Positions 1-64,000 of a stretch of DNA of 64,000 nucleotides are shown piece by piece. Under the pieces are notes generated by a model, which saw only the letters and a list, made by a program, of their open reading frames with translations, was not told the DNA's origin and did not search any database. Source of the DNA: Planctomycetota bacterium (GTDB lineage Bacteria > Planctomycetota > B15-G4); assembly GCA_021604805.1 (NCBI GenBank), contig BQJR01000001.1, positions 1,299,102-1,363,101 on the forward strand, read 5' to 3'. Within the stretch, counting starts at the first letter, position 1; each line of letters begins with the position of its first letter. Both the position numbers and the translations under genes were made by a program.

Positions 1-3000
1 AGCCGCTCGCCACGCTCGCCCCCGATGCGCCGCTCGAGCTCATCGCGATCATCGAGAAGGCGATGAACCGTGAGCCCACGCTGCGCTACACGAGCATGCT
101 CGACCTGTCCGCCGACCTGCAGGCCTTCATCGAGGACCGCGTGGTGCGCGCGTATCAAACCGGCGCGTGGGCCGAGGCACGCAAGTGGATGGTGCGCAAC
201 AAGCCGCTCGCTGCCGCCGCGGCGCTGCTGTTGCTCGTGACCATCGGCGCGCTCGGTGCGGTGTCGTGGGTGCAATCGAGCGGCCGCGCCAAGCTCGCGG
301 AGCGCAACGAGCTGCTCGGAGAGAGCAACGCCGCGCTCGAAGACGCCAACACCCAGCTGGCCGACACGAACTCAGCGCTCGGCACCGCCAACGCGCAACT
401 CGCCGACACCAACGCCATCATCGAGCAGAACAACACGGAGCTGGCGAGCACGAACGCGGCGCTCGACAAGGAACGCGCAGCTGCCGAGTCGGCGCGCGGC
501 GCCGCCGAACTCGCACGCGAGCAAGCGCAGGCCAACGCCGAGCGTGCTTCCGAGAACGCCGCGCGCGCCGAAGCCAACGAACGTCGCGCGATCACCGAGA
601 GCTACGCCGCGAACATGACCGCCGCCGTGGCCGCACTCGAATCCGGCAGCGGCGCCGCCGCGCGTCGTCATCTCGCGGCTTGTCCGGAAGAGTTGCGCGG
701 CTGGGACTGGCGCCACATCTCGCTGCGCGCCGACCCGAGCTTGGAAGTCTGGCCGCCCGAACCCTCGTTGCTCTGGGACTTGGACCACAGCCCCGACGGC
801 CGCCTGATCGCCACGGCCTCGGGCCCCGTCGACAGCTTCGGCGCGCCCACGAAGCAGGTGCGCGTGCTCGATGCCGACACGGGCGAGCTGGTCTTCCACA
901 TCCCCAGCGAGGAGACCATCGACCAGGTCGCGTTCTCCCCCGACGGCAAACTGCTCGCGTGGGCCACCCATCAGTACGTGAGCCTCTGGGATCTCGAGCT
1001 CGGACGCGCGCGCCTCTCACAACACTGGCTCGGGCGTGAGTGCCTGGGCTTGGAGTTCGTGGACGCGTCGCGGCTGCTCGTGCTCTCCGGGAGCACCGCC
1101 TCCAACATGAGTCGAGTCGAGATCTGGAACTTCGCCGAGCAGCGCATCGGCTACAGCGTCGACTCCAATCCGGCCATCTCCAAGGCGACGCCGTCACCCG
1201 ACGGCACGCAGCTGGCCCTCGGGCGCAGCGACTTCTCGGTGGAGTTGATCTCGCTGCCGCGTGGCGAGGTCGTGTGGCGACGCCCTGCGCGCAACCAAGC
1301 AAGCGAGGCCTGGGTGAGCGGGACAGATCTGCCGGGCGTGAGCGACCTTGCCTTCGACGCGAACGGCGAGCGGCTCGTGGTCACCGGGAGTGACGGCGGT
1401 GTCCAACTGCTCGATGCGCGCGACGGACACCAGCTCGCGCAAACGAAGCTCTCCGCCGGGAGCACTGCCTTCTCGCCGAGCTTCCATCCCGATGGACCGT
1501 GGGTCGTGCTCGGCGATTCGAGCGGCTCGGTGCGCTTCCTGGATGCCGAGACGCTCGATGAGGTCGAGCGACTCTCGGGCCATGAACTCAACGTGCGCTC
1601 CGTGTCGATCAGCCCCGACGGCGATCGCATCGTGTCGGGCGATGTGAGCGGCGGGCTGCGCGTCTGGGACGGTCGCCCCGGCGCCGCGTCGCTGATGGTC
1701 AAGAGCCGTGCCGCGGTGGACGACGTCGGCGTGACCCCGTGGCTGCGCACGATCGCGTTCTCGCCCGACGGTCGTCTCGTGGCCTGGACGCCGAGCGCGC
1801 GCGCCGTGCAGGTCACCGACGCCTTCACGGGCGTGACGCTCTACCGGCTGCTCGAGGTCGAAAGCGCCATCGGCGGCCTCGGCGGCGTGAAGTTCTCGCG
1901 CGACGGAGAGCGGCTCCACGTTTGGTCGGAAGTCGAGGGCCTGAGCACCTTCGCGGTGAGCGACGGGCGTCTGCTCGAGAACGTTCCAGAACTGGGATAC
2001 ATGAACTGGGCGGGCTTCGATCCGAGTGGTTCGCTGGTCGCCACCAGCAGGGGCGGAGAGGAGTCAGAGATCTATCTCGGCATCGTGGAGGGCGGCGTGC
2101 GCGCGGCGACCTTCCGCGGCCACGAAGACAACGTCTCCCAGGGACAGTTCAGCGCCGACAGTCAGCGCCTGATCACCTGCTCCCACGACAGCACGATCCG
2201 CACTTGGGACCTTCGCAGTGGCGAGTCCACGCAAGTGATCCAGGGCGACGGCCCCTTCCAGGGGATCCATCTGACGCCCGATGGCAAGCGCGCGGTCACG
2301 ACCACGCTCGACCCGACGCGCAGCGGACTCAGCTTGTGGGACCTGGAAAAGGGCGAGCTGATCCGTCGCCATCCTGCGAGCGGCATCATGATGCGCGGCG
2401 ACCTGCACCCCGACGGCACGCTCTGGGCCGGCACGAACATCACCGGCTCGGTGAGTTTGTGGAATCTGGAACGCGGCGAGATGTTCAGCATGCAGGCTGG
2501 CGAGTTCGGCATCACGCACACGCAGTTCGACCCCACAGGCACACGCCTCGCCGCGCTCGATCGTGGCGGCCATTTGTACCTGTGGGACACCGTGCATCCG
2601 CGCGAGCGCAGCGCCGCGCGCCGCGAGGCCTCAGCGGTCGCGCGTCACGCGGGCGAAGCGCGCCGGCTCGTCGACAAGCTCGTTGACGAGGAGCTGCTGA
2701 TGTCGCGGGTCGTCGCGGCGCTGCAAGCCGACACGACACTCAGCGCCGACCTGCGCGCCGCCGCCATCCGCGACATGCGTGTGCGCGGTGACAACGCGCA
2801 GTGGATCGTCGAGCAACTCTGGGCGCGCTTGCTGCCGGCCGACGTGCCGTCGACCCAGCTCGCGACCTCGCCGGAACTCGCCGCACGCGCCGAAGCCTTG
2901 ATGCCGATGCTGACCGCCACTCGCGAGCGCTGGGGCCAATACCAAGACACCTGGGAACCGTTGCTCTGGGGACTGTTCGTGCTCGGTCGCTACGACGAAC

Positions 3001-3248
3001 TCGCCCCGCTCGTGCCGCTCGCCATCGACAGGGATTACACCTTCGCGCCGGAGGGTCCGCAGATCTCGCTCGTGATCCAGGCCATGCTCACGCACGCGTC
3101 GGGTGAGTCGGGGATGGCGCGCCTCGAACTCCAGCAAGCGCGGACGCGCTTCGAGACGGCTCAGTTCACCACGCCCAGCGAGCTCGTCGACCTCGATGTC
3201 ACCGAGCGCCTGCTGGAGCTGGCGAACGCGCGCATCAACGGAGGCTGA
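1..3248 (+). CDS. Ser/Thr kinase C-terminal part with WD40 repeats (5' truncated by window)
   Basis: The reading frame is open from base 3, so the gene begins outside the window. The first visible residues (PLATLAPDAPLELIAIIEKA) resemble the last helices of planctomycete Ser/Thr kinase domains. A membrane helix rich in Ala/Leu follows (about residues 70-90 of the visible part), then a coiled coil of repeated 'N-x-x-L-x-x-T-N' steps. After that come many WD40 blades with WD-x-x-x-G style endings (LWDLELG, VWDGRPG, TWDLRSG, LWDLEKG, LWNLERG) and a helical C-terminus of about 220 residues. The likely role is a membrane-anchored kinase with an extracytoplasmic or scaffold beta-propeller, a common planctomycete architecture. 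The kinase catalytic core itself is not visible here, so kinase activity is inferred. The next gene is 239 bases downstream, so this is probably the end of its transcript. Confidence 0.85.
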   Translation, partial: PLATLAPDAPLELIAIIEKAMNREPTLRYTSMLDLSADLQAFIEDRVVRAYQTGAWAEARKWMVRNKPLAAAAALLLLVTIGALGAVSWVQSSGRAKLAERNELLGESNAALEDANTQLADTNSALGTANAQLADTNAIIEQNNTELASTNAALDKERAAAESARGAAELAREQAQANAERASENAARAEANERRAITESYAANMTAAVAALESGSGAAARRHLAACPEELRGWDWRHISLRADPSLEVWPPEPSLLWDLDHSPDGRLIATASGPVDSFGAPTKQVRVLDADTGELVFHIPSEETIDQVAFSPDGKLLAWATHQYVSLWDLELGRARLSQHWLGRECLGLEFVDASRLLVLSGSTASNMSRVEIWNFAEQRIGYSVDSNPAISKATPSPDGTQLALGRSDFSVELISLPRGEVVWRRPARNQASEAWVSGTDLPGVSDLAFDANGERLVVTGSDGGVQLLDARDGHQLAQTKLSAGSTAFSPSFHPDGPWVVLGDSSGSVRFLDAETLDEVERLSGHELNVRSVSISPDGDRIVSGDVSGGLRVWDGRPGAASLMVKSRAAVDDVGVTPWLRTIAFSPDGRLVAWTPSARAVQVTDAFTGVTLYRLLEVESAIGGLGGVKFSRDGERLHVWSEVEGLSTFAVSDGRLLENVPELGYMNWAGFDPSGSLVATSRGGEESEIYLGIVEGGVRAATFRGHEDNVSQGQFSADSQRLITCSHDSTIRTWDLRSGESTQVIQGDGPFQGIHLTPDGKRAVTTTLDPTRSGLSLWDLEKGELIRRHPASGIMMRGDLHPDGTLWAGTNITGSVSLWNLERGEMFSMQAGEFGITHTQFDPTGTRLAALDRGGHLYLWDTVHPRERSAARREASAVARHAGEARRLVDKLVDEELLMSRVVAALQADTTLSADLRAAAIRDMRVRGDNAQWIVEQLWARLLPADVPSTQLATSPELAARAEALMPMLTATRERWGQYQDTWEPLLWGLFVLGRYDELAPLVPLAIDRDYTFAPEGPQISLVIQAMLTHASGESGMARLELQQARTRFETAQFTTPSELVDLDVTERLLELANARINGG

Positions 3249-3296
3249 GTCGCGCGCGTCAACCACGGGCACGCGCCTCGCGGCTGGCGCGACTCA
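3246..3296 (+). terminator. possible hairpin after kinase-WD40 gene
   Basis: A perfect 10-bp inverted repeat (TGAGTCGCGC/GCGCGACTCA) overlaps the stop codon of the kinase-WD40 gene and closes a 31-base loop. No T-run follows, so it could be an RNA structure rather than a terminator. Confidence 0.25.
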
Positions 3297-3386
3297 AGGG
3301 CCAAGCGCGCCCCGCGAGTGCTCGAGAATCGCGCTCGGGAGTCGTGAGCGGGAGCGTTACGACTGGCTTCCGACCCCGGTTACGCT

Positions 3387-3398
3387 TTCCCCGGGGAA
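3387..3398. promoter_or_regulatory. 12-bp perfect palindrome upstream of lipoprotein gene
   Basis: TTCCCCGGGGAA is a perfect palindrome about 90 bases before the start of the DUF3313-like lipoprotein gene. Its position suits an operator, but no promoter could be assigned with confidence, so this is only a candidate site. Confidence 0.22.
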
Positions 3399-3487
3399 GC
3401 AAGTCTCGGACGTCGTTCGCCGGGCCACGCCGCTTCTCCTTTCGAATGTCCGTCAGCCCCACGCCGCCTTCCCGGCCGGAGATCTTC

Positions 3488-4156
3488 ATGTCCCACTCGT
3501 TCCCGCGCTTGCTGGGCCTGCTGCTGCTCGTTGCCTTCTCGGCCTGTTCCGTTCTCGACCGCGCGCCCGACGTGAAGACCTCGGGCTTCTTGAGTGACGA
3601 CTCGATGCTCAAGCCCGGCGCCGGCGACGAGGCTGTGCTGCTCTACACCAAGCCCGGGCTCGACCTCTCCGGGTACCACGCGATCTTGCTCGAGCCGATC
3701 GAAGTCTGGCGAGCCAAGGACGCCGCCGACAACGGCGAACTCCCCGCGGCAGACTTCGCGCGCTTGGCCGGCGTGCTGCAGACGATGGTCAGCACCGGTC
3801 TCGCCGAGAACTGGACCATGACCGACCGCCCCGGCAAGGGCGTGTTGCGCTTGCGCATGGCGCTCACGGATGCGAGAGATTCCACCGTCGCGATGGACAT
3901 CGTCTCCATGGTGATCCCGATCGGCATGATCGTCACCACCGTGAACAAGCTCGCCACCGGCGTGAACTCCTTCGTAGGTGGTGCCGGCGGCGAAGCGGAA
4001 CTCACCGACTCGGTGAGCGGCGAAGTCCTGCTGGCGGCGGTCGACCGGCGTGTCGGCGGCAAGTCGTGGACCGGCGCCACCGATGCCGAGGGCGACATCA
4101 TGGCCACGCTGAAACTCTGGACCGACCGCATCAAGCTGCGCATCGCGCGCCACTGA
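3488..4156 (+). CDS. DUF3313-like lipoprotein
   Basis: The protein has 222 residues. The ATG was chosen because GGAG lies 6 bases before it and because it gives a clean lipoprotein signal ending in a FSAC lipobox (Cys20). Longer in-frame starts would put about 48 arginine/proline-rich residues before the signal. The mature part matches the DUF3313 pattern: an early 'LDLSGYHAILLEPIEVW' strand, a helical region containing a bound 'ADFARLAGVL' helix, a hydrophobic middle (MDIVSMVIPIGMI) and a C-terminal strand/helix ending 'WTDRIKLRIARH'. It is probably anchored to the outer or cytoplasmic membrane. The molecular role of this family is not known to me. It stands alone, followed by a strong hairpin. 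Confidence 0.8.
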   Translation: MSHSFPRLLGLLLLVAFSACSVLDRAPDVKTSGFLSDDSMLKPGAGDEAVLLYTKPGLDLSGYHAILLEPIEVWRAKDAADNGELPAADFARLAGVLQTMVSTGLAENWTMTDRPGKGVLRLRMALTDARDSTVAMDIVSMVIPIGMIVTTVNKLATGVNSFVGGAGGEAELTDSVSGEVLLAAVDRRVGGKSWTGATDAEGDIMATLKLWTDRIKLRIARH

Positions 4157-4204
4157 CAGCGGCCGCCACGCCGAGCCTCGGCTCGCGTCACTGCGTCACC
4201 CGAG

Positions 4205-4243
4205 CAGGGTGGGTGAGCGTTCCTCGGACGCTCACTCACCCTG
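4205..4243 (+). terminator. hairpin terminator candidate after DUF3313 lipoprotein
   Basis: A stem of about 16 bp (CAGGGTGGGTGAGCGT with its partner, one G-U pair) closes a 7-base loop 48 bases after the lipoprotein stop. The T-tract after it is poor, as is usual in this GC-rich sequence. Confidence 0.55.
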
Positions 4244-4421
4244 TCTCCAATTGGCGGCGCCTCGCAGCTCAGCGCGGCCGTGCTCGTGCCGCGGAGCCGG
4301 CATGGGGCTGATACCGGACCGGGATCGGCCCCGATCTGCCCCTACACTGAAGGGCAGCCGGTCGGGTTCCCCGACGCCAACCGGCTCTCCCGAAGCTCCT
4401 CCTCCTCCTCGAGGTCTCCCG

Positions 4422-6200
4422 ATGACAGCACCGCAGCTCCCCCGATACCGTCGTGCCCTGGCCCAGACTCTGGGCTGTGCCGCGTTCCTCTCCGTGCCAC
4501 TCATGGCACAGACCGACGGCGCGTCGCCGCAACCGATCGCGCAAGTCGAGGCGCACATCCCCGGTGGCGTTCGAGGCGCAGACGTCTCTGCCGCGCGGGT
4601 GGTCGAGCTCGCCGAGAGCTACGGCCTCGACGTCGCCGAACTGCAAGCCATCCTGCTGCGCGACGACGACATCGTCGTGTCCCCAGAGAATCGCCTGGCC
4701 TTCGTGGACCGCGGCCTGCACGCGCCGCACACCGAGAACGAGAACTCCGGCCGCACGGCACCGCCTCCCGGCGTCCCCACGAGCGAGGCCTTCTTGCTGC
4801 ACAGTCGCCCCGGCTCCGAGAAGACGATCTACCTCGACTTCAACGGTCACCACTCGGTCGACAACTTCTGGGAGCACGACATCGTGTTCCCCGCCTACGA
4901 CACCGACGGCGACGACACCAACTTCAGTGAAGGCGAGCTCAGCGACATCATCGCGTGGTGGCGCTTCGTCTCCGAAGACTTCGCGCCCTTCGACGTGAAC
5001 ATCACGACGCAAGACCCAGGCCTCGACGCGATCCTGCGCACCGACGGGAGCGACACCGAGTACGGCACGCGCTGCCTGATGACGCAGTACACCGACGGCT
5101 TCGGCGAAGGCACCGGCGGCATCGCCTTCCTGTTCGCCTTCGGCCTCGACTCCGACAACCCGGCCTTCGTGTTCAACAAGAGCATCAACGCCGGCTCGAT
5201 GTCGGCGAGCCACGAAGTCGGTCACAACCTGGGCCTGTTCCACGATGGCTTGGACGACTCGAGTTACCACCCCGGCACGGGCTCGGGCGACACGAGCTGG
5301 GGCCCGATCATGGGCGCGCCGTTCTCGTCGAACCTGGTGCAGTGGAGCAACGGCGACTACTCCGGATCGACCACCACCGAAGACGATCTCGACATCATCA
5401 TCTCCAGCCCCAACAACCTCACGTGGCTGGCCGATGATCACGGCGACACAGCTGGCACGGCGTCGGCGATGACGCCCGACACGAGCTGCCCCGCCGAGTT
5501 CTCGGCCACAGCGGAGGGCATGCTCGCCGACCGCTTCGACCTCGACGCGCACAGCTTCGTGCACCACGGTGGCGTGGTGGACTTCGAAGCGCGTCCGCTC
5601 GAGCCCGGCGGCAACCTCGACATCAGCATGGAGCTCTTCGACGCGAACGACGTGTCGCTGGCCACGGTGAACCCGAGCGAGGACCTGAATGCGCTGCTGT
5701 CGATCGACCTCGCGCCGGGCGAGTACCGAATCGTGCTCGAGGGCGTGGGCAAGCCCGGCGAGTACTCCGACTACAGCACGATCGGTCAGTACACGCTCAC
5801 GGCCGCGGGCGACACCTCGGGTCTGATCGCGCTGATCGGCGACGGCCTCGCGGGCACCGCCGGACTCACGCCGGACATCACCGTGATCGGCTCCACCTGC
5901 GCGGGCGACGCCGTGAGCCTGCAACTGTCGAACGCCAAGGCGAACTCGGCGGCCTTCTTGTTGGTTGCGACCGCTGAGCTCGGCGTGCCCTTCAAAGGCG
6001 GCGTGTTGACGCCCGACATCACGGGCCCGAGCGCGGTCCTGAACAAACTGACCGACGGCGCAGGCGCCACGAACGTCGACACGACATGGCCGGTGGGTCT
6101 GCCCTCGGGTGCGTCGATCTACTTCCAGTACTGGGTCACGGACGCGGGCGGCCCGGTGGGCTTCTCGTCGTCGCAGGGTTTGAGCATGACGCAACCCTGA
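4422..6200 (+). CDS. secreted zinc metalloprotease (metzincin-like) with C-terminal sorting-type domain
   Basis: The protein has 592 residues. The ATG has GAGGT 7 bases upstream and begins a signal peptide of about 29 residues. The zinc site is HEVGHNLGLFHD, an HExxHxxGxxH motif (His264, Glu265, His268, His274), followed by a Met-turn-like segment (IMGAPF) some 25 residues later. This suggests a secreted metzincin-type peptidase. The middle part (about 350-465) looks like a beta-sandwich of the PPC type. The last ~120 residues, including AELGVPFKGGVLTP and DAGGPVGFSSSQGL, form a domain also found in the two secreted proteins at 20.9-23.9 kb. Substrate is unknown. The upstream extension to the preceding in-frame GTG/ATG is proline-rich and lacks a signal, so it was left out. 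A perfect 14-bp hairpin follows. Confidence 0.88.
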   Translation: MTAPQLPRYRRALAQTLGCAAFLSVPLMAQTDGASPQPIAQVEAHIPGGVRGADVSAARVVELAESYGLDVAELQAILLRDDDIVVSPENRLAFVDRGLHAPHTENENSGRTAPPPGVPTSEAFLLHSRPGSEKTIYLDFNGHHSVDNFWEHDIVFPAYDTDGDDTNFSEGELSDIIAWWRFVSEDFAPFDVNITTQDPGLDAILRTDGSDTEYGTRCLMTQYTDGFGEGTGGIAFLFAFGLDSDNPAFVFNKSINAGSMSASHEVGHNLGLFHDGLDDSSYHPGTGSGDTSWGPIMGAPFSSNLVQWSNGDYSGSTTTEDDLDIIISSPNNLTWLADDHGDTAGTASAMTPDTSCPAEFSATAEGMLADRFDLDAHSFVHHGGVVDFEARPLEPGGNLDISMELFDANDVSLATVNPSEDLNALLSIDLAPGEYRIVLEGVGKPGEYSDYSTIGQYTLTAAGDTSGLIALIGDGLAGTAGLTPDITVIGSTCAGDAVSLQLSNAKANSAAFLLVATAELGVPFKGGVLTPDITGPSAVLNKLTDGAGATNVDTTWPVGLPSGASIYFQYWVTDAGGPVGFSSSQGLSMTQP

Positions 6201-6234
6201 GCAGGACCCGACGCAGGATGCAGGAGGAACGCGT

Positions 6235-6272
6235 GGGCGAGGTCACGCGCGATGGCGAGCGTGACCTCGCCC
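6235..6272 (+). terminator. strong hairpin terminator after metalloprotease gene
   Basis: A perfect 14-bp inverted repeat (GGGCGAGGTCACGC and its complement) closes a 10-base loop 34 bases after the protease stop. It is followed by TCGTTGCGTCGTTT. Confidence 0.6.
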
Positions 6273-6339
6273 TCGTTGCGTCGTTTCACTCAAGGCGCGG
6301 CGCATCGCTCGGGGCCGAGAACGATCGCCGCCTGCGGGC

Positions 6340-6505
6340 AACGATGTGTTGAACGTGCTCGCGGGTCGCGCGGGGAGACCTCGACGAGGACGGCTCGCCC
6401 GGCGCGCTGCTCACCGACGACATCGATGCGAACGGCGACGTCGACCTAGTGGTCGCGAACTTCGGCGGGAACTCGATCAGCGTGTTGCTCAACCCCGCCG
6501 AGTGA
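6340..6505 (+). pseudogene. remnant of a VCBS/FG-GAP repeat gene
   Basis: Translation gives a typical end of a planctomycete FG-GAP/VCBS repeat protein: GDLDEDG..., then DIDANGDVDLVVANFGGNS and SVLLNPAE followed by TGA at 6503-6505. The frame has no start codon and meets a TGA at about 6347-6349. A matching upstream piece (DVLNVLAG) lies in another frame. The repeat (D-x-D-x-N-G-D-x-D-L calcium loop plus NxIxVLLN strand) is characteristic. I conclude that this is a decayed gene tail. The 325 bases between the protease and the kinase gene hold only this remnant and the hairpin. Confidence 0.6.
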
Positions 6506-6525
6506 CGCGAGCGGATCGCCCGACC

Positions 6526-9336
6526 TCAGCGCCGCAACGCGCGCGCCGGCCGCACGCCCAAGCTGGAGAACTTGACGTCGGGACTCTGCTCCGTGCGCAG
6601 CGTGAGGTGTTGCTGCACTTCGCGTTCGCCGGACGAACCGCCGCGGTAGACGCGATTGCCGAGCGCACTGCCGCGATCGAGATGCCGGTTGTCGAGTGAC
6701 GCACGTTCGCCGTCGCCGGGGGCGGGCGCCACGAAGTAGCCGGTGAAGCGGTCACGCGTCCACTCCCAGACGTTGCCGGTCATGTCGTGCAGCCCGAAGG
6801 CGTTGGGTTCGAACGATCCCACCGGCGCATGGATCACGAAGGGGTCGCGGCGACTCTCGCTGAAGTTCGGGAAGAAGCCGCGCATCTCGGCGCCCGCCGT
6901 GTTCGCGAAGCGTTCGAGTTGCGCGTCTTCGGAGGTGCCGGCGTAGCGCGTGCCGGTGTTCGCGCGGCCGGCGTACTCCCATTGCGCTTCGGTGGGCAGC
7001 GTGAGACCGAGACGACGCAGCGTGGCGGAGGCGTCGAGCCAACTCACGCGTTCGACCGGGTGACTCAGGTCGACGCTCGCGTCGAGCGCGGCGAAGTCGT
7101 AGCCGTCGTAGTAGGCGCTGGGGCGATCACCGGTGGCGGCGAGCCATTGACCTTGCGTCATCTCGAACTTCGAGAGCAAGAAGGCGTCGAGCGCGACGCG
7201 CGTCACGTCGCCCTCGTTGGCGCGCGCGCGGTCGTCGTAGTTGTCGCCCGCGGGATCGTCGGCCTGCGCGCCCATCAGGAAGGAGCCGCCGGGAATCAGA
7301 ACGAGCACGATGCCCGTGTCGCCCGTGACCGTGAGCTGCCCGTCGTCGCCGCGCATGGGAAGCGCTTCGTCCGGCGCCGACTCCCAGAGCAGGAACTCCT
7401 CGAGCGTGGAGTCGGGGTCGGCACCCAAGGGCACGAGGCCGGGTTGGAGCGTCAGCTCGAGCCCGCCGTACAACGCGTTCTCCGCCACCCGCGCGATGGC
7501 GCGCGACCACTCGCCGGCGTGCTGCTCGACCGTGGCCGACTGCATCGCGCGACACAACTCCAAGCGTTCCGCGATGTCGACGACCACGCTGTCCTCGCCA
7601 CGCACGAACTCGGCGAGTTGCACGCAGAGCTCACTCAATCCGTCGTGGCGGAACTGCATGTCGATGTCGGCACCGAAGCTCCAACTGCGGCGCTCTCGGG
7701 TGCGCGCCAGGATCTCGTCGCGGCGCTCCACCAACTCGGCGTGGTACTCAACATGCATGGCGACCAAGGGCAGGGTCGCCGCGATGAAACGGGCTTGCTT
7801 GAGTTCGCTGGAGTAGTCGCGTTCGCGATCCGCGTCGCTGTACGGCAGCGCCGTCGAGCGCATCTGTGCCACCTGCGCTTCGTGCAGCGGGAGGCGCGCG
7901 AACAACGGCGCGTAGCGTGCCTGCCAGGATTCCAGCTGCGCGGCGAGTTCGGGGTGCAGGGGGAAGAGGGCCGCGGCTTCCGTGCGCGCCGTCTCGAGGC
8001 GCAGACTGTCCGCCAGACGTTCGTACTCGGCCAGGGCAGCGGTCTTGGCGAGCGCCTCACGCTCGGCCGTGGCGGTTTCCGTCGCGAGCTGAGTGTTGCT
8101 GAGTGTGAGCGCCGCGTTGCTCTCGCTGAGCGCGACGTTGCTCTCCGAGAGCGCCCAGTTCCTGTCGACGATCACGACCGACGCGGCGAGAACCGACAGC
8201 AGCAACACGGCCGACACCGCAGCCAAGGTCGGGTTGCGACGCGCCCAACGCGCCAGACGTGCCCCCCAACCAAGTGTCCGCGCGCGCGTGGGACGGTGAT
8301 CCTGCACGCAGCGCAGCTCGTCGGCGAACTCGAGCGCAGTGCTGTATCGACCGCCCAGGTGCTTGCACAACGCCGCCTGGATCACAGCGGTGAGATCGCG
8401 CGACACGTTGGCGGAGAGCTTGCGCGGGTCGATCGGCTCGCTGTCGTGGATGGCGCGCACCAGGGCCTCGTGACTCGTCTGGGGGAAGGCGCGCTGACCG
8501 CAGCAGGCTTCGTAGAGCGTGGCGCCCAAGGACCACACATCGGTGGCCGGTCCCACGCGTGCGTGCTCGTCGCTCACCTGCTCGGGCGACATGTAGGCCG
8601 GCGTGCCGAGGCTCGTGCCGGTGCGCGTGATCTGCGGAGCCTCCTCGAGCAACAAGGCCACGCCGAAATCGAGGATCACGGGTTCGCCGTCGGGGCGCAC
8701 CATGATGTTGGCCGGTTTGATGTCGCGGTGGACGATGCCGTGGGTGTGCGCCACGTGCAGCGCGCGCGCAACCTTCTCGATCAGCGCCAGCGCTTCGCGG
8801 ATCTCGCTGGCGTCGGGCGCGCGACCCGAGGTGCGTCGCGCGCTGCGCTCGGCGAGCCAGTCGGCGAGCGTTTGGCCCGGCACGTACTGCATCGCCAGCC
8901 ACGCGCAGGCGTCGTCGGCACCGGAGTCGTAGAGCGCGCACACGTTCGGATGTTCCAGCGTGGCCGTGACACGCGCCTCGCGCCGGAAGCGCGCGGAGAA
9001 CTCTTGCGCGCCGGCGAGACGCTGCACGACCTTGAGCGCCACGGTGCGATCGAGCTGCTCGTCGTGCGCCTTCCACACCACGGCCTGCCCGCCGCGCCCG
9101 AGTTGCTCCAGCAACTGGTAGCCACCGATCGTGGGCGAGCTCGCAGCGCGCGAAGCCTCTTCGTCGCCCACCGCTTGCGCCGCGCGCCGCGCACGCAGGT
9201 ACTCCTCGGCGACCACCTCTTCGTGACCGGGATAGCGTTCGAGGTACACGGCCAGGGGCTCGAGTTGCTGCGCCTCGATGTCGAGCGCGAGCCGACTCAA
9301 GAACTCGACCGCGATACGCGTGGACGCGAGCGTCAC
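6526..9336 (-). CDS. Ser/Thr kinase with transmembrane helix, coiled coil and FGE-sulfatase-like C-terminus
   Basis: The protein has 936 residues. The GTG start was chosen because AGGAGG stands 9 bases before it. The frame extends 29 codons further to another GTG, but without a comparable site. The kinase domain (about 65-345) has the glycine loop GRGGQAVVW, Lys102 in VALKVV, HRD with Asp205, DFG with Asp223 and a GTPAYMSPEQ activation segment. All catalytic residues are present. A membrane helix (about 370-390) and a short coiled coil of 'LSESNxAL' repeats follow. The last ~250 residues match the FGE-sulfatase (SUMF/EgtB-type) fold, with PGGSFLMG, LPTEAQWEYA, NVWEWTRD and a final YRGGSS...GVRPAR. 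This domain has no cysteine, so it is probably a binding rather than an oxidising domain. The gene is divergent from an ECF sigma factor across 160 bases. Confidence 0.9.
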   Translation of the reverse strand: MTLASTRIAVEFLSRLALDIEAQQLEPLAVYLERYPGHEEVVAEEYLRARRAAQAVGDEEASRAASSPTIGGYQLLEQLGRGGQAVVWKAHDEQLDRTVALKVVQRLAGAQEFSARFRREARVTATLEHPNVCALYDSGADDACAWLAMQYVPGQTLADWLAERSARRTSGRAPDASEIREALALIEKVARALHVAHTHGIVHRDIKPANIMVRPDGEPVILDFGVALLLEEAPQITRTGTSLGTPAYMSPEQVSDEHARVGPATDVWSLGATLYEACCGQRAFPQTSHEALVRAIHDSEPIDPRKLSANVSRDLTAVIQAALCKHLGGRYSTALEFADELRCVQDHRPTRARTLGWGARLARWARRNPTLAAVSAVLLLSVLAASVVIVDRNWALSESNVALSESNAALTLSNTQLATETATAEREALAKTAALAEYERLADSLRLETARTEAAALFPLHPELAAQLESWQARYAPLFARLPLHEAQVAQMRSTALPYSDADRERDYSSELKQARFIAATLPLVAMHVEYHAELVERRDEILARTRERRSWSFGADIDMQFRHDGLSELCVQLAEFVRGEDSVVVDIAERLELCRAMQSATVEQHAGEWSRAIARVAENALYGGLELTLQPGLVPLGADPDSTLEEFLLWESAPDEALPMRGDDGQLTVTGDTGIVLVLIPGGSFLMGAQADDPAGDNYDDRARANEGDVTRVALDAFLLSKFEMTQGQWLAATGDRPSAYYDGYDFAALDASVDLSHPVERVSWLDASATLRRLGLTLPTEAQWEYAGRANTGTRYAGTSEDAQLERFANTAGAEMRGFFPNFSESRRDPFVIHAPVGSFEPNAFGLHDMTGNVWEWTRDRFTGYFVAPAPGDGERASLDNRHLDRGSALGNRVYRGGSSGEREVQQHLTLRTEQSPDVKFSSLGVRPARALRR

Positions 9337-9496
9337 GTGGACAACCCTCCTGCTCAGCCGGCTTCTCGGGAACGGGTTATGCTGCTCGGCATGCAGGGGA
9401 GCCCTTGGCCGCGCCCGAAACACACACGGCTCTGCATCCTACGAGGCATCGATCGTAGCGCGTCTTCCGCGCGCTGCCGATCGCGGAGACCACCGC

Positions 9497-10093
9497 ATGG
9501 AGTCGGACGACGTCGCGCCGCCCGCGCCCGCGAGACAAGACCGCCAGGCCGCTCAGCCCACCTTCGACGACGCGTGGCGCAGCGTCGCGCCGGCGGTGTT
9601 CGCCTGGGCCTCGCTGCACGTGCGCGCGCCGTTGCGCACGCGTCTCGACCCGGACGACGTGCTGCAAGAGATCGCCTGCCGCGCCTGGAAGCACCGCGAA
9701 CGCTGGGATCCTGCGCAGGGTGAGTTCCGCGCTTGGGTCTTCGGCATCGCGAACAACGTGCTGCGTGAGTCGCTGCGTCATCTCACTTCGACGAGCCGGC
9801 GCGCGACGCCTGCCCCGCTCAGCACCGACATGTGGGCGCAGCTCCCGGACACGGCCACACGCATCAGCCGAGCCGTGCTGCGCGACGAGCGACTCGCGAA
9901 GCTCCTCGATCATCTCGACGAACTCCCCGATGACGAACGGCGCCTGCTGATCCTGCGCGGCCTCGAAGGCCTCCCGCACGAGGAGGTGGCCGAGGTCTTG
10001 GGTCTCAGCACGGAGGCCGTGTCCAAGCGCTGGCAGCGACTCTGCGCCAAGCTGCGTGAGCAACGCGCTTGGACCGAACTGGGCCTCGAGTGA
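9497..10093 (+). CDS. ECF-type RNA polymerase sigma factor
   Basis: The protein has 198 residues. The ATG has GGAG 8 bases upstream, and starts further 5' would run into the divergent kinase gene. Region 2 carries LDPDDVLQEIACRAWKHR and FRAWVFGIANNVLRE. Region 4 is a helix-turn-helix with LPDDERRLLILRGLEGLPHE and VLGLSTEAVSKRWQRL. It should direct RNA polymerase to a specific set of promoters. There is no anti-sigma gene beside it. Its divergent neighbour is a membrane kinase, and in planctomycetes such kinase/ECF pairs are frequent, so phosphorylation-linked control is a reasonable inference. A strong hairpin closes the transcript. Confidence 0.92.
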   Translation: MESDDVAPPAPARQDRQAAQPTFDDAWRSVAPAVFAWASLHVRAPLRTRLDPDDVLQEIACRAWKHRERWDPAQGEFRAWVFGIANNVLRESLRHLTSTSRRATPAPLSTDMWAQLPDTATRISRAVLRDERLAKLLDHLDELPDDERRLLILRGLEGLPHEEVAEVLGLSTEAVSKRWQRLCAKLREQRAWTELGLE

Positions 10094-10098
10094 CACGC

Positions 10099-10132
10099 CG
10101 GTGCGAGCGCGCAGGCAGATGCGCTCGCACCG
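10099..10132 (+). terminator. hairpin terminator after ECF sigma gene
   Basis: A perfect 12-bp inverted repeat (CGGTGCGAGCGC and its complement) closes a 10-base loop 5 bases after the sigma factor stop. CGTTCCCCTCTC follows shortly after. Confidence 0.6.
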
Positions 10133-10326
10133 ACGGTCGTTCCCCTCTCATTCGGCATCCAGACCTTCTTCCGCAGAAGTGAAGACGGCGCGTCGCAAAT
10201 CGCGCGCTGTCCGCAGAGTTCTTGACCGCGCTGCCGTGAATCGGACAGCAAGTCGAGAAAAGATCGGGGAGGCGCCGCACACGGCGAGCGCTGCGGAACG
10301 GATCCGTGACGTGCGCTGACTGCGGC

Positions 10327-10938
10327 TCAGCCGGCGACCGCGCGCAAGGCTTCCTCGTAGCCAGCGAGCTCGACGATCCAACTCATGATCAAGCCCGCCC
10401 CGATCACAGAAACCAGGCGGTGTTGCCACTCCTTCTGACTCCAGGCCATCCAGGAGCAGAGCGCCAGAGCCATGATCCGGTAGAAGCTCGTCGCGCCGAT
10501 CAGCGACACATCGGCGCTCGGATAAAGGCCAGTCCACTCGAGCGTTTGCCAGAGCACGGGCGACGCAGCGAAGAAGAAGAACGCCCGGCGCGAGCGCGAC
10601 TTCGGGTGCCACAAGCGTCGCTCGATCTCCTTGCGGGCAGGCTTCGACATCAACGGCGGGAACAGGAGGTAAACGCCGACCACGATGGACGAGAAAGGGA
10701 CGAAGGCGTAGAGCGTGTGCGGAAGACTCGTCATCCTTCCGGAGAGCGACTCCCGGTAGATGTCTGCGATCAACCAGACGAGCGCGGCGAGCCCCCAGAT
10801 CATGCGCACGCCGTCGAAGCGCACGGTGCGCACGGTGCTCGCCACGTACTCCACCACGCGGCTCAGCCCCATCGCCGTCACGACCGCGATGATTCTCACC
10901 GCCGCCTGGTGCTCGGGCGGACCGCTGCTCACATCCAT
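10327..10938 (-). CDS. hypothetical multi-pass membrane protein
   Basis: I do not recognise this protein of 203 residues. An ATG follows a GTG directly, and AGGGGGA precedes both by 6-9 bases; the ATG was taken. There are about five hydrophobic segments: near residues 14-30, 45-62 (IWGLAALVWLIADIY), 75-98 (SSIVVGVYLLFPPLM), 118-135 (AFFFFAASPVLWQTL) and the C-terminal pair around 150-195. A basic loop (KPARKEIERRLWHPKSRSRR) lies between the third and fourth. It is monocistronic, divergent from the lipase-like gene and convergent with the ECF sigma gene. It could be an inner-membrane protein of any function. Confidence 0.65.
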   Translation of the reverse strand: MDVSSGPPEHQAAVRIIAVVTAMGLSRVVEYVASTVRTVRFDGVRMIWGLAALVWLIADIYRESLSGRMTSLPHTLYAFVPFSSIVVGVYLLFPPLMSKPARKEIERRLWHPKSRSRRAFFFFAASPVLWQTLEWTGLYPSADVSLIGATSFYRIMALALCSWMAWSQKEWQHRLVSVIGAGLIMSWIVELAGYEEALRAVAG

Positions 10939-11156
10939 CACTCACTGTCCCCCTGCTCTGGTCCAACACTCGGAGTCGACCGGAGAGCGTAGCGCGCTCT
11001 GTGAATCTGTCGAGAGCCGGCTGCATGCGTCCTTGACCCCAGAGTTCGAGCGGACTGCACGTTCAGCGCGTGGCGACCGACTCGCGCTCCTCGAAGCGCA
11101 GCGCAGTGAGAACGCGGCACGGCGCGTGACGCTTGATTCAACGCCCGCGTGGCTGG

Positions 11157-11186
11157 TTGCCCGTTTCAGGAACTCTAGAGTATTGT
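11157..11186 (+). promoter_or_regulatory. candidate sigma70-type promoter for lipase gene
   Basis: TTGCCC and TATTGT are separated by 18 bases in an AT-richer patch that also contains the palindrome CTCTAGAG. Each box matches the consensus in four of six positions. It lies in the 354-base divergent stretch between the membrane-protein gene and the lipase gene, where I see no other gene. Confidence 0.3.
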
Positions 11187-11292
11187 CCTCCGATGCGCGG
11201 GGTCGAACGCGAGTCGAAAGGCTCCCCTCCTGCGCACGGGACCACACTCACCAGTGACGCGCGCAGCTCAGGCCGTCACACCAGGGGGCACG

Positions 11293-12399
11293 ATGACGAC
11301 ACAGGCCGCAGCGCGCAGCATCCTTCGCACTTCACCCGCAACACGACCCGGAGCCGCGCGCGCTGGGCTCGAGTGGCGCGGCCCGGGCGCCGCCAACCCG
11401 CGCCCGACCCGAGCGATCTCTGTGTTCGTGCTGAGCGCGCTCGTGCTGGTGCTGCCCGCGTGCCAGATGTTCTGCACCGATGCCGGGATCTGGGAACCGG
11501 TGGCCGACATGGCTCCGCTCGAGGCCTCGGTCACGTGCACGCTCAACACGCACTACGAGAAACCTGATCCACTCAACTACTCCGAGGTCGCGAACGACGC
11601 GGAGCACGCTTATCGCGCCTACGAATCACAAGCGGCCATCCAAGCTGAGTTCGGCGACGACGTGCTCCAGTCCGACGGGCTCGCGAGTTTGATCGGGCTC
11701 GACTACTACATCGTCACCACCAAGCGCGCTGGCCGTGAGGTGCAGCTCGTGGCCGTGGCCGGCACCGACGTCTACGACTTCAAAGACATCGCCGCGGACC
11801 TGGCGATCGACCGCGTGCGGGATGCCGTCACTCAACTCGACTTCCCGGAGGGATTCAGTCACGCCGCCACCGTGATCGACAAGTCGCTGGCGGGCCAGCT
11901 GAAGCAGGACGTGCCCGTGCACTTCGTGGGGCACTCGCTCGGCGGCGCGCTCTCCACGATCCTCGCGCTGCGCTTCAGCCGTAAGAACTTCGAGGTCTCG
12001 GCGACGACGTTTGGTGCGCCGAAGGTCACGTCGCTGCGCTCGATCCTCAAGAACCCCTGGGTGCACGAGTTGCCGATCCACAGGTTCACCCTCGACGAAG
12101 ACATCTTCGGCCACTGGCCGCCGCCGCGTGACAACCCGCTGAACGGGTCGGAAGCGCTGCTCGCGAACTACGCGCAGTTTGGTCAGGAGTGGATCCTCAC
12201 CACGCAAGGCCGCTGCGACTTCCGCGACATGCGCGAAGCGCTGCTGAACACGAGCGTGCCGACTCAAGCGCTCAGCCCGTCGTCGTGGAACCTCTCGACG
12301 CACGCTCCGGAGCTCTACGTGGAGCGCACCCAAGCGCTGGCGGCGCCGAAGCCGAAGCGGACTCCGGCACCCGAGTCGGCTCCCCCGGCGTCGGAGTGA
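11293..12399 (+). CDS. class 3 lipase-like lipoprotein (alpha/beta hydrolase)
   Basis: The protein has 368 residues from an ATG with AGGGGG 4 bases upstream. An in-frame GTG 39 bases earlier is possible. A basic N-terminus of about 38 residues leads into a hydrophobic stretch that ends in a VLPAC lipobox, so the protein is probably lipid-anchored. The nucleophile elbow is GHSLGG with Ser215, followed by the TTFGAPKVTS strand typical of class 3 lipases. Asp270 (in TLDEDIFGHWPPP) and His337 (in STHAPELY) fit the rest of the triad. I infer hydrolysis of lipids or other esters at the cell surface. The C-terminus is a proline/alanine-rich tail. The next gene starts one base after the stop, so the two are co-translated. 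Confidence 0.85.
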   Translation: MTTQAAARSILRTSPATRPGAARAGLEWRGPGAANPRPTRAISVFVLSALVLVLPACQMFCTDAGIWEPVADMAPLEASVTCTLNTHYEKPDPLNYSEVANDAEHAYRAYESQAAIQAEFGDDVLQSDGLASLIGLDYYIVTTKRAGREVQLVAVAGTDVYDFKDIAADLAIDRVRDAVTQLDFPEGFSHAATVIDKSLAGQLKQDVPVHFVGHSLGGALSTILALRFSRKNFEVSATTFGAPKVTSLRSILKNPWVHELPIHRFTLDEDIFGHWPPPRDNPLNGSEALLANYAQFGQEWILTTQGRCDFRDMREALLNTSVPTQALSPSSWNLSTHAPELYVERTQALAAPKPKRTPAPESAPPASE

Positions 12400-12400
12400 G

Positions 12401-12697
12401 ATGCTTGCCGTGCGACGAGGGCTGAGCTCACGCATGCGCAGCACTGCGCGCACGCTGCTCGCCGTGTGTCTCGGAACGTGGCTCGCGGGTTGCACGATCA
12501 CCTCTCCCCCGAGGTCCAGTCACTCGGGCCCGGATGGTTTCACCCTCGAGTTCGCGATGACTGCCCAGGGCCGCGTCGACGCCCTGTTGGCGGGGCTGGA
12601 TCACGTGAGCGCACTCGAGAACTCCGGTGCCCCACCGAAGGAGATCGCGTGGTGGCGCCGGTTCGTCGAAACGACCAAGGCGGAACTCGCTGACTGA
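12401..12697 (+). CDS. small putative lipoprotein
   Basis: The protein has 98 residues from an ATG with GGAG 4 bases upstream, inside the end of the preceding gene. A second ATG 33 bases later is also possible. An arginine-rich start and a hydrophobic stretch end in a LAGC lipobox. The mature peptide of about 68 residues has one amphipathic helix (AQGRVDALLAGLDHVSALE) and ends with a Trp-Trp helix (EIAWWRRFVETTKAEL). I do not recognise a family. Tight coupling suggests that it assists the lipase-like lipoprotein, for example as a chaperone or partner. This is inference. Confidence 0.6.
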   Translation: MLAVRRGLSSRMRSTARTLLAVCLGTWLAGCTITSPPRSSHSGPDGFTLEFAMTAQGRVDALLAGLDHVSALENSGAPPKEIAWWRRFVETTKAELAD

Positions 12698-12964
12698 GCT
12701 GGGTGAGCTGGGTCGTTCCACATCGTGCGCGTCGCGTCGCTTCCGCGTTGAGCACCACCGAGCTGAGTGCGAAGCCCCCCGGACCGGTGAAGCCGACCGC
12801 GGCTCTCGCCTCCGCTTGTCGAGCGGCACCTGAGTCTCGCTGCGTCGTGCCGGCGCAACGAGGGCACTCTCGACTCAAGCACTCCTTCGTTCTCACTCTC
12901 AGCTGACTCGGCTTGGGGAGTGAAAGCGGACTCGAACGCACGTCGTCGCCCTTGGGAGAGATCC

Positions 12965-14905
12965 ATGCAGCGTTTTCTCAGCACACTCCTCGTCCTCGCG
13001 CTGGCGACGTCACCGGCCATCTCCCACGGCGGGAAGTACAGAGCCCCGAGCGACGCCGGCACGCCTCCTCCAGAAGGGGGTGGCACACTTGGACCGCCGA
13101 CGACCCCCGCAGGCTCAAAGGGAGCCAGCCCCAACAGTCCAGCAAGTGCGACGACCGGCGGCCCGGCCTCCGCGGGAGGCACTCGAGGTCGCGGTCGGGA
13201 CACGAGCGGAGGCAGGGCTCCTGCCGTGACACACCAGGGCGCGCCGCTCCTCTCCTTTGACTCGTGGGACTTCTGGTGGGAGAACAACAAAGACCGCTTC
13301 CTGGAGCTCAAGAGCCGTCTCAACACGGCGAACATGGTCACGGGTTCCATCAGCTTTGCAACGGGACGCGGCCGGAAGACCCGCAGCTCCGGAACGCGGC
13401 GCCCCGATCGCCTCATGGTCGACACCGAGATCATCCCGGCGCTGCTGCAGTTGCTCGCCGAAGAGAGCGACGCCGACATCCTCGACTCGACCCTCCTCGC
13501 GCTGGCACGCACCACGGATGCGACCTTCGCGAGCCAGGTCGCCGACGCCGCGAACGAACTCCTCAGCCACCCGAAGCTCTCCGTGCGGACCTCGGCGGCC
13601 TTGTCACTCGGCGTGCTCGGTTCAGAGACGTCGACGCAGCTGCTCGTGGACATCGCCTCCGACAACTCGGCCGGCAAGCGCGCCGTCGGTGGCGGCTCGC
13701 CGCACTTCCTCGTGCGAAGCTTCGCGGCGATCTCGCTCGGGCTGATCGCTGATCCCGACGGCGTCGACACCTTGATGGCCGTGATCGACGAGCTCAGCGA
13801 CTCGGACTTCGAGATCAAGGTCGGCGCCATCGTCGCGCTCGGCTTGCTGGGCCCCGACCACATCCGCGCCGACGACGCACGCGGGTTCCTCGAGACGGCG
13901 CTCGTCGATCGCAAGCTCAACGAGCTCATCAAGAGCTTCATCCCGACCTCGCTCGGCAAACTCGGGAAGCGCGACTCGGTGCCGGCCTTGCTCGCCACCT
14001 TCGTGGACCGCGACACCGGCCGCAGCGTGCGCCAGTCGGCCGCCATCGGCCTCGGTCAGATCGCCGAGATGGCGGACACCGAAGTCGTGGAGCTGCTGCT
14101 CGACTACGTGGAGGCAGGGCGCGACGCCCAGACTCGGCACTTCGCGCTCATCTCACTGGGCGAGATCGGCGCGCGCGATGAACGCCCGCACGATCACGCC
14201 GAGCTCCACGAGCGCCTCACGCGTCAGTTCCAGACCGAGATCCGCAAGCGCGGCAAGTCGCAGCAACACCGCAGCTGGGCCGCGCTGGCCGGCGCGCTCT
14301 ACGCCCGCGAACACGCTGCCGCGCAACCCGAACTCATCGAACAGATCTTGGCGGCCTACGAGAAAGAGAGCGACCTCGCCTACAAGGGCGGCTTCGCGAT
14401 CGCGCTGGGTCTGCTCGGCAGCAAGGCCGCCGGCGACACGCTCTGGGAGGACTACCAGGACTCCGCTGACCAGACATTCAGGGGCTACGTCGCCGTGGCG
14501 CTCGGGTTCATCCAGTACTTCGACGCGTCGGAGGTGCTGCGTCGCCAGGTCCAAGACAAGACGATCACCCCCACCTTCCGGCTGCAAGTCGCCACGGCGC
14601 TCGGCCTGATGAGCGACGCCGAAGCGGTCCCGGTGCTCGTCGACACGCTGGCGAACGCCCGCACGCTCGGCGTGAGTTCGGCCGTCGCCAAAGCGCTCGG
14701 GTTGATCGGCGACCGCGACTCCATCGGTCGACTCAAAGGCATCGCGCAGGACGAGCGTCGCCAGAAGATCACGCGCGCTTTCGCGTGCGTGGCGCTCGGC
14801 ATCGTGGGCGAGCGGACGGACCTGCCGTGGAACGCGGCGATCAGCGCGAACAACAACTACCGCGCGAAGGTGTCGTCGATCGAAGAGGTGCTCGACATCC
14901 TGTGA
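12965..14905 (+). CDS. exported HEAT-repeat protein
   Basis: The protein has 646 residues. The ATG follows GGAGAG by 4 bases and starts a signal peptide (MQRFLSTLLVLALATSPAIS). Residues 23-95 are low-complexity Gly/Pro/Ser/Thr. From about 150 to the end there are roughly a dozen alpha-helical HEAT repeats, recognisable by LG-x-hydrophobic steps such as ALSLGVLGS, AAISLGLIAD, AIVALGLLG, SAAIGLGQIAE, ALISLGEIG and AKALGLIGDRDS. Such solenoids bind proteins, so a periplasmic scaffold role is likely. It ends 9 bases before the convergent sigma-fusion gene, with no room for a terminator between them. The 267 bases upstream of the start hold nothing that I recognise. Confidence 0.85.
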   Translation: MQRFLSTLLVLALATSPAISHGGKYRAPSDAGTPPPEGGGTLGPPTTPAGSKGASPNSPASATTGGPASAGGTRGRGRDTSGGRAPAVTHQGAPLLSFDSWDFWWENNKDRFLELKSRLNTANMVTGSISFATGRGRKTRSSGTRRPDRLMVDTEIIPALLQLLAEESDADILDSTLLALARTTDATFASQVADAANELLSHPKLSVRTSAALSLGVLGSETSTQLLVDIASDNSAGKRAVGGGSPHFLVRSFAAISLGLIADPDGVDTLMAVIDELSDSDFEIKVGAIVALGLLGPDHIRADDARGFLETALVDRKLNELIKSFIPTSLGKLGKRDSVPALLATFVDRDTGRSVRQSAAIGLGQIAEMADTEVVELLLDYVEAGRDAQTRHFALISLGEIGARDERPHDHAELHERLTRQFQTEIRKRGKSQQHRSWAALAGALYAREHAAAQPELIEQILAAYEKESDLAYKGGFAIALGLLGSKAAGDTLWEDYQDSADQTFRGYVAVALGFIQYFDASEVLRRQVQDKTITPTFRLQVATALGLMSDAEAVPVLVDTLANARTLGVSSAVAKALGLIGDRDSIGRLKGIAQDERRQKITRAFACVALGIVGERTDLPWNAAISANNNYRAKVSSIEEVLDIL

Positions 14906-14914
14906 GCCGAACTC

Positions 14915-17248
14915 TCACTCGCTGCGGCGCAGCGGAATGATCACGCGCCGCGGCGAGGAGGGCGTCGCATGAACCTCGATCGGTGGCACCGGCTCGAAGC
15001 CCTCGAGATCTTCCACGCGCACGACAAGGGTTCCGGGTGTGACAGCGAGCGCGCTGCGGCGCGCGAGGTGATCGCGGATCGTGCCCGGGGAACCAGGTGC
15101 GCGATGCGCACTGAGCTTGTGCCCGCGTCGGCCGTCGAAGGGCAGGATCGTGCCTTCGTCTTCGAAGAAGAACTCGAGCACGACCAAGCGATTCACCGCG
15201 AGCGAAATCGTTTGCTGGCCGGGGACAAGCCGGACCTCTCGTTCGCCGTACCAGACGTGCTCCGCGAACTCGGGGAGGCGCTCGGTGCCGATGCGCGCCA
15301 AGCCTGGTGCGGCCGAAAGGGTCCAGCGCCCCTCGGCGTCGGGGCGCCAGCTCTGGCCTAAGCCGGAGAGAAGCGGAGGACGCCGCACGCTGGCGGCCGC
15401 GGAGTTCGATGCCTCCAACGGGCGCCACGTGAGCGTGTCGAGGTCGTCGATCGCGAGGCCGGTTGCAGCGTCGTGCACGTGGAGTTCGACGGTCGCGAGC
15501 GAGGACACTCCCGCGCTCACGGGCGCTGCCGAGTCTCCGACGGTCGTCTGCAAGAGCAGCCCGTGGGGCAGGACGGCGAGCCCGTAGTCACCCAGCGGCA
15601 CGTTGCCGGCTGACCAACTCCACTCCTCGAGGGCGCCCTCGTGGGTCTCGGCTTCTGACCTGACCCGCACGGCGATGCTCTCCGAGGTTGCTGCTGCGGG
15701 CTCGGCGTCCAGCCGGCGCCAGCGGATCCGGGGTGGCTCGTCGCCGAGCTTCGGCAGCGTGAGACGTCCCGAGAGTTGCGCGACGGGCTCGGTGTGCGCG
15801 AGCACGACAGACGTGAGATCGAGCTCGCGACTCTCACCTGCGAGCAGGTCCACGGACCACTCTTCCAGCACGCTCGGCCGCGCGTCCGGCACTCGCAACT
15901 CGAGGCGATGCGCACCGAGGGGCAGACCGTCCCAACTCACCGACCACGAGTTCGCGGTCGGGCCGGGTGCCAGCCGGCACTGGCGAATCGGGCGACCGTC
16001 GGGAGGAGCGAGGCGCAGTCGTGGTTCCAGCACCGAGGGATGCGTGGTGAGCCTCACCTTGAGACTGGCGCCAGGAGAGAGTCGGACTTCGTGATCCTCG
16101 GTGGCGTCGGACTCCCAGCGTTGCCGAAGCCAGGCGTAGCCCGGCGCGCCGACGAAGACGTCGACGAGCTTGCTCTGCGCCGAGACCGCGTGCTCCCGCA
16201 GCGTGCTCCGCGGGATGTGAATCGTGGAGCCCTCGAGCGAAGGCCGAGCATCGAGGTCGGCTTGCGTGAGCTTGAGTCGCCCGCGGTGAGGGATGAACGA
16301 CACGACTCCGTTCGGAAGCAGCGCGCCGGAGGCGGCGTCCACGATGCGCACGGTGAGGAAGGAAGCGTCCTCGGCGACTGGCGTGGGCAGGAACGGCGCG
16401 TCGCGTGAAGGTGCGGCGTGGCCGTTACGGTCGAACAACGGGTGCGGTTCGTCGGCACGGTATGCAGGCGGCCGCGCGTGGACGAGCTCGCTTGTCGCGG
16501 GCAACGACAAGGGCGTCATGGCCACATCCGGTGTCGGCGCCGCGCCCGTGATCGGGCTCCAGAACAGGAGCGCCACCAACGGGAGGCTGACGAGCACGGA
16601 GGTCCAGAGCGGAGCCTGCCATCGCGCCGCGAGCCCTGCTGCCGACGGGCCAGGATCGACCGGCATCGGCCGACGCGCCGCCCAGGCGAGCAGCACAGGC
16701 GCCCACGCGTCGCGATCCCCGCCGTTCCGGCGGTCGAGGTCACGACGCAGCGACTGCACCGCTCGCCGACGCCACGTGCGGACCGTGGCGGGCGGAACAC
16801 CGAGCTGCTCGCCGATCTCCGTCGACGAGAGCTCCTCCTGGAAACTCAGCAGGACGACGCGGCGATCTCTCTCGCTCAACGCGTCGACCGCTTGCACCAC
16901 TTGGGCGACGACCTCGGTCGACGGCCCGTTCGACTCCCCTCGGCGCGCAGCGCGCCACTCTCGTTCCCACGCTTCCTCGCGAGCCTGCCGACGACCGCGC
17001 CCCCGCAGTTCGTTGCGACGCGCGTTCGCCATCACTGTTGCGATCCAGCCTCGCCGGTTCGCGCCGGCGGGAGGCGGCTGGCGCAGCAAGCGCAGCCAAG
17101 TGTCCTGCACGAGATCGTCGGCCTCGTGCGTGTCGCCCGTCATCCTCAGGGCGAGGCGCTGCAACCAGATGCGATCGACCTGCGGCACCGCATCGAACGG
17201 GGCCGAGGACGAACAAGTCTCGTGATCGGATTCAGGAGGGAGAGGCAT
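14915..17248 (-). CDS. membrane-anchored ECF sigma factor fused to large extracytoplasmic domain
   Basis: The protein has 777 residues. The first ~165 form a complete ECF sigma factor. Region 2 (about 27-81) contains RLALRMTGDTHEADDLVQDTW. Region 4 (about 123-162) contains LSERDRRVVLLSFQEELS and GVPPATVRTWRRRAVQSL. One membrane helix lies at about 203-226 (TSVLVSLPLVALLFW). The remaining ~550 residues are beta-rich, with several repeated sandwich-like segments (LTVRIVDAASGALLPNGVVS is typical of carboxypeptidase-regulatory-like folds). The sigma factor would therefore be tethered to the membrane with a sensor or binding part outside. The ATG used here lacks a clear ribosome site, and in-frame starts up to 27 codons earlier exist. 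It lies 164 bases after the SPASM-like maturation gene on the same strand. No anti-sigma gene is visible. Confidence 0.85.
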   Translation of the reverse strand: MPLPPESDHETCSSSAPFDAVPQVDRIWLQRLALRMTGDTHEADDLVQDTWLRLLRQPPPAGANRRGWIATVMANARRNELRGRGRRQAREEAWEREWRAARRGESNGPSTEVVAQVVQAVDALSERDRRVVLLSFQEELSSTEIGEQLGVPPATVRTWRRRAVQSLRRDLDRRNGGDRDAWAPVLLAWAARRPMPVDPGPSAAGLAARWQAPLWTSVLVSLPLVALLFWSPITGAAPTPDVAMTPLSLPATSELVHARPPAYRADEPHPLFDRNGHAAPSRDAPFLPTPVAEDASFLTVRIVDAASGALLPNGVVSFIPHRGRLKLTQADLDARPSLEGSTIHIPRSTLREHAVSAQSKLVDVFVGAPGYAWLRQRWESDATEDHEVRLSPGASLKVRLTTHPSVLEPRLRLAPPDGRPIRQCRLAPGPTANSWSVSWDGLPLGAHRLELRVPDARPSVLEEWSVDLLAGESRELDLTSVVLAHTEPVAQLSGRLTLPKLGDEPPRIRWRRLDAEPAAATSESIAVRVRSEAETHEGALEEWSWSAGNVPLGDYGLAVLPHGLLLQTTVGDSAAPVSAGVSSLATVELHVHDAATGLAIDDLDTLTWRPLEASNSAAASVRRPPLLSGLGQSWRPDAEGRWTLSAAPGLARIGTERLPEFAEHVWYGEREVRLVPGQQTISLAVNRLVVLEFFFEDEGTILPFDGRRGHKLSAHRAPGSPGTIRDHLARRSALAVTPGTLVVRVEDLEGFEPVPPIEVHATPSSPRRVIIPLRRSE

Positions 17249-17412
17249 GCTGGGAGAAGGGCACTGTGATCGCTGCGGAGGCACCGGCGTTGGAGGGAGT
17301 CTCGCGCGCGCGCCGACCATAAGGCGCATCCGAAGGCCGCGCTAGTGCACCACGCGCGAGGCAAGCCGTCCGCCCTGCCGGCCCTCAGAGCTGCTGCGAC
17401 CTGACTGAGTGT

Positions 17413-18765
17413 TCAGGCCTCCGAGGTCTCAAGGTGAACTCTCCCTTGGACGACTTGCGCCGTCACCGGGAACGACGAGTTGGCGACGCCGCGCCGTTCC
17501 ACCGCAGCCTCCACGAGTTCGCGCAAGAGTGCGGTGAGTGTGATTGTGCGCATCTCGCAGGCAAGACGCGCCGCGTAGTTTGCCCCGCGCGCGTCTCCGG
17601 CCCGAGCCAGCGCCTCGACGTCTTCGGTCACGGGCCCGGCACAGAGTTCCATCAATGCGCAGCGCTCGCACTCCGGCCAGCTGTCCACGCCCCCATCGCA
17701 TGCAAGCTTGCTTCGCGGCCCGAGGTCTCGAGTTCGCTCAGTCGGCAAGTCGCAAAGGTCTTCGAGCGGTGCGTAGACCCCGCGGCGCGCGTGATCGCGG
17801 GAACGTGCCCAGCGACCGGCGGACGTGAGGGAGAGCGTCCCCGACCGCAGCTGAGGTTTTCCACTCAGTGCGGTCCGCAGGATCGAGCGCCAAGGTTCGC
17901 TCGTGCTCAGCAACGGGACGCACTCTGCTGTGAGCGCGTCGAAGAACTGGACGGCAGCCACGAACTGGCTCTCTGTCGCAGGAGTGGCGAGCTCGAGCTG
18001 CAGGCCCTGGGCACCGTGATCGATCCACCGCTGGCAGAGCGCCGCATCCCCCTCCGCTCCGCGCACCGGCACGATCACGTGGACGCCGAAGCCTTCGGAT
18101 TTCAACGCTTGGCAGCGCGTCAACTGCTCCTCGAGACGCCAACCGCTCCGCGTGGAATCCCCGCTCAGGTCGCGGCTCCGGTCGTGGGTGAACACACGAC
18201 TCATGCAGCGATCGTCCAGAACTGTCAGGAGCTCTTCCGGAAGATCGAGGTGCGGCGTCACGACCTCGACTTGGAGGCGATCTCGCTCCCTCGAGGTGGG
18301 CGGCAACTGCGGACATACTGCAAGGAGTTCCACGAGGCGCGCGGAATCGCGGCTCGGTGATTGCAACTCGACGCGTCCACGCACCTCGGACACACGATCG
18401 CGAGCGAGCAGAAGATCGAGGGCCTCACCCAAAGCCGGTGCCAGCACATCGACGCTCGCGAGACCCGCTAGGTCGATCGTCCAGTCCTCACCGGGAAGAG
18501 CTCCGCGCAACGCACTCACCTCGGCGGCCACGAGCAAGCCGGCTCGCTTCAAACTCTCGATGTCAGCCGCACGATCCGGGAGCTCGTCGGGGAGCACGGT
18601 GCCGTTCGACTCCGCCAGTGCGACGAACCACTCGGACGAGGGGACGCGCAAGGCTTGGTACGACCGCGCTGGATCAACGGCGTAGGTCACGCCCCCCGCC
18701 ACGCAAAACAGGAGTCCAGGGGCTGCGCGCAAACTGTCAGCCACCACGGCTGAGCTTGAAGTCAT
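17413..18765 (-). CDS. SPASM-like partner protein lacking the radical SAM cysteine motif
   Basis: The protein has 450 residues. Its ATG overlaps the stop of the cysteine-repeat gene (ATGA) and has GGAGG just upstream. The N-terminus (about 1-80) resembles the small winged-helix/RRE-type region of peptide maturases (GGVTYAVDPARSYQALRV, then a Trp-containing helix and LKRAGLLV). The central ~250 residues look like a degenerate TIM-barrel, with VELQSPSRDSARLVEL, VEVVTPHLDLPEELL and VHVIVPVRGAEGD, but there is no CxxxCxxC. The C-terminus keeps an iron-sulfur-like set, Cys356, Cys366, Cys369 and Cys375 (spacing x9-x2-x5), as in the second half of a SPASM domain. I infer an enzymatically dead radical SAM relative that recruits or positions the cysteine-repeat substrate. 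The family name is unknown to me. Confidence 0.72.
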   Translation of the reverse strand: MTSSSAVVADSLRAAPGLLFCVAGGVTYAVDPARSYQALRVPSSEWFVALAESNGTVLPDELPDRAADIESLKRAGLLVAAEVSALRGALPGEDWTIDLAGLASVDVLAPALGEALDLLLARDRVSEVRGRVELQSPSRDSARLVELLAVCPQLPPTSRERDRLQVEVVTPHLDLPEELLTVLDDRCMSRVFTHDRSRDLSGDSTRSGWRLEEQLTRCQALKSEGFGVHVIVPVRGAEGDAALCQRWIDHGAQGLQLELATPATESQFVAAVQFFDALTAECVPLLSTSEPWRSILRTALSGKPQLRSGTLSLTSAGRWARSRDHARRGVYAPLEDLCDLPTERTRDLGPRSKLACDGGVDSWPECERCALMELCAGPVTEDVEALARAGDARGANYAARLACEMRTITLTALLRELVEAAVERRGVANSSFPVTAQVVQGRVHLETSEA

Positions 18766-19346
18766 GGCCCTCCCCCACCGGTCACATCCGCAGTCGTCGT
18801 CGTGCAGGTGTTCGCTCCCGCGGGTGTGCACGAGTTCGCGAGCGCGTTCGTGCAAGAGTTCGCTCCGAAACCGTCGCAGACGTTCTGGGCCCCGTTCGTG
18901 CAAACGTTGTATGCCTGAGCCGCGCAGACGTTCGAGGCGGCCCCAGCGCAGAGATTGTTGCTCCCTTGCCCCGAACAGGTGTTAGAGCTCTCCCGTGTGC
19001 AGATGTTCGCCCCGGTATCACTGCAAGCGTTGCCTGACGCCGTCCCACCACAGGAGTTGAACTGCTCTGAGCCTGCGCAGGCATTGCTGACCTGAGGCCC
19101 GATGCAAATATTCGTCTCATCAACGAAGCAGACATTGGCCTGCCCACAGGTGTTTGGCCCGCCGTAACCCTCTCCGCAAGCGTTCCCCTCGAGCCCGGGA
19201 CAGGTGTTGTCGAGTTCGCAAACGTCTGCAGATGCGCGACCAGCGAGCCCCACCGCAGCGAGGAACGCGAGACCAATGCGGCCGACCTCGCGACGCGTCA
19301 CGGGTGTCTTGTCGAGGTTGATCTTGCGCGGGCGTTCGTTGTTCAT
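18762..19346 (-). CDS. Tat-exported cysteine-repeat protein (putative modified-peptide precursor)
   Basis: The protein has 194 residues. Residues 14-40 form a twin-arginine-type signal: TPVTRREVGRIG, a hydrophobic core and ASA before Asp41. The mature part has 18 cysteines (Cys43 to Cys181). All but the first are preceded by Asn at position -2 (N-x-C), and the last twelve are spaced 8 or 9 residues apart, the last six exactly 8. Between them are small residues (Gly, Ala, Ser, Thr). The tail is Thr- and Gly-rich (ADVTGGGGP). I do not recognise a family. The regular repeat, small residues and neighbouring radical SAM/SPASM gene suggest a ribosomally made substrate that is cross-linked or metallated in the cytoplasm before Tat export. 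The repeat could form a beta-roll with two repeats per turn. The gene starts 45 bases after the radical SAM gene. Confidence 0.78.
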   Translation of the reverse strand: MNNERPRKINLDKTPVTRREVGRIGLAFLAAVGLAGRASADVCELDNTCPGLEGNACGEGYGGPNTCGQANVCFVDETNICIGPQVSNACAGSEQFNSCGGTASGNACSDTGANICTRESSNTCSGQGSNNLCAGAASNVCAAQAYNVCTNGAQNVCDGFGANSCTNALANSCTPAGANTCTTTTADVTGGGGP

Positions 19347-19391
19347 TTCGTCACTCGTCCTCGATCGGTCTCTTCGTGGTCTGGGTCGTCT

Positions 19392-20753
19392 TCAGCGCTG
19401 CCCGTCTGACTCGACCTCTGCGGAATCCTTGAGCAGCGCCTCGAGCACGCCGTGCTGCTCGGCCTCGTGGTAGAGACGCTCGGCCGCCGCGTAGAGCAGC
19501 TGGCTCCAATCGCAGAAGGCGTCGTGCGGTGTGTAAAGCGAGCCAGTCTCCGACAAGTTCGCAGCGGGGCAGAAGCCGCCGCAAATCTCGTTGACCGGGC
19601 AGGTGGTGCAGCGGTCCTTGTGCTGCTCCAGGTGGTCGAAGTCGGTGAACACGCGCTGCAACTCGTGGTTGAAGCCGCTCTTGAAGATGTTGGCGAGACG
19701 CATCTCGCCGGTGCCCCCCGCATCCTCGTCGGCACCGTCGAAACGATGGCAGGGCCAGACGTCGCCGGTGTGGTCCACCATGAGGTAGCCCTTGCCTGCG
19801 CCGCAGGGTTGGCGCCGAATCTCCACCTCCTCGGCACGGCGCCGCGGCGCGACGAGCTTGCCCACGTAGTACTTGAACACCGTCAGGTTGAACGGCTCGC
19901 CGCCGGCGTAGCTGGCCACGATGTCGTCGATCACGGTGTCGAGTTGAACAGAGAGACGCTCGAAGTGATCGGGAGTCCAAGCGCCGTAGTCAGCACTGGC
20001 CATCGCGACTTCCCGGAACCCGAGGCCTCGAAGGTACGTGAGGCTTTCGTGGAGGCGCCCCACATGGTCCGGGTGCAAGGTCATCCGCGCCTGTGAACCA
20101 GGCCGAGTGCGAAGCAGTGACGTGGCCCACTTCGCCACGGTTTCGGAGACCTTCTTCCCGTTCTTGGCCGGGCGCTGGGTGTCCTGCACGTCGGGACAGC
20201 CATCGATCGACATGAGGATGCCGAAACCGTAGCGGTCGACGAACTCGCGGATCTCATCGGTCCACAGAGTGAGGTTGCTCGTCATGCTGAAGGTCACGAG
20301 TTTCCCGCAAGCGCGGCCGCGTCGGCGCGCCCAGGGCACGAAACGCTCGATCATCCCCCACGCGAGCGTCGGCTCCCCTCCCATGAAGTTCACGTTCACG
20401 CTCGTTGCGTTGGCCGACGCTTCGAGCAGCCACTCGAGCGAACGTTGTGCCGTCTCGAACGACATCGTCGGACCGGTCAGTTCGTTCTTGAAGCAGTAGA
20501 CGCAGCCGAGGTTGCAGGCCTCAGTGACGTCGAAGTCCATGTTCGTCGTCGCGAAGAGCTGCGGGAGCGAGGTCTGATCCACAGGTTGCTCGCCAGGGTT
20601 CTCGCCGCGGTCGAGGCGGCGGGATGGCTTCGACTCGTAGACGCGAAGCTCCTGGTGGGCGCGACTTGCTGAGCCCGATGCTGCTCCCCATTCCCTGGCC
20701 TCCCCAGCAGCCTCGGTGGTGCGAGTTCCTGCTGCCTGGGGCTCGTCGCGCAT
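19392..20753 (-). CDS. radical SAM/SPASM peptide or protein maturase
   Basis: The protein has 453 residues from an ATG with AAGGTG about 9 bases upstream; a GTG four codons earlier is possible. Residues 1-65 are a charged extension. The radical SAM cluster motif is CNLGCVYC (Cys80, Cys84, Cys87), followed by the SAM-binding GGEP. The C-terminal SPASM domain is textbook: Cys317-x12-Gly-x4-Cys335, then Cys382-x2-Cys385-x5-Cys391-x3-Cys395 and a final Cys414, which can hold two auxiliary 4Fe-4S clusters. This layout is that of anaerobic sulfatase-maturating enzymes and of thioether-forming peptide maturases. Because the next gene encodes an 18-cysteine repeat protein, peptide cross-linking is more likely than sulfatase activation. 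It is the first gene of a three-gene maturation unit. Confidence 0.88.
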   Translation of the reverse strand: MRDEPQAAGTRTTEAAGEAREWGAASGSASRAHQELRVYESKPSRRLDRGENPGEQPVDQTSLPQLFATTNMDFDVTEACNLGCVYCFKNELTGPTMSFETAQRSLEWLLEASANATSVNVNFMGGEPTLAWGMIERFVPWARRRGRACGKLVTFSMTSNLTLWTDEIREFVDRYGFGILMSIDGCPDVQDTQRPAKNGKKVSETVAKWATSLLRTRPGSQARMTLHPDHVGRLHESLTYLRGLGFREVAMASADYGAWTPDHFERLSVQLDTVIDDIVASYAGGEPFNLTVFKYYVGKLVAPRRRAEEVEIRRQPCGAGKGYLMVDHTGDVWPCHRFDGADEDAGGTGEMRLANIFKSGFNHELQRVFTDFDHLEQHKDRCTTCPVNEICGGFCPAANLSETGSLYTPHDAFCDWSQLLYAAAERLYHEAEQHGVLEALLKDSAEVESDGQR

Positions 20754-20904
20754 GGGGTCGCTCACCTTGGGATTGCGTCGCTTCCATTCAGCCCGTGAGG
20801 CTCAACTCATGGGCGCACTCAGGAGGGACCCCGCCGATGCAGAAGGTGTTTCAGTTTTTTCGGCCATGCTGTGAGGCGCGCATGCAGCGTGTCTCAGCCC
20901 ACGC

Positions 20905-21762
20905 TCACGGTGAGACCGCCATCAGTCCATTGCTCGCGGCGAAACCGACGGGTCCCCCAGCATCTTGCACCCACGCTTGGTACCACGACTCAAAGCCGCT
21001 GGGCACGCCGGCGGGCCAAGTCACGGAGACCTCGAACTCGCCAGCGGGCATCACCGGGAAGGGGCCATGCAGCAAGTCCACCGCGGGCACCATCACGCCG
21101 CCCTTGAAGGGCACGGACAGTTCGCTGAAGCCCGCCACGAGGTAGACGCTCGAGGAGGGAAGCGCGTCGCTGAGCGACAGGGTGGTCGTCGAGCCCGTGA
21201 GCAGGTCGCCGCTGCCGGCGAGAACTGGCGTCAGCGCACCGGTGCCGGCCAAGCCCATACCGACGTCGGTCCAAGGCGACGCCTCGACCAGCGTGAAGTC
21301 GAGCGCCAAGGGGAAGGAACCGTTCAGCGGGGCTTGAGCGCCGCCCGGCAGCGGGTTGCCGAGAAACCAGTTGGCGCCGCTCTTAATGAGCGACTCGCCC
21401 AAGATCATCGTGGCGTTCGAGTCGTGCCAGAGCGTTCCACTCGTGTGATCGAAGGTGCCACCGCCGGGCGTTGAGAAGCGCAGGCCCGTGACCCCGCCCT
21501 CGGCGTTGAGCACGGCGGCCAAGGCTTGGATGGCGGCCTCCGCTTCGGTCTCGCCGTTGAAGTCGAGCTGACTCACCCAGGCGGTGTGCGTGATCGTGCC
21601 GACGAAGGTCACGTCGTAGAGCTCCCCACCGACCGCGAGATTCGTCACGCTGCCTGCGACTCCGGGAGCGGCGAACTGCACGTCGGCAGAGGCGGGCGTC
21701 GAGCAAATCAGCAGTGAAGCGAGCGTGAGAGCGGCGAGCGAGGTCAGCTTGGTGAGCGGCAT
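20905..21762 (-). CDS. secreted protein with shared C-terminal domain
   Basis: The protein has 285 residues. The chosen ATG begins a signal peptide (TKLTSLAALTLASLLICSTPASA); longer in-frame starts add about 100 arginine-rich residues without a signal. The central part (AVGGELYDVTFVGTITHTAW, then an Ala-rich helix and GGGTFDHTSGTLWHDS) is of the kind seen in PEP-anchor-type exported proteins. The last ~110 residues, with SVPFKGGVMVP, WPAGVPSGFE and VQDAGGPVGFAASNGLM, match the C-terminal domain of the metalloprotease and of the neighbouring secreted protein. The function is unknown. There is no good ribosome site, but the start is preceded by GGACCTTTTCGCC, nearly the same leader as the gene upstream. 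Confidence 0.75.
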   Translation of the reverse strand: MPLTKLTSLAALTLASLLICSTPASADVQFAAPGVAGSVTNLAVGGELYDVTFVGTITHTAWVSQLDFNGETEAEAAIQALAAVLNAEGGVTGLRFSTPGGGTFDHTSGTLWHDSNATMILGESLIKSGANWFLGNPLPGGAQAPLNGSFPLALDFTLVEASPWTDVGMGLAGTGALTPVLAGSGDLLTGSTTTLSLSDALPSSSVYLVAGFSELSVPFKGGVMVPAVDLLHGPFPVMPAGEFEVSVTWPAGVPSGFESWYQAWVQDAGGPVGFAASNGLMAVSP

Positions 21763-22015
21763 GGCGAAAAGGTCCGTGTCTGGGAAAAGCATGCTGAGGG
21801 GCGGTTCGGTGCTGAGCGGCCGCCGACACCCATGCAGGGCCGCGGAGGCCGTGATCGAGAACCAGCAAGGCTCTCTCCCAGGTTCTTGTCGAGCGCGCCG
21901 CAGATCGGACAGGTAAATCGCGCTGTGACCCGATTCGGGAAGCGGCCGCACTCCGCAGCACTTCGCTCCCGGCCTCCAGGCGATGAAGCTGATGGAGCCG
22001 ACAAGCCCCCTTCGC

Positions 22016-23881
22016 TCAGGGTGTGTCACCACGCACGGCATTCGACAGTGCGAAGCCAGAGACACCGCCGGCATCCTGAATCACCCACTGGGTCCACAGC
22101 GAGGTGCCAGTCGGCACCCCCGTCGGCATGACAAAGGGCAGCGCGACCCCGCCGGCGCCGCTCGTGTTCGTGAACAGGAGTTTGATCCAGGGAACAGGCT
22201 TGAGCATGCCCCCCTTGAACGGGAAGGGCACGCTGCTGAGACCGAAGAACAGACCCGCGCTGGCGAAGGGCGCTGCATTGCTGAGCGTGATGCTGTTGTT
22301 GCTCCCGGCGGCCAGGCTGCCGGCGCCTGCAAGCACGGGCTCGCCCAAGGTGCCTGCGAGCGCGCAGCCCTCATCGACCCAGGTGGGCGCAGCGCCCGGA
22401 GCCGTGGTGGCGACGCCCGAACGGTTGTCGGCGAGCGCGAAGCGGAACGCGACCTCGCCGGCATCGTTCAGTCCCGCGCGGTCGCGCGCGCCGGACGGCG
22501 AGTTGATGACACCACTCAGGTCAAGACCCGTGACGGTCGAGCCTGCCAGCGAGTCTCCCTCTCGGATGACCTCGCTGATCCCTGAGCCGGGGCTCCAGAG
22601 GTACAAGGCCCGGAAGTTGAGAGCCCCGGGGCTCGCGACGAGCGCGCGGAAGGCTAGCTGGCCAGCGTCGTTCAGCGCGAACTCCTCGACGCGCAGGAAG
22701 CTGTCGCCGCCCGAGGCTGCCTGGCCGAGCCGCAGAATGCAGAGGTCGCTTTGGCCGGGGGTCGCAAGGAACAGTCCGGGGAGATGCAAGGCGGAGGAGT
22801 CTGTCGCTGCCGAGAAAGCGACCTGCCCCGCAGCATTCAGCCCCAGACTGGGACTGAGCAAGAGGTACGTGCCGTCGACACCGCCACCCGCCGTCGGTGC
22901 GGGGTCACCCGTCATCGTGACAGGGATCATGCTGACGCCATCGCCGCGATAGATGGCCCCGAAGCCTCCGCCGCTCACGAAGGTGGCCGCGAAGGCGACA
23001 ACGCCAGAGTCGTTGATCGGGTTGAGCGAGGAGAAGGCGCTGAGGGTCTGCGTGCCGCCCGTCCCCGGCGCCACCTCGAGGCTGCGCGCGATGGCCGTGG
23101 TCGAGTTGCCGTCTCCGACGAAGACGCCGAACTCGCCGAAGGCTGTCTCCGACGTGAACGCAACTTCGCCCGAGTTGTTCATGCTGGGGTTCGGGAAGAA
23201 CGCCCCGGCACTCAGGCCGGAGAGAGTGCCGCCACCAGGCGCTGGATCACCCTCGCGCACGATGCGGACGGGCGGCGAACCGGCAGCGTCGAAGCGCAGG
23301 ATGGCTTGATCGTCCGTCGTTCCCCCACTCGTGTTGAACAGGTTGACACTGACGGCGACGGATCCGCCGGCGTTGATTGTGGGTGCGAAACCGTCGCCGT
23401 ACTCGAGCGTGCCGTTGCCGTCGGGTGCGGTGTCGCCGTCACGCCCCAGCAGTTCAAGCGCGCCACCCCCGGACTGCCTGAGGAGCAGGGTCTGGTTGAT
23501 GAGGACACGGCTCTTGAGCGCCAACGTGCCCTGCGCGTTCCGAGCCGGCCCGTTGCTCGGCACGAGTTCGAAGACTTCGCCCGGGGCGCCGCTTGGCACG
23601 GGCGTGTTCTCGTCGGTGCGAGTGAGCAGCGCGCCCGCGTCCCACTCAAGAACGCCGCTGAAGTGGAATGGACCGAAGTCCGGCGTGTCGAACGAGAAGA
23701 CCAGCGCCCCGTCCTGTCCTACGACGGGCAGGCCGAAGCTCTTGTAGATGTGCGTGCCCTCGGGAGTCGCGTCACCAGACAGGGCGGCCACCTCGATCTG
23801 GGTGCTGGCCGAGGTGGCGAGGCACGCCAGAGCGGCGACAACGAGAGCGAGAGTCCTGTGCTGCGAGCGAGGCGACGGCAT
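22016..23881 (-). CDS. secreted repeat protein (DUF7453-like) with shared C-terminal domain
   Basis: The protein has 621 residues with a signal peptide (about 1-27). It contains roughly ten beta-propeller-like repeats of the form GDxAPGG...N-x-x-GxVAF, for example NAQGTLALKS, NNSGEVAFTS, NDSGVVAFAA, NAAGQVAFSA, NDAGQLAFRA and NDAGEVAFRF, each preceded by a REGDPAPG-like loop. This pattern is known from planctomycete surface or extracellular proteins (DUF7453/choice-of-anchor type). The C-terminal ~110 residues (SVPFPFKGGMLKP, MPTGVPTGTS, IQDAGGVSGFALSNAV) are the same domain as in two other proteins of this window. I infer secretion and surface attachment or folding through this domain. The ligand is unknown. 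It is separated by 253 bases from the related gene downstream. Confidence 0.82.
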   Translation of the reverse strand: MPSPRSQHRTLALVVAALACLATSASTQIEVAALSGDATPEGTHIYKSFGLPVVGQDGALVFSFDTPDFGPFHFSGVLEWDAGALLTRTDENTPVPSGAPGEVFELVPSNGPARNAQGTLALKSRVLINQTLLLRQSGGGALELLGRDGDTAPDGNGTLEYGDGFAPTINAGGSVAVSVNLFNTSGGTTDDQAILRFDAAGSPPVRIVREGDPAPGGGTLSGLSAGAFFPNPSMNNSGEVAFTSETAFGEFGVFVGDGNSTTAIARSLEVAPGTGGTQTLSAFSSLNPINDSGVVAFAATFVSGGGFGAIYRGDGVSMIPVTMTGDPAPTAGGGVDGTYLLLSPSLGLNAAGQVAFSAATDSSALHLPGLFLATPGQSDLCILRLGQAASGGDSFLRVEEFALNDAGQLAFRALVASPGALNFRALYLWSPGSGISEVIREGDSLAGSTVTGLDLSGVINSPSGARDRAGLNDAGEVAFRFALADNRSGVATTAPGAAPTWVDEGCALAGTLGEPVLAGAGSLAAGSNNSITLSNAAPFASAGLFFGLSSVPFPFKGGMLKPVPWIKLLFTNTSGAGGVALPFVMPTGVPTGTSLWTQWVIQDAGGVSGFALSNAVRGDTP

Positions 23882-24193
23882 GGCGAAGGGTCCAAGGTGG
23901 AAGCGTCAGAGTGGGCGGATCTGCGCTGACCGTCGGCTCGGCCCGCAAGGTAGTCGCGGGGTTCGTGGCGAGCCGATCGCTTGGTCGACGAGGGCTGGCG
24001 CCGGCCCGTGTGCCGCGCATCATAAGCGAGGAATCCCGCCCCCTGCGGGTGAAGCAGTGACGCCGAATCCCCCGCAGCGACCTGCCGCGGCCCCGATCTC
24101 GGCGCGCCGTTCGCGCTGCCGACAGCGAGGGTCCCCACAACCCGGCGGGATGGACTTGGCGCTCGATCGCTCAGGTGATTCTTGGGCCCTCGC
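23882..24193. other. intergenic region upstream of DUF7453-like gene
   Basis: No gene is seen in these 312 bases. On the minus strand TATGAT (24019-24024) is a good -10 match for the secreted repeat protein, but no -35 box stands at the proper distance. The stretch CCCGC...GCGGG near 24036-24050 could form a short hairpin. Confidence 0.3.
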
Positions 24194-24396
24194 CTAGCCC
24201 TGCTCCGCCTCCCCCACCGTCAGCAGGGCAAAGTGCGCCATCGCTTCATAACCCATCGCCGCGTACACCGGCCTGCCGGCGTCGGACGCGTGCAGGCTGG
24301 TCCGCGAGATCCCCAGCGCCGGGCAAAGCTGCTCCAAGCGTCGACCATGCTGACGACGGACTCGGTGATGAGATCGTGGGTGGACATGTTGAGAGC
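24194..24396 (-). pseudogene. fragment of a GNAT acetyltransferase
   Basis: On the minus strand one frame reads RRLEQLCPALGIS, then TSLHASDAGRPVYAAMGYEA, MAHFALL and a TAG stop. This is the typical end of a GNAT N-acetyltransferase: an acetyl-CoA loop remnant, the LHAS strand and the R-P-V-Y-A-A-M-G-Y motif. The upstream half of the domain is missing, and the frame from the only nearby ATG (MSTHDLITESVV) is shifted relative to it. I call it a truncated, frameshifted remnant. Confidence 0.6.
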
Positions 24397-24480
24397 GTAG
24401 CCGGGTCAGGGTGGATCGCTGGATCGCGAACTGCGGGCGGACACACGCCCGCGGCGACGGGCTCGACGCCCTTGCCTTGT

Positions 24481-24506
24481 TTTAGCTATTTAGCTAATGT
24501 GCTAAT
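24481..24506 (+). promoter_or_regulatory. AT-rich tandem operator in front of arsR-like gene
   Basis: TTTAGCTA occurs twice head-to-tail (24481-24488, 24489-24496), followed by a degenerate third copy (ATGTGCTAAT) that ends two bases before the ATG. Each copy carries the palindromic core AGCT, and TTAGCTAA is itself a palindrome. In GC-rich surroundings this points to a promoter/operator, most likely the autoregulatory site of the ArsR-type repressor. There is no Shine-Dalgarno sequence, so the mRNA may be leaderless. Confidence 0.5.
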
Positions 24507-24507
24507 C

Positions 24508-24822
24508 ATGCAAGAAGCGGCGAAGATCTTCCGAGCTCTGGCGGACCCGACCCGGCGGGAGATCCTGCGGATCCTCAAGCCCGGGGCGCTGGCGGCGGGT
24601 GAGATCGCGGCGCAGTTCGAGATGAGCGCCCCGTCGATCTCACGTCACCTCGCCATCTTGTCCGGGGCCGGGCTCGTGGCCGCGGAGCGCGACGGCAACC
24701 GCCTGCTCTACTCACTCGAGAGCCAGCCGCTGGCCGAAACGCTGGGCGACTTCTTGAGCGCCGTCTGCCCCACTCAGCGTCGGCGTCGGCGCAGCTCCAC
24801 CAAGAAAGGCAAGTCACGATGA
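24508..24822 (+). CDS. ArsR/SdpR-family winged-helix repressor
   Basis: The protein has 104 residues. The ATG was chosen because the conserved ArsR N-terminus begins there (IFRALADPTRREILRIL). The recognition helix region reads MSAPSISRHLAILSGAGL, followed by the wing AERDGNRLLYSL. The PSISxHL form and the GEIAxxF segment are most like the SdpR autorepressor subfamily. No cysteine-pair metal site is present (the only Cys is near the C-terminus), so metal sensing is unlikely. The tail is arginine/lysine-rich. Its stop overlaps the start of the epimerase gene (ATGA), so the two are co-expressed and probably autoregulated through the TTTAGCTA repeats. Confidence 0.9.
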   Translation: MQEAAKIFRALADPTRREILRILKPGALAAGEIAAQFEMSAPSISRHLAILSGAGLVAAERDGNRLLYSLESQPLAETLGDFLSAVCPTQRRRRRSSTKKGKSR

Positions 24823-25730
24823 AGATTGCGATCACCGGAGGGACGGGTTTCGTCGGGCGCGCGCTCGCCGCACAGTTGGAGGCGGCGGGTCACCAGACCG
24901 TGCAGCTCTCGCGCCGCACCGGAGTCGACGTGCAAGACCTCGTCGCGCTCAGCAAGGCTTTCGCCGGCTGCGACGCCGTCGCGCACTGCGCCGGCATCAA
25001 TCGCGAGCTCCCGGGACAGCGCTACGAAGACGTGCACGTACGCGGCACGCGCAACGTGGTGACCGCGGCCGAGAGCGCGGGCGTGCGGCGCCTCGTGCTG
25101 ATGAGCTTCCTGCGCGCTCGACCGAACTGCGGCTCCGGCTACCACGAATCGAAGTGGGCGGCCGAAGAGATCGTGCGCGCGTCGAGCATCGACTCCACAG
25201 TGATCAAAGCGGGAGTCGTGTACGGCAGCGGGGATCACCTGCTCGATCATCTCAGTCACGCGCTGTACAGCTTCCCCGTGTTCGGGCTCGTGGGGTTCCG
25301 CGATCGGCCCGTGCGTCCCATCGCGGTCGAGGACCTCGCGCGCATCCTCGCCGCAGGTGCAACGGATCCGCGACTGGCCAACACCACGCTGCCGGTCACC
25401 GGCCCTGAACAGCTCACGCTGGCCGGTGTCGTCGCGCGCGTCGCGGAGGTCCTCGGCAAGCGCCCCGTCTTCGTGCGCCTGCCGATCGTGCTGCACCGAT
25501 TCATGGCGCAGGTGCTCGAGCGGACCATGAAGATCCCGATGATCTCGCTCGCCCAGGTGCGCATCCTGTCCGAGAGCCTGGTGGAACCCTTCGCGGGTTC
25601 GAGCGGGCTCGACGCGGTGCCCGACGACTTACGGCCGACCCAACGCTTCGACCCCGAGGCGATCCGGCGCGGACTGCCGGAGCCCGGGCGCTTCGGGTGT
25701 CGTGACCTCTCGTTCTCGACCTGCGCCTGA
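24819..25730 (+). CDS. NAD(P)-binding epimerase/dehydratase family protein (complex I NDUFA9-like)
   Basis: The protein has 303 residues. The N-terminal Rossmann motif is TGGTGFVG, and an extended-SDR type YHESK carries the Tyr-x-x-x-Lys pair. The sequence AHCAGINRE and GTRNVVTAAESAGVRRLVLMS are typical of the NDUFA9/YbjT-like atypical SDRs, which often bind NAD(P) without a known substrate. The C-terminal third has a GPEQLTLAGVVARVAEVLGK segment like other members. Translation is coupled to the ArsR-like gene. A role in quinone, lipid or envelope metabolism is possible but not shown by the sequence. Confidence 0.88.
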   Translation: MKIAITGGTGFVGRALAAQLEAAGHQTVQLSRRTGVDVQDLVALSKAFAGCDAVAHCAGINRELPGQRYEDVHVRGTRNVVTAAESAGVRRLVLMSFLRARPNCGSGYHESKWAAEEIVRASSIDSTVIKAGVVYGSGDHLLDHLSHALYSFPVFGLVGFRDRPVRPIAVEDLARILAAGATDPRLANTTLPVTGPEQLTLAGVVARVAEVLGKRPVFVRLPIVLHRFMAQVLERTMKIPMISLAQVRILSESLVEPFAGSSGLDAVPDDLRPTQRFDPEAIRRGLPEPGRFGCRDLSFSTCA

Positions 25731-25854
25731 GCGGCACGGGTTGCACCGAATCGCTCTCGCCGCACCTCGAAGGGGCGAGCCGAGGGCGTCGCACCAGAGA
25801 GATCGGGAACCGAGCGGCCCCGACAGGCTTTCGCCTCGTGCGGAGTCACCCAAC

Positions 25855-26050
25855 ATGTTGATCGCAGAGTCGGCGCACAAGCGATTCGGCTCGGTGGTCG
25901 CGCTGAAGCAACTCAGCTCGACGCCGCCGGCAAGTCGACCACCCTGACCTCTCCATGGGCTTCCTGTCACCCGACGAGGGAGACGTCCGGGTCGACGGCC
26001 GGTCAGCGAGCAACGATCCGGAACGCGTGCGGCAGGCGATCGATCCCGCC
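25855..26050 (+). pseudogene. decayed ABC transporter ATP-binding gene (N-terminal part)
   Basis: Three frames together give the start of an ABC ATPase. MLIAESAHKRFGSVVALKQL is the usual first strand and 'KRFG..VAL'. DAAGKSTTL is a Walker A remnant in a second frame. MGFLSPDEGDVRVDG and PERVRQAI, in a third frame, are the following strand. Bases between the first two pieces (the rest of the P-loop strand) have been lost. Nothing resembling the signature or Walker B follows. The remaining bases to the tRNA (26060-26409) hold no gene that I can recognise. Confidence 0.65.
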
Positions 26051-26282
26051 GTTTGTGTTCTTGCCGCGAGAGATCCCAGCGACGGTCGGGCGGACAACTC
26101 TGCTGAGGAACTATTGAGCGGTGGCTGGCATTCCAAGTCTGGGAGCGCGACTCGCGACCTTCCGCAGCTAGATCTGCAGGTCACCGCACACCAGACGGGC
26201 ACGTGACTTGCATCGACGTGGAGACCAGACGGGAGATCTGACTCCAACGTCAAAGCAGTTCGGGAGGGCGGCCGCAGTTTTC

Positions 26283-26304
26283 GGGGGGCCGCCCCCCCCC
26301 TTTT
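26283..26304 (+). terminator. G6/C9 hairpin with T-run
   Basis: Six G, a short CCG turn and nine C are followed by TTTTATT, the clearest GC stem plus T-run in the window. It may end the transcript of the decayed ABC gene. Long homopolymers are also error-prone, so the exact base count is uncertain. Confidence 0.35.
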
Positions 26305-26409
26305 ATTACCTGTCTCGGACGGCCGCGGGGCTTACCAGGAGCACCCTGATCAGGTGCCAGCGCCACTTGGCCCTCGATCCCCGCGCACCGTCCGCACCCC
26401 GAAGAGAGA

Positions 26410-26483
26410 TGGTTCCCGAACTAGGACTCGAACCTAGATTACCGGAACCAGAAACCGGTGTCCTGCCATTGAACGATTCGGGA
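26410..26483 (-). tRNA. tRNA-Gln (anticodon CTG), CCA encoded
   Basis: On the minus strand the gene folds as a standard cloverleaf: acceptor TCCCGAA/TTCGGGA with the weak U1-A72 pair typical of glutamine tRNAs, D-arm GTTC...GGAC, anticodon stem CCGG/CCGG with loop TTCTGGT (anticodon CTG), and a T-arm CTAGG-TTCGAGT-CCTAG. The discriminator A is followed by a genomically encoded CCA. It stands alone between the decayed ABC gene and the ureohydrolase gene. Confidence 0.93.
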
Positions 26484-26566
26484 AGCTGTTCAGCCGCGCA
26501 TGATGTCCAAGATGGCGAGGGCGGTCAACATGCTCGCTGAAGCCTTTGATCACAGGGAACGCTCGC

Positions 26567-27460
26567 ATGTCCGCCGCCACCTTCCTGGGCCTGCCCGACG
26601 CCGGGCGGAACGCTGACCTCACGCTGGTCTGCGCGCCCTACGACCTCACGAGCACCTACGGCAAGGGAGCCGAACGCGGGCCCGAAGCGTTGCTCGCCGC
26701 GTCGAACGCGGTGGAGACCTGGGATGAAGAGGTCGACGTCGACCTCGAGTCGTTGCGCTACAGCGTGTGGCGGCCCGACGACGCCGCGGCCTTCGGGGCG
26801 CAGTCGCCCGAGTCGATGGCGGCGCAGCTCACCGACGTGCATCGCGAGCTGCTCGCGGACGGCAAGCCCACGCTCGGCCTGGGCGGCGAGCACTCGATCA
26901 GCTTCGGTCAGTTCACCGCGCTGCACGAGCGTCATCCCGACCTGGCCGTGCTGCAGGTCGACGCGCACCTCGACCTGCGCGACAGCTACGACGGCAGCAA
27001 GCACAACCACGCCTGCATCGCGGCACGCTTCGCGGACGCCGGCGTGGAGCTCGTGCAAGTCGGCATGCGCAGCTGCAGTCGCGAGGAAGCCGAGCGCGTG
27101 AAGCGCGAGCAACGCACCGTGTACTGGGGGCGCGACGTCGCGGGCAAGGTCGCGTACCACCGCGAGGTCTTGGCACGTCTCGCCGAGCGCCCGGTGTTCG
27201 TGACCGTGGATCTCGACGGGCTCGACCCGTCCCTCGTGAGCGCCACCGGCACGCCCGAACCCGGCGGCCTCGACTGGTTCGACATCACGCGCTTGCTGCG
27301 CACGGTCGGGCGTCACTGCAAAGTGGTCGGCGCCGACATCACGGAACTCGCGCCCTTGGGCAACGGCTTGTCGCGCCCGAGCGAGTTCCTGGCCGCGCGA
27401 CTCGCGGGCAAGATGGTGTCTTACTTCTGGATCGAAGGCCCCACGCTCGTCTCGCGCTGA
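26567..27460 (+). CDS. ureohydrolase (agmatinase/arginase family)
   Basis: The protein has 297 residues. The ATG has AGGG 9 bases upstream; a TTG seven codons earlier is less likely. All six manganese ligands are present: His109 in GGEHSIS, Asp132, His134 and Asp136 in DAHLDLRD, and Asp215 and Asp217 in DLDGLDPS. The N-terminal 'PYDLTSTYGKGAERGPEALL' and the GTPEPGGLDWFDIT segment favour agmatinase-type enzymes, which convert agmatine to putrescine and urea. Formimidoylglutamase or another guanidino substrate cannot be excluded. The 3' end overlaps the convergent membrane-protein gene by 40 bases. Confidence 0.88.
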   Translation: MSAATFLGLPDAGRNADLTLVCAPYDLTSTYGKGAERGPEALLAASNAVETWDEEVDVDLESLRYSVWRPDDAAAFGAQSPESMAAQLTDVHRELLADGKPTLGLGGEHSISFGQFTALHERHPDLAVLQVDAHLDLRDSYDGSKHNHACIAARFADAGVELVQVGMRSCSREEAERVKREQRTVYWGRDVAGKVAYHREVLARLAERPVFVTVDLDGLDPSLVSATGTPEPGGLDWFDITRLLRTVGRHCKVVGADITELAPLGNGLSRPSEFLAARLAGKMVSYFWIEGPTLVSR

Positions 27461-28026
27461 ACAGCAACGCGAGCACGCCGCGGCGGACGCGACACGACCC
27501 AGAGCAGCGCGTAGCAGAAGGCGCAGACCCACACCATGATCAGCGCCAGCGGATCGGCGAGTTGCGCGGCCAACCCGAGCAGACCCTCGGGTGCGTTCGA
27601 CGCCCCACCGCTCCCGGCCTGCACCGTGGGTTCGTGCAACAGCCGCAAGCCCAACCACAACCAGGCCCCCAACCCAAAGCCGCGCCGCAACGCCACGCGA
27701 TGGCGCTGCGCGTTGTGCAACACCCAGAACCCCGTGCCGCCCCACACCACGACACTCACGAGCGACACCACCAAGGGCGTGGTCAGCGCCGGCCAACGCG
27801 CGCTCATCAATGACACCACGACCAGTGCCGCGAGCGCGCCCGAGCCCATGGCGAGCACCAAGAGCGCAGGCGTCGTGCCCGTGCTGGTCACGGCACTCAC
27901 GGTTGCGTCGTGCATCGACACGTCTGCGACTTCCACCGATGTCGCGCCATCCCTGGGCGCGCCGGGTTTCATGCCGCCGCCAAGACCGCCGTCGATGCCT
28001 CCACCTGAGGCACTTGCTCCACCCAT
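27421..28026 (-). CDS. hypothetical four-helix membrane protein
   Basis: I do not recognise this protein of 201 residues. The ATG follows GGAGG by 7 bases. The N-terminus is glycine-rich (GGASASGGGIDGGLGGGMKPG), then about residues 55-75 (ALLVLAMGSGALAALVVVS), 84-104 (VSLVSVVVWGGTGFWVL), 115-132 (GFGLGAWLWLGLRLL) and 158-180 (LALIMVWVCAFCYALLWVV) are membrane helices. The end of the gene runs 40 bases into the convergent ureohydrolase gene. A long structured leader lies upstream. Confidence 0.6.
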   Translation of the reverse strand: MGGASASGGGIDGGLGGGMKPGAPRDGATSVEVADVSMHDATVSAVTSTGTTPALLVLAMGSGALAALVVVSLMSARWPALTTPLVVSLVSVVVWGGTGFWVLHNAQRHRVALRRGFGLGAWLWLGLRLLHEPTVQAGSGGASNAPEGLLGLAAQLADPLALIMVWVCAFCYALLWVVSRPPRRARVAVQRETSVGPSIQK

Positions 28027-28077
28027 GCTTCTCCCTCCAGAGAGCCGGCACGCTCGCGCAGACAAGCTGAGCGCACC

Positions 28078-28146
28078 GGTTGACCTTCCCGCTCCACAGG
28101 AAGGTCTGCAACCTGAGCGCGCGTCACGAAGTGGTGGAGCGTGACG
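28078..28146 (-). other. two successive leader hairpins
   Basis: Between the ABC operon and the four-helix membrane-protein gene, GACCTTCC/GGAAGGTC (28082-28089 with 28099-28106, extended by GGTT/AACC) and CGTCACG/CGTGACG (28122-28128 with 28140-28146) form two perfect stems. They lie 50-120 bases upstream of the membrane-protein start, so they could be a structured 5' leader, or part of the terminator array of the ABC operon. Confidence 0.4.
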
Positions 28147-28148
28147 AA

Positions 28149-28172
28149 CGCACTGGCCTCCCAGCCAGCGCA
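28149..28172 (-). terminator. hairpin terminator of ABC exporter operon
   Basis: The minus-strand transcript folds TGCGCTGGC-TGGGAG-GCCAGTGCG, a 9-bp stem using two G-U pairs that exist only in that orientation, followed by TTCGTC. It lies 81 bases after the stop of the last ABC operon gene. Confidence 0.5.
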
Positions 28173-28253
28173 CTCAGTTTAGGCGCACCACTGGGGCGAC
28201 ATCTAGCGTCAGGGTTGGAAAGTCGTCGCCATGCGCGGACGCATCAGTGCGCG

Positions 28254-29096
28254 TCAACTCTCGGTGTCTTCACCTGCAGCCGCCGACGAGTCGCCACTCT
28301 CTTTCGCACGCAAGCGCAGAACGGCGAGTCCCAAACCGAACAGCACCGCGCCGACCAACCATGTGAGCGACGCAGCGATCGAGGAAGGGTCGGTCTTCCA
28401 GATCTCTTGGGCTGGGCCAAGGAACCCATCGTGTCCTGTGAGTTGCCACAGGATGTTGCGCACGTGCGAGTTGAGCGACAGCGCCATGAATGACGGCGGC
28501 AACATCCCGCCCGCCATCTCAAACATGAACACATAGACCAAAGCCGCCATGAGCGGGCGTCGCACGAGCAACCCGAAGAGCACGAAGAGCGCCCCCATCC
28601 CCGCCGCCAACAACGACGTGCCGAGCAGCACGTAGAGCAGCGCCGGCAGGTACTCGCGCAACGTGTCGGCCGAGAAGAACTGCACGAGGTTCAGGAAGAA
28701 GCTGAGCACCAGCGGCGGCAACACGATCAGCAAGGCCGAGCGCAGCACGCGCAACCAGCGGCCGAGCACGAGCGTGGTGCGCGAGAGCGGCAGGCCCGTC
28801 ACGTAGTGCGAGGTGCCGAGCGACCACTCGTCGGAGAAGGCGCCCGTGCCCAGGAAAGCCAGGATCACCGGGGTGACGGTCTGCACCGTGATGCGGCAAC
28901 CGTGGGTCACGAAGGAGTTGAAGCCCGAGAGCGGCGAGCCGTCGCGGAAGGCCATCACCATCACCTGCAACAGCAGCGGCAGCCACGCCACGAACAACAC
29001 GCCCCACAAGCGTCGCCCGCGCAGACCACCTGCACTCGTGGCGCGACTCACAGCGAGGACGGCCGCCATGCCCGTGGGTGGTTGCGGTTGCGCCAT
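28254..29096 (-). CDS. ABC-2 type permease
   Basis: The protein has 280 residues and about six membrane helices: LWGVLFVAWLPLLLQVMVMAF, then TPVILAFLGTGAF, ALLIVLPPLVLSFFLNLV, YVLLGTSLLAAGMGALFVLFGLLV, AALVYVFMFEMAGG and LTWLVGAVLFGLGLAVLRL. The motif DEWSLGTSHYVTGLPLSRTTLVLGRWL is the conserved cytoplasmic loop of ABC-2 permeases. It starts two bases after the stop of the ATPase gene and is the last gene of the operon. It should form an exporter with that ATPase; the substrate is unknown. In this reading frame the sequence continues upstream without a stop inside the ATPase gene, but the start with MAQPQPP is the only one compatible with its neighbour. Confidence 0.85.
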   Translation of the reverse strand: MAQPQPPTGMAAVLAVSRATSAGGLRGRRLWGVLFVAWLPLLLQVMVMAFRDGSPLSGFNSFVTHGCRITVQTVTPVILAFLGTGAFSDEWSLGTSHYVTGLPLSRTTLVLGRWLRVLRSALLIVLPPLVLSFFLNLVQFFSADTLREYLPALLYVLLGTSLLAAGMGALFVLFGLLVRRPLMAALVYVFMFEMAGGMLPPSFMALSLNSHVRNILWQLTGHDGFLGPAQEIWKTDPSSIAASLTWLVGAVLFGLGLAVLRLRAKESGDSSAAAGEDTES

Positions 29097-29098
29097 GC

Positions 29099-30088
29099 TC
29101 AGTTCACCAAGTACTGGAACAGGGAACCGAGGTCTTCGTCCACGGCTTGCAGGCCGGTGAGCGCGAGCTGCTCGTCGAGCACGAGGTCTTGCACGAGCGC
29201 GCTGAGTTGCTCGGGGCGTTCGGTGATCACGAGCAGCGCGTCGTCTTCGAGTTGCAGACCTTTCACGAGACCGTTCACCGTGAGCAGGCGACGCGCCCAG
29301 TCGGCGGGGTCGGGAGTGAGCAGGCGCACGCGGCGCGGCTCGGTGTGCAGCAGGTCGCGGATGTGACCCACGGTGCCTTCGGCGAGCACTTGGCCGTGGC
29401 GCATGAAGACCACGCGGTCGGTCATGGCTTCGATCTCGTGCAGCACGTGACTGCTCACGATCACGGTGGCGCCGGCGTCGCCGAGCTCGCGCACCACGCG
29501 GATCACGTCGCGGCGCATGAGCGGGTCGAGGCCGGTGAGCGGTTCGTCGAGGATCAGCACATCGGGGTCGTGCAGGATCGCTTGCCCCAGCTTGAGGCGT
29601 TGACGCATGCCTTTGCTGTAACCGCCCGCGCGTTGGTCGGCGGCGTCGCCGAGGCCCACGCGCGCGATGATCTCCTCGACGAGCGCCGCGCGTTGCGCCG
29701 ACGGCACGCCGCGCAAGCGCGCCTGACTGGCAAGGAACTCGCGCGCCGTGTTTTCCTCGTAGAGGCCGTCGCCATCGGCCACGTAGCCGATGCGCGCGAG
29801 CGTGGGCACGTGGTTGCGCACGGGCACGCCGTCGAGTTGCACGCTGCCAGCGTCGGCGGCGGCGAGGCCGACCATCAGGCGGATCATGGTCGTCTTGCCC
29901 GCGCCGTTGCTGCCCAGCAAACCGGTGACGCCCGGACCGAATTCCAGGTCGACGTTGTTCAGCGCGATCACGTCGCCGAACCAACGCGTGACGCCTTGCA
30001 ACACGAGCCGTGCGGGCGTGCGCAGCTCCGTGCTCGGCGCGCGATGCACCGGAGCGTTGGCGCGCGCCGTGGCCACGGGTTCACTCAT
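29099..30088 (-). CDS. ABC transporter ATP-binding protein
   Basis: The protein has 329 residues. After a ~27-residue extension, Walker A is GSNGAGKTT (residues 59-67), the signature is YSKGMRQRLKLGQ, Walker B is VLILDEP, and the switch His lies in SSHVLHEIE. The C-terminal ~90 residues (RVRLLTPDPADWARRLL) are the extension seen in ABC-2 ATPases. Its start overlaps the stop of the upstream permease (ATGA), and it is followed by its own permease, so it powers the second transporter of a tandem pair. Confidence 0.92.
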   Translation of the reverse strand: MSEPVATARANAPVHRAPSTELRTPARLVLQGVTRWFGDVIALNNVDLEFGPGVTGLLGSNGAGKTTMIRLMVGLAAADAGSVQLDGVPVRNHVPTLARIGYVADGDGLYEENTAREFLASQARLRGVPSAQRAALVEEIIARVGLGDAADQRAGGYSKGMRQRLKLGQAILHDPDVLILDEPLTGLDPLMRRDVIRVVRELGDAGATVIVSSHVLHEIEAMTDRVVFMRHGQVLAEGTVGHIRDLLHTEPRRVRLLTPDPADWARRLLTVNGLVKGLQLEDDALLVITERPEQLSALVQDLVLDEQLALTGLQAVDEDLGSLFQYLVN

Positions 30089-31017
30089 GCGACCACCTCC
30101 ACCGGGCGCACGCGTCGCAACACGATCACGGTGGACACGAAGGTCACGATGCCGAGCACGATCAGCGTGGGCGCGAGCGGCTCGCTCCCGAGCACGACGC
30201 CACGCCCACCGTAGTCTTCAGTGGTGCCCAGGATCACGGCGCCGAGGTGCTGCAAGTGAAAGGCGAGCGAGACGAAGTGCGAGCTGCCTGGCGTGGCCTC
30301 TTCGAGGATCGGCTCGAGGATCATCGCAGTGACCATCCAGAAACCCACCCACAACACGGCGGCGTTGCGCGCGCGCTTCGCCAGCGACGAGACCGCCAGC
30401 GCCATGATCGCCAACACGCCGCCGGTGAGCGTGCAGGCCAACACCACGCGCCCTGCGAGGTCGAGCAGCTCCCGGCTGCGCGTGGCCTCGAAACCCACGA
30501 AGCTCATCTCCGCCAGGATCAACAACAGCGCCGGCACCACCGTGACCGCCGCGAAGAAGAAAGCCAGCACGCCGAGCTTGCCGAGCACGTACTGCCACAC
30601 GCGCAACGGGCGACTCAGGTAGAGCTCGAGCGCGTTGCTGCGTCGGTCCTCGGCGATCAGCCCCATGCCGATGATCAGGCTGAGCAAGAACACGAAGAAG
30701 CTCTGCAACCGGAACAGGTAGGCCCACGCGGTGCTCGGCGACGGCGAGATGCCCTGCACGAGATCGTCTTGCAGGATCTGCTCGGCTTGCGGGAAGCGCT
30801 CGATGTTCGTGCGTACGTAGAACGTGAAGGCGAGCACGCCCAGCCCGAACAGGAAGGGCCCGTAGGCGGCGAGCACCAGCAGCAAGCCGCCGAGCTTGCG
30901 CTTGAACAGCTTGGCGATGGAGCTGGTGACGCCCTGCTCCACGATCACTCGCGCGCCGGGCACGGAGGTCTCGCGTGAACCGTCCCAGCGTTGGTAACCG
31001 CGGTCGTGGAGCACCAT
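30085..31017 (-). CDS. ABC-2 type permease
   Basis: The protein has 310 residues. The N-terminal MVLHDRGYQRWDGSRE is a motif common at the start of ABC-2 permeases from planctomycetes and relatives. About six membrane helices follow, with a long extracytoplasmic loop after the first (FYVRTNIERFPQAEQILQDD). The cytoplasmic segment EDRRSNALELYLSRPLRVWQ is the conserved coupling loop of this family. The start overlaps the stop of the preceding ATPase gene by one base. It forms a transporter with one of the two ATPases; the cargo is unknown. Confidence 0.9.
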   Translation of the reverse strand: MVLHDRGYQRWDGSRETSVPGARVIVEQGVTSSIAKLFKRKLGGLLLVLAAYGPFLFGLGVLAFTFYVRTNIERFPQAEQILQDDLVQGISPSPSTAWAYLFRLQSFFVFLLSLIIGMGLIAEDRRSNALELYLSRPLRVWQYVLGKLGVLAFFFAAVTVVPALLLILAEMSFVGFEATRSRELLDLAGRVVLACTLTGGVLAIMALAVSSLAKRARNAAVLWVGFWMVTAMILEPILEEATPGSSHFVSLAFHLQHLGAVILGTTEDYGGRGVVLGSEPLAPTLIVLGIVTFVSTVIVLRRVRPVEVVA

Positions 31018-31949
31018 CAGGCGTCCACCTCACCGAGCACATCCATGAGCGCGTCTTCCAGGCTGCGCCGCGTGGGCTCGAGGCTGCGCACCACCACTTC
31101 GCTGGCGCGTGCGAGCGCGAAGACTTCGCGTGGGTTCATGCCTTCGGGCAAGCTCAGTTCGAAGCCGCCGTCGCGGCGCGGCGCGGCGTTCACGCCGCGC
31201 TCGCTGCACAGCGCTTGGAAGCTCGAGCCTTCGCCGTACAGGCCCACGCGCCAGGTCATCTCGGTGGCTGCGCTGAGTTCTTCGATGTCGGCGTGCATCA
31301 CGAGTTTGCCGCCGTTGATCACGACCACGCTCTCGCACACTTCTTCCACGTCGCGCAGCAAGTGACTCGAGAGCACCACGTGAATGCCGCGTTCGCGACT
31401 CAGTTGACGGATCAACCCGAGCATCTCGGCGCGGCCTTTGGGGTCGAGACCGTTGGTGGGTTCGTCGAGGAACAAGAGGTCGGGGTCGTGCACCAACGCC
31501 TGCGCCAACTTCACGCGCTGACGCATGCCGGTGCTGTAGGTGGAGACCTCGCGGTAGCGCGCTTCTTCCATGCCGGCGAAGAGCAAGACTTCGTGCGCGC
31601 GACGGCGGGCCACGTCGTCGGGCAAGCCGGCGAGACGACCGGCGTACCAGGTGGCGCGGTAACCCGTGAGTGTGGGGAAGGCCGCGTCGCGCTCCGGCAT
31701 GTATCCGATCCGACGACGCATGCGCGCCGGATCGCTTCCCACGGGATTCCCGAGCACCGTCGCGCTGCCCTTGCTCAGCGGCACGAGCCCCAGCAGCGCC
31801 TTGATCAGCGACGACTTGCCCGCGCCGTTCGGCCCGAGCAGCCCCACCGCGCCCCCACCGATCTGCGCGTCGAGCCCGGACAGCGCCACGCGCTTGCCGT
31901 AGCGCACCTCAGCGCCCTGCAGGTCGAGGATCGGGGCGGCGTCGCTCAA
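31017..31949 (-). CDS. ABC transporter ATP-binding protein
   Basis: The protein has 310 residues. The TTG start was chosen because it overlaps the stop of the small membrane-protein gene (TTGA) and has GAGG 7 bases upstream; a start 27 codons earlier would lie inside that gene. Walker A is GPNGAGKSS (Lys45), the signature is YSTGMRQRVKLAQ, Walker B is LLFLDEP, and the switch His follows in SSHLLRDVE. It should energise the ABC-2 permease encoded directly after it. Together with the second ATPase/permease pair it makes a double exporter operon. Confidence 0.9.
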   Translation of the reverse strand: MSDAAPILDLQGAEVRYGKRVALSGLDAQIGGGAVGLLGPNGAGKSSLIKALLGLVPLSKGSATVLGNPVGSDPARMRRRIGYMPERDAAFPTLTGYRATWYAGRLAGLPDDVARRRAHEVLLFAGMEEARYREVSTYSTGMRQRVKLAQALVHDPDLLFLDEPTNGLDPKGRAEMLGLIRQLSRERGIHVVLSSHLLRDVEEVCESVVVINGGKLVMHADIEELSAATEMTWRVGLYGEGSSFQALCSERGVNAAPRRDGGFELSLPEGMNPREVFALARASEVVVRSLEPTRRSLEDALMDVLGEVDA

Positions 31950-32215
31950 GAGCGAGCCTCGGCGCGCGCCTTGCGCAACGCGAACATGCTCGCCACACAC
32001 CAGAAGCTCTCGAGCGCCACGAAGATCCACTCACGGATCATCGCGGAGTAGGCCGCCAGCAGCGCCGAGCCGATCACGTTGCAGAGCAGGTAAGCCGTGG
32101 AGTCGGGCTGCCACTTGCCGCGCTGGTTGAGCAGGTAGGCCGACACGAGGCAGAGCAATCCGACGAGCGATTCGAGGCGCCAGGCCAAACTGATGTCGCT
32201 GGACAACTCAGGCAC
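31946..32215 (-). CDS. small CBU_0592-like membrane protein
   Basis: The protein has 89 residues from a GTG with GGAG 9 bases upstream. Three hydrophobic stretches (SLVGLLCLVSAYLL, YLLCNVIGSALLAAYSAMI, WIFVALESFWCVASMFAL) carry the family pattern G-x-x-x-L-x-x-YLL, the Asn in 'CNVIGS' and the Glu/Trp in 'ALESFW'. CBU_0592-type proteins have no known function. It is the first gene of the ABC exporter operon and overlaps the next gene by four bases. The region before it (290 bases) separates it from cysS on the other strand and holds no gene that I can see. Confidence 0.72.
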   Translation of the reverse strand: MPELSSDISLAWRLESLVGLLCLVSAYLLNQRGKWQPDSTAYLLCNVIGSALLAAYSAMIREWIFVALESFWCVASMFALRKARAEARS

Positions 32216-32505
32216 GTGGCGGCACTCCGCGGGCGGTTCGCTCCCGGCGGCACACCGGTCGCGGGGCAGTCTACCGGTGAGCCGTGCCGCACGGAATGAC
32301 GCGCTCGTGTCAGCGCCGCGCCGTGGACTCTCACCGCTTGGGGCGCTCTTTGGGCGATCGACGCCTGCGCTTTCACCCGCGGCCGGATCTCCACGCGCGC
32401 ACCCTCGCTCGAGCTCGCGAGCCGCCCTGCGATCCGCTGCCGAATCAGGCACGAGCCGCGCGCAGCATTGGCCGTCCTCTCCGAATTGGCGATCATCGGC
32501 GGCCC

Positions 32506-33948
32506 ATGAACTTCCAAGTCTACGACAGCCTGCGCCGCACCAAACGCGTCTTCGAACCCGCCGAACCGGGCAAGGTGCGCATGTACCACTGTGGCCCCAC
32601 CGTGTACGGCGAGGCGCACATCGGCAACTTCCGCTCCTTCCTCTTCGCCGACGCGCTGCGTCGCTGGCTCGAACTCTCGGGCTTCGAGGTCACACAGGTG
32701 ATGAACATCACCGACGTGGGCCATCTGCGCGACGACGACCCCGAGGGCGGCGAAGACAAGCTCGAGAGCCTCGCGCGCAAGACCAGCCGCGACCCGTGGG
32801 AGATCGCCGCGCACTACACCGACGTGTTCCTCGGCGACGTCGACCTGTTCCGCATCCGGCGCGCGCACCACTACCCGCGCGCCACCGAACACGTGCCGCA
32901 GATGATCGCGCAGATCGAGCAACTCATCGAGCGCGACCACGCCTACGTGACCGACGAGGGCCAGGTCGTGTACTCCGTGCCGAGCTACGCCGACTACGGG
33001 CGTCTCTCGGGCAACACCGGCGACGACCTGCTCCCCGGCGCGCGCGTGGAAGTCGGCAGCGACAAACACGACCCGCGCGACTTCTACCTGTGGAAGAAAG
33101 ACCCGCACCACTTGATGCAGTGGGACTCGCCCTGGGGCCGCGGCTTCCCCGGCTGGCACATCGAGTGCTCGGCCATGGGTCAACACCTGCTCGGCACCAC
33201 GCTCGACATCCACACCGGCGGCGAGGACAACGTGTTCCCGCACCACGAGTGCGAGATCGCGCAAGCCGAAGGCGCCACGGGCGAGACCTTCGTGAACTAC
33301 TGGATGCACGCGCGCTTCCTGCAGATCGACGGCGGCAAGATGTCGAAGTCGCTCGGCAACCTGTACACCGTGCGACAGCTCGCCGAGATGGGTCACCCGC
33401 CCGAAGCCGTGCGTTTCGCCTTGCTACGCAGTCATTACCGGCAAGTGCTCAACTTCACCTTCGCGGGGCTCGAGGAAGCGGCGGCCAATGTGCGCAAGCT
33501 GCGTCACTTCGCGGAGGAGATGCGTGACGCGGCCCACGGTGCCGAAGCCGGCGCGGCGCCCGAATGGCTCACGCGCTGCGTGCGTCGCTTCGACGACGCC
33601 ATGAACGACGACCTCAACCTGTCGGGCGCGCTCGACGGCGTGTTCTCGCTGCTGCACGAGGCGCGGCGTCACGAGGCGCAGGGCGCCGACGCCGCCGCCG
33701 CACTCGCCGCGCTGCAACGCTTCGACCAGATCTTCGACGTGCTCCGGGAATCGCCCGCCGCCGACGACGCCGAGTTCGCCGCTCAGGTCGACGCGCTCAT
33801 CGAACGACGCGCCGCCGCCCGCGCCGCCAAAGACTGGGCCGCCGCCGACGCGCTCCGCGACGAACTCGCCGCCCTCGACGTGGAACTCCTCGACGGCAAG
33901 GACGGCAAAGTCACCTGGCGCCGCACGTCGAGCAACGCCAACGGCTGA
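32506..33948 (+). CDS. cysS: cysteinyl-tRNA synthetase
   Basis: The protein has 480 residues, near the family norm. It charges tRNA-Cys with cysteine in the cytoplasm. The zinc Cys29 and class I HIGH-type motif lie in [13 protein letters not shown] (HIGN at 38-41), the KMSKS loop at residues 278-282, and further zinc ligands in GWHIECSAM and HHECEIAQ. The C-terminal helical part includes [24 protein letters not shown], the usual end of CysRS. The ATG has only a weak ribosome site, but the extension upstream is arginine-rich and unlike the family. It is convergent with the sulfatase-like gene, 24 bases apart. Confidence 0.96.
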
Positions 33949-33972
33949 GCGCCGCGCAGCTCGCCACCGCGC

Positions 33973-36177
33973 TCAGTTCTCGTCGGAGAGGTAACCCAAC
34001 TGACGCAACTCGGCGAGCGTGGCTTCATCGAGGCCGGCGGTCTCGTCGGCGCTGAGTGAAGGCGGCGGGAACTCCGCGAGGAAGTCTGCGAGCCGCTGCG
34101 TGAGTTGCGCGCGCCACTCGGGTTCGCTCTCGGAGAGGTCGCGCGCTTCCTCGGGATCGTCGCTCAGGTCGAAGAGCCGCGTGGGCACTTCCTCTTTGCT
34201 GCTGAGCACCAACTTGCGGCCCTCGGAGAGCACCGCCTGGTGCGTGTCGTCGAGCTGGGCCACGCGCAGGTCTCGCACGCGACCGGGCGCGAAGAGTTCA
34301 CGGCCCGGCAGGCCTTCGGGGCGCGGCAAGCCGGCCTCGGCCAGCAGTGTGGGCAGCACGTCGATGAGCGAGGCAGGGGTGTCGAGACGCCCGGGTTGCC
34401 CACTCGCGCGTCGCACGATCAGCGGTACGGAGAGCAGCTCCTGCCAGAGCGCCTGGCCGTGACCGAGCACGCCGTGTTCGAGCAGCGCCTCGCCGTGATC
34501 GGAGGTGATCACGACCACCAGACCTTCTTCGCCGAGTTGTGCTTCGAGACTGTCGAGCAGCCGGCCGAGGTGCGTGTCGAGCTCGGCGAGCAGCGCGTCG
34601 TAGAGCGCGCGCAGGGCGGCGCCGTCGCGCACTTCGTCGAGCGGCAAATCGCCGTCCCAGTAAGGCTCCATCACGTTGTCGTAGTCGACGTCTTCGCCGG
34701 CGAGCGGGCCGTCGTAGTCAGGCGCGAGGTAGCGTTCGTCCCAGGGCCAGGGTGCGTGCACCCAGTAGGTGTGCACGAGCAACATCACCGGCGCGCTGCT
34801 CTCGCGCGTGCCGAGCCAGTCGAGCGTGGGTTGCCAGGCGGCGGAACGCAGCTCGAGCGTCTCGTAGCGATCGAAGCCGCGATCGAGACCGAAGGCCGGA
34901 CGCAGGTAGCCGCCCGCCGTGAGCGCGCGCGTTTCGTAGCCGCCGGCCGCGAAGAGCTCGGCGAGCGTGGGTGGTCCGCTCGACGGCAACACGTCGATGG
35001 CACGCTGCACGCGATGTTGATGCGTGGCCAAGCCGGTGAACAGCGAGGTGGTGGCGGGCAGGGTCCAGGCCGCCGTGGAGACGACATCGTTCACGACCAC
35101 GCCGCGCTCGGCGATCCATGCGTCGGTGCGTGGCGTGCGCGACGGCTCTTGCCCATAGGCACCCAAGGCGTCGGCGCGCAGCGTGTCGAGCACCACCAGC
35201 ACCACGTGCGGACGCTCAGGCGGCGCAGGCTCTCCCCCGCGCAAGCGCAGGCTCGACCACAACGCGAGGTCGAAGGCGGACTCGCCGAGCGCCTCGCTCA
35301 CCAAGTGCAACCGGCACGAGCGCCCACGGAACGCGCTCAGGTCCACGCTCACGTCGAGCCAGGCCGCATTCGATTCCGGCGGACGCAGCTCCGCGGACCA
35401 AACACGCTGCGGCTCCTCGCCGGCAGGCTGCACCTCGAGCGCCAGGCGGAAGCCGTCGCCGAGAGAGGCTTCCCCGCGCGCGACGTCGCCGTCGACCAAG
35501 CTGAGATCCTGAGCGCCGTGCCCCACGGCGAAGTCCACGCGCTCGGCCTGGAGCGTGCCGAGCTCGAGCACCACACGGCCGGGCGGCGGCAGCAGGATCG
35601 CCGGACGGCTCACCTCACCGAGCGCGTGGCGCCGCGGCGCCCAGTGCTCTTCGGCCAGGTCGGCGTGGGCGCGCCCGAACACCTTCGCGGCTTCAGCGCG
35701 CCGCCGCAGGACCACGCCCTCAGGCGCCGTAGCGCCGGCCGAGAGCAGACTCCCTGACTTGGGCACGTACCAGACCACGTGTTCCGGCACAGGCAAGCTG
35801 AGTTCGTTGAGACGCGGCAGCTTCTCGCCGTCGAGGTAGATCCATGGTTCGCCGCCGTCGTTGCTGGTCCGCACGGCTTGACGCGTGCGCCAGAGCTGGC
35901 GGCCCGGGTAGCGGTCGAGCAGACTGCGCCAACGCGCGGGCACGTTCTCCACCGGCACCCAGGCGCTCGCGGGCAGCGGCGGGTCGCGCGTCCAGAGCAC
36001 GCCGTTCTGCGGAGTGAGGGCCGCCAGTTCAGCCGACAGCGCGTGGGGCGAGCGACTGCGTTCGACGAGCAACGCGGGGTCGGCGAGCAGGTCGGTGCCC
36101 GTGATCACTGCGGGCGGCGGAGCTTCGCTCCCGCAAGCGAGCAAGCCCCCCAGCGCCAGGGCCGACCAGCGCTTCAC
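33973..36177 (-). CDS. sulfatase-like lipoprotein
   Basis: The protein has 734 residues from a GTG that overlaps the rbfA stop (GTGA). The N-terminus is a lipoprotein signal with a lipobox ending in Cys15 (GLLACG). Residues 20-310 are a beta-rich region without a known match. From about 320 the alkaline-phosphatase-superfamily sulfatase domain starts: VVLVVLDTLRADALG (metal Asp331), then AWTLPATTSLFTG, where the usual formylglycine Cys/Ser is Thr372, and later ITSDHGEALLEH with the metal-binding Asp-His. With Thr as nucleophile it may act like phosphoethanolamine or glycerol-phosphate transferases rather than as a formylglycine sulfatase. It is the last gene of the nusA-infB-rbfA operon. Confidence 0.87.
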   Translation of the reverse strand: MKRWSALALGGLLACGSEAPPPAVITGTDLLADPALLVERSRSPHALSAELAALTPQNGVLWTRDPPLPASAWVPVENVPARWRSLLDRYPGRQLWRTRQAVRTSNDGGEPWIYLDGEKLPRLNELSLPVPEHVVWYVPKSGSLLSAGATAPEGVVLRRRAEAAKVFGRAHADLAEEHWAPRRHALGEVSRPAILLPPPGRVVLELGTLQAERVDFAVGHGAQDLSLVDGDVARGEASLGDGFRLALEVQPAGEEPQRVWSAELRPPESNAAWLDVSVDLSAFRGRSCRLHLVSEALGESAFDLALWSSLRLRGGEPAPPERPHVVLVVLDTLRADALGAYGQEPSRTPRTDAWIAERGVVVNDVVSTAAWTLPATTSLFTGLATHQHRVQRAIDVLPSSGPPTLAELFAAGGYETRALTAGGYLRPAFGLDRGFDRYETLELRSAAWQPTLDWLGTRESSAPVMLLVHTYWVHAPWPWDERYLAPDYDGPLAGEDVDYDNVMEPYWDGDLPLDEVRDGAALRALYDALLAELDTHLGRLLDSLEAQLGEEGLVVVITSDHGEALLEHGVLGHGQALWQELLSVPLIVRRASGQPGRLDTPASLIDVLPTLLAEAGLPRPEGLPGRELFAPGRVRDLRVAQLDDTHQAVLSEGRKLVLSSKEEVPTRLFDLSDDPEEARDLSESEPEWRAQLTQRLADFLAEFPPPSLSADETAGLDEATLAELRQLGYLSDEN

Positions 36178-36665
36178 GGTTGCGGCTTGGGGTCGTCGGG
36201 GTCGGTGTCGGCGCTGGGCTCGGGGCCGTCGTCGGCCTCTGCCAGGGTTGAGCCGTCGTGTGCGGGGGCCGTGTCGTCGTTGCCCGCGCCTTCGTCGGCG
36301 GGGCTGACCTCGTCGTCGCCTCGCTCTTGCTGCAGACCTTCGAGCAAGGTGAGCATGCGGCTCTCGACCTGCACGCTCGTGGCGTAGACGAAGCGGATCT
36401 CAGGCAGGCTGCGCATCTTGAGCGTGGGCGCGAGCAGCTCTTGGATGCGCGGCGCGGCGGTCTCGAGCGCGCGCGCCGTGGTGCGCTTGGCCGCATCGTC
36501 ACCGAGCACGGTGTAGCTCACGCGCACGATGCGCTTGTCCTTGCTCAGCTCGGCCTTGGTGATCGTGATGAAGCCGAGCCGCGGATCGTTGAGACGCTCG
36601 AGCACGATCGTGGCGATCTTCTCGCGCAGGATCGCTTCCTGACGGTCGCGCCGATCCCAGCTCAT
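36174..36665 (-). CDS. rbfA: ribosome-binding factor A with acidic C-terminal tail
   Basis: The protein has 163 residues. Residues 1-115 match RbfA, a KH-fold 30S maturation factor that binds 16S rRNA. The N-terminal helix (REKIATIVLERLNDPRLGFITIT) and the strand VSYTVLGDD are typical, and the A-x-G kink region is present as APRIQELL. The last ~45 residues are a low-complexity Asp/Glu/Pro tail, an extension of unknown role. The gene follows infB by 38 bases and its stop overlaps the sulfatase-like gene. Confidence 0.92.
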   Translation of the reverse strand: MSWDRRDRQEAILREKIATIVLERLNDPRLGFITITKAELSKDKRIVRVSYTVLGDDAAKRTTARALETAAPRIQELLAPTLKMRSLPEIRFVYATSVQVESRMLTLLEGLQQERGDDEVSPADEGAGNDDTAPAHDGSTLAEADDGPEPSADTDPDDPKPQP

Positions 36666-36703
36666 CGTGAACCGCCCGCGCGCGCTGCCGAAGTGACCAT
36701 CGC

Positions 36704-39700
36704 TCAGTCCTTCTTCGCGGTGGACTCGAGGGTGCGCTTGACCTCGGTGACGTTGAAGGCTTCCAAGACATCGCCTTCGCGGATGTCGTTGTAGTTGTGG
36801 AGGTGCAGACCGCACTCGTAGTTCTCGCGCACTTCCTTGATGTCGTCCTTGAAGCGCTTGAGCGAATCGAGCTTGCCGGTGTGGACGACCTTGCCGTCGC
36901 GCACCAAGCGGATGTGGCTGTCGCGGTTCATCGTGCCGTCGGTGACGTAACAACCCGCGATGTTGCCGTAGCGGCTGGCCTTGAAGATCGCGCGGATCTC
37001 GGCGTGACCGGTGACCTCCTCGACACGCTCGGTACCGAGTTGACCTTCCAGCGCCTTCTCGAGGTCCTCGGTCATCTCGTAGATGATCTCGTAGAACTTC
37101 ACATCCACGCCGGTGCGTTGGATCGCCGCGCGCGCGCGGTTGTCCGGCACCACACCGAAGCCGATGATGAAGGCTTCCGAAGCGCTGGCGAGCAGGATGT
37201 CGTCTTCGGTGATACCGCCCACCGAGTTGCGGATCACCTTGAAGCGCACTTCGTCGTGGGTGACTTCTTCCACGGTCTGCTTGACGACGTCGAGCGAGCC
37301 CATGTTGTCGGCCTTGAGCAGCACGTTGATCTCGGTGACGTTCTGTTCGTCGATGGTGTCGAACAGGTTGTCGAGCGTGACCGCGTCGACGGCGGCGGTG
37401 GGCACGGCGTCGTCTTTCAAGTCGTCGAGACGTTCAGCCGCCACGCTGCGCGCCACGTTGATGTCGCTCACTGACAGGAAAGACGCGCCGGCAGCCGGCG
37501 GCTCCTCGAAGCCCACGACCTGCACGGGCATCGAGGGCGTGGCTTCCTTCACGCGCTTGCCTTCGCTGTCGAGCAACCAGCGCACACGACCGGCGGTGGT
37601 GCCGGCCAGGATCGGATCCTTGGCGCGCAGGGTTCCCGACTGCACGACCACGGTGGCCACGATGCCGAGGCTCTTGTCCTTGCGCGAGTCGATCACGACG
37701 CCGCGCGCAGGCACCTTGGGGTTGGCCTTGAGCTCGAGCAGCTCGGTTTCCAGCGCGAGGCGCTCGACGAGTTCGTCGAGGCCCTTGCCGCTGGTGGCCG
37801 AGATCTCGACCACGCCGATGTCGCCGCCGTAGTCCTCCACGAGGATCCCGGCGCTGGCGAGCTGCTGACGGACCTTCATCGGGTCGGCGTTGTTCTTGTC
37901 GATCTTGTTGATCGCGATGACGAGCGGCACTTCCGCCGCCTGCGCGTGGTCGAGCGCCTCTTGGGTCTGCTCCATCACGCCGTCGTCGGCAGCGACGACA
38001 ACGAGCGCCACGTCGGTGACTTGCGCGCCGCGCGAACGCATCTCGGTGAACGCACGGTGACCGGGCGTGTCGAGGAAGGTGACCGTGGCGCCGCTCTTTG
38101 TTTGCACCGAGTAAGCCGACGTCTTCTGCGTGATGCCGCCGGCTTCCTTGGCCGCCACGCGCGCGCTGCGCAAGGTGTCGAGCAAGGTCGTCTTACCGTG
38201 ATCGACGTGACCCATCACCGTGACCACCGGCGGACGCGGCTTGGCCTCGCCACCCGCAGCCTTGGTGCGCTCGGTCTCCGACGTGAGCATGCGGCTCTCG
38301 GCCGTGTCGGGATCGAGCAGCGTGATCTCGCGATCCAGCGAGATGCCCAACTCGATGAGCTGGTCGGCGTCGAGCACCGCGTTCTTGTCGCGCGGATCGA
38401 AGACCTCGGGGAAGGTCATCAGGATCTCGCGCGCCTTGATGCCGAGCTCTTCGGAGAGCTCACGCACGCCGATCGGCGGGCGCACGGTGATCGGATGCGT
38501 GGGGCGCACCACCGGCTTGCGGGCGCGACGACCCCCACCGATGCGCGAGCGGCGCGTCGGAGGGCGACGCACTTGCGGGCGACGACGGTTGCCGAAGTGA
38601 CCGAGACGGATGGCGGCGAGCGCGCCGCTGTCCTCGGCGTCGAAGACGAAGTCGCCTCCGCCACCGCCCTTGCCACCGCGACCGCCGCCCTTCTTCTGCG
38701 AGTCGCCGTCGCCACGGCGTTCGCCAGCACCACCACCCGCGCCGGGACGCCCGCGTGCAGCCGGCATGGCGCGCGTGGGGTCGAGCGGGTCGTAGGACTG
38801 CTGCCCACCGCGACGCCCGGAGCGGTCGCTCGAAGGCTCGGGGGGCTTCGGCTTCAGGTCGATCTTGCCGAGGATCTTGGCGCCCTTGCGGTCCGCGCGC
38901 CGCGTGGGCACGTTGACCACGCCGATCTGACGCACTTCCGGCTTGCTGGGCTTGCCCTTGTCGTCGGTGGACTTCGCGGCGGCGTCAGCGGGCTTGCTGT
39001 CGGCTGCGTCGTCCTTGCTCTCGGCGTCGTCGTCTTCCTCGGGATCGCTGTGCGGCGCCTCGCCGCCGAAGGTGAGCGACACGGTTTTCTTCTGCGCGTC
39101 GTCGGCTTCTTCGGCGGGAGCCTCGCTGGACGCGCTGGCGGCCGCGGGTTCGCTGGCGGGTTCCTCAGCTGCGGCGACGGGCTCAGGGCTCGTGTCGTCC
39201 GCGGCGGCTTCGGGAGCGGCCACGGGCGCTTCCGCCGCGGCGTCGTTCTCGGCGGGAGCTTCGGGCGCGGCCTCGTCGCTGCTTGCGGCGGCGACGGGTG
39301 CGTCGTCTGCGGCTTCGGCGGGCGCAGGCGCCGCGGCGTCGCTGTCCTCGTGGCTCGCGGCGGCGGTTTCGACGGGCGCAGCGTCGTCGGCTGCCGGCTC
39401 CGCAGGCGCGACGGCTTGGTCGTCACTCGGCGCTTCGGCGACCGGCTCGGCGGCGTCACCGCCGGTGCGCACTGTGACGCTGATGCCGATGCCACCGCCA
39501 CCCTCGGCGGCTTCCGGCTTGGCGGGCTCAGCCTCTTCTTCACTCGCGGCCGCAGCGGCGGCCTTCTTGGCCTTGGCCTTCGCGCGCCGTTCGTCTTCCT
39601 CGAGTTCCTCAGCCCAGGCGGCGCGAAGAATGCCTTCGGTGCCCTTGGCCAGGTTCGACGAGTGCGACTTCACGCCAAGGTGCAGTTCCTTGGCCAGGGC

Positions 39701-39754
39701 GAGCATGCGCTTACTGTCAGCGCCGAGTTCCTTCGTCAGTTCGTGAAGCCTCAA
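36704..39754 (-). CDS. infB: translation initiation factor IF-2
   Basis: The protein has 1016 residues. IF-2 delivers initiator tRNA to the 30S subunit. The start is a TTG with GGAG 9 bases upstream, six bases after the nusA stop; no better start exists. The N-terminal domain ([20 protein letters not shown]) is the IF2-N helix-turn-helix. A long Ala/Glu/Pro-rich linker and glycine-rich stretches follow (to about residue 390). The G domain carries GHVDHGKTT (near residue 520), DTPGHRAF and NKIDK. Domains II-IV follow and end in '[16 protein letters not shown]'. The linker is longer than in Escherichia coli but usual for GC-rich bacteria. Confidence 0.97.
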
Positions 39755-39760
39755 CGTACA

Positions 39761-40801
39761 TCACTCCGACCCGGGGGTTTTGTCGGCCGTGACGCCGTCT
39801 GAAGCTGCCGCGCCATCACCTTCGGTGGGCGCGTTGATCAAGTTCCCGTTTTCGTCGCGGGCACTGTGAGGCATCTGCGTGACGCCCTCGATCTTGATGT
39901 CCCAACCGGTGAGCCGGGTGGCCAGACGCACGTTCTGACCCTTGCGACCGATGGCCAGCGCGAGCTGGTCGTCGGGCACGACGACGCGGCAGATCTTGCC
40001 CGCGTCTTCCATGGCGAGCGAAGCGATCTGCGCGGGACGCAAGGCGTTCACGATCAGATCTTCTTCGGACTCGCTCCAACGGATGATGTCGATCTTCTCA
40101 CCGTTGAGCTCGTCGGTGATGGCCTTGATGCGCGTGCCGCGGATGCCGACGCAGGCGCCGACACAGTCGACACGCGGGTCGGTGCTGTGCACGGCGATCT
40201 TGGTGCGGTAACCGGGCTCACGCGCGATGCGGCGGATCTCGATGATGCCGTCGGACACTTCGGGGACTTCGAGTTCGAAGAGTCGACGCACGATCTCGGG
40301 CGACACACGCGAGAGGATGATCTTGACGCGCGTGCCCACGCGCTTCACCTCGGTGATGATCGCGCGGATGCGGTCGCCGGGCGTGTACATCTCGCCGCGC
40401 ACGCGGTCGGCGCGCGGGATGATCGCCTCGGCGCGGCCGATGTTCACGATGATCGCGCCGCCCTCGATGCGCTGCACCTGGCCGATGATGATCTCGCCCA
40501 CGCGGCCTTCGAAGTCGTTGTAGACGGCGGCGTTCTCGGCGTCGCGCAGGCTCTGGATGATCACCTGCTTGGCGGTCTGCGCCGCGATGCGACCGAGGTC
40601 GATGGCGCCCAGCTCGTCGTCACTCGTGACCGACAACTCACCGCTGCGACGATCGAGCGTGCAGTTGATGTTCACGTCCTCGCCGACCTTCTTCTGGATG
40701 GCGGCGACCATCGCTTGCTCGATGGTGTCGAAGATGAGGTCCGCGTCGATGTCCTTCTCGAGCCGGATCGCTTCGATGGCTTGGAGCAGCTCGCGGTTCA
40801 A
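39761..40801 (-). CDS. nusA: transcription elongation/antitermination protein NusA
   Basis: The protein has 346 residues from a TTG with GAGGT shortly upstream. An in-frame extension of 46 codons exists but is unlike NusA. The N-terminal domain ([19 protein letters not shown], then [12 protein letters not shown]) is followed by the S1 domain ([20 protein letters not shown] to IKIILSR) and KH domains ([20 protein letters not shown] and [20 protein letters not shown]). The acidic C-terminal repeats of gamma-proteobacterial NusA are absent. It binds RNA polymerase and RNA and modulates pausing and termination. The usual upstream partner rimP is missing, and the gene instead begins its own operon behind a good promoter. 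Confidence 0.94.
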
Positions 40802-40937
40802 TGGACACCTCAAGGAGGTCGGGACGGAGGACGATTCCCCTGGAATTGCAACAAGTGGGCCGATCTGCGCGGCGTCGAGCCGCACCGGTCGGATCCCACT
40901 TGGAGCACACGCCTTGGGCATGCCGAGGGAAACCGCC

Positions 40938-40967
40938 ACTATGATTGCGACGCCCCGCCCATGTCAA
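40938..40967 (-). promoter_or_regulatory. sigma70-type promoter of nusA-infB operon
   Basis: On the minus strand TTGACA is followed after 18 bases by CATAGT. The -35 box is perfect and the -10 box matches in four positions. It lies about 137 bases upstream of the nusA TTG in the correct direction and fits an unregulated housekeeping promoter. Confidence 0.6.
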
Positions 40968-41001
40968 GCAGATCGGCGCTTCTGGGGCGCATGCGCGGCG
41001 G

Positions 41002-41031
41002 TTGACCGCCCTCCGCGGCCGGACCTACGAT
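41002..41031 (+). promoter_or_regulatory. sigma70-type promoter of HPS-RraA fusion/thiSG operon
   Basis: TTGACC (five of six) and TACGAT (four of six) are spaced 18 bases apart. The ATG of the fusion gene lies 36 bases downstream. This promoter is divergent from the nusA promoter, with less than 50 bases between the -35 boxes. Confidence 0.5.
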
Positions 41032-41066
41032 GTTCGGTTCCCATCAACCCCCGTCGGTACGAACCC

Positions 41067-42443
41067 ATGACGACGGCCCCCCAGCCGCAACCCGGCTCGA
41101 GCCCCGCGATGCCCTCCGACTCTGCCCCCACTGGTCGCGACGCGGCCAGCGCCACCCCGCGCCTGCAGGTCGCGCTCGACTTCCTGATCCTGGAGCGCGC
41201 CTTGGGCGTGGCCGCGGAAGCGGTGGCGGGCGGCGTCGACATCCTCGAAGTCGGCACGCCGCTGCTCAAGAGCGCCGGTCTCGACGCCGTGCGCGCGCTG
41301 CGTGAGCGCTTCCCGGGGATCCCGGTCGTCGCCGACACCAAAACCATGGACGCCGGGCGCACCGAGATGGAGATGGCGTCCAAAGCCGGCGCCAGCTTCG
41401 CCACCGTGCTCGCCTTGGCCAGCAACAGCACCGTGCGTGAGTGCGTGGAAGTCGGGCGCAACTACGGCATCGAGGTCGTGGTGGACCTCGTGGGTCATCC
41501 CGACCCCGTGGGCCGCGCCAAGGAAGTGGAAGCCCTGGGCGCCACCGCCGTGGGCGTGCACTGCCCCATCGACCAGCAGATGCTCGGCCAGGATCCCTTC
41601 GACACGTTGCGTGCTGTGCGCGCCGCCGTGGACATCACGGTCTGCGTGGCGGGCGGCATCACGGTGGACACAGCGGGCACCGCCGCCGCTGCGGGCGCCG
41701 ACATCGTGATCGTGGGTGGTTCGATCTCCAAGGCAGAGGATGCCGCCGCCGCCACGAGCGCCCTCCGCGACGCGCTGCGCAGCGGAGGCAGCAGCGGCTC
41801 GACGTCCGGCGCCTTCAAGCGTTACGGCCCCGATCAACTGCGCGAAGCCTTCGCCAAAGTCTCCACACCCAACGTGTCCGACGCGCAACATCGCGGCGGC
41901 GCCATGGACGGTCTCACGCCGCTGCAACAGGGCGTCAAGATCGCGGGCCCGGCCGTCACCGTGCGCACCTACCCGGGCGACTGGGCCAAGCCGGTGGAAG
42001 CCATCGACGCTTGCCAACCCGGCGACATCCTCGTGATCGACGCCGGCGGCCGCCCGCCCGCGATCTGGGGCGAACTCGCCACCGAGTCGTGCCTGCAAAA
42101 GGGTCTCGCCGGCGTGGTCATCGACGGCGCCATCCGCGACGTCGACGCGATCCGCGCGCTCGGCTTCCCCGCGTGGGCGCGTCATCAATGCCCGAACGCG
42201 TGGGAGCCCAAGGGCTTCGGCGAGATCAACACGCCGATCCGTTGCGGCGGCCAAGCCGTGCGCCCCGGCGACTGGATCGTGGCCGACGACTCGGGCCTCG
42301 TGGTCGTGCCGCAAGAGAAGGCGCAAGAGGTCGCCAACCGCGCCCTCGACGTGTTCGAAGGTGAGAACCGCGTGCGCCGCGAGATCAAGGCGGGCTCCAC
42401 GCTGGCCGAGGTCGCGCAACTCTACAAGTGGGAGAAGAAGTGA
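41067..42443 (+). CDS. hexulose-6-phosphate-synthase-like domain fused to RraA-like domain
   Basis: The protein has 458 residues with two enzyme-type domains. The first (about 30-240) is a TIM barrel of the orotidine-phosphate decarboxylase/HPS group: [27 protein letters not shown] and ADTKTMDAG with Asp90/Lys92, as in 3-hexulose-6-phosphate synthase (formaldehyde plus ribulose 5-phosphate). The second (about 255-445) is RraA-like/aldolase-type: GEL followed by [13 protein letters not shown] with Asp353, Arg357 and Asp358, the residues that bind metal and substrate in HMG/CHA aldolases. A similar fusion is known in archaea as a bifunctional HPS/'ribonuclease regulator'. No 6-phosphohexulose isomerase gene is visible here. 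Substrates are inferred only. It leads an operon with thiS and thiG. Confidence 0.85.
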
Positions 42444-42664
42444 GCCCCGGCCACGCCGCCGCGCTGCGACTCACGCTCAACGGCGCGCCGCACGAAGCCG
42501 CCGCGGGCACCACGTTGGCCGAGCTCACGCAGCAACTCGAACTCACCCACGGTCGCTTCGCCGTGGAGATCGACGGCGTCGTCGTGCCGCGCAGCCAACA
42601 CGCCGAACGCACGTTGCGCAGCGGCGAGAAGATCGAGATCGTGACCTTCGTGGGCGGCGGGTGA
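42440..42664 (+). CDS. thiS: sulfur carrier protein ThiS
   Basis: The protein has 74 residues. The GTG overlaps the stop of the fusion gene (GTGA) and has GGAG 6 bases upstream; another GTG four codons earlier is possible. The fold is ubiquitin-like, with [34 protein letters not shown] and the C-terminal IVTFVGGG. The protein must end in Gly-Gly to be thiocarboxylated; here it ends in three glycines. It donates sulfur to the thiazole of thiamin together with ThiG. The activating ThiF and the ThiO or ThiH enzyme are not in the window. Confidence 0.92.
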
Positions 42665-42717
42665 CGCGTCGTCCCACACACTCGTCGTTCGTCCCGCACC
42701 ACCCCGCGAGCCCCAGC

Positions 42718-43500
42718 ATGATCCCCGGCGACACACCGCTCCGCATCGGCGAGCACAGCTTCGATTCGCGCCTCTTCGTGGGCACCGGCAAGTACAGCAC
42801 GCACGAGGTCATGCGCGAGGCGCACACGGCGAGCGGCACGCAGTGTGTCACCGTGGCCGTGCGGCGCGTGAACCTCGGGAGCGGTGAATCGCTGCTCGAC
42901 TTCATCGACACCGAGCGCATCACCTTGCTGCCCAACACCGCCGGTTGCTTCAGCGCCGACGACGCCGTGCGCACGGCGCGGCTCGCGCGCGAAGCGCTCG
43001 ACAACAAGCTGATCAAGCTCGAGGTCTTGGCCGACGAACAGACGCTGCTGCCCGAGCCGATCCAGACGCTCGAAGCCACGCGCACGCTCGTCGCCGAAGG
43101 CTTCACCGTGCTCGCCTACACCAACGACGACCCGGTGATCGCGCGCCGCCTCGAAGACCTGGGCGCCGCCGCCGTGATGCCGCTGGGCGCGCCGATCGGC
43201 TCCGGCCTCGGCATCCTCAACCCGCGCAACATCCTGGCGATCAAGGCGGCCGCGCAGGTGCCGATCATCGTGGACGCGGGCGTGGGCACGGCCTCCGATG
43301 TCGCCGTCGCGATGGAACTCGGTGTCGACGGCGTGCTGCTCAACACCGCCGTCGCGCTCGCCGACGACCCGGTGCAGATGGCGCGCGCCATGCAGCACGG
43401 CTGGCTCGCCGGACGCGCGGCTTTCCTGGCCGGTCGCATGCCGCGTCGTGAAGCCGCCTCGCCGAGTTCGCCCACGGGCGGTCTGATCGCAGGCGCCTGA
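42718..43500 (+). CDS. thiG: thiazole synthase ThiG
   Basis: The protein has 260 residues. ThiG joins 1-deoxy-xylulose 5-phosphate, dehydroglycine and sulfur from ThiS into the thiazole phosphate of thiamin. The Schiff-base lysine is in NKLIKLEVL (Lys100). Other conserved parts are [26 protein letters not shown] and [15 protein letters not shown]. The ATG lies 53 bases after thiS, so both are probably co-transcribed. Downstream, a GalT/HIT-like gene follows after four bases. Confidence 0.95.
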
Positions 43501-43504
43501 GCGC

Positions 43505-44560
43505 GTGAGCACTTCGTCCGACGCGCGACAGCTCGCGCGCGACACGCTCGCCGGCAACACCGCGTCCACGCGCCTCGACGCGCTCGGCTTCGCAGGCCTC
43601 GAGCAACTCTGCCGACGCGTGAGTGGCGTCCACGCGCCGCATCGTTCCGCGCGTCACGAAGCACGCGACGGCTTCCCGATCGTGGACTCCGAAACGCGCG
43701 CGCTGCGTCTCGCGCTGCCCGACGGCGCTTGCGTGGTGTGCGAGAACCAGACCTGCCCCGCCGTGGACCAACGCGAGCTCCCGCACGGCGACCTCGCTTG
43801 GCTCACGCCGAACCTCTACCCGATCACCTTCCCGTTCGACGACGCCGCGAACGCCGCGAACGCCGACACGCGCGGCGTGCATCTCGTGCACTGGAGCTCG
43901 CTGCAGCATCGCGGTGGTCTTGCAGGCGCAGACGCCGCCACCGCCGCCGCGCTGTTCTCCCAACTCGCCGACGTCGAACGATTCCTGTTGCACGAAGCCC
44001 CCGCGCACTACCCCGACACCGGCGACGGCCACCGCGGCTACGTGTCCACGATCAAGAACCGCGGGCGTCGCGTGGGTGGTTCGGTGGAGCACGACCATCA
44101 ACAGATCCTGCTCTCGGCGCTGGCTCCCGGCGAACCGCCGCGCGCGCGCGAGCTCGCGCAGCGCTTGCGCACGGACACGCCGGGCGAACTCGTGGTGCAG
44201 TCGCTCGACGGCTTGGCCAGCGTGCTCGTCCCCACCTTCATGCGCCGACCGCTGCACGCCTTCGTCGCGCCCGCAACGCCCGGCGTCGGGCACCTGCATC
44301 ACATGCCGAGCGAGGAACGTGACGCCTGCGCCCTGCTCGTCGCGCGCTTGTGCGCCGCCCTCGACGCACTCATGACCGCGAGTCACGGCGAGCCCGCCTG
44401 GAACCTGATCTGTCACACCGGCGCAGGCATCGGCCCGCTCTTCGAGTTGCGCCCCTTCACGCAACCGCTCGGCGGCTACGAACACCTCGGGCTCTACCTC
44501 TGTGAAGAGAGCCCGCAACGTTCCGCGGCGAGACTGCGCGACGCCTTCGCCGCGCACTGA
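43505..44560 (+). CDS. GalT/HIT-like nucleotidyltransferase or phosphorylase
   Basis: The protein has 351 residues from a GTG, four bases after thiG. A zinc-type CVVCENQTCP lies near residue 80. The active-site histidines are in GGSVEHDHQQIL (H-x-H-x-Q, in the position of the HPHxQ motif of galactose-1-phosphate uridylyltransferase), preceded by STIKNRG. The C-terminal HIT-like half has APATPGVGHLHHMPSEERDA and WNLICHTG. It could be a GalT or an ADP-glucose phosphorylase-like enzyme; the sequence does not decide. It is the last gene of the thiamin operon, convergent with the next operon. Confidence 0.8.
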   Translation: MSTSSDARQLARDTLAGNTASTRLDALGFAGLEQLCRRVSGVHAPHRSARHEARDGFPIVDSETRALRLALPDGACVVCENQTCPAVDQRELPHGDLAWLTPNLYPITFPFDDAANAANADTRGVHLVHWSSLQHRGGLAGADAATAAALFSQLADVERFLLHEAPAHYPDTGDGHRGYVSTIKNRGRRVGGSVEHDHQQILLSALAPGEPPRARELAQRLRTDTPGELVVQSLDGLASVLVPTFMRRPLHAFVAPATPGVGHLHHMPSEERDACALLVARLCAALDALMTASHGEPAWNLICHTGAGIGPLFELRPFTQPLGGYEHLGLYLCEESPQRSAARLRDAFAAH

Positions 44561-44602
44561 GCTCACGGGCGCGCGCGCCGCGCCGCCCCACCTCCCGTAC
44601 CG

Positions 44603-44621
44603 CGCGGGTACAACGCCCGCG
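44603..44621. terminator. possible bidirectional hairpin between convergent operons
   Basis: CGCGGG and CCCGCG form a 6-bp stem with a 7-base loop in the 62-base gap between the GalT-like gene and the last gene of the MoxR operon. A second short stem (GTACC/GGTAC) overlaps it. No T-run is present. Confidence 0.33.
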
Positions 44622-44622
44622 G

Positions 44623-45732
44623 TCAGCGCTGGAACAACGGCAGCATCCCGAAGGGCACTTGCAGGCTGAGCGACACCATGGCCGTGGCGTACACGCGACC
44701 GTAGGTGCCGTCGGGGAAGCTGCCGTCCACACCACGTTCGTTCTCACAGGCGTCCACGAAGTGATCCCACCAACGCTCGAAGCGGCGTCGGTCGGGATGC
44801 ACCCAGTAGGCCTGAGCGGCGTAGAACGATCCGTACCACTGGAAGTTCTCGTGGCGACGCTGCAACCAGATGTCGGCGCGTTCGAGCGCGTCGTGACCGT
44901 CGCGCAAGATCTCGCTGTCGTAGCTGCCGGTGGCGTTGAGCGTGGAGAGCGCGGCGGCAGTGAGCGCCCAGCTCGTGGTCTCCGAACCGATCTGGTAGCG
45001 GAAGCGACCGCTCTCGGGATCCTGCGACTTGCGGATGTAGCCGACGGCCTTCTCGATGACCGCGGGATCGACCTCGTAGCCGGCGTCTTTCGCGGCGCGC
45101 AAGGCTTGGATCATGCACACGGTGATCGAGCCTTCGTGCGCCGCCGACGCGCGCGGCTCGTAGTACCAACCGCCCTGCAAGCCTTGCGTGCGTTGCACCA
45201 GATCGACACCGCGACGGATCGCGCCGTCGAGCTCCTCGCGATCACTCGCGCGGTCGCCCCACGCGCCGGCGGCCTGCGTCAAGGCGAGCAACGCGTAGCC
45301 CTGCCCGTGCATCTTCGACACGCTGTCGCCGTCGTGACGGAAGTACCCCGACTCCTCGCCGCCGTCCTGGCAATGCTCCACGAGCCATTGCACGGCGCGA
45401 CGCACCGCGCGCGAGAGTTCGTCGTTGCCGCGATCGGGAAGGTGTCCGTGCGCCATGAGCGAGAGCGCGGCCAGCCCGGTGACGGCCACCGGCGCGGCGC
45501 GGCCGTGATCGCGGCGCGGCAAGGAGAACGAGCCGTCGGCGTTCTGCCAACCGGCCAGCGCTTGATGGGCGTCGCGCACCATGCGCTCCACGCGCGCGGT
45601 GTGCAGCGGGTCCGACTCCGCACTCGACGAGCCTGGGCCTTCGCCGGGTGGCACGCCGTGCGGCTCCGAACGCAACGCGCCCGCCAACACACACGCGAGC
45701 AACAACACGGAGAGCCAGCGCAGCGATGTCAC
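44623..45732 (-). CDS. secreted terpenoid-cyclase-fold (prenyltransferase/squalene-oxidase-like) protein
   Basis: The protein has 369 residues from a GTG overlapping the previous stop (GTGA). A signal sequence (SLRWLSVLLLACVLAGA) leads to an alpha/alpha barrel with repeated motifs: LAGWQNADGSFSL, VAVTGLAALSLMAHGH, WLVEHCQDGGEESGYF, GQGYALLALTQA, TQGLQGGWYYEP, GSITVCMIQALRAA and ITSWALTAAALSTL. Cyclase DxDD or QW active-site motifs are not complete, so it is more likely a binding or structural solenoid. The end (MLPLFQR) matches that of the related protein at 51.3-52.5 kb. It is the last gene of the MoxR operon. Confidence 0.8.
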   Translation of the reverse strand: MTSLRWLSVLLLACVLAGALRSEPHGVPPGEGPGSSSAESDPLHTARVERMVRDAHQALAGWQNADGSFSLPRRDHGRAAPVAVTGLAALSLMAHGHLPDRGNDELSRAVRRAVQWLVEHCQDGGEESGYFRHDGDSVSKMHGQGYALLALTQAAGAWGDRASDREELDGAIRRGVDLVQRTQGLQGGWYYEPRASAAHEGSITVCMIQALRAAKDAGYEVDPAVIEKAVGYIRKSQDPESGRFRYQIGSETTSWALTAAALSTLNATGSYDSEILRDGHDALERADIWLQRRHENFQWYGSFYAAQAYWVHPDRRRFERWWDHFVDACENERGVDGSFPDGTYGRVYATAMVSLSLQVPFGMLPLFQR

Positions 45733-46415
45733 CTGCCGCTGCTCCGGTCTTCGAGCGCGTGCATGGCGCGCACGTAGGCTTCCATCCAGGTGCGGTAGCG
45801 CGCGGGCACGTCGTCCACGTGCAAGTTCATCAAGCGCTCCTGCAACTTGGGCGGCAGCAGCCCCCAACGTTCGTCGACGTCTTCACGCGTGACCGGTTCG
45901 ATGCTGTCGGGTGGCGGCGGGCCGCCGGGTTCGTTGCGCCCCGCCGAGTCGTCCCCCGCGCCGCTCTGAGGTGTGCTGCCCTCGGGCGACGACGGCTGCT
46001 CTTGCTCCTGCTCTGACCCCGAAGCGCCGCTTTCTTCCCCCGACTCGGGCTGCGACGCCTCGCCTTCTCCGGGCTTCGGCGACGAACTCCCGTCACTCTC
46101 GCGCGGCGCCGACTCCCCCTGCGACGGACTCGGCGAGGGATCACCCTCGGGCGAACCACCCGAGCCGCCTGAGCCACCCTTGCGGTACTTCTGGTTGCTG
46201 ATCAGCTTCTCGAGGTCGCGGATCACTTGCAGGTGGTGCTCGCGCACGGCGGCCAGACCTTCGCGTGCGTCGCGCGCTTCGGAGGTCTCGAGCAGGGCGT
46301 CGTCCACGCGGTTCAGCGTTTCGCGGATGCGTTCCACGAGTGCTTCATCGGAGAGCTCGGAGTCGGCGTCGACCTGCAGCGGCAAGGCCAACACGAGCGC
46401 GATCAGGATGTTCAT
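45729..46415 (-). CDS. exported protein with low-complexity linker and conserved C-terminus
   Basis: The protein has 228 residues. The start ATGA overlaps the preceding gene. A short signal peptide (MNILIALVLALPLQV) is followed by a helical hairpin (about 20-85) and a linker of Gly/Ser/Pro/Glu. The C-terminus, RWGLLPPKLQERLMNLHVDD then PARYRTWMEAYVRAMHALE, resembles the end of proteins found beside BatA-type operons in planctomycetes. The function is unknown. In the operon it stands between the coiled-coil protein and the cyclase-fold protein. Confidence 0.65.
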   Translation of the reverse strand: MNILIALVLALPLQVDADSELSDEALVERIRETLNRVDDALLETSEARDAREGLAAVREHHLQVIRDLEKLISNQKYRKGGSGGSGGSPEGDPSPSPSQGESAPRESDGSSSPKPGEGEASQPESGEESGASGSEQEQEQPSSPEGSTPQSGAGDDSAGRNEPGGPPPPDSIEPVTREDVDERWGLLPPKLQERLMNLHVDDVPARYRTWMEAYVRAMHALEDRSSGR

Positions 46416-49105
46416 GGGGACTCCTCTTGTTCGGGCTCGAGCGGCGAAGGCGGCAGCGGCGGCAAGCCCTGGAAGTCTTCATCGGACGGCGCGGCCGGCG
46501 TCGGGATCAAACTCTCGAACAACTGCGTGACGCGCACGTGCTCGATCGCCCAACGTTCCAACTCGCGCGCCTCGATCGGGCTCAACTCTTCACCCTCGGC
46601 CGCCTCGGGGAACAGCTCCGCGAAACGCTCCACGCGATCCAGCGCCATGAGCTCGAGCCGCTGCAGCAGGAGCAACTCGGCCACGGGCGGGACGAGCGGC
46701 GACTCCGGTTGCGGCTGCTCGCCCTCGGGGGGCGGCTCGTCGCTCTCTTCAGTTTGTGTGCGACGACGTTCGCGCTCTTGCTCGAGCACGTCGAGCAGGT
46801 CGAGGAAGCGGCGCTCGATGCCGTCTTGCAACGCGCGCACCAGGCCGCCGGTGGATTCATCTTCGAGGTGATCGGCCACGGTGTTCATGTCGTCGACGAT
46901 GCGTTGCAGCGCGAACACGAAGGCCACGGCGCCGTCCTCGCTGATCGCTTCTCCCACGCCGGCGCAGGCCAGCGCGAGATCACGTTGCTCGCCGCCCAAG
47001 CGCGCGAGCGCGCGGCGCTGACTGCGGCCCAAGCGCCCGGCCTCCGAGCGCACGTCTTCGATGTCGTTGGTCTCGGCGCTCACTGCTTGCTGACGCTCGA
47101 GCATCGACTGCAGCTCTTCCTGCAAGCGGAAGAGCACTTCGTCCTGGCGCAGCTGGTCGTAGCGCTTCTCTTCCTGGGCGAGCTGCTCTTGCGCCTCTTT
47201 GAGCTCCTCGGCGGCCTCTTGCTGACGCAGGGCGGCTTCGTCGAGCCGACCTTCTTGAAGCGCTTGCTCGGCCTGCGCCATCGCTTCCGTCGCGCGATCC
47301 AAGGCCTCGTTGAAACCCTGGTCCGGCAGCTCCGTGAGACGATCCATCAGCTCGCGCAAGCGGCGCTGCACGTCGGCTTGTTCGGCGGCGAGCTGCTCAC
47401 GCCCGGCTTGATCGACGGGTTGCGGCGGCGACTCGGAGGCCCCGCTGCGTCGCGCCTGCAGGGCCTGCATGAGCGCGGCGAGATCCTTGGCCGCCTGCGA
47501 CTGCATCGCCGCGCCGCCCGCAGACTGACCCTGCTCGAGCGCGTTGTTCGCCTGCGCGACCTGGTCGAGCAACTCGCGCGTGCGGTCGAGCAACTCGGGA
47601 CCTTCGTCGGGCTCGGCGGCTTCGAGCCGCTCCATGAGTTCCTCGAGCTGCTTCGCACCCGCATTGGCCTGACGCGACGCCGTGAGCCCCTGACTGCGCG
47701 CGCGGTTGCGCTGCAACGCCAAGGCGCGCTCCGACTCGCCGAGCAATGCCGCCGCCGCTTCGAGAGACTCCGCCGCGGACTCCATGGCGTCTTCGGCAGA
47801 GCCGCCTTCGGAGTCGTCGGCGCTCTCACTGCCGGCCGCCTCCTCGCCGCCCCCCGGTTCACCGCTCTCGCCGGCTGGTTTGCTCGCGTCGGAGGCGCCG
47901 CTTTCGCCGGCTTGCCCGCTCGCGCCTGACTCGCCGCTCTCGCCGGCTTGCCCGCTCGCGCCTGACTCGCCGCTTTCGCCGGCTTGCCCGCTCGCGTCGG
48001 ACTCGCCGCTTTCGCCCTGCTGCCCGCCGGCGCTCGACTCACCGGTCTCGCCGGCGGACCCGCTGTCGCTGGGTGCGCCGTCCTCGGTGGTCTCGCCGCC
48101 GTCGTGGGGCGCTCCGCTCGCACCGGCTTCGCCACTCTCCGCGCGAGACGCGCCGTCGCCCGGCTCACCGCTCTCAGCCGCTTCACCACCGTCACCGGCT
48201 TCGCCACTCCCGCTCGTGGAGTCCGCCTCGCCCGACGCGTTCCGGCCCGCGCCTTGCTCCTCCGCCAAGCGTTCCTCAGCGAGACGCATCGCTTCGGCGG
48301 CTTGCGCGGCGAGCTCGCGCGCGCGCTCGCGGGCCGCGGCCAAACTCTCGGCGAGCTCGCCCTCGGCGCTCTGCGGCGCCGCTTGCGACAAGCTCTCGCG
48401 CAAACCCTCCAGCGCCGCGCTGAGCTCACGTTGCACGGCGTCGGCGCCGGGGTCACTCGCGCGCGCCGTGAGCGCACGTTGCGCTTCGGCCAAAGCCGCC
48501 GCTTGACGACTCTCGCCGAGCCCGCGCAGTGCCGCTTCGAGTTCCGCCGTGGAGGCCTGCGAGTTCTCCAGGTTCTGTTGCAACTCGGCGCCCACGCCGA
48601 GCGCCTCGTCGAGCAACTCAGCGGGACTGTCGCTGGCGCCGCGCGTGCGTTGCAGCAAACCGAGCTCGTCCTCGGCGAGGAAGCCCAACTCGGCTTGCGT
48701 CTGCTTGATGAGGTCCACGCGCTCGGCGAGCTCTTGTCGGTCGGTGCGGTCACGCAGCAAGGCGTAGATCGCTTCCAGGCTCGCGGAGAGTTCGTCTTGC
48801 TGCTCCACCGTGGCCAGCAGACCCGCGTCGAGGCTCTGCTCCACGGCGCGGCTGCGCTCGAGCAGCCCTTCGGCATCGAGACGTTCGAGCGCGTCGCGCA
48901 GCAACTGTGCGTTGCGCTGACGGCCTTCGGCGTCGTAGCGCTCGGCGAGCCGGTCCATCTTCTCCTGCAGCGACTGCAGGCGCTGCGCGATGCGCCCTTG
49001 GTCGCGCCGCACGCGACTCATCTCGGACTCGTCGTTCGAGCTGCTCTGCGCGGTGGCGAACGCGCACAGCGCGAGCAACACGGCGGCGAGGCGCGGCGCA
49101 ATCAT
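46412..49105 (-). CDS. giant exported coiled-coil protein
   Basis: The protein has 897 residues. The ATG has GGAGG about 8 bases upstream and starts a signal peptide (MIAPRLAAVLLALCAFATAQ). Almost the whole protein is predicted helical coiled coil (EEL/QAL/AER heptads). It is interrupted at about 315-450 by a Gly/Ser/Glu/Ala stretch of 12-residue repeats (ESGASGQAGESG) encoded by a 36-bp tandem repeat. The C-terminal ~250 residues include the helical segment RLGRSQRRALARLGGEQ. Proteins of this type lie next to DUF4175-like genes in several phyla. A periplasmic structural role is inferred. Confidence 0.72.
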   Translation of the reverse strand: MIAPRLAAVLLALCAFATAQSSSNDESEMSRVRRDQGRIAQRLQSLQEKMDRLAERYDAEGRQRNAQLLRDALERLDAEGLLERSRAVEQSLDAGLLATVEQQDELSASLEAIYALLRDRTDRQELAERVDLIKQTQAELGFLAEDELGLLQRTRGASDSPAELLDEALGVGAELQQNLENSQASTAELEAALRGLGESRQAAALAEAQRALTARASDPGADAVQRELSAALEGLRESLSQAAPQSAEGELAESLAAARERARELAAQAAEAMRLAEERLAEEQGAGRNASGEADSTSGSGEAGDGGEAAESGEPGDGASRAESGEAGASGAPHDGGETTEDGAPSDSGSAGETGESSAGGQQGESGESDASGQAGESGESGASGQAGESGESGASGQAGESGASDASKPAGESGEPGGGEEAAGSESADDSEGGSAEDAMESAAESLEAAAALLGESERALALQRNRARSQGLTASRQANAGAKQLEELMERLEAAEPDEGPELLDRTRELLDQVAQANNALEQGQSAGGAAMQSQAAKDLAALMQALQARRSGASESPPQPVDQAGREQLAAEQADVQRRLRELMDRLTELPDQGFNEALDRATEAMAQAEQALQEGRLDEAALRQQEAAEELKEAQEQLAQEEKRYDQLRQDEVLFRLQEELQSMLERQQAVSAETNDIEDVRSEAGRLGRSQRRALARLGGEQRDLALACAGVGEAISEDGAVAFVFALQRIVDDMNTVADHLEDESTGGLVRALQDGIERRFLDLLDVLEQERERRRTQTEESDEPPPEGEQPQPESPLVPPVAELLLLQRLELMALDRVERFAELFPEAAEGEELSPIEARELERWAIEHVRVTQLFESLIPTPAAPSDEDFQGLPPLPPSPLEPEQEESP
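47905..48012. repeat. 36-bp tandem repeat within coiled-coil gene
   Basis: Three nearly perfect 36-base copies start at 47905, 47941 and 47977, beginning CGCCGGCTTGCCCGCTCGCG. A degenerate copy stands on each side (47869 and 48013). The repeat encodes the 12-residue unit ESGASGQAGESG and is in frame, so copy-number change would not break the gene. Confidence 0.8.
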
Positions 49106-49107
49106 GG

Positions 49108-51336
49108 TCAGTTCCTCCGGCCGTCGTCGGTGAGCACGCCTTGGGTGCGCGTGCGCAACGAACGTTGATCGTCGATCAGCGACTTGAGCAAGTTGAGGAC
49201 CTCTTGGTAGTCCTCCCACTCGTCCATGCGATCGATGAGTTGATCGAGGGTTTCGCTGAGTGCGCGCTGCGCCGCGGCGGCGACTTGCAGGCTCTCGAGG
49301 CTGGGTTGCACGCGCGCGTCGGCGAGCGCGGCGCTGGCCGCGGGCGCCAGTTCGTCGGAGAGCTTCAGGCCCAGCGCGACCATGTCGAGCAAGCGGCCGG
49401 CCACGTCGAGGCGACCGAAGCGACCGCCGGTGTACGCGTCGGCCAAGTCGCGCCAGGGCTGCGCCGCGAAGATCTCGTCGACCGGGCGCGCGGCGCGATC
49501 AGCGAGGCGTTGCTGCAGCACGAGCTCGGCGGTCGGGCCCGGATCGAGACGGTTGAGCAGCGTTTCCTCGAGGATCGCGCAGAGCTCGCGCGCCTCGCGA
49601 TCGAGGCGGTTGCCGACCTGCCCCTGCGCCACGCCCGCAGCCACGAGATCACTGTCGGCCCAGGCATCTTGCTCGGCGAGCAGCACGTCGAGCTCGGCGC
49701 TGGCGCGATCTTGACGATCACCGAGCGCGCTGTAGGCCTCCTTCAAGCGCAGCTGTCGCTCGGAGAGCAGACGTTGCACCTCGCTGTCTTCCACGATGTC
49801 GAGACGCCGACCTTCGAGGCGCGCGAGTTGCGGGCCGCGCTCGCCGAGCTGCCGACCGTCTTCGGCTTCGAGGCTGTACTCGAGCGTGCCGCTGAAGTCG
49901 CGTTGCGCGAGGTCGAGCACGAAGCGGTGTTGCGACGGACGTTGCGCGTCGGGGCGCAGCGTCTCGCGCAGCACGCCGTCGGCGAGCTGCATCTGCAGCT
50001 CCACGCGCTGCACGCCGTGGTCGTCTTCGGCCACCACGGCGATGGGCACGACGGCGCGCGCCGTGAGCTTCACGTCGGAGCGCGTGGGCGCATACAGCCG
50101 CAGCGTGGGCGGACGATCTTCACGCACGAGCAGCCCGTGCACGGCGGGCTCGGGGCTCTCGAGATCTTCGTCGCCCGTGAGCACCAGCGTGAGCGAGTCG
50201 CTCTTCCAAGCGGTGAAGGAGCCGCGCAGCTGCTGGCCGTTCGCGTCGGTGCTGAGTTCGAGCGGCACGCTCAGACCCTCGCCGAGCAAGCGCAACTCAG
50301 CGGCAGTGGCTTGCGTGGACGGCGCGCCGAAGACCTCCACGCGCGTGCCCTCGGACACGACGAGGCCTTCGCTGCCCACCACCTCGGGGAGTGCGTCGGC
50401 GCCGCTGGCCGCGCGGAGGTAGTCGGGCGGCGTGAGACGGAAGCGCGGGTCGTCGAGCGTGGGTGGTTCGATCACGCGCAGGTCGAGGCGCGTGGCGTCG
50501 CCCGGGTCGTCGCCCCCGCGCACGAAGAGTTCGGTGTCGCCCGGCTGCGCGACGAAGTTCCCGGTGAGCAGGCCGTCGGCGCCGCGCACCATGCTCGCGC
50601 TGCGCGAGCCGTCGGCGCCCAACACGACCAACTCGGGGCGCTCGGGACGCAGCCCTTCCCAGCCCGCGCTCACGTGCAACACGCCCCCGCGCGCCGCCAC
50701 CACGCCCGTGTCGGCGGAGTACACGTGCACCGCGCTGCGCGACGCCATCTCGATCGAGAGCACCGTGTCGCGCGGCCACGCCACGTTCTTCAGCAGCATG
50801 CGCTGCACGAAGATCTCGAGCGGCGGTTGAGCGAGAAGCACGAAGAGCAGCGCCGCGGCCGCCACGCCGAGAGCGCGCAGCAGCTCGTGCAGCGAAGGGC
50901 GCGCCGTGAGCACCGCGCGCAGGTCCAGCCCCGCGCACAACTGCTCGGCCTCGCCGTGCACCTTCGACTCCAGGCTCCCGGCCCGCCCGCCTTCGATCTG
51001 CAGCGCGCTCACCAAGCGACCTTCGATGTCGGGGCGCACCGACTCCACCACGCGGGCCGCGTCGAGGCGATCCGGCGCGCGCAGCTGCGGCGCCAACACG
51101 CGCAACCAGAGCTCCCGCAGCACGAACACGGCCAGCAACACGAGCAACACACCGCGCACGATCACAGGCAAGTGCAGCAAGCGGTCCGCGAAGTACAACC
51201 CGCCCAGCGCGAGCACGCTGCGCATCACGAAGCGCGCGCTCCCCGACGTGAAGCGCAACACGCGGATGCGCCCCACCACCTGATCGAGGCGACGGCGCAC
51301 GGGTTGCGACACGGCGGGCGGGAGCTGCGAAGACAT
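49108..51336 (-). CDS. DUF4175-like membrane protein
   Basis: The protein has 742 residues. Three membrane helices lie in the first 170 residues (SVLALGGLYFADRLL, VIVRGVLLVLLAVFVLREL and LLRALGVAAAALLFVLLAQ). They are followed by a basic helical region and an extracytoplasmic beta-rich part (about 200-510, with strands such as LRVIEPPTLDDPRFRLTPPD). The C-terminal half is long helices (SERQLRLKEAYSALGDRQDR, LADAYTGGRFGRLDVAG). This order matches DUF4175-type proteins. Start and stop are 2-8 bases from the neighbouring genes. It probably anchors the coiled-coil and cyclase-fold proteins in the membrane; this is inference from context. Confidence 0.72.
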   Translation of the reverse strand: MSSQLPPAVSQPVRRRLDQVVGRIRVLRFTSGSARFVMRSVLALGGLYFADRLLHLPVIVRGVLLVLLAVFVLRELWLRVLAPQLRAPDRLDAARVVESVRPDIEGRLVSALQIEGGRAGSLESKVHGEAEQLCAGLDLRAVLTARPSLHELLRALGVAAAALLFVLLAQPPLEIFVQRMLLKNVAWPRDTVLSIEMASRSAVHVYSADTGVVAARGGVLHVSAGWEGLRPERPELVVLGADGSRSASMVRGADGLLTGNFVAQPGDTELFVRGGDDPGDATRLDLRVIEPPTLDDPRFRLTPPDYLRAASGADALPEVVGSEGLVVSEGTRVEVFGAPSTQATAAELRLLGEGLSVPLELSTDANGQQLRGSFTAWKSDSLTLVLTGDEDLESPEPAVHGLLVREDRPPTLRLYAPTRSDVKLTARAVVPIAVVAEDDHGVQRVELQMQLADGVLRETLRPDAQRPSQHRFVLDLAQRDFSGTLEYSLEAEDGRQLGERGPQLARLEGRRLDIVEDSEVQRLLSERQLRLKEAYSALGDRQDRASAELDVLLAEQDAWADSDLVAAGVAQGQVGNRLDREARELCAILEETLLNRLDPGPTAELVLQQRLADRAARPVDEIFAAQPWRDLADAYTGGRFGRLDVAGRLLDMVALGLKLSDELAPAASAALADARVQPSLESLQVAAAAQRALSETLDQLIDRMDEWEDYQEVLNLLKSLIDDQRSLRTRTQGVLTDDGRRN

Positions 51337-51344
51337 CGAGGTCT

Positions 51345-52490
51345 CTAGCGCTGGAAGATCGGGAGGTAGCCGTAGGGCAGCGACAAGATGATCGCGCCCA
51401 TGGCGGTCGAGAAGTTCTTGCCGGGGCCGGCGGTGCCGGTCGGGAAGGAACCGTCGGACAGTTGGTTGTCCAGGATCTCGCCCTGGATCATCGGGTAGTA
51501 CTCGCGCCAGGCTTCGCCGCCGATCACGTAGAGCGCCTGCGTGGCGTAGTAATGCCCGTACCAGTAGAAGTAATGGAAGGCGTAGTTCGAGCGCGAGTTC
51601 GCCGACACGCGGTCGTAGGTCTCGCGCAAGAAGCTGATCGAGTGGTTGAGGTCGATCTCCCCCACGCTGGCCGACTTGAAGCGCAAGCCGTTGATGCCCG
51701 CGTTGTGCAGCGCCGCGAGGCCCGCCGCCGTGAGCGCGAAGGACGAGCGCGTGAAGCTCTGCGCCTGATAACGGAACGACCCACGCTCGAGCGCGTAGTA
51801 GCTCTGCCACTGCCCGCCGTTGCCGGCGCTGCTCACGTAGCTCTGGGCCACGTACTCCGCGGCGCGGTCGATGGTGCTGCGCGGCACGCGGATGCCCACG
51901 TTGCGCGCGGCACGCAGCGCGTTGAGCTGACACACCGTGATCGACATGTCGGACTCGGCGGCGAAGGGCTCGTAGCGCCAGGAGCCGAGTTCGTTCTGGC
52001 AGTCCACGATGAAGTCGACGGCGTTCTGCAACTTGCTGCGCACGTCGCTGCGGTCGGTCATGCCGTAGACCTCGGCCAGGAACAGCGTGGCGAAGGCGTG
52101 GCTGTACATGCGCGAGCCGTTGTCGCTGATGTAGCCGTCTTCGCCGACACGACCGAGCAGGTAGTCGGTGGCGCGCCCGAGGCCGGCGCCGTACTTGCCG
52201 CGCGAGGGCAGGTGTCCCGCCGAGAGGAAGGCCAAGCCGGCCAGCGCGGTCACGCCCACGTGCGGCTTGTTCACCGCGGTGAGTTCGTAGTTCTGGTTGA
52301 GCTTGTAGCCGACGTCGGAGATCCAGGCGCCGGAGTCGGGGTCTTGGTGCGCAGCGAGGAACTCGAGCGCACGCCCCACAGCAGCCACCGACTCAGGCGT
52401 GATGTCGGTGTGCGCGGGCGCGAGGTCGTCGGCGCTGCGCGCGAGAGGCGCGAGCGTGAACAACATGCAGGCGATCAGGTTGCGAATCAT
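51345..52490 (-). CDS. secreted terpenoid-cyclase-fold protein
   Basis: The protein has 381 residues. The ATG overlaps the stop of the beta-propeller gene (ATGA). A signal peptide (MIRNLIACMLFTLAPLARS) leads to an alpha/alpha barrel with repeats such as ALEFLAAHQDPDSGAWISDV, VGVTALAGLAFLSAGHL, SHAFATLFLAEVYG, ELGSWRYEPF, MSITVCQLNALRAARN and SSFALTAAGLAALHN. It is a paralogue of the protein at the end of the operon, with the same spacing and the same ending (YLPIFQR against MLPLFQR). No complete cyclase active site is seen. It is likely a periplasmic binding or structural protein. Confidence 0.8.
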   Translation of the reverse strand: MIRNLIACMLFTLAPLARSADDLAPAHTDITPESVAAVGRALEFLAAHQDPDSGAWISDVGYKLNQNYELTAVNKPHVGVTALAGLAFLSAGHLPSRGKYGAGLGRATDYLLGRVGEDGYISDNGSRMYSHAFATLFLAEVYGMTDRSDVRSKLQNAVDFIVDCQNELGSWRYEPFAAESDMSITVCQLNALRAARNVGIRVPRSTIDRAAEYVAQSYVSSAGNGGQWQSYYALERGSFRYQAQSFTRSSFALTAAGLAALHNAGINGLRFKSASVGEIDLNHSISFLRETYDRVSANSRSNYAFHYFYWYGHYYATQALYVIGGEAWREYYPMIQGEILDNQLSDGSFPTGTAGPGKNFSTAMGAIILSLPYGYLPIFQR

Positions 52491-55400
52491 CGGGTGTTGC
52501 TCCGCACGATGCGAACCGAGGAGCCTGCAGCGATCAGCAGCGCGCCGTCCACCAACATCAGGCGCGGGAGCTGAACACGACTGGTCTCGCCGGGATCCAC
52601 ACTGTACCGCTGCGTTCTTTCGGCACCGCTCACGACCCAGATCGAGGTGGTGCGCGGCGGCGCGCCGCTGGTCTGTGACATGAGCACGAAGCCGTCGTCG
52701 GCGCGCAGCACTTCGGGGCGCGTGGAGAGCTCGCCGGGCAGGAACCGCAACTCGTGTTGCGCCGAGAGGTCGGCGGCCGAGACCACCAGGAAGCGCTCGG
52801 CCACATCGAGGTCTTGCAGCAGGATCTCCGACGCGTGGTTCTCGTCTTGCCCGTCCACGAGTTGCATCAGCGGGAGCGCGGCCGGCGGCTGCAGACCCAG
52901 CGCAGGGTCGATGCGATGCAACTCGCTGCTGCGGGTGCGGCTGCCGGGCAAGCGCACGTGGCTGGCGAGCACGCGCTGTCGCGCGCCGTCACTCAGCAGC
53001 GCGTCGCGGCTCAGGGAAGGGCTCTCCACTTCGGAGTCCCAGAGCCACTCGCCGCGTGCAGGGTCGAAGCCGAGCAAGCGGCTCGAGGTGCCCATGCGGC
53101 CGGAGAACATCACGAGGGCGGGGTCGTCGAAGCTGCCGTAGAGCGAGAGGTCGCCGCCGAGCGGCAAGTGGTGCAGCACGCGGCCGTCGGCGAGGTCGAC
53201 CACGAGCAGTCGGCTCACGCGGCCCACACCGGGTTGGTCGCGCGCGGCGTCCACGGCCAACACGAGGTAGCGGCCGGCGCGGCGCATGTTCGCGTCGCGC
53301 GCGTCTTCGAGCGTGATCGAGAAGGCTTGCGCGCCGCTGCGCAGACCCAGCGCGACGAGTTCCATCTGATCACCCGAGCTCTGCAACAGCGTGAGGAACA
53401 AGCCCGCGCCCGCGAGGCTCTCGACCGCCACGCCTTCGATGTAGGCCTCCCAGCGCGAGTGGCCGTTGGCGAGCTCCAGCGCTTCGACCACGTTGCCGCC
53501 GCGCAGCACCAGCAGCTCGCCGTCGATGTGGAAGCTCGCATCGTGCGGCAAGCGCGACTGACCGCCCGGGAGCCGACGCCCCGACCAAGCCAGCTCCCCC
53601 GCCTGCGTGTCGATCACGAACAGCGTGCCGACCCCGTCGATGAAGCCCGGCGCCATGCCCGCGAGTTGCGGCGAGGGTTGTCCGGTGACCGGACGGAAAC
53701 GCACGTCGTGACGCTGATGCAGCTGCAACGTGCGCGTGCCCGAGGCGTCGTCTGGAAGGCGCCGTGGCGACGTGTGCGGCGCGCTCGGCTCACCACGCAA
53801 CAGAGCCGCGTAGCCGTGCTCGCCGAGTTGTTCGGCGGCGGCGAGACGCAACGCGCGCGTGGCGGCGTCGGCGGCGGCTGCGGTGCGCGGCAACACACGC
53901 GCTGCGTGACCGCTCTCGAGCAGTTGCACCAGTTCCCGACGCCGCGCCTCGGCCACCACGCGCGCGTGCGGGTAGCGGCGCTCGACGGCGTCGAGCGAAG
54001 CGCCGCCCTCCAGCGCCAGGTTCGCCGAACGCTCTTGCACCGTGTAGAGCTGCTCACCGTGCGCGTCGAGCAATTCGCGCTGACGACGCGCAGCCTCGCC
54101 GGCCACGCTGCGCGAGCCCCACAACCCGTCCGGCGCGACATCGATCAGCTCTTGCAGCAGCGCGAGTTGACCAGCGGGGTCGAGCTGCGCCAGGCTGAAA
54201 CGCGCGCGCAACACGCTCACGGGCTGCACCGGTTCGCCGCCCAGCGCGAGCTCGATGTCCGGCGCGAGCGGGAGCAGCTGTTCGAGCCCGCGGAGCACCT
54301 CGACGTCGCGGTCGGCGCGCGCCAAGCCGTCGAGGATCTGCGGGCCGCGGCTGAGCAGCAGGTCGGGACGCACGCAAGCGTCGAGCGCGGCAACCCAGGC
54401 CTCGCCCGCCGGCTCGGGCGCGGTTTGCGCTCGCAACACGGCGGCTTCCAAGCGACCGCGCACGACGCGCTCGTGCAAGGCGCGCGCGCCGTCGGAGACA
54501 CCGGCAACGCGTGCAGCTCGTGCCTCTCCGCCAGCGACGTCGAGTTCACGAGCCAGCGCGTCGAAGGCTCGGTAGGCCTGATCGTAGTCACGCGTGAGCA
54601 GCGCGAGTTCGGCCACGCGACGACGCGACTCCGGCTCGCCGCTCGCCACCGACGGCAAGCTCGCGCGCATCTGGGCCGTGTCGATCAGTGCGTGCAGCGC
54701 GCCACCGTCCGTCATGAGCAGCACGTCGTCGGCGACCTTCACGACCTGCATGTCGGCACCGCGACGCGAACCGGGCCAACCGAGGCTGCGCAACAAGCTG
54801 CCGTCCTCGGGATCCACGACCAGCAGCTCGGTCTCGCAGGGCACGAGCAGCTCGCCGTCGTGCAGCACGGCGCGGCCGACCACGTAGTCGTCGGGGCGGA
54901 AAGGCTTGTGCGTCCAGAGCAGATCGCCGCTGCGCGCCTCGCGACACTCCACGCCCCGGCGCGACAAGATCAGCACACGTTGCTCGTCGAGCGAGAGCAC
55001 TTGATGACGCAAGAGACTGCGATGCCCCGAGCGACGACTCAGCTCGGTGTTCGTGAGATGCCGCGTGCGACCGGTGCTGGCCTCGAGCCCGAGCAGCCAC
55101 TCGCTGTCGAGCGGCGCGAGCAAGACCGTGTCGCCGAGCACCGCAGGCGGCTCGTTCATCCAGTGCACGAGCCGCGACTCCGAGCGCATGCGGACGGCGC
55201 CTTCGCGCTTGATGATCTCGTAGCCGGCGAGCCAGCGCGGACGGCCCGAGAAGGCGTCGACACAACCCACCACGCCGAGGTTCGTGCTCACGTAGAGCGA
55301 ACCCTCGTGCTCACGCACCGGCGACACGAGGTGCTCGTGGAAGGGCCGGTTGAACATGGTGAGCTCTTGTTGGCCGGTGCACAGCAGCGTGCGCGAGCGC

Positions 55401-56662
55401 AGCGCGCCGGTCTGCACGTCGAAGGCCACGACCCAGGCCGAGAGCGCGCCTTCGCGCACCACGCCCGAGACCCACACGCGATCGCCCACGACCACCGGCG
55501 GGCCCACGGCGTCGAAGCGGTTCTCGAAGGCTTCGTCGTCGAGCTCGGGGCGCTCCTGGGTCCAGAGCAAGCGGCCCGTGGCGCGGTCGTGCGCGCGCAG
55601 ACGACGGCGCGGCAACGGGTAGTTGATCGGCACGCTGTCGAAGCTGTCGAGCGGGTGCACGGCCTCGCCGACCTGCACGCTGTTGAACACGCGCTCGCCG
55701 GCCACCGTGGGCTGCGCGACCTGGAACGGGTTGATCGCGCGTGGCCGACGTCGCTCGGCGTAGACCGAGTACTCGAAGATGTCGCGCGAGCTGTCGCCGA
55801 ACAGGTTCTCTTCGAGCGGCCCGAGCGCGGCCCAGTGTTCGCGCCCCGACACGAGGTCGAAGGCGCGCAAGGAGAGCGTGTCACTCACGTAGACGACGCC
55901 GTCGCGCACCACGGGGCGCACAGCAGCGTAGGGCGCTTCGATGCTCGCCGGGCGTCCGGCCAGCGGGTTGATCGCGCGCGAGCTGCGCGCCGTGACGCGG
56001 TCGATGCCGAGCGGACGCGACCAGCTCTCGCTGACCTGCTGCGGGAGGCGCGACACGGGCTCGGGTGGCGCAGGCAGAGAACGCCGCTCCACCACGAGCG
56101 CTTCGGCGGCGTGCCCGGCCTCGCGCAACAGGCGCGCCAGGGCACCGCGCGCGCGTTCGCCTTCGGGCAGCGCTTCGAGTTCGATCGCCAAGCGACGCAG
56201 CACGGGCTCGTCACGCCACGCCACCGCCTGCTCGAGCACGGCGCGGTCTTCGGGGCTGGCGAGCTGCGCGCGCACCGAGGCCGGCACGCGTCGTTGGAGT
56301 TGATACACGGCCCACTCGCCCGCGCCGATCCAGCGCGCGCTGCGTGTGCCCGCCGCGACCTGCACGACTTGCTGGTCGTACTCGCGCAGGATCGCGAGCA
56401 AGGCGTGGCCGGCCGTGAGCGCGTCGCCGGCCTCGAAGGCGGCGTTCACTCCGTCGAAAGCGCTGCGCGCCGCGCTCGATGTGCGCACGCGGAAGCCCAT
56501 CACCTCGCGATCATCGGGGTCGAACACGAAGGCGTCGTCGGTGACGCGATCCCAGCCCGCGAAGCGATCCACGTGTCGCGCGTCACTCGTGAGGGCCTGC
56601 GCCTGCAGCGGCGCCACGATGGCGCTGAGCAGCAAGGCGACGAAGGCCGGGCGAGCGTTCAC
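52487..56662 (-). CDS. secreted PQQ-type beta-propeller protein
   Basis: The protein has 1391 residues from a GTG, four bases after the preceding gene. A signal peptide (PAFVALLLSAIVAPLQAQA) is followed by a helical region (to about 200). Two beta-propeller-like regions then carry PQQ-dehydrogenase-like blades (VVRDGVVYVSDTLSLRAFDL, RLLWTQERPEL, GDTVLLAPLDSEWLLGLEAS, LLWTHKPF, and near the end VVDLADGRVLHH and LLGFDPARGEWLW). A helical domain of about 300 residues lies between the two propellers. Enzymatic activity is unlikely without other motifs. It may bind proteins, as BamB does. It is in the middle of the MoxR operon. Confidence 0.82.
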   Translation of the reverse strand: MNARPAFVALLLSAIVAPLQAQALTSDARHVDRFAGWDRVTDDAFVFDPDDREVMGFRVRTSSAARSAFDGVNAAFEAGDALTAGHALLAILREYDQQVVQVAAGTRSARWIGAGEWAVYQLQRRVPASVRAQLASPEDRAVLEQAVAWRDEPVLRRLAIELEALPEGERARGALARLLREAGHAAEALVVERRSLPAPPEPVSRLPQQVSESWSRPLGIDRVTARSSRAINPLAGRPASIEAPYAAVRPVVRDGVVYVSDTLSLRAFDLVSGREHWAALGPLEENLFGDSSRDIFEYSVYAERRRPRAINPFQVAQPTVAGERVFNSVQVGEAVHPLDSFDSVPINYPLPRRRLRAHDRATGRLLWTQERPELDDEAFENRFDAVGPPVVVGDRVWVSGVVREGALSAWVVAFDVQTGALRSRTLLCTGQQELTMFNRPFHEHLVSPVREHEGSLYVSTNLGVVGCVDAFSGRPRWLAGYEIIKREGAVRMRSESRLVHWMNEPPAVLGDTVLLAPLDSEWLLGLEASTGRTRHLTNTELSRRSGHRSLLRHQVLSLDEQRVLILSRRGVECREARSGDLLWTHKPFRPDDYVVGRAVLHDGELLVPCETELLVVDPEDGSLLRSLGWPGSRRGADMQVVKVADDVLLMTDGGALHALIDTAQMRASLPSVASGEPESRRRVAELALLTRDYDQAYRAFDALARELDVAGGEARAARVAGVSDGARALHERVVRGRLEAAVLRAQTAPEPAGEAWVAALDACVRPDLLLSRGPQILDGLARADRDVEVLRGLEQLLPLAPDIELALGGEPVQPVSVLRARFSLAQLDPAGQLALLQELIDVAPDGLWGSRSVAGEAARRQRELLDAHGEQLYTVQERSANLALEGGASLDAVERRYPHARVVAEARRRELVQLLESGHAARVLPRTAAAADAATRALRLAAAEQLGEHGYAALLRGEPSAPHTSPRRLPDDASGTRTLQLHQRHDVRFRPVTGQPSPQLAGMAPGFIDGVGTLFVIDTQAGELAWSGRRLPGGQSRLPHDASFHIDGELLVLRGGNVVEALELANGHSRWEAYIEGVAVESLAGAGLFLTLLQSSGDQMELVALGLRSGAQAFSITLEDARDANMRRAGRYLVLAVDAARDQPGVGRVSRLLVVDLADGRVLHHLPLGGDLSLYGSFDDPALVMFSGRMGTSSRLLGFDPARGEWLWDSEVESPSLSRDALLSDGARQRVLASHVRLPGSRTRSSELHRIDPALGLQPPAALPLMQLVDGQDENHASEILLQDLDVAERFLVVSAADLSAQHELRFLPGELSTRPEVLRADDGFVLMSQTSGAPPRTTSIWVVSGAERTQRYSVDPGETSRVQLPRLMLVDGALLIAAGSSVRIVRSNTR

Positions 56663-56666
56663 GGGA

Positions 56667-59015
56667 TCACACCAAGTTCTGTTTCTTGCGCAGGAACCAC
56701 TCGGCGCCCAAGAGCAGCACGAGCAGCGCGAGTTGCGGGTAGCCGGCCCAGAGTTCGTCGCGGACGGGTTCGTCGAGTGGGCGTTCGCGACGCGGGTCGT
56801 CGAGGCGCGAGAGCAAGCCGTCGGCGTCGCTCAGCGGCGTGTAGCTGCCTCCGGTCGCCGCCGCGATCTCGCGCAGCAAGCGGTCGTCGAGCACAGCATC
56901 CTCGGTTTCCGTGGACGGCACGGTCACGGTGACGATGCGCTCCGACTTGGCCTCGCCGCCGGGCTCCTCGGGATCTTCGAGCCACAGTCGCCACGAGCCC
57001 GCTTCCGACGCCAGCAACGAACCGGTGAACACGCCCGCCTCTTCGCGCGCGAGTTCCAAGCTGTCGCGCCCGCCCTCGGGATTCATCACGTGCACCTCGA
57101 AGCTCTCGGCCTCGAGCGGTTCGAACTCGTTGCCGCGCACGCGCGCCGTGAGCGCCACGCGCTCGCCGATGTCGTAGCTCGACAGGTCGGAGGAGAGATC
57201 GAAACGGAAGTCGGAGCGCCGCAAGCGGTTCAACGCGAGATGACGGATCAGCCCGCGCCAGAAGGGTTCGCGATAGGTCTCGAGGTAGCGGAAGCGCCAG
57301 CGCCAGGTTTCGTCCGTGGCGAGGTACGCGGTGCGGCCTTGCGGGTGATACATGGTGGCGAGCAGCGCGTGCGGGCCGTGCGCGTTGCCGTTCGTGGGAT
57401 GCGTGAGCAAGACCTCGGCGGTGGAGCGCACCTTCGCCACGGGGTGGTACCAGGTGAGCGGTGCGAGCCCGTCGTCGGCTTCCCAGAGCGCGCGATTGAG
57501 ATCCACGTCGGGATCCAGCGAGACGATCTCGTGCGGGTCGCGCGGTCGCGCCAACACCGGGCGGAAGGGTTCGCCTTCGTCGGCCACGTTGTGCCACTCG
57601 GATCCCGGCTCGCCGATGAGCACCGGCAAGATGTCGGCGATCGGCGTGTTCACGTACTCCTTCGGCGAGTGACGCGTGCCGGCCTGCATCAAGAAGCCGC
57701 CGCCCGCTTCCACGAAGCCCTTCACGCTCTCCAGGAAGGTCTCCCAGTGCGGGCCGAGGTCTTGCGGGTGCACGTCACCCATGATGATGACGTGGTAGTT
57801 CTCGAGCAGGTAGTCGAGCTCGTGCGGGATGCGCGCCAGGCGCTCGAGACCGTCGGTGGACTCCTGGATGAAGTCGGGCGAAGCCGACACCAGGAAGCAC
57901 TGCACTTGCAGGTTGCGCACGCGCAGCAGGGAGTCTTTCAAGAAGCGGTATTCGTAGCGCGGGTAGCCGTCCACGTAGAGCACTTTGATGTTGCCCGGTT
58001 CCACACGCAGCAGACGACGCTCGCTGTTGTTCGCGAGGTCTTTCTCGCCCGGCAGGCCGTCGAGCTGGATGCGCAACTCGGCGTTGCCCTCGGCCTCGGG
58101 GATGAAGCTGATGCGCACGAGTTGCTCGGTCTGTTCGCTGAGCGCCACACCTTCGGGCGACGCGAGCAGCACCGGCACGCGCGCCAGCTCGAGGTCGTCG
58201 CGGGCATCGGTGATCGAGAGTTGCGTGCTCTCGCCCATGTAGCCGCGCGCCGACACGGCGACTTCGAGGGTGACGGTGTCGCCCGCGAGCGCGACCTCGG
58301 GGGCCGTGATCTGCGAGATGCGCACGTCGCGCGGCACTGTGGGATCGCCCACGCCGATGGTGTTCACCGGCACGCCTCCGCCGGGCAGCGACGAGAGCAC
58401 GGCGGTCACGGCGCGGCCCGCGTTGCCGCGCCCGTCGGTGACCAACACCACCTGCGCGAGCTCACGTCCGCGCGTGTCGGCGGCCAGCGAGGAGAGCGCT
58501 TCGCCGAGGCGCGTCTCGCCGTCGGCAGCGTTCAGTTCGGCCGGGCCTTCCACCGCGCGCAGCGAGGAGCCGAAGGCGTAGGGCAGCACTTCGTAGTCGG
58601 CAGCGAGACGCTCGAGCGGATCGGCCAACACCGCGGCCACGACCTCGTGACGCGTGGCCTCGCGCGGCAAGCCCACGCGCTGCGCCAGCTCGCCCATGTC
58701 GCGCTCGCGCATGCTCGCCGAGTCGTCGAGCAACAGCGCGGCCACCGGCTTCTCGACGCGCATCTTCTGCGTGCTGCGCACCGGATGGAACAGGAACAGG
58801 ATCACGAGCGCGAGGCTCAGCCCGCGCAGGATCGACGGCGCCAGCGGCAGCCGACCCTCGAGGCGTTCGCGGCGGTAGAACCAGCGGCAGAGCAGCGTGA
58901 TCGCCGGCACGAGCACGAGCACGATGACCCACACCGGCGGCAGCGACAGGAACTCGAGCCGCGAGGACTCGACCACGTCGGCGGGCGGGATCAGGGCGAG
59001 TGGCGCGAGGTTCAT
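56667..59015 (-). CDS. VWA-domain membrane protein with GATase-like domain
   Basis: The protein has 782 residues. The ATG overlaps the stop of the BatA-like gene (ATGA). Two N-terminal membrane helices (VWVIVLVLVPAITLLC, ILRGLSLALVILFLFHP) precede a von Willebrand A domain with LLLDDSASM as the MIDAS-type D-x-S-x-S (here D-S-A-S). A beta-rich part and a glutamine-amidotransferase-like region (IKVLYVDGYPRYEYRFLKDS, LLENYHVIIMGDVHPQDLG) follow without the catalytic Cys-His pair of GATases. The C-terminus has a helix (YPQLALLVLLLGAEWFLRKK) for a final anchor. Proteins of this type accompany MoxR/DUF58/BatA genes in many planctomycetes. Confidence 0.85.
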   Translation of the reverse strand: MNLAPLALIPPADVVESSRLEFLSLPPVWVIVLVLVPAITLLCRWFYRRERLEGRLPLAPSILRGLSLALVILFLFHPVRSTQKMRVEKPVAALLLDDSASMRERDMGELAQRVGLPREATRHEVVAAVLADPLERLAADYEVLPYAFGSSLRAVEGPAELNAADGETRLGEALSSLAADTRGRELAQVVLVTDGRGNAGRAVTAVLSSLPGGGVPVNTIGVGDPTVPRDVRISQITAPEVALAGDTVTLEVAVSARGYMGESTQLSITDARDDLELARVPVLLASPEGVALSEQTEQLVRISFIPEAEGNAELRIQLDGLPGEKDLANNSERRLLRVEPGNIKVLYVDGYPRYEYRFLKDSLLRVRNLQVQCFLVSASPDFIQESTDGLERLARIPHELDYLLENYHVIIMGDVHPQDLGPHWETFLESVKGFVEAGGGFLMQAGTRHSPKEYVNTPIADILPVLIGEPGSEWHNVADEGEPFRPVLARPRDPHEIVSLDPDVDLNRALWEADDGLAPLTWYHPVAKVRSTAEVLLTHPTNGNAHGPHALLATMYHPQGRTAYLATDETWRWRFRYLETYREPFWRGLIRHLALNRLRRSDFRFDLSSDLSSYDIGERVALTARVRGNEFEPLEAESFEVHVMNPEGGRDSLELAREEAGVFTGSLLASEAGSWRLWLEDPEEPGGEAKSERIVTVTVPSTETEDAVLDDRLLREIAAATGGSYTPLSDADGLLSRLDDPRRERPLDEPVRDELWAGYPQLALLVLLLGAEWFLRKKQNLV

Positions 59016-61216
59016 CGCATGCCTCCCATGCGCCGCGCGAGCAGCGACTCGCCGAGCAAGCAGACCAGCAGCGACCACAACAGGAAGCGGAACAAGCTGC
59101 CGTCGCCGGACTCGCTGCCGGCTTCGTCGGGGTCTTCGTCGAGGCGTTCACCCATCACGAAACTCACGGGCGCCAAGCGTTGCTCGAGCGTGGCGGAGTC
59201 GATGCGCCGCAGGTCGCCTTCGCGCGCGTCGGGCAACGCGGCGAGCGCGATGACTTCACCGGGACGACTCGCGTCGGCGGGCTCGATCTCGAGCGACCAG
59301 GCGCCGGCTTCGTCGAGCGGCGTGGCGTTCAGGTCGAGACGGCTGCGATGCCCGATGAGTTCGACCTCCGGGCGCGCGATGCGTTCCACGCCGCCGGCCG
59401 GGTCGAGCAGCCGCGCCGACGCGGGCGTGCCTTGCAACACGAGCGCGGGTGCGCTGCCGAGGGGCACGTTGTGCGTGGCCGGGTCCACGCGCGTGAGCGA
59501 GGACACGAGCTCGTGGATCAGCGGCACCCAGGTGGGCGGCTGACGCGGCAGGAGCGACCAGGCGTCGTCGGCGGTGGTGCCGAAGAGCAGCGTGGCGCCG
59601 AGGCCCACGCGCCCGCGCACGATGGCGGGCGTGGTGGCGCCGAGTGCGTCGGCGAAGGACGCCAGCACGTGCGCGCCGTCGACCGGCGTGAGTTCGTGCC
59701 AGGCGAGCACCGGCACCTGCAACAACATCGCCAAGCGCGGATCCGAGAAGAGTTCGAGCTCGGGCGGCGCCGGTTCGGGCAGCACGAGGCTCACGTAGTC
59801 TTGCTCGCCGCGACCGGTGGGATCACCGCGCAACGCGCCGACCTGCGCGGGCAGCAGCGTGCCGAAGCGCTCACCGAGACTCACCGGCTCCACGCGGTCG
59901 CCGAGGAACACCATCAGCGCCGTGCCCGAGCTCACGACCTCGTGCAGACGCGTGAGTGTTTCCGCGCCCAGGCCGCCCACGTTGGCGAGCACGATCAGGT
60001 CGGCGCTCTCGATCGAGCGGCCCAGCGCTTCGAAGCCGCGCGGGTCGACGATCTGGGTGGTGAAGCCCGCCGGTTGCGCGGCGTCGTCACCGGCGAGCGC
60101 GGGCTCGAGGGCCAGCGCGAGGAAGCCGGCCGAGCCCTTGAGCGGATCCACGGCGCGGTCGCCGTCGACGATGAGCACTTGCACGGCGTCGCGGGTCTCG
60201 AAGGCCAGCGTGCGCGTGTCGTCGAAGGGCAACTCGTCGGCGTCGAGCTCGAAGCTCAGGTGATGCGGGCCGGGCGCGTCGACGCGCAGACGCAGCTCCA
60301 CGCTCGCGGAACCGCGCGCGGGGATCTCGATGTCCGTGACCTGCCGACGCAACTCACCGTCGAGCAAGAAGCGACCGCGCACGCCGCGCTGGATCGTGTC
60401 GCCGTGGTTCACGAGCGTGGCGTTGAAGGTCGCCGCGCGGCCGGCGAGCAACAGCGCGTCGCTGGCCTCGAGCGCCGACACGCTGCGGTTCGCGGTGTCG
60501 CCGAGCTGACGACCCAGGTCTTCGATGCGCAGCGTGCCGCCGCCGTCGTCGAAGACCTCGGCCAGGATCGGCCCGACGTCTTCGCCCCAGGACAGCGCTT
60601 GCAGGTCGGTGAGCACTTCCACGTCGAGGCGACTCTTGCGCACGGCGCGCACGCGGTCGCGCAGCAAGCGCGCGGCTTCCACCATGTCGGCGCGGCCGGC
60701 GGGCGCGGGCAGGCCGGCGTCGAGCACTTCGAGCACCGCCGACGGTCGCGCGCCGATGGGCACCGGGAGCGGATCGGCTGCCCCCATCGTGATCAGCGTG
60801 ACCGTGTCGCCGGCTTCGTCGCTCAAGCGACTCACCACGTTGCGCAGCGCCTCGATGGCACGCTCCCCCACGCTCGCGCCGCCGGGCAAGCGCCGAGCCA
60901 TGCTGCCCGAGCGGTCCACGATCAACACGAGATCGCGCGCGCCGCCGCCGAGCGCGGCGAGCAAGCTGTCGGTGGGCACGAAGGGCAGCGCCATGGCGAG
61001 CGCCGCCAACATCACGGCCAGGCAACGCAGCAACAACAGCAGCAAGCTCTCCATCCGCAACCGACGCCGGCGCTTGGCGAAGGCCTTCTGCAGAAAGGCC
61101 ATGGCCGCGAAACGCGTGACCGTGTAGCGCCGCCGGTTCAGCAGGTGGATCAGGATCGGGACGCCGATCAGGGCGGCACCACCGAGCATCGCGGGCGCGC
61201 CGAACTCGAAGTTCAT
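59012..61216 (-). CDS. BatA-like protein with VWA domain
   Basis: The protein has 734 residues. The ATG follows GGAGG by 7 bases and overlaps the DUF58 stop (ATGA). The N-terminal ~85 residues are the BatA/aerotolerance-regulator domain: AALIGVPILIHLLNRRRY, then RRLRMESLLLLLLRCLAVML. The VWA domain has VLIVDRSGSM (D-x-S-x-S) at about 100. The central and C-terminal parts are beta-rich with a GATase-like region (VLIVDGDRAVDPLKGS, LIVLANVGGLG). A last helix (FLLWSLLVCLLGESLLA) anchors it. With MoxR and DUF58 it is typical of a chaperone-like complex that activates or assembles VWA proteins in the envelope. Confidence 0.9.
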   Translation of the reverse strand: MNFEFGAPAMLGGAALIGVPILIHLLNRRRYTVTRFAAMAFLQKAFAKRRRRLRMESLLLLLLRCLAVMLAALAMALPFVPTDSLLAALGGGARDLVLIVDRSGSMARRLPGGASVGERAIEALRNVVSRLSDEAGDTVTLITMGAADPLPVPIGARPSAVLEVLDAGLPAPAGRADMVEAARLLRDRVRAVRKSRLDVEVLTDLQALSWGEDVGPILAEVFDDGGGTLRIEDLGRQLGDTANRSVSALEASDALLLAGRAATFNATLVNHGDTIQRGVRGRFLLDGELRRQVTDIEIPARGSASVELRLRVDAPGPHHLSFELDADELPFDDTRTLAFETRDAVQVLIVDGDRAVDPLKGSAGFLALALEPALAGDDAAQPAGFTTQIVDPRGFEALGRSIESADLIVLANVGGLGAETLTRLHEVVSSGTALMVFLGDRVEPVSLGERFGTLLPAQVGALRGDPTGRGEQDYVSLVLPEPAPPELELFSDPRLAMLLQVPVLAWHELTPVDGAHVLASFADALGATTPAIVRGRVGLGATLLFGTTADDAWSLLPRQPPTWVPLIHELVSSLTRVDPATHNVPLGSAPALVLQGTPASARLLDPAGGVERIARPEVELIGHRSRLDLNATPLDEAGAWSLEIEPADASRPGEVIALAALPDAREGDLRRIDSATLEQRLAPVSFVMGERLDEDPDEAGSESGDGSLFRFLLWSLLVCLLGESLLARRMGGMR

Positions 61217-62109
61217 CGACGCCCTCCGAGTCGCGCTTGGCGCGCGCCGAGGAAGGCGCTGAGGCTCACGTCGAGGGGCTGGTCGGTGTCGATCAGCTTG
61301 TAGTCCACGCCGCGGCGGTGGCACAGCTGACGCACTTCGGCGCGCCACTCGTTGATGACTTCGATGTAGCCCTCGCGCAAGGCGGGCGCGTCGACCAGCA
61401 GGCGACCGTTAGTTTCCATACCTTCGAAGCGCGTGAGACGGTCGAAGGGGAAGCGCAGCTCGTCGGCGTGCAACACGTGCAACACGATCACGTCGTGGTT
61501 GCGCGTGCGCAGGAAGCCGAGGCCGGCGTCGAGCTCAGCCAGATCACCGAACAAGTCGGACACGATCACGACCAAGCCGGGGCGCGCGATGCGCTCGGTG
61601 AGGTTCGCGAGCACGGCGCTGAACGCGGTCGTGCCCTGAGCGTCGCGCTGCAGCAACGACTGGCCCACGACTTCGAGATGCCCTTGCGAGGTCGACGTGG
61701 GCAACACGCGATCGACCACGTGATCGAAGAGCGCCAACGACGCGCCGTCGCGCTCACGCAACACGAGATGCGCGATCGCCATCGCGACTTGGCAGGCGTA
61801 GTCGTACTTCGTGAGCGGCGCGTCGGTGCCCGCGTTCGGCGCAGCTTCGGGGTAAGCCATCGACGCGCTCGCGTCGACCACCAAGGTGGCTTCGAGGTTG
61901 GTCTCTTCCTCGTAGCGCTTCACCGAGAGGCGATCGCTGCGCGCGAAGGCCTTCCAGTCGAGGTGACGCAGATCGTCGCCCTGCACGTAGGGCCTGCGCT
62001 CCACGAACTCCACCGAGATGCCGCGCCGCGGGCTGCGGTGGTGCCCGCCGAGCAGGCCTTCCACGCTGCGCTCCACCGCGAGGCTCAACCGCGCGAGGCG
62101 GTCGGCCAC
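61213..62109 (-). CDS. DUF58 domain protein
   Basis: The protein has 298 residues from a GTG. The frame is open upstream through LSRKAARRGLDPR, which aligns with the usual DUF58 beginning, so translation may start at a CTG 39 bases earlier; no ATG exists there. The signature is SVEFVERRPYVQGDDLRHLDWKAF followed by KRYEEETNLEATLVVDASAS, which combines the DUF58 motif with a VWA-like metal site (D-A-S-A-S). The C-terminus has RRGVDYKLIDTDQPLD. It acts with MoxR ATPases in many phyla. It starts 70 bases after moxR and its stop overlaps the BatA-like gene. Confidence 0.9.
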   Translation of the reverse strand: MADRLARLSLAVERSVEGLLGGHHRSPRRGISVEFVERRPYVQGDDLRHLDWKAFARSDRLSVKRYEEETNLEATLVVDASASMAYPEAAPNAGTDAPLTKYDYACQVAMAIAHLVLRERDGASLALFDHVVDRVLPTSTSQGHLEVVGQSLLQRDAQGTTAFSAVLANLTERIARPGLVVIVSDLFGDLAELDAGLGFLRTRNHDVIVLHVLHADELRFPFDRLTRFEGMETNGRLLVDAPALREGYIEVINEWRAEVRQLCHRRGVDYKLIDTDQPLDVSLSAFLGARQARLGGRR

Positions 62110-62179
62110 TCGGGGATCGAGGCCGCGACGAGCTGCCTTGCGACTCAGCTCGCGGTCGGCGTTTCGCTCTGCGCGCGAC

Positions 62180-63232
<1,053 letters not shown>

Positions 63233-63238
63233 GCGCGG

Positions 63239-63276
63239 GGCTCGGGGGTGGAGGTGAGGCTCGAGGGTGGAGCTGA
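63239..63276. repeat. 19-bp tandem repeat in leader of MoxR operon
   Basis: GGCTCGGGGGTGGAGGTGA and GGCTCGAGGGTGGAGCTGA (plus strand) stand head-to-tail, differing at two bases, and a partial third copy follows. They lie directly upstream of the moxR start codon on the other strand and replace the place where a ribosome site would be expected. Confidence 0.6.
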
Positions 63277-63385
63277 GGCTCGTGAGGGCTGCGATCGACG
63301 GCGGGCCGCGCGGGCGGAGAGCAAGGGGATCCTGGGAGCTCCGGATCCGAGACAACCGGGCCGCGAGGGCGGCGTCGACCTCGCG

Positions 63386-63391
63386 AGTATA
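63386..63391 (-). promoter_or_regulatory. -10 box candidate for MoxR operon
   Basis: TATACT on the minus strand matches the -10 consensus in five positions and gives a leader of about 150 bases. No -35 box is visible at 16-18 bases, so an activator or another sigma factor may be needed. The 314 bases between moxR and the next gene hold only this box and the tandem repeat. Confidence 0.35.
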
Positions 63392-63546
63392 GGTGGCTGC
63401 CGGGCCGGATGCGACGCGACGACGCCCTCGAACGTGTGTCATGAACGCAACGTGGGACGCGGCTGCCGACGAACACGCCGCGGCGCGTCGGGCAGCGGAC
63501 GCCGCGGCGAGGGCGCGCGGCACGTCGGACGCCAAGGGCCGGTCAC

Positions 63547-64000
63547 TTAGGGCCGGTCGGCCGCCCACCAGACCATCACCACGCCGTTCCCGGGCTCGCC
63601 GTTCTCGGGACACAGGCCGAGCAGGCCGTCGGCGAGCGGGATCAGGCGGCCCAGCGGCGGCACGGCGGGAGGCAGGCGCAGCAACTCGGGGCTCTCGTGG
63701 AGCGCATCGAGGCGGTGCACGCGCACGCCGCGGGTGGTCGGCACCAGAGCGTGGGTGGACGTGGCCACCGGTCGCGCCACGAACTCCTCACCCGACGGAT
63801 AGTTCTCCGAGCGACTCAGCTCCACGCCGTCGGCACCCAGCAAGACCACGCCCGAACGCCGCAAACGACGCTCCGTGAGCAGCAGCGCCGGGGCCTCGCC
63901 GCCACGCGGGTCGGGCATCAGCCCCACGATGTGCCGCCGACTGAAGCGCTCGATCGGGTCCTCGCGGATGAGCTGACCGGCGGGACCGAGCTGCGGCTCG
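63547..64000 (-). CDS. hypothetical protein, N-terminus outside window
   Basis: The frame is open to the window edge, so only the last 150 residues are visible. They include IREDPIERFSRRHIVGLMPD, ALLLTERRLRRSGVVLLGAD and LIPLADGLLGLCPENGEP, and end in VVMVWWAADRP. The pattern of short strands with turns resembles beta-propeller blades, but the match is weak and no family is claimed. It ends 314 bases before moxR on the same strand and could be read from a separate promoter. Confidence 0.55.
   Translation of the reverse strand, partial: EPQLGPAGQLIREDPIERFSRRHIVGLMPDPRGGEAPALLLTERRLRRSGVVLLGADGVELSRSENYPSGEEFVARPVATSTHALVPTTRGVRVHRLDALHESPELLRLPPAVPPLGRLIPLADGLLGLCPENGEPGNGVVMVWWAADRP

Follow-up and report, generated by a model that had tools for sequence, protein, structure and literature searches.

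A candidate radical SAM maturation system for an Asx-x-Cys repeat protein with a Tat-type leader in Planctomycetota

Three adjacent minus-strand genes in a planctomycete genome, located in a 64-kb stretch of DNA (the window), code for a radical SAM/SPASM enzyme, a repeat protein with 18 cysteines, and a partner protein that carries a SPASM remnant. We show that these genes are conserved together, that the cysteines follow an Asx-x-Cys rule, that the repeat proteins begin with Tat-type leaders, and which known families lie nearest to the enzyme. It is very likely that the three proteins work together, and the enzyme probably modifies the cysteines of the repeat protein, with the caveat that this chemistry is inferred in the absence of mass or structural data.

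We propose that the three genes constitute a dedicated protein-maturation system. In this model, the enzyme would act on the repeat protein in the cytoplasm, before export, and would abstract a hydrogen from the beta-carbon of an Asx residue (Asn or Asp) located two positions ahead of a Cys. The Cys sulfur would then join that beta-carbon to create ten-membered, three-residue thioether rings, up to approximately one per repeat. The partner would probably assist in trans, either by binding the substrate or by passing electrons, and the finished product would leave through the Tat system, which can transport folded proteins. The product might serve as a rigid, oxidation-proof envelope protein. 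The thioether chemistry, the job of the partner, the timing before export, and any biological role are all inferences. We assign a probability of roughly 0.5 to the specific bond between the Cys sulfur and the beta-carbon of the -2 Asx, which is deduced from the nearest enzyme families without mass or structural data.

An initial annotation had proposed cytoplasmic cross-linking or metallation followed by folded export through Tat, and this interpretation is supported by the gene trio and the leaders. It had also stated that the gene content and motifs are seen directly whereas the modification is inferred. This assessment still holds, and nothing presented here demonstrates a cross-link.

The radical SAM/SPASM enzyme and its partner

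The features of the locus are listed in Table 1. A scan for promoters and terminators found nothing. Downstream of the system (window 14915-17329, minus strand) is a gene that, judged by reading its sequence only, fuses an ECF-sigma-like N-terminal region to a long extracytoplasmic-looking protein.

Table 1. Positions of the system's features in the window.
Feature	Position	Strand	Basis
Radical SAM/SPASM enzyme, presumed maturase	19392..20765	-	Pfam domains, cluster cysteines, NCBIfam models
Asx-x-Cys repeat protein, presumed substrate	18762..19346	-	Motif versus shuffles; four genomes with homologues beside the enzyme
Tat-type leader, about residues 1-40 (TRREVGRIGLAFLAAVGLAGRASA), cleavage site guessed	19227..19346	-	(S/T)RR plus hydrophobic stretch
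Repeat region with all 18 cysteines, mostly eight residues apart	18804..19226	-	Cys spacing
Partner protein, 450 aa	17413..18765	-	Conserved cysteines; co-occurrence with the enzyme
ATGA overlap of repeat gene stop codon and partner start codon	18762..18765	-	Read from sequence

The enzyme is 457 amino acids long if translation begins at the GTG at 20765, or 453 if it begins at the ATG at 20753. Its CxxxCxxC motif occupies residues 84-91, and the SPASM cysteines are C321, C339, C386, C389, C395, C399, and C418. All ten cluster cysteines are invariant across four homologues. Both the Radical_SAM (39.8 bits, cut-off 29.5) and SPASM (22.6 bits, cut-off 21.5) models of Pfam are matched.

For all four enzymes, which form one clade (support 100/100) with those of loci L014 and L017 paired inside, the best NCBIfam models are those for PapB, the nif11-peptide maturase, QhpD, and the SCIFF maturase. 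The enzyme of the window remains well below the cut-off of every family, which counts against our preferred reading. Specifically, it scores 229.5 bits against PapB (NF047865, cut-off 340), 197 against the nif11 maturase (TIGR04064, cut-off 518.7), 183 against QhpD (TIGR03906, cut-off 453), and 151 against the SCIFF maturase (TIGR03974, cut-off 425). The closest solved structure is CteB (PDB 5wgg) with 137 bits, and the next scores 49. Relatives on plasmids are only about 30% identical, the best being PeaB/QhpD encoded adjacent to qhpC, and no relative of the enzyme was found on viral contigs. Another planctomycete radical SAM/SPASM enzyme (L032:1090-2610, minus strand) is approximately 28% identical and has an apparent C-terminal PqqD-like domain.

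Only 48-83 residues precede the CxxxCxxC motif, and it is possible, to judge from this short N-terminal part, that the enzyme lacks a leader-binding domain of its own. If so, that job would be left to the partner, although this is a guess.

The partner begins at the ATG at 18765 and lacks CxxxCxxC. It retains C366, C369, C375, and C403, which are invariant in four homologues and form the CxxC-x5-C...C pattern of the second SPASM cluster, whereas the cysteines of the first auxiliary cluster are missing. Identity between the partner and its own homologues is only 24-29%. No Pfam family matches it above cut-off; a hit to STAS_2 (E 0.035) fell below the cut-off and was rejected. When profiles of partner and enzyme are compared, only the CxxC-x5-C tail aligns, and not significantly. 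The AlphaFold model is poor (pLDDT 51), and its best fold match in the PDB is SuiB, a radical SAM/SPASM peptide enzyme (E 0.0045). The order of strands and helices in this low-confidence model resembles a PqqD-like domain, but Pfam, PDB-sequence, and profile searches gave no match to an RRE (PqqD-like) domain. The partner could be a degenerate radical SAM protein, a possibility that is supported only by its cysteine motif and a weak fold match and that sequence searches do not confirm. PapB requires intermolecular electron transfer via its second auxiliary cluster (PMC10470005), so a partner with only that type of cluster could conceivably serve in this role, which again is a guess.

Most of what the initial annotation said of these genes has held. 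The three genes do lie in a row, all on the minus strand with the partner coupled by ATGA, and the enzyme has the intact CxxxCxxC and full seven-cysteine SPASM set described. The third protein is SPASM-like without a radical SAM motif, as claimed, with only the second-cluster cysteines kept. To this we add the placement of the enzyme nearest to the PapB/QhpD/SCIFF group.

The repeat protein and its leader

The repeat protein has 194 amino acids, and 17 of its 18 cysteines occur in an N-x-C context. Shuffles of its own letters yield a mean of 2.4 such motifs and a maximum of 7, and the other open frames of the window contain at most one N-x-C in any 120 residues. The cysteines are spaced 6-10 residues apart with a mode of 8. 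At the DNA level the octads average only 47% identity, and their Asn and Cys codons differ synonymously, which argues that the pattern is kept by selection on the protein rather than by fresh DNA duplication.

Among the 146 cysteines of six repeat proteins, 127 have Asx at position -2 (Asn 113, Asp 14), whereas Glu is found there once and Gln never. The -2 Asx is far ahead of any other position near Cys in conservation. Of the 18 scorable exceptions to the motif in the five complete repeat proteins, 12 have Asn at -4, while -3 is never Asn; if relatedness is ignored, at least 12 cases with Asn at -4 would arise with a binomial probability of about 2e-7. We therefore correct the N-x-C motif of the initial annotation to Asx-x-Cys plus a minor N-x-x-x-C form. 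Its description of 18 regularly spaced cysteines in an octarepeat is right in the number of cysteines, but eight is the mode and not a rule.

Side chains on a single face of a beta strand would also give this even -2/-4 pattern, and so the motif alone is no proof of a cross-link. It is compatible with an alternative in which the repeats form a beta-roll or beta-solenoid with stacked ladders of Asn and Cys, where the cysteines are free, disulfide-bonded, or metal-bound once exported, while the radical SAM enzyme alters the same protein in another way, such as by epimerisation. The exception parity suits packing on one strand face without any cross-link, which is a point against our preferred reading, and the structure model of the repeat protein, although of low confidence (pLDDT 51), places one short strand in each repeat. 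However, a fold search with this model gave no significant match, and the nearest maturases are thioether formers. Moreover, three of the five complete proteins have an odd number of core cysteines, and disulfides within a single chain therefore cannot use every Cys. We consider this combined alternative unlikely.

It is also possible, though considerably less likely than the preferred bond, that the enzyme modifies Cys in a different manner, by forming a thioether to an alpha-carbon (sactipeptide type), to another residue such as the Ser, Thr, or Gly between repeats, or to the following Asn (C-x5-N). Close radical SAM/SPASM families differ in their acceptor, sactipeptide maturase models match the enzyme weakly (RumMC, 62 bits), and Asn often occurs at +6 (74 of 123 Cys). 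Against these options, where the spacing departs from eight, Asx keeps its distance to the following Cys in 46 of 61 intervals and to the preceding Cys in 14, no other nearby position approaches the conservation of -2, and the nearest families form beta- or gamma-carbon links.

The preferred reading, a link to the -2 Asx beta-carbon, draws on the chemistry of these relatives. PapB, QhpD, and SCIFF enzymes form thioethers between Cys sulfur and side-chain carbons. In both Asn and Asp a beta-methylene is attached to a carbonyl, and this is the site used by PapB, by QhpD (on Asp), and by NxxcB (PMC8326336, PMC9413430). PapB links Cys to the beta-carbon of Asp, tolerating zero to six intervening residues, with completion at one to five (PMC9413430), and NxxcB links Cys to that of Asn (PMC8326336). 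Given this spacing tolerance and the precedent for Asn, a ten-membered Asx-x-Cys ring would be chemically plausible, by inference from these relatives. A point against it is that in PapB and QhpD substrates the acceptor mostly lies after Cys, whereas the presumed acceptor here lies before it, which matches NxxcA except that the gap is shorter by one residue.

All five complete repeat proteins carry (S/T)RR directly before a hydrophobic stretch, with the RR invariant, compared with none of 35 controls. These controls are signal-like candidate starts from other open frames of the same loci, which were chosen mechanically and are not curated genes. TatC is encoded in each of the four genomes checked. 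The twin-arginine-type signal noted in the initial annotation is thus upheld. Export of the repeat protein via Tat is inferred from the leaders and TatC, and the transport step itself is an inference.

These features invite a bolder reading, which we hold to be less likely than not and more doubtful than the preferred bond. In it, the enzyme, aided by a cluster-bearing but catalytically dead partner, would zip up a scaffold the size of a protein by placing a thioether in almost all of its eight-residue repeats. The result would be an encoded polythioether rod that is exported ready-made by Tat, with the Tat signal doubling as the leader for the maturase.

Conservation and neighboring genes

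The enzyme was found in 3 of 392 planctomycete genomes, and the partner and a full-length repeat protein are present in the same three. A fourth genome, that of L014, has the same gene set, such that full sets are known from four planctomycete genomes in two families, with shuffled gene order. In G005 (L012/L013), which belongs to the family of the window's genome, the order is repeat, enzyme, partner. Loci L014, L015, and L017 were identified by scanning genome contigs with the enzyme. L014 has the enzyme, the partner, and two repeat genes in a row, whereas in L017 the enzyme and repeat gene share a strand and the partner is located about 3 kb upstream on the opposite strand. The hosts of L014 and L017 belong to one family. 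A further search among the 154 genomes of the class that includes L017 added no complete set other than that of L014's genome.

Incomplete copies were also observed. In L015 the enzyme is present only as its first half, and the genome concerned yielded no repeat gene. Its enzyme (L015:6863-7800, plus strand) stops after about 180-230 residues and runs into an unrelated sequence resembling a toxin-type C-terminal region, which could be a relic or an assembly join. Two repeat fragments occur without an enzyme. One (L031, 9556-11432) is cut short against a transposase gene, and the other (L044/L046) is located by a transposase gene at the end of a 3.3-kb contig, where sequence may simply be missing. 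These fragments look as if the system had been lost through insertion or rearrangement. A match of the repeat profile in G034 was rejected as a low-complexity frame with an internal stop.

The set is rare, its parts travel together, and among the genomes searched it occurs only in Planctomycetota. These conclusions rest on four complete loci, all planctomycete and mostly from draft genomes. The initial annotation had suggested a search for conservation of the trio, and had named repeat homologues occurring mostly without the radical SAM gene as grounds for refutation. The trio passes, with all three parts present together in four genomes, and the refuting pattern is not seen, as the copies without an enzyme are fragments by transposase genes.

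These data also bear on whether the enzyme and partner serve another substrate, with the Cys-rich repeat protein a mere neighbor. The distant, opposite-strand partner of L017 is consistent with this idea, and the link between enzyme and repeat protein has no experimental support. However, in each of the four complete loci, whatever the gene order, a full-length repeat gene either adjoins the enzyme or is no more than one gene away, and no full-length repeat gene without an enzyme was found in the genomes searched. This explanation therefore seems very unlikely.

Several other genes are located near the system. An Nfu-type iron-sulfur carrier gene (NifU plus A-type domain) is present at L014:6288-6890 (+), L017:1858-2514 (-), and L031:6039-6728 (-), whereas no NifU gene stood out in the window or in the 17 kb of L012, where no model search was made. 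Such a carrier would fit a need for many iron-sulfur clusters, but this is only a possibility and its dedication to the system is not established. In G005, the gene just upstream of the repeat gene (L012:11344-15603, minus strand) codes for a very large protein with TPR repeats and, at its C-terminus, a caspase-like domain. A gene weakly similar to MptE-like (DUF115-type) proteins, with a match below cut-off, directly follows the repeat gene at L014:11910-13289 (+) and L031:8783-9541 (-).

N-x-C is a minor sequon for N-glycosylation, and the MptE-like gene raises the prospect that the Asn residues are instead glycosylated. This explanation can be all but dismissed: Asp replaces Asn at 14 sites, the MptE-like match is below cut-off, and the radical SAM enzyme would be left unexplained.

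Significance and comparison with known systems

We found neither an Asn-x-Cys radical SAM system nor a Tat-exported one in the literature searched, with most subscription papers being outside its scope. The radical SAM thioether products described there are short peptides with one to six links. If the preferred reading is correct, the system would bring thioether chemistry to protein materials, with 18 to 33 candidate links in a single exported protein, and would add a small Asx-x-Cys ring, a new type of partner, and a tie between radical SAM modification and Tat export. A many-times cross-linked exported protein would be a new form of the known radical-made peptides, an inference that depends on the equally inferred cross-links. 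The genes are few and small enough for direct study by co-expression.

The PapB/PapA (freyrasin) ranthipeptide system is the best-scoring family for all four enzymes and shares the three-cluster SPASM layout, and PapA likewise has many pairs of Cys and acidic-type residues in one substrate. However, the six Cys-x3-Asp links of PapA lie in a short peptide, whereas the substrate proposed here is a protein with a Tat-type leader and 18-33 Asx-x-Cys pairs in which Asx comes before Cys. The partner gene is a further difference. In the streptococcal NxxcB/NxxcA system, Cys is bonded to the beta-carbon of an Asn that lies before it (PMC8326336), but NxxcA is a short peptide with one link and with Asn three residues before Cys, rather than two and repeated.

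QhpD/QhpC, which functions in quinohemoprotein amine dehydrogenase maturation, provides the closest plasmid relatives of the enzyme. QhpC is a protein-sized substrate that is cross-linked inside the cell and then exported, but it is a small dehydrogenase subunit without repeats, unlike the protein described here. The SCIFF maturase CteB, the nearest solved structure, also acts on a Cys-rich substrate, although this is a 45-residue peptide with neither a Tat leader nor a partner gene.

The initial annotation set the CXXX-repeat and Cys-every-fifth systems apart by their spacings. Their maturase models score the enzyme below cut-off (TIGR04115, 111 bits versus 350; NF038107, 49 bits versus 600). 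These two systems and that of TvgA, with its TVGG repeats (PMC9062424), also place a radical SAM maturase beside a tandem-repeat substrate, as is proposed here, but their repeat units differ from Asx-x-Cys.
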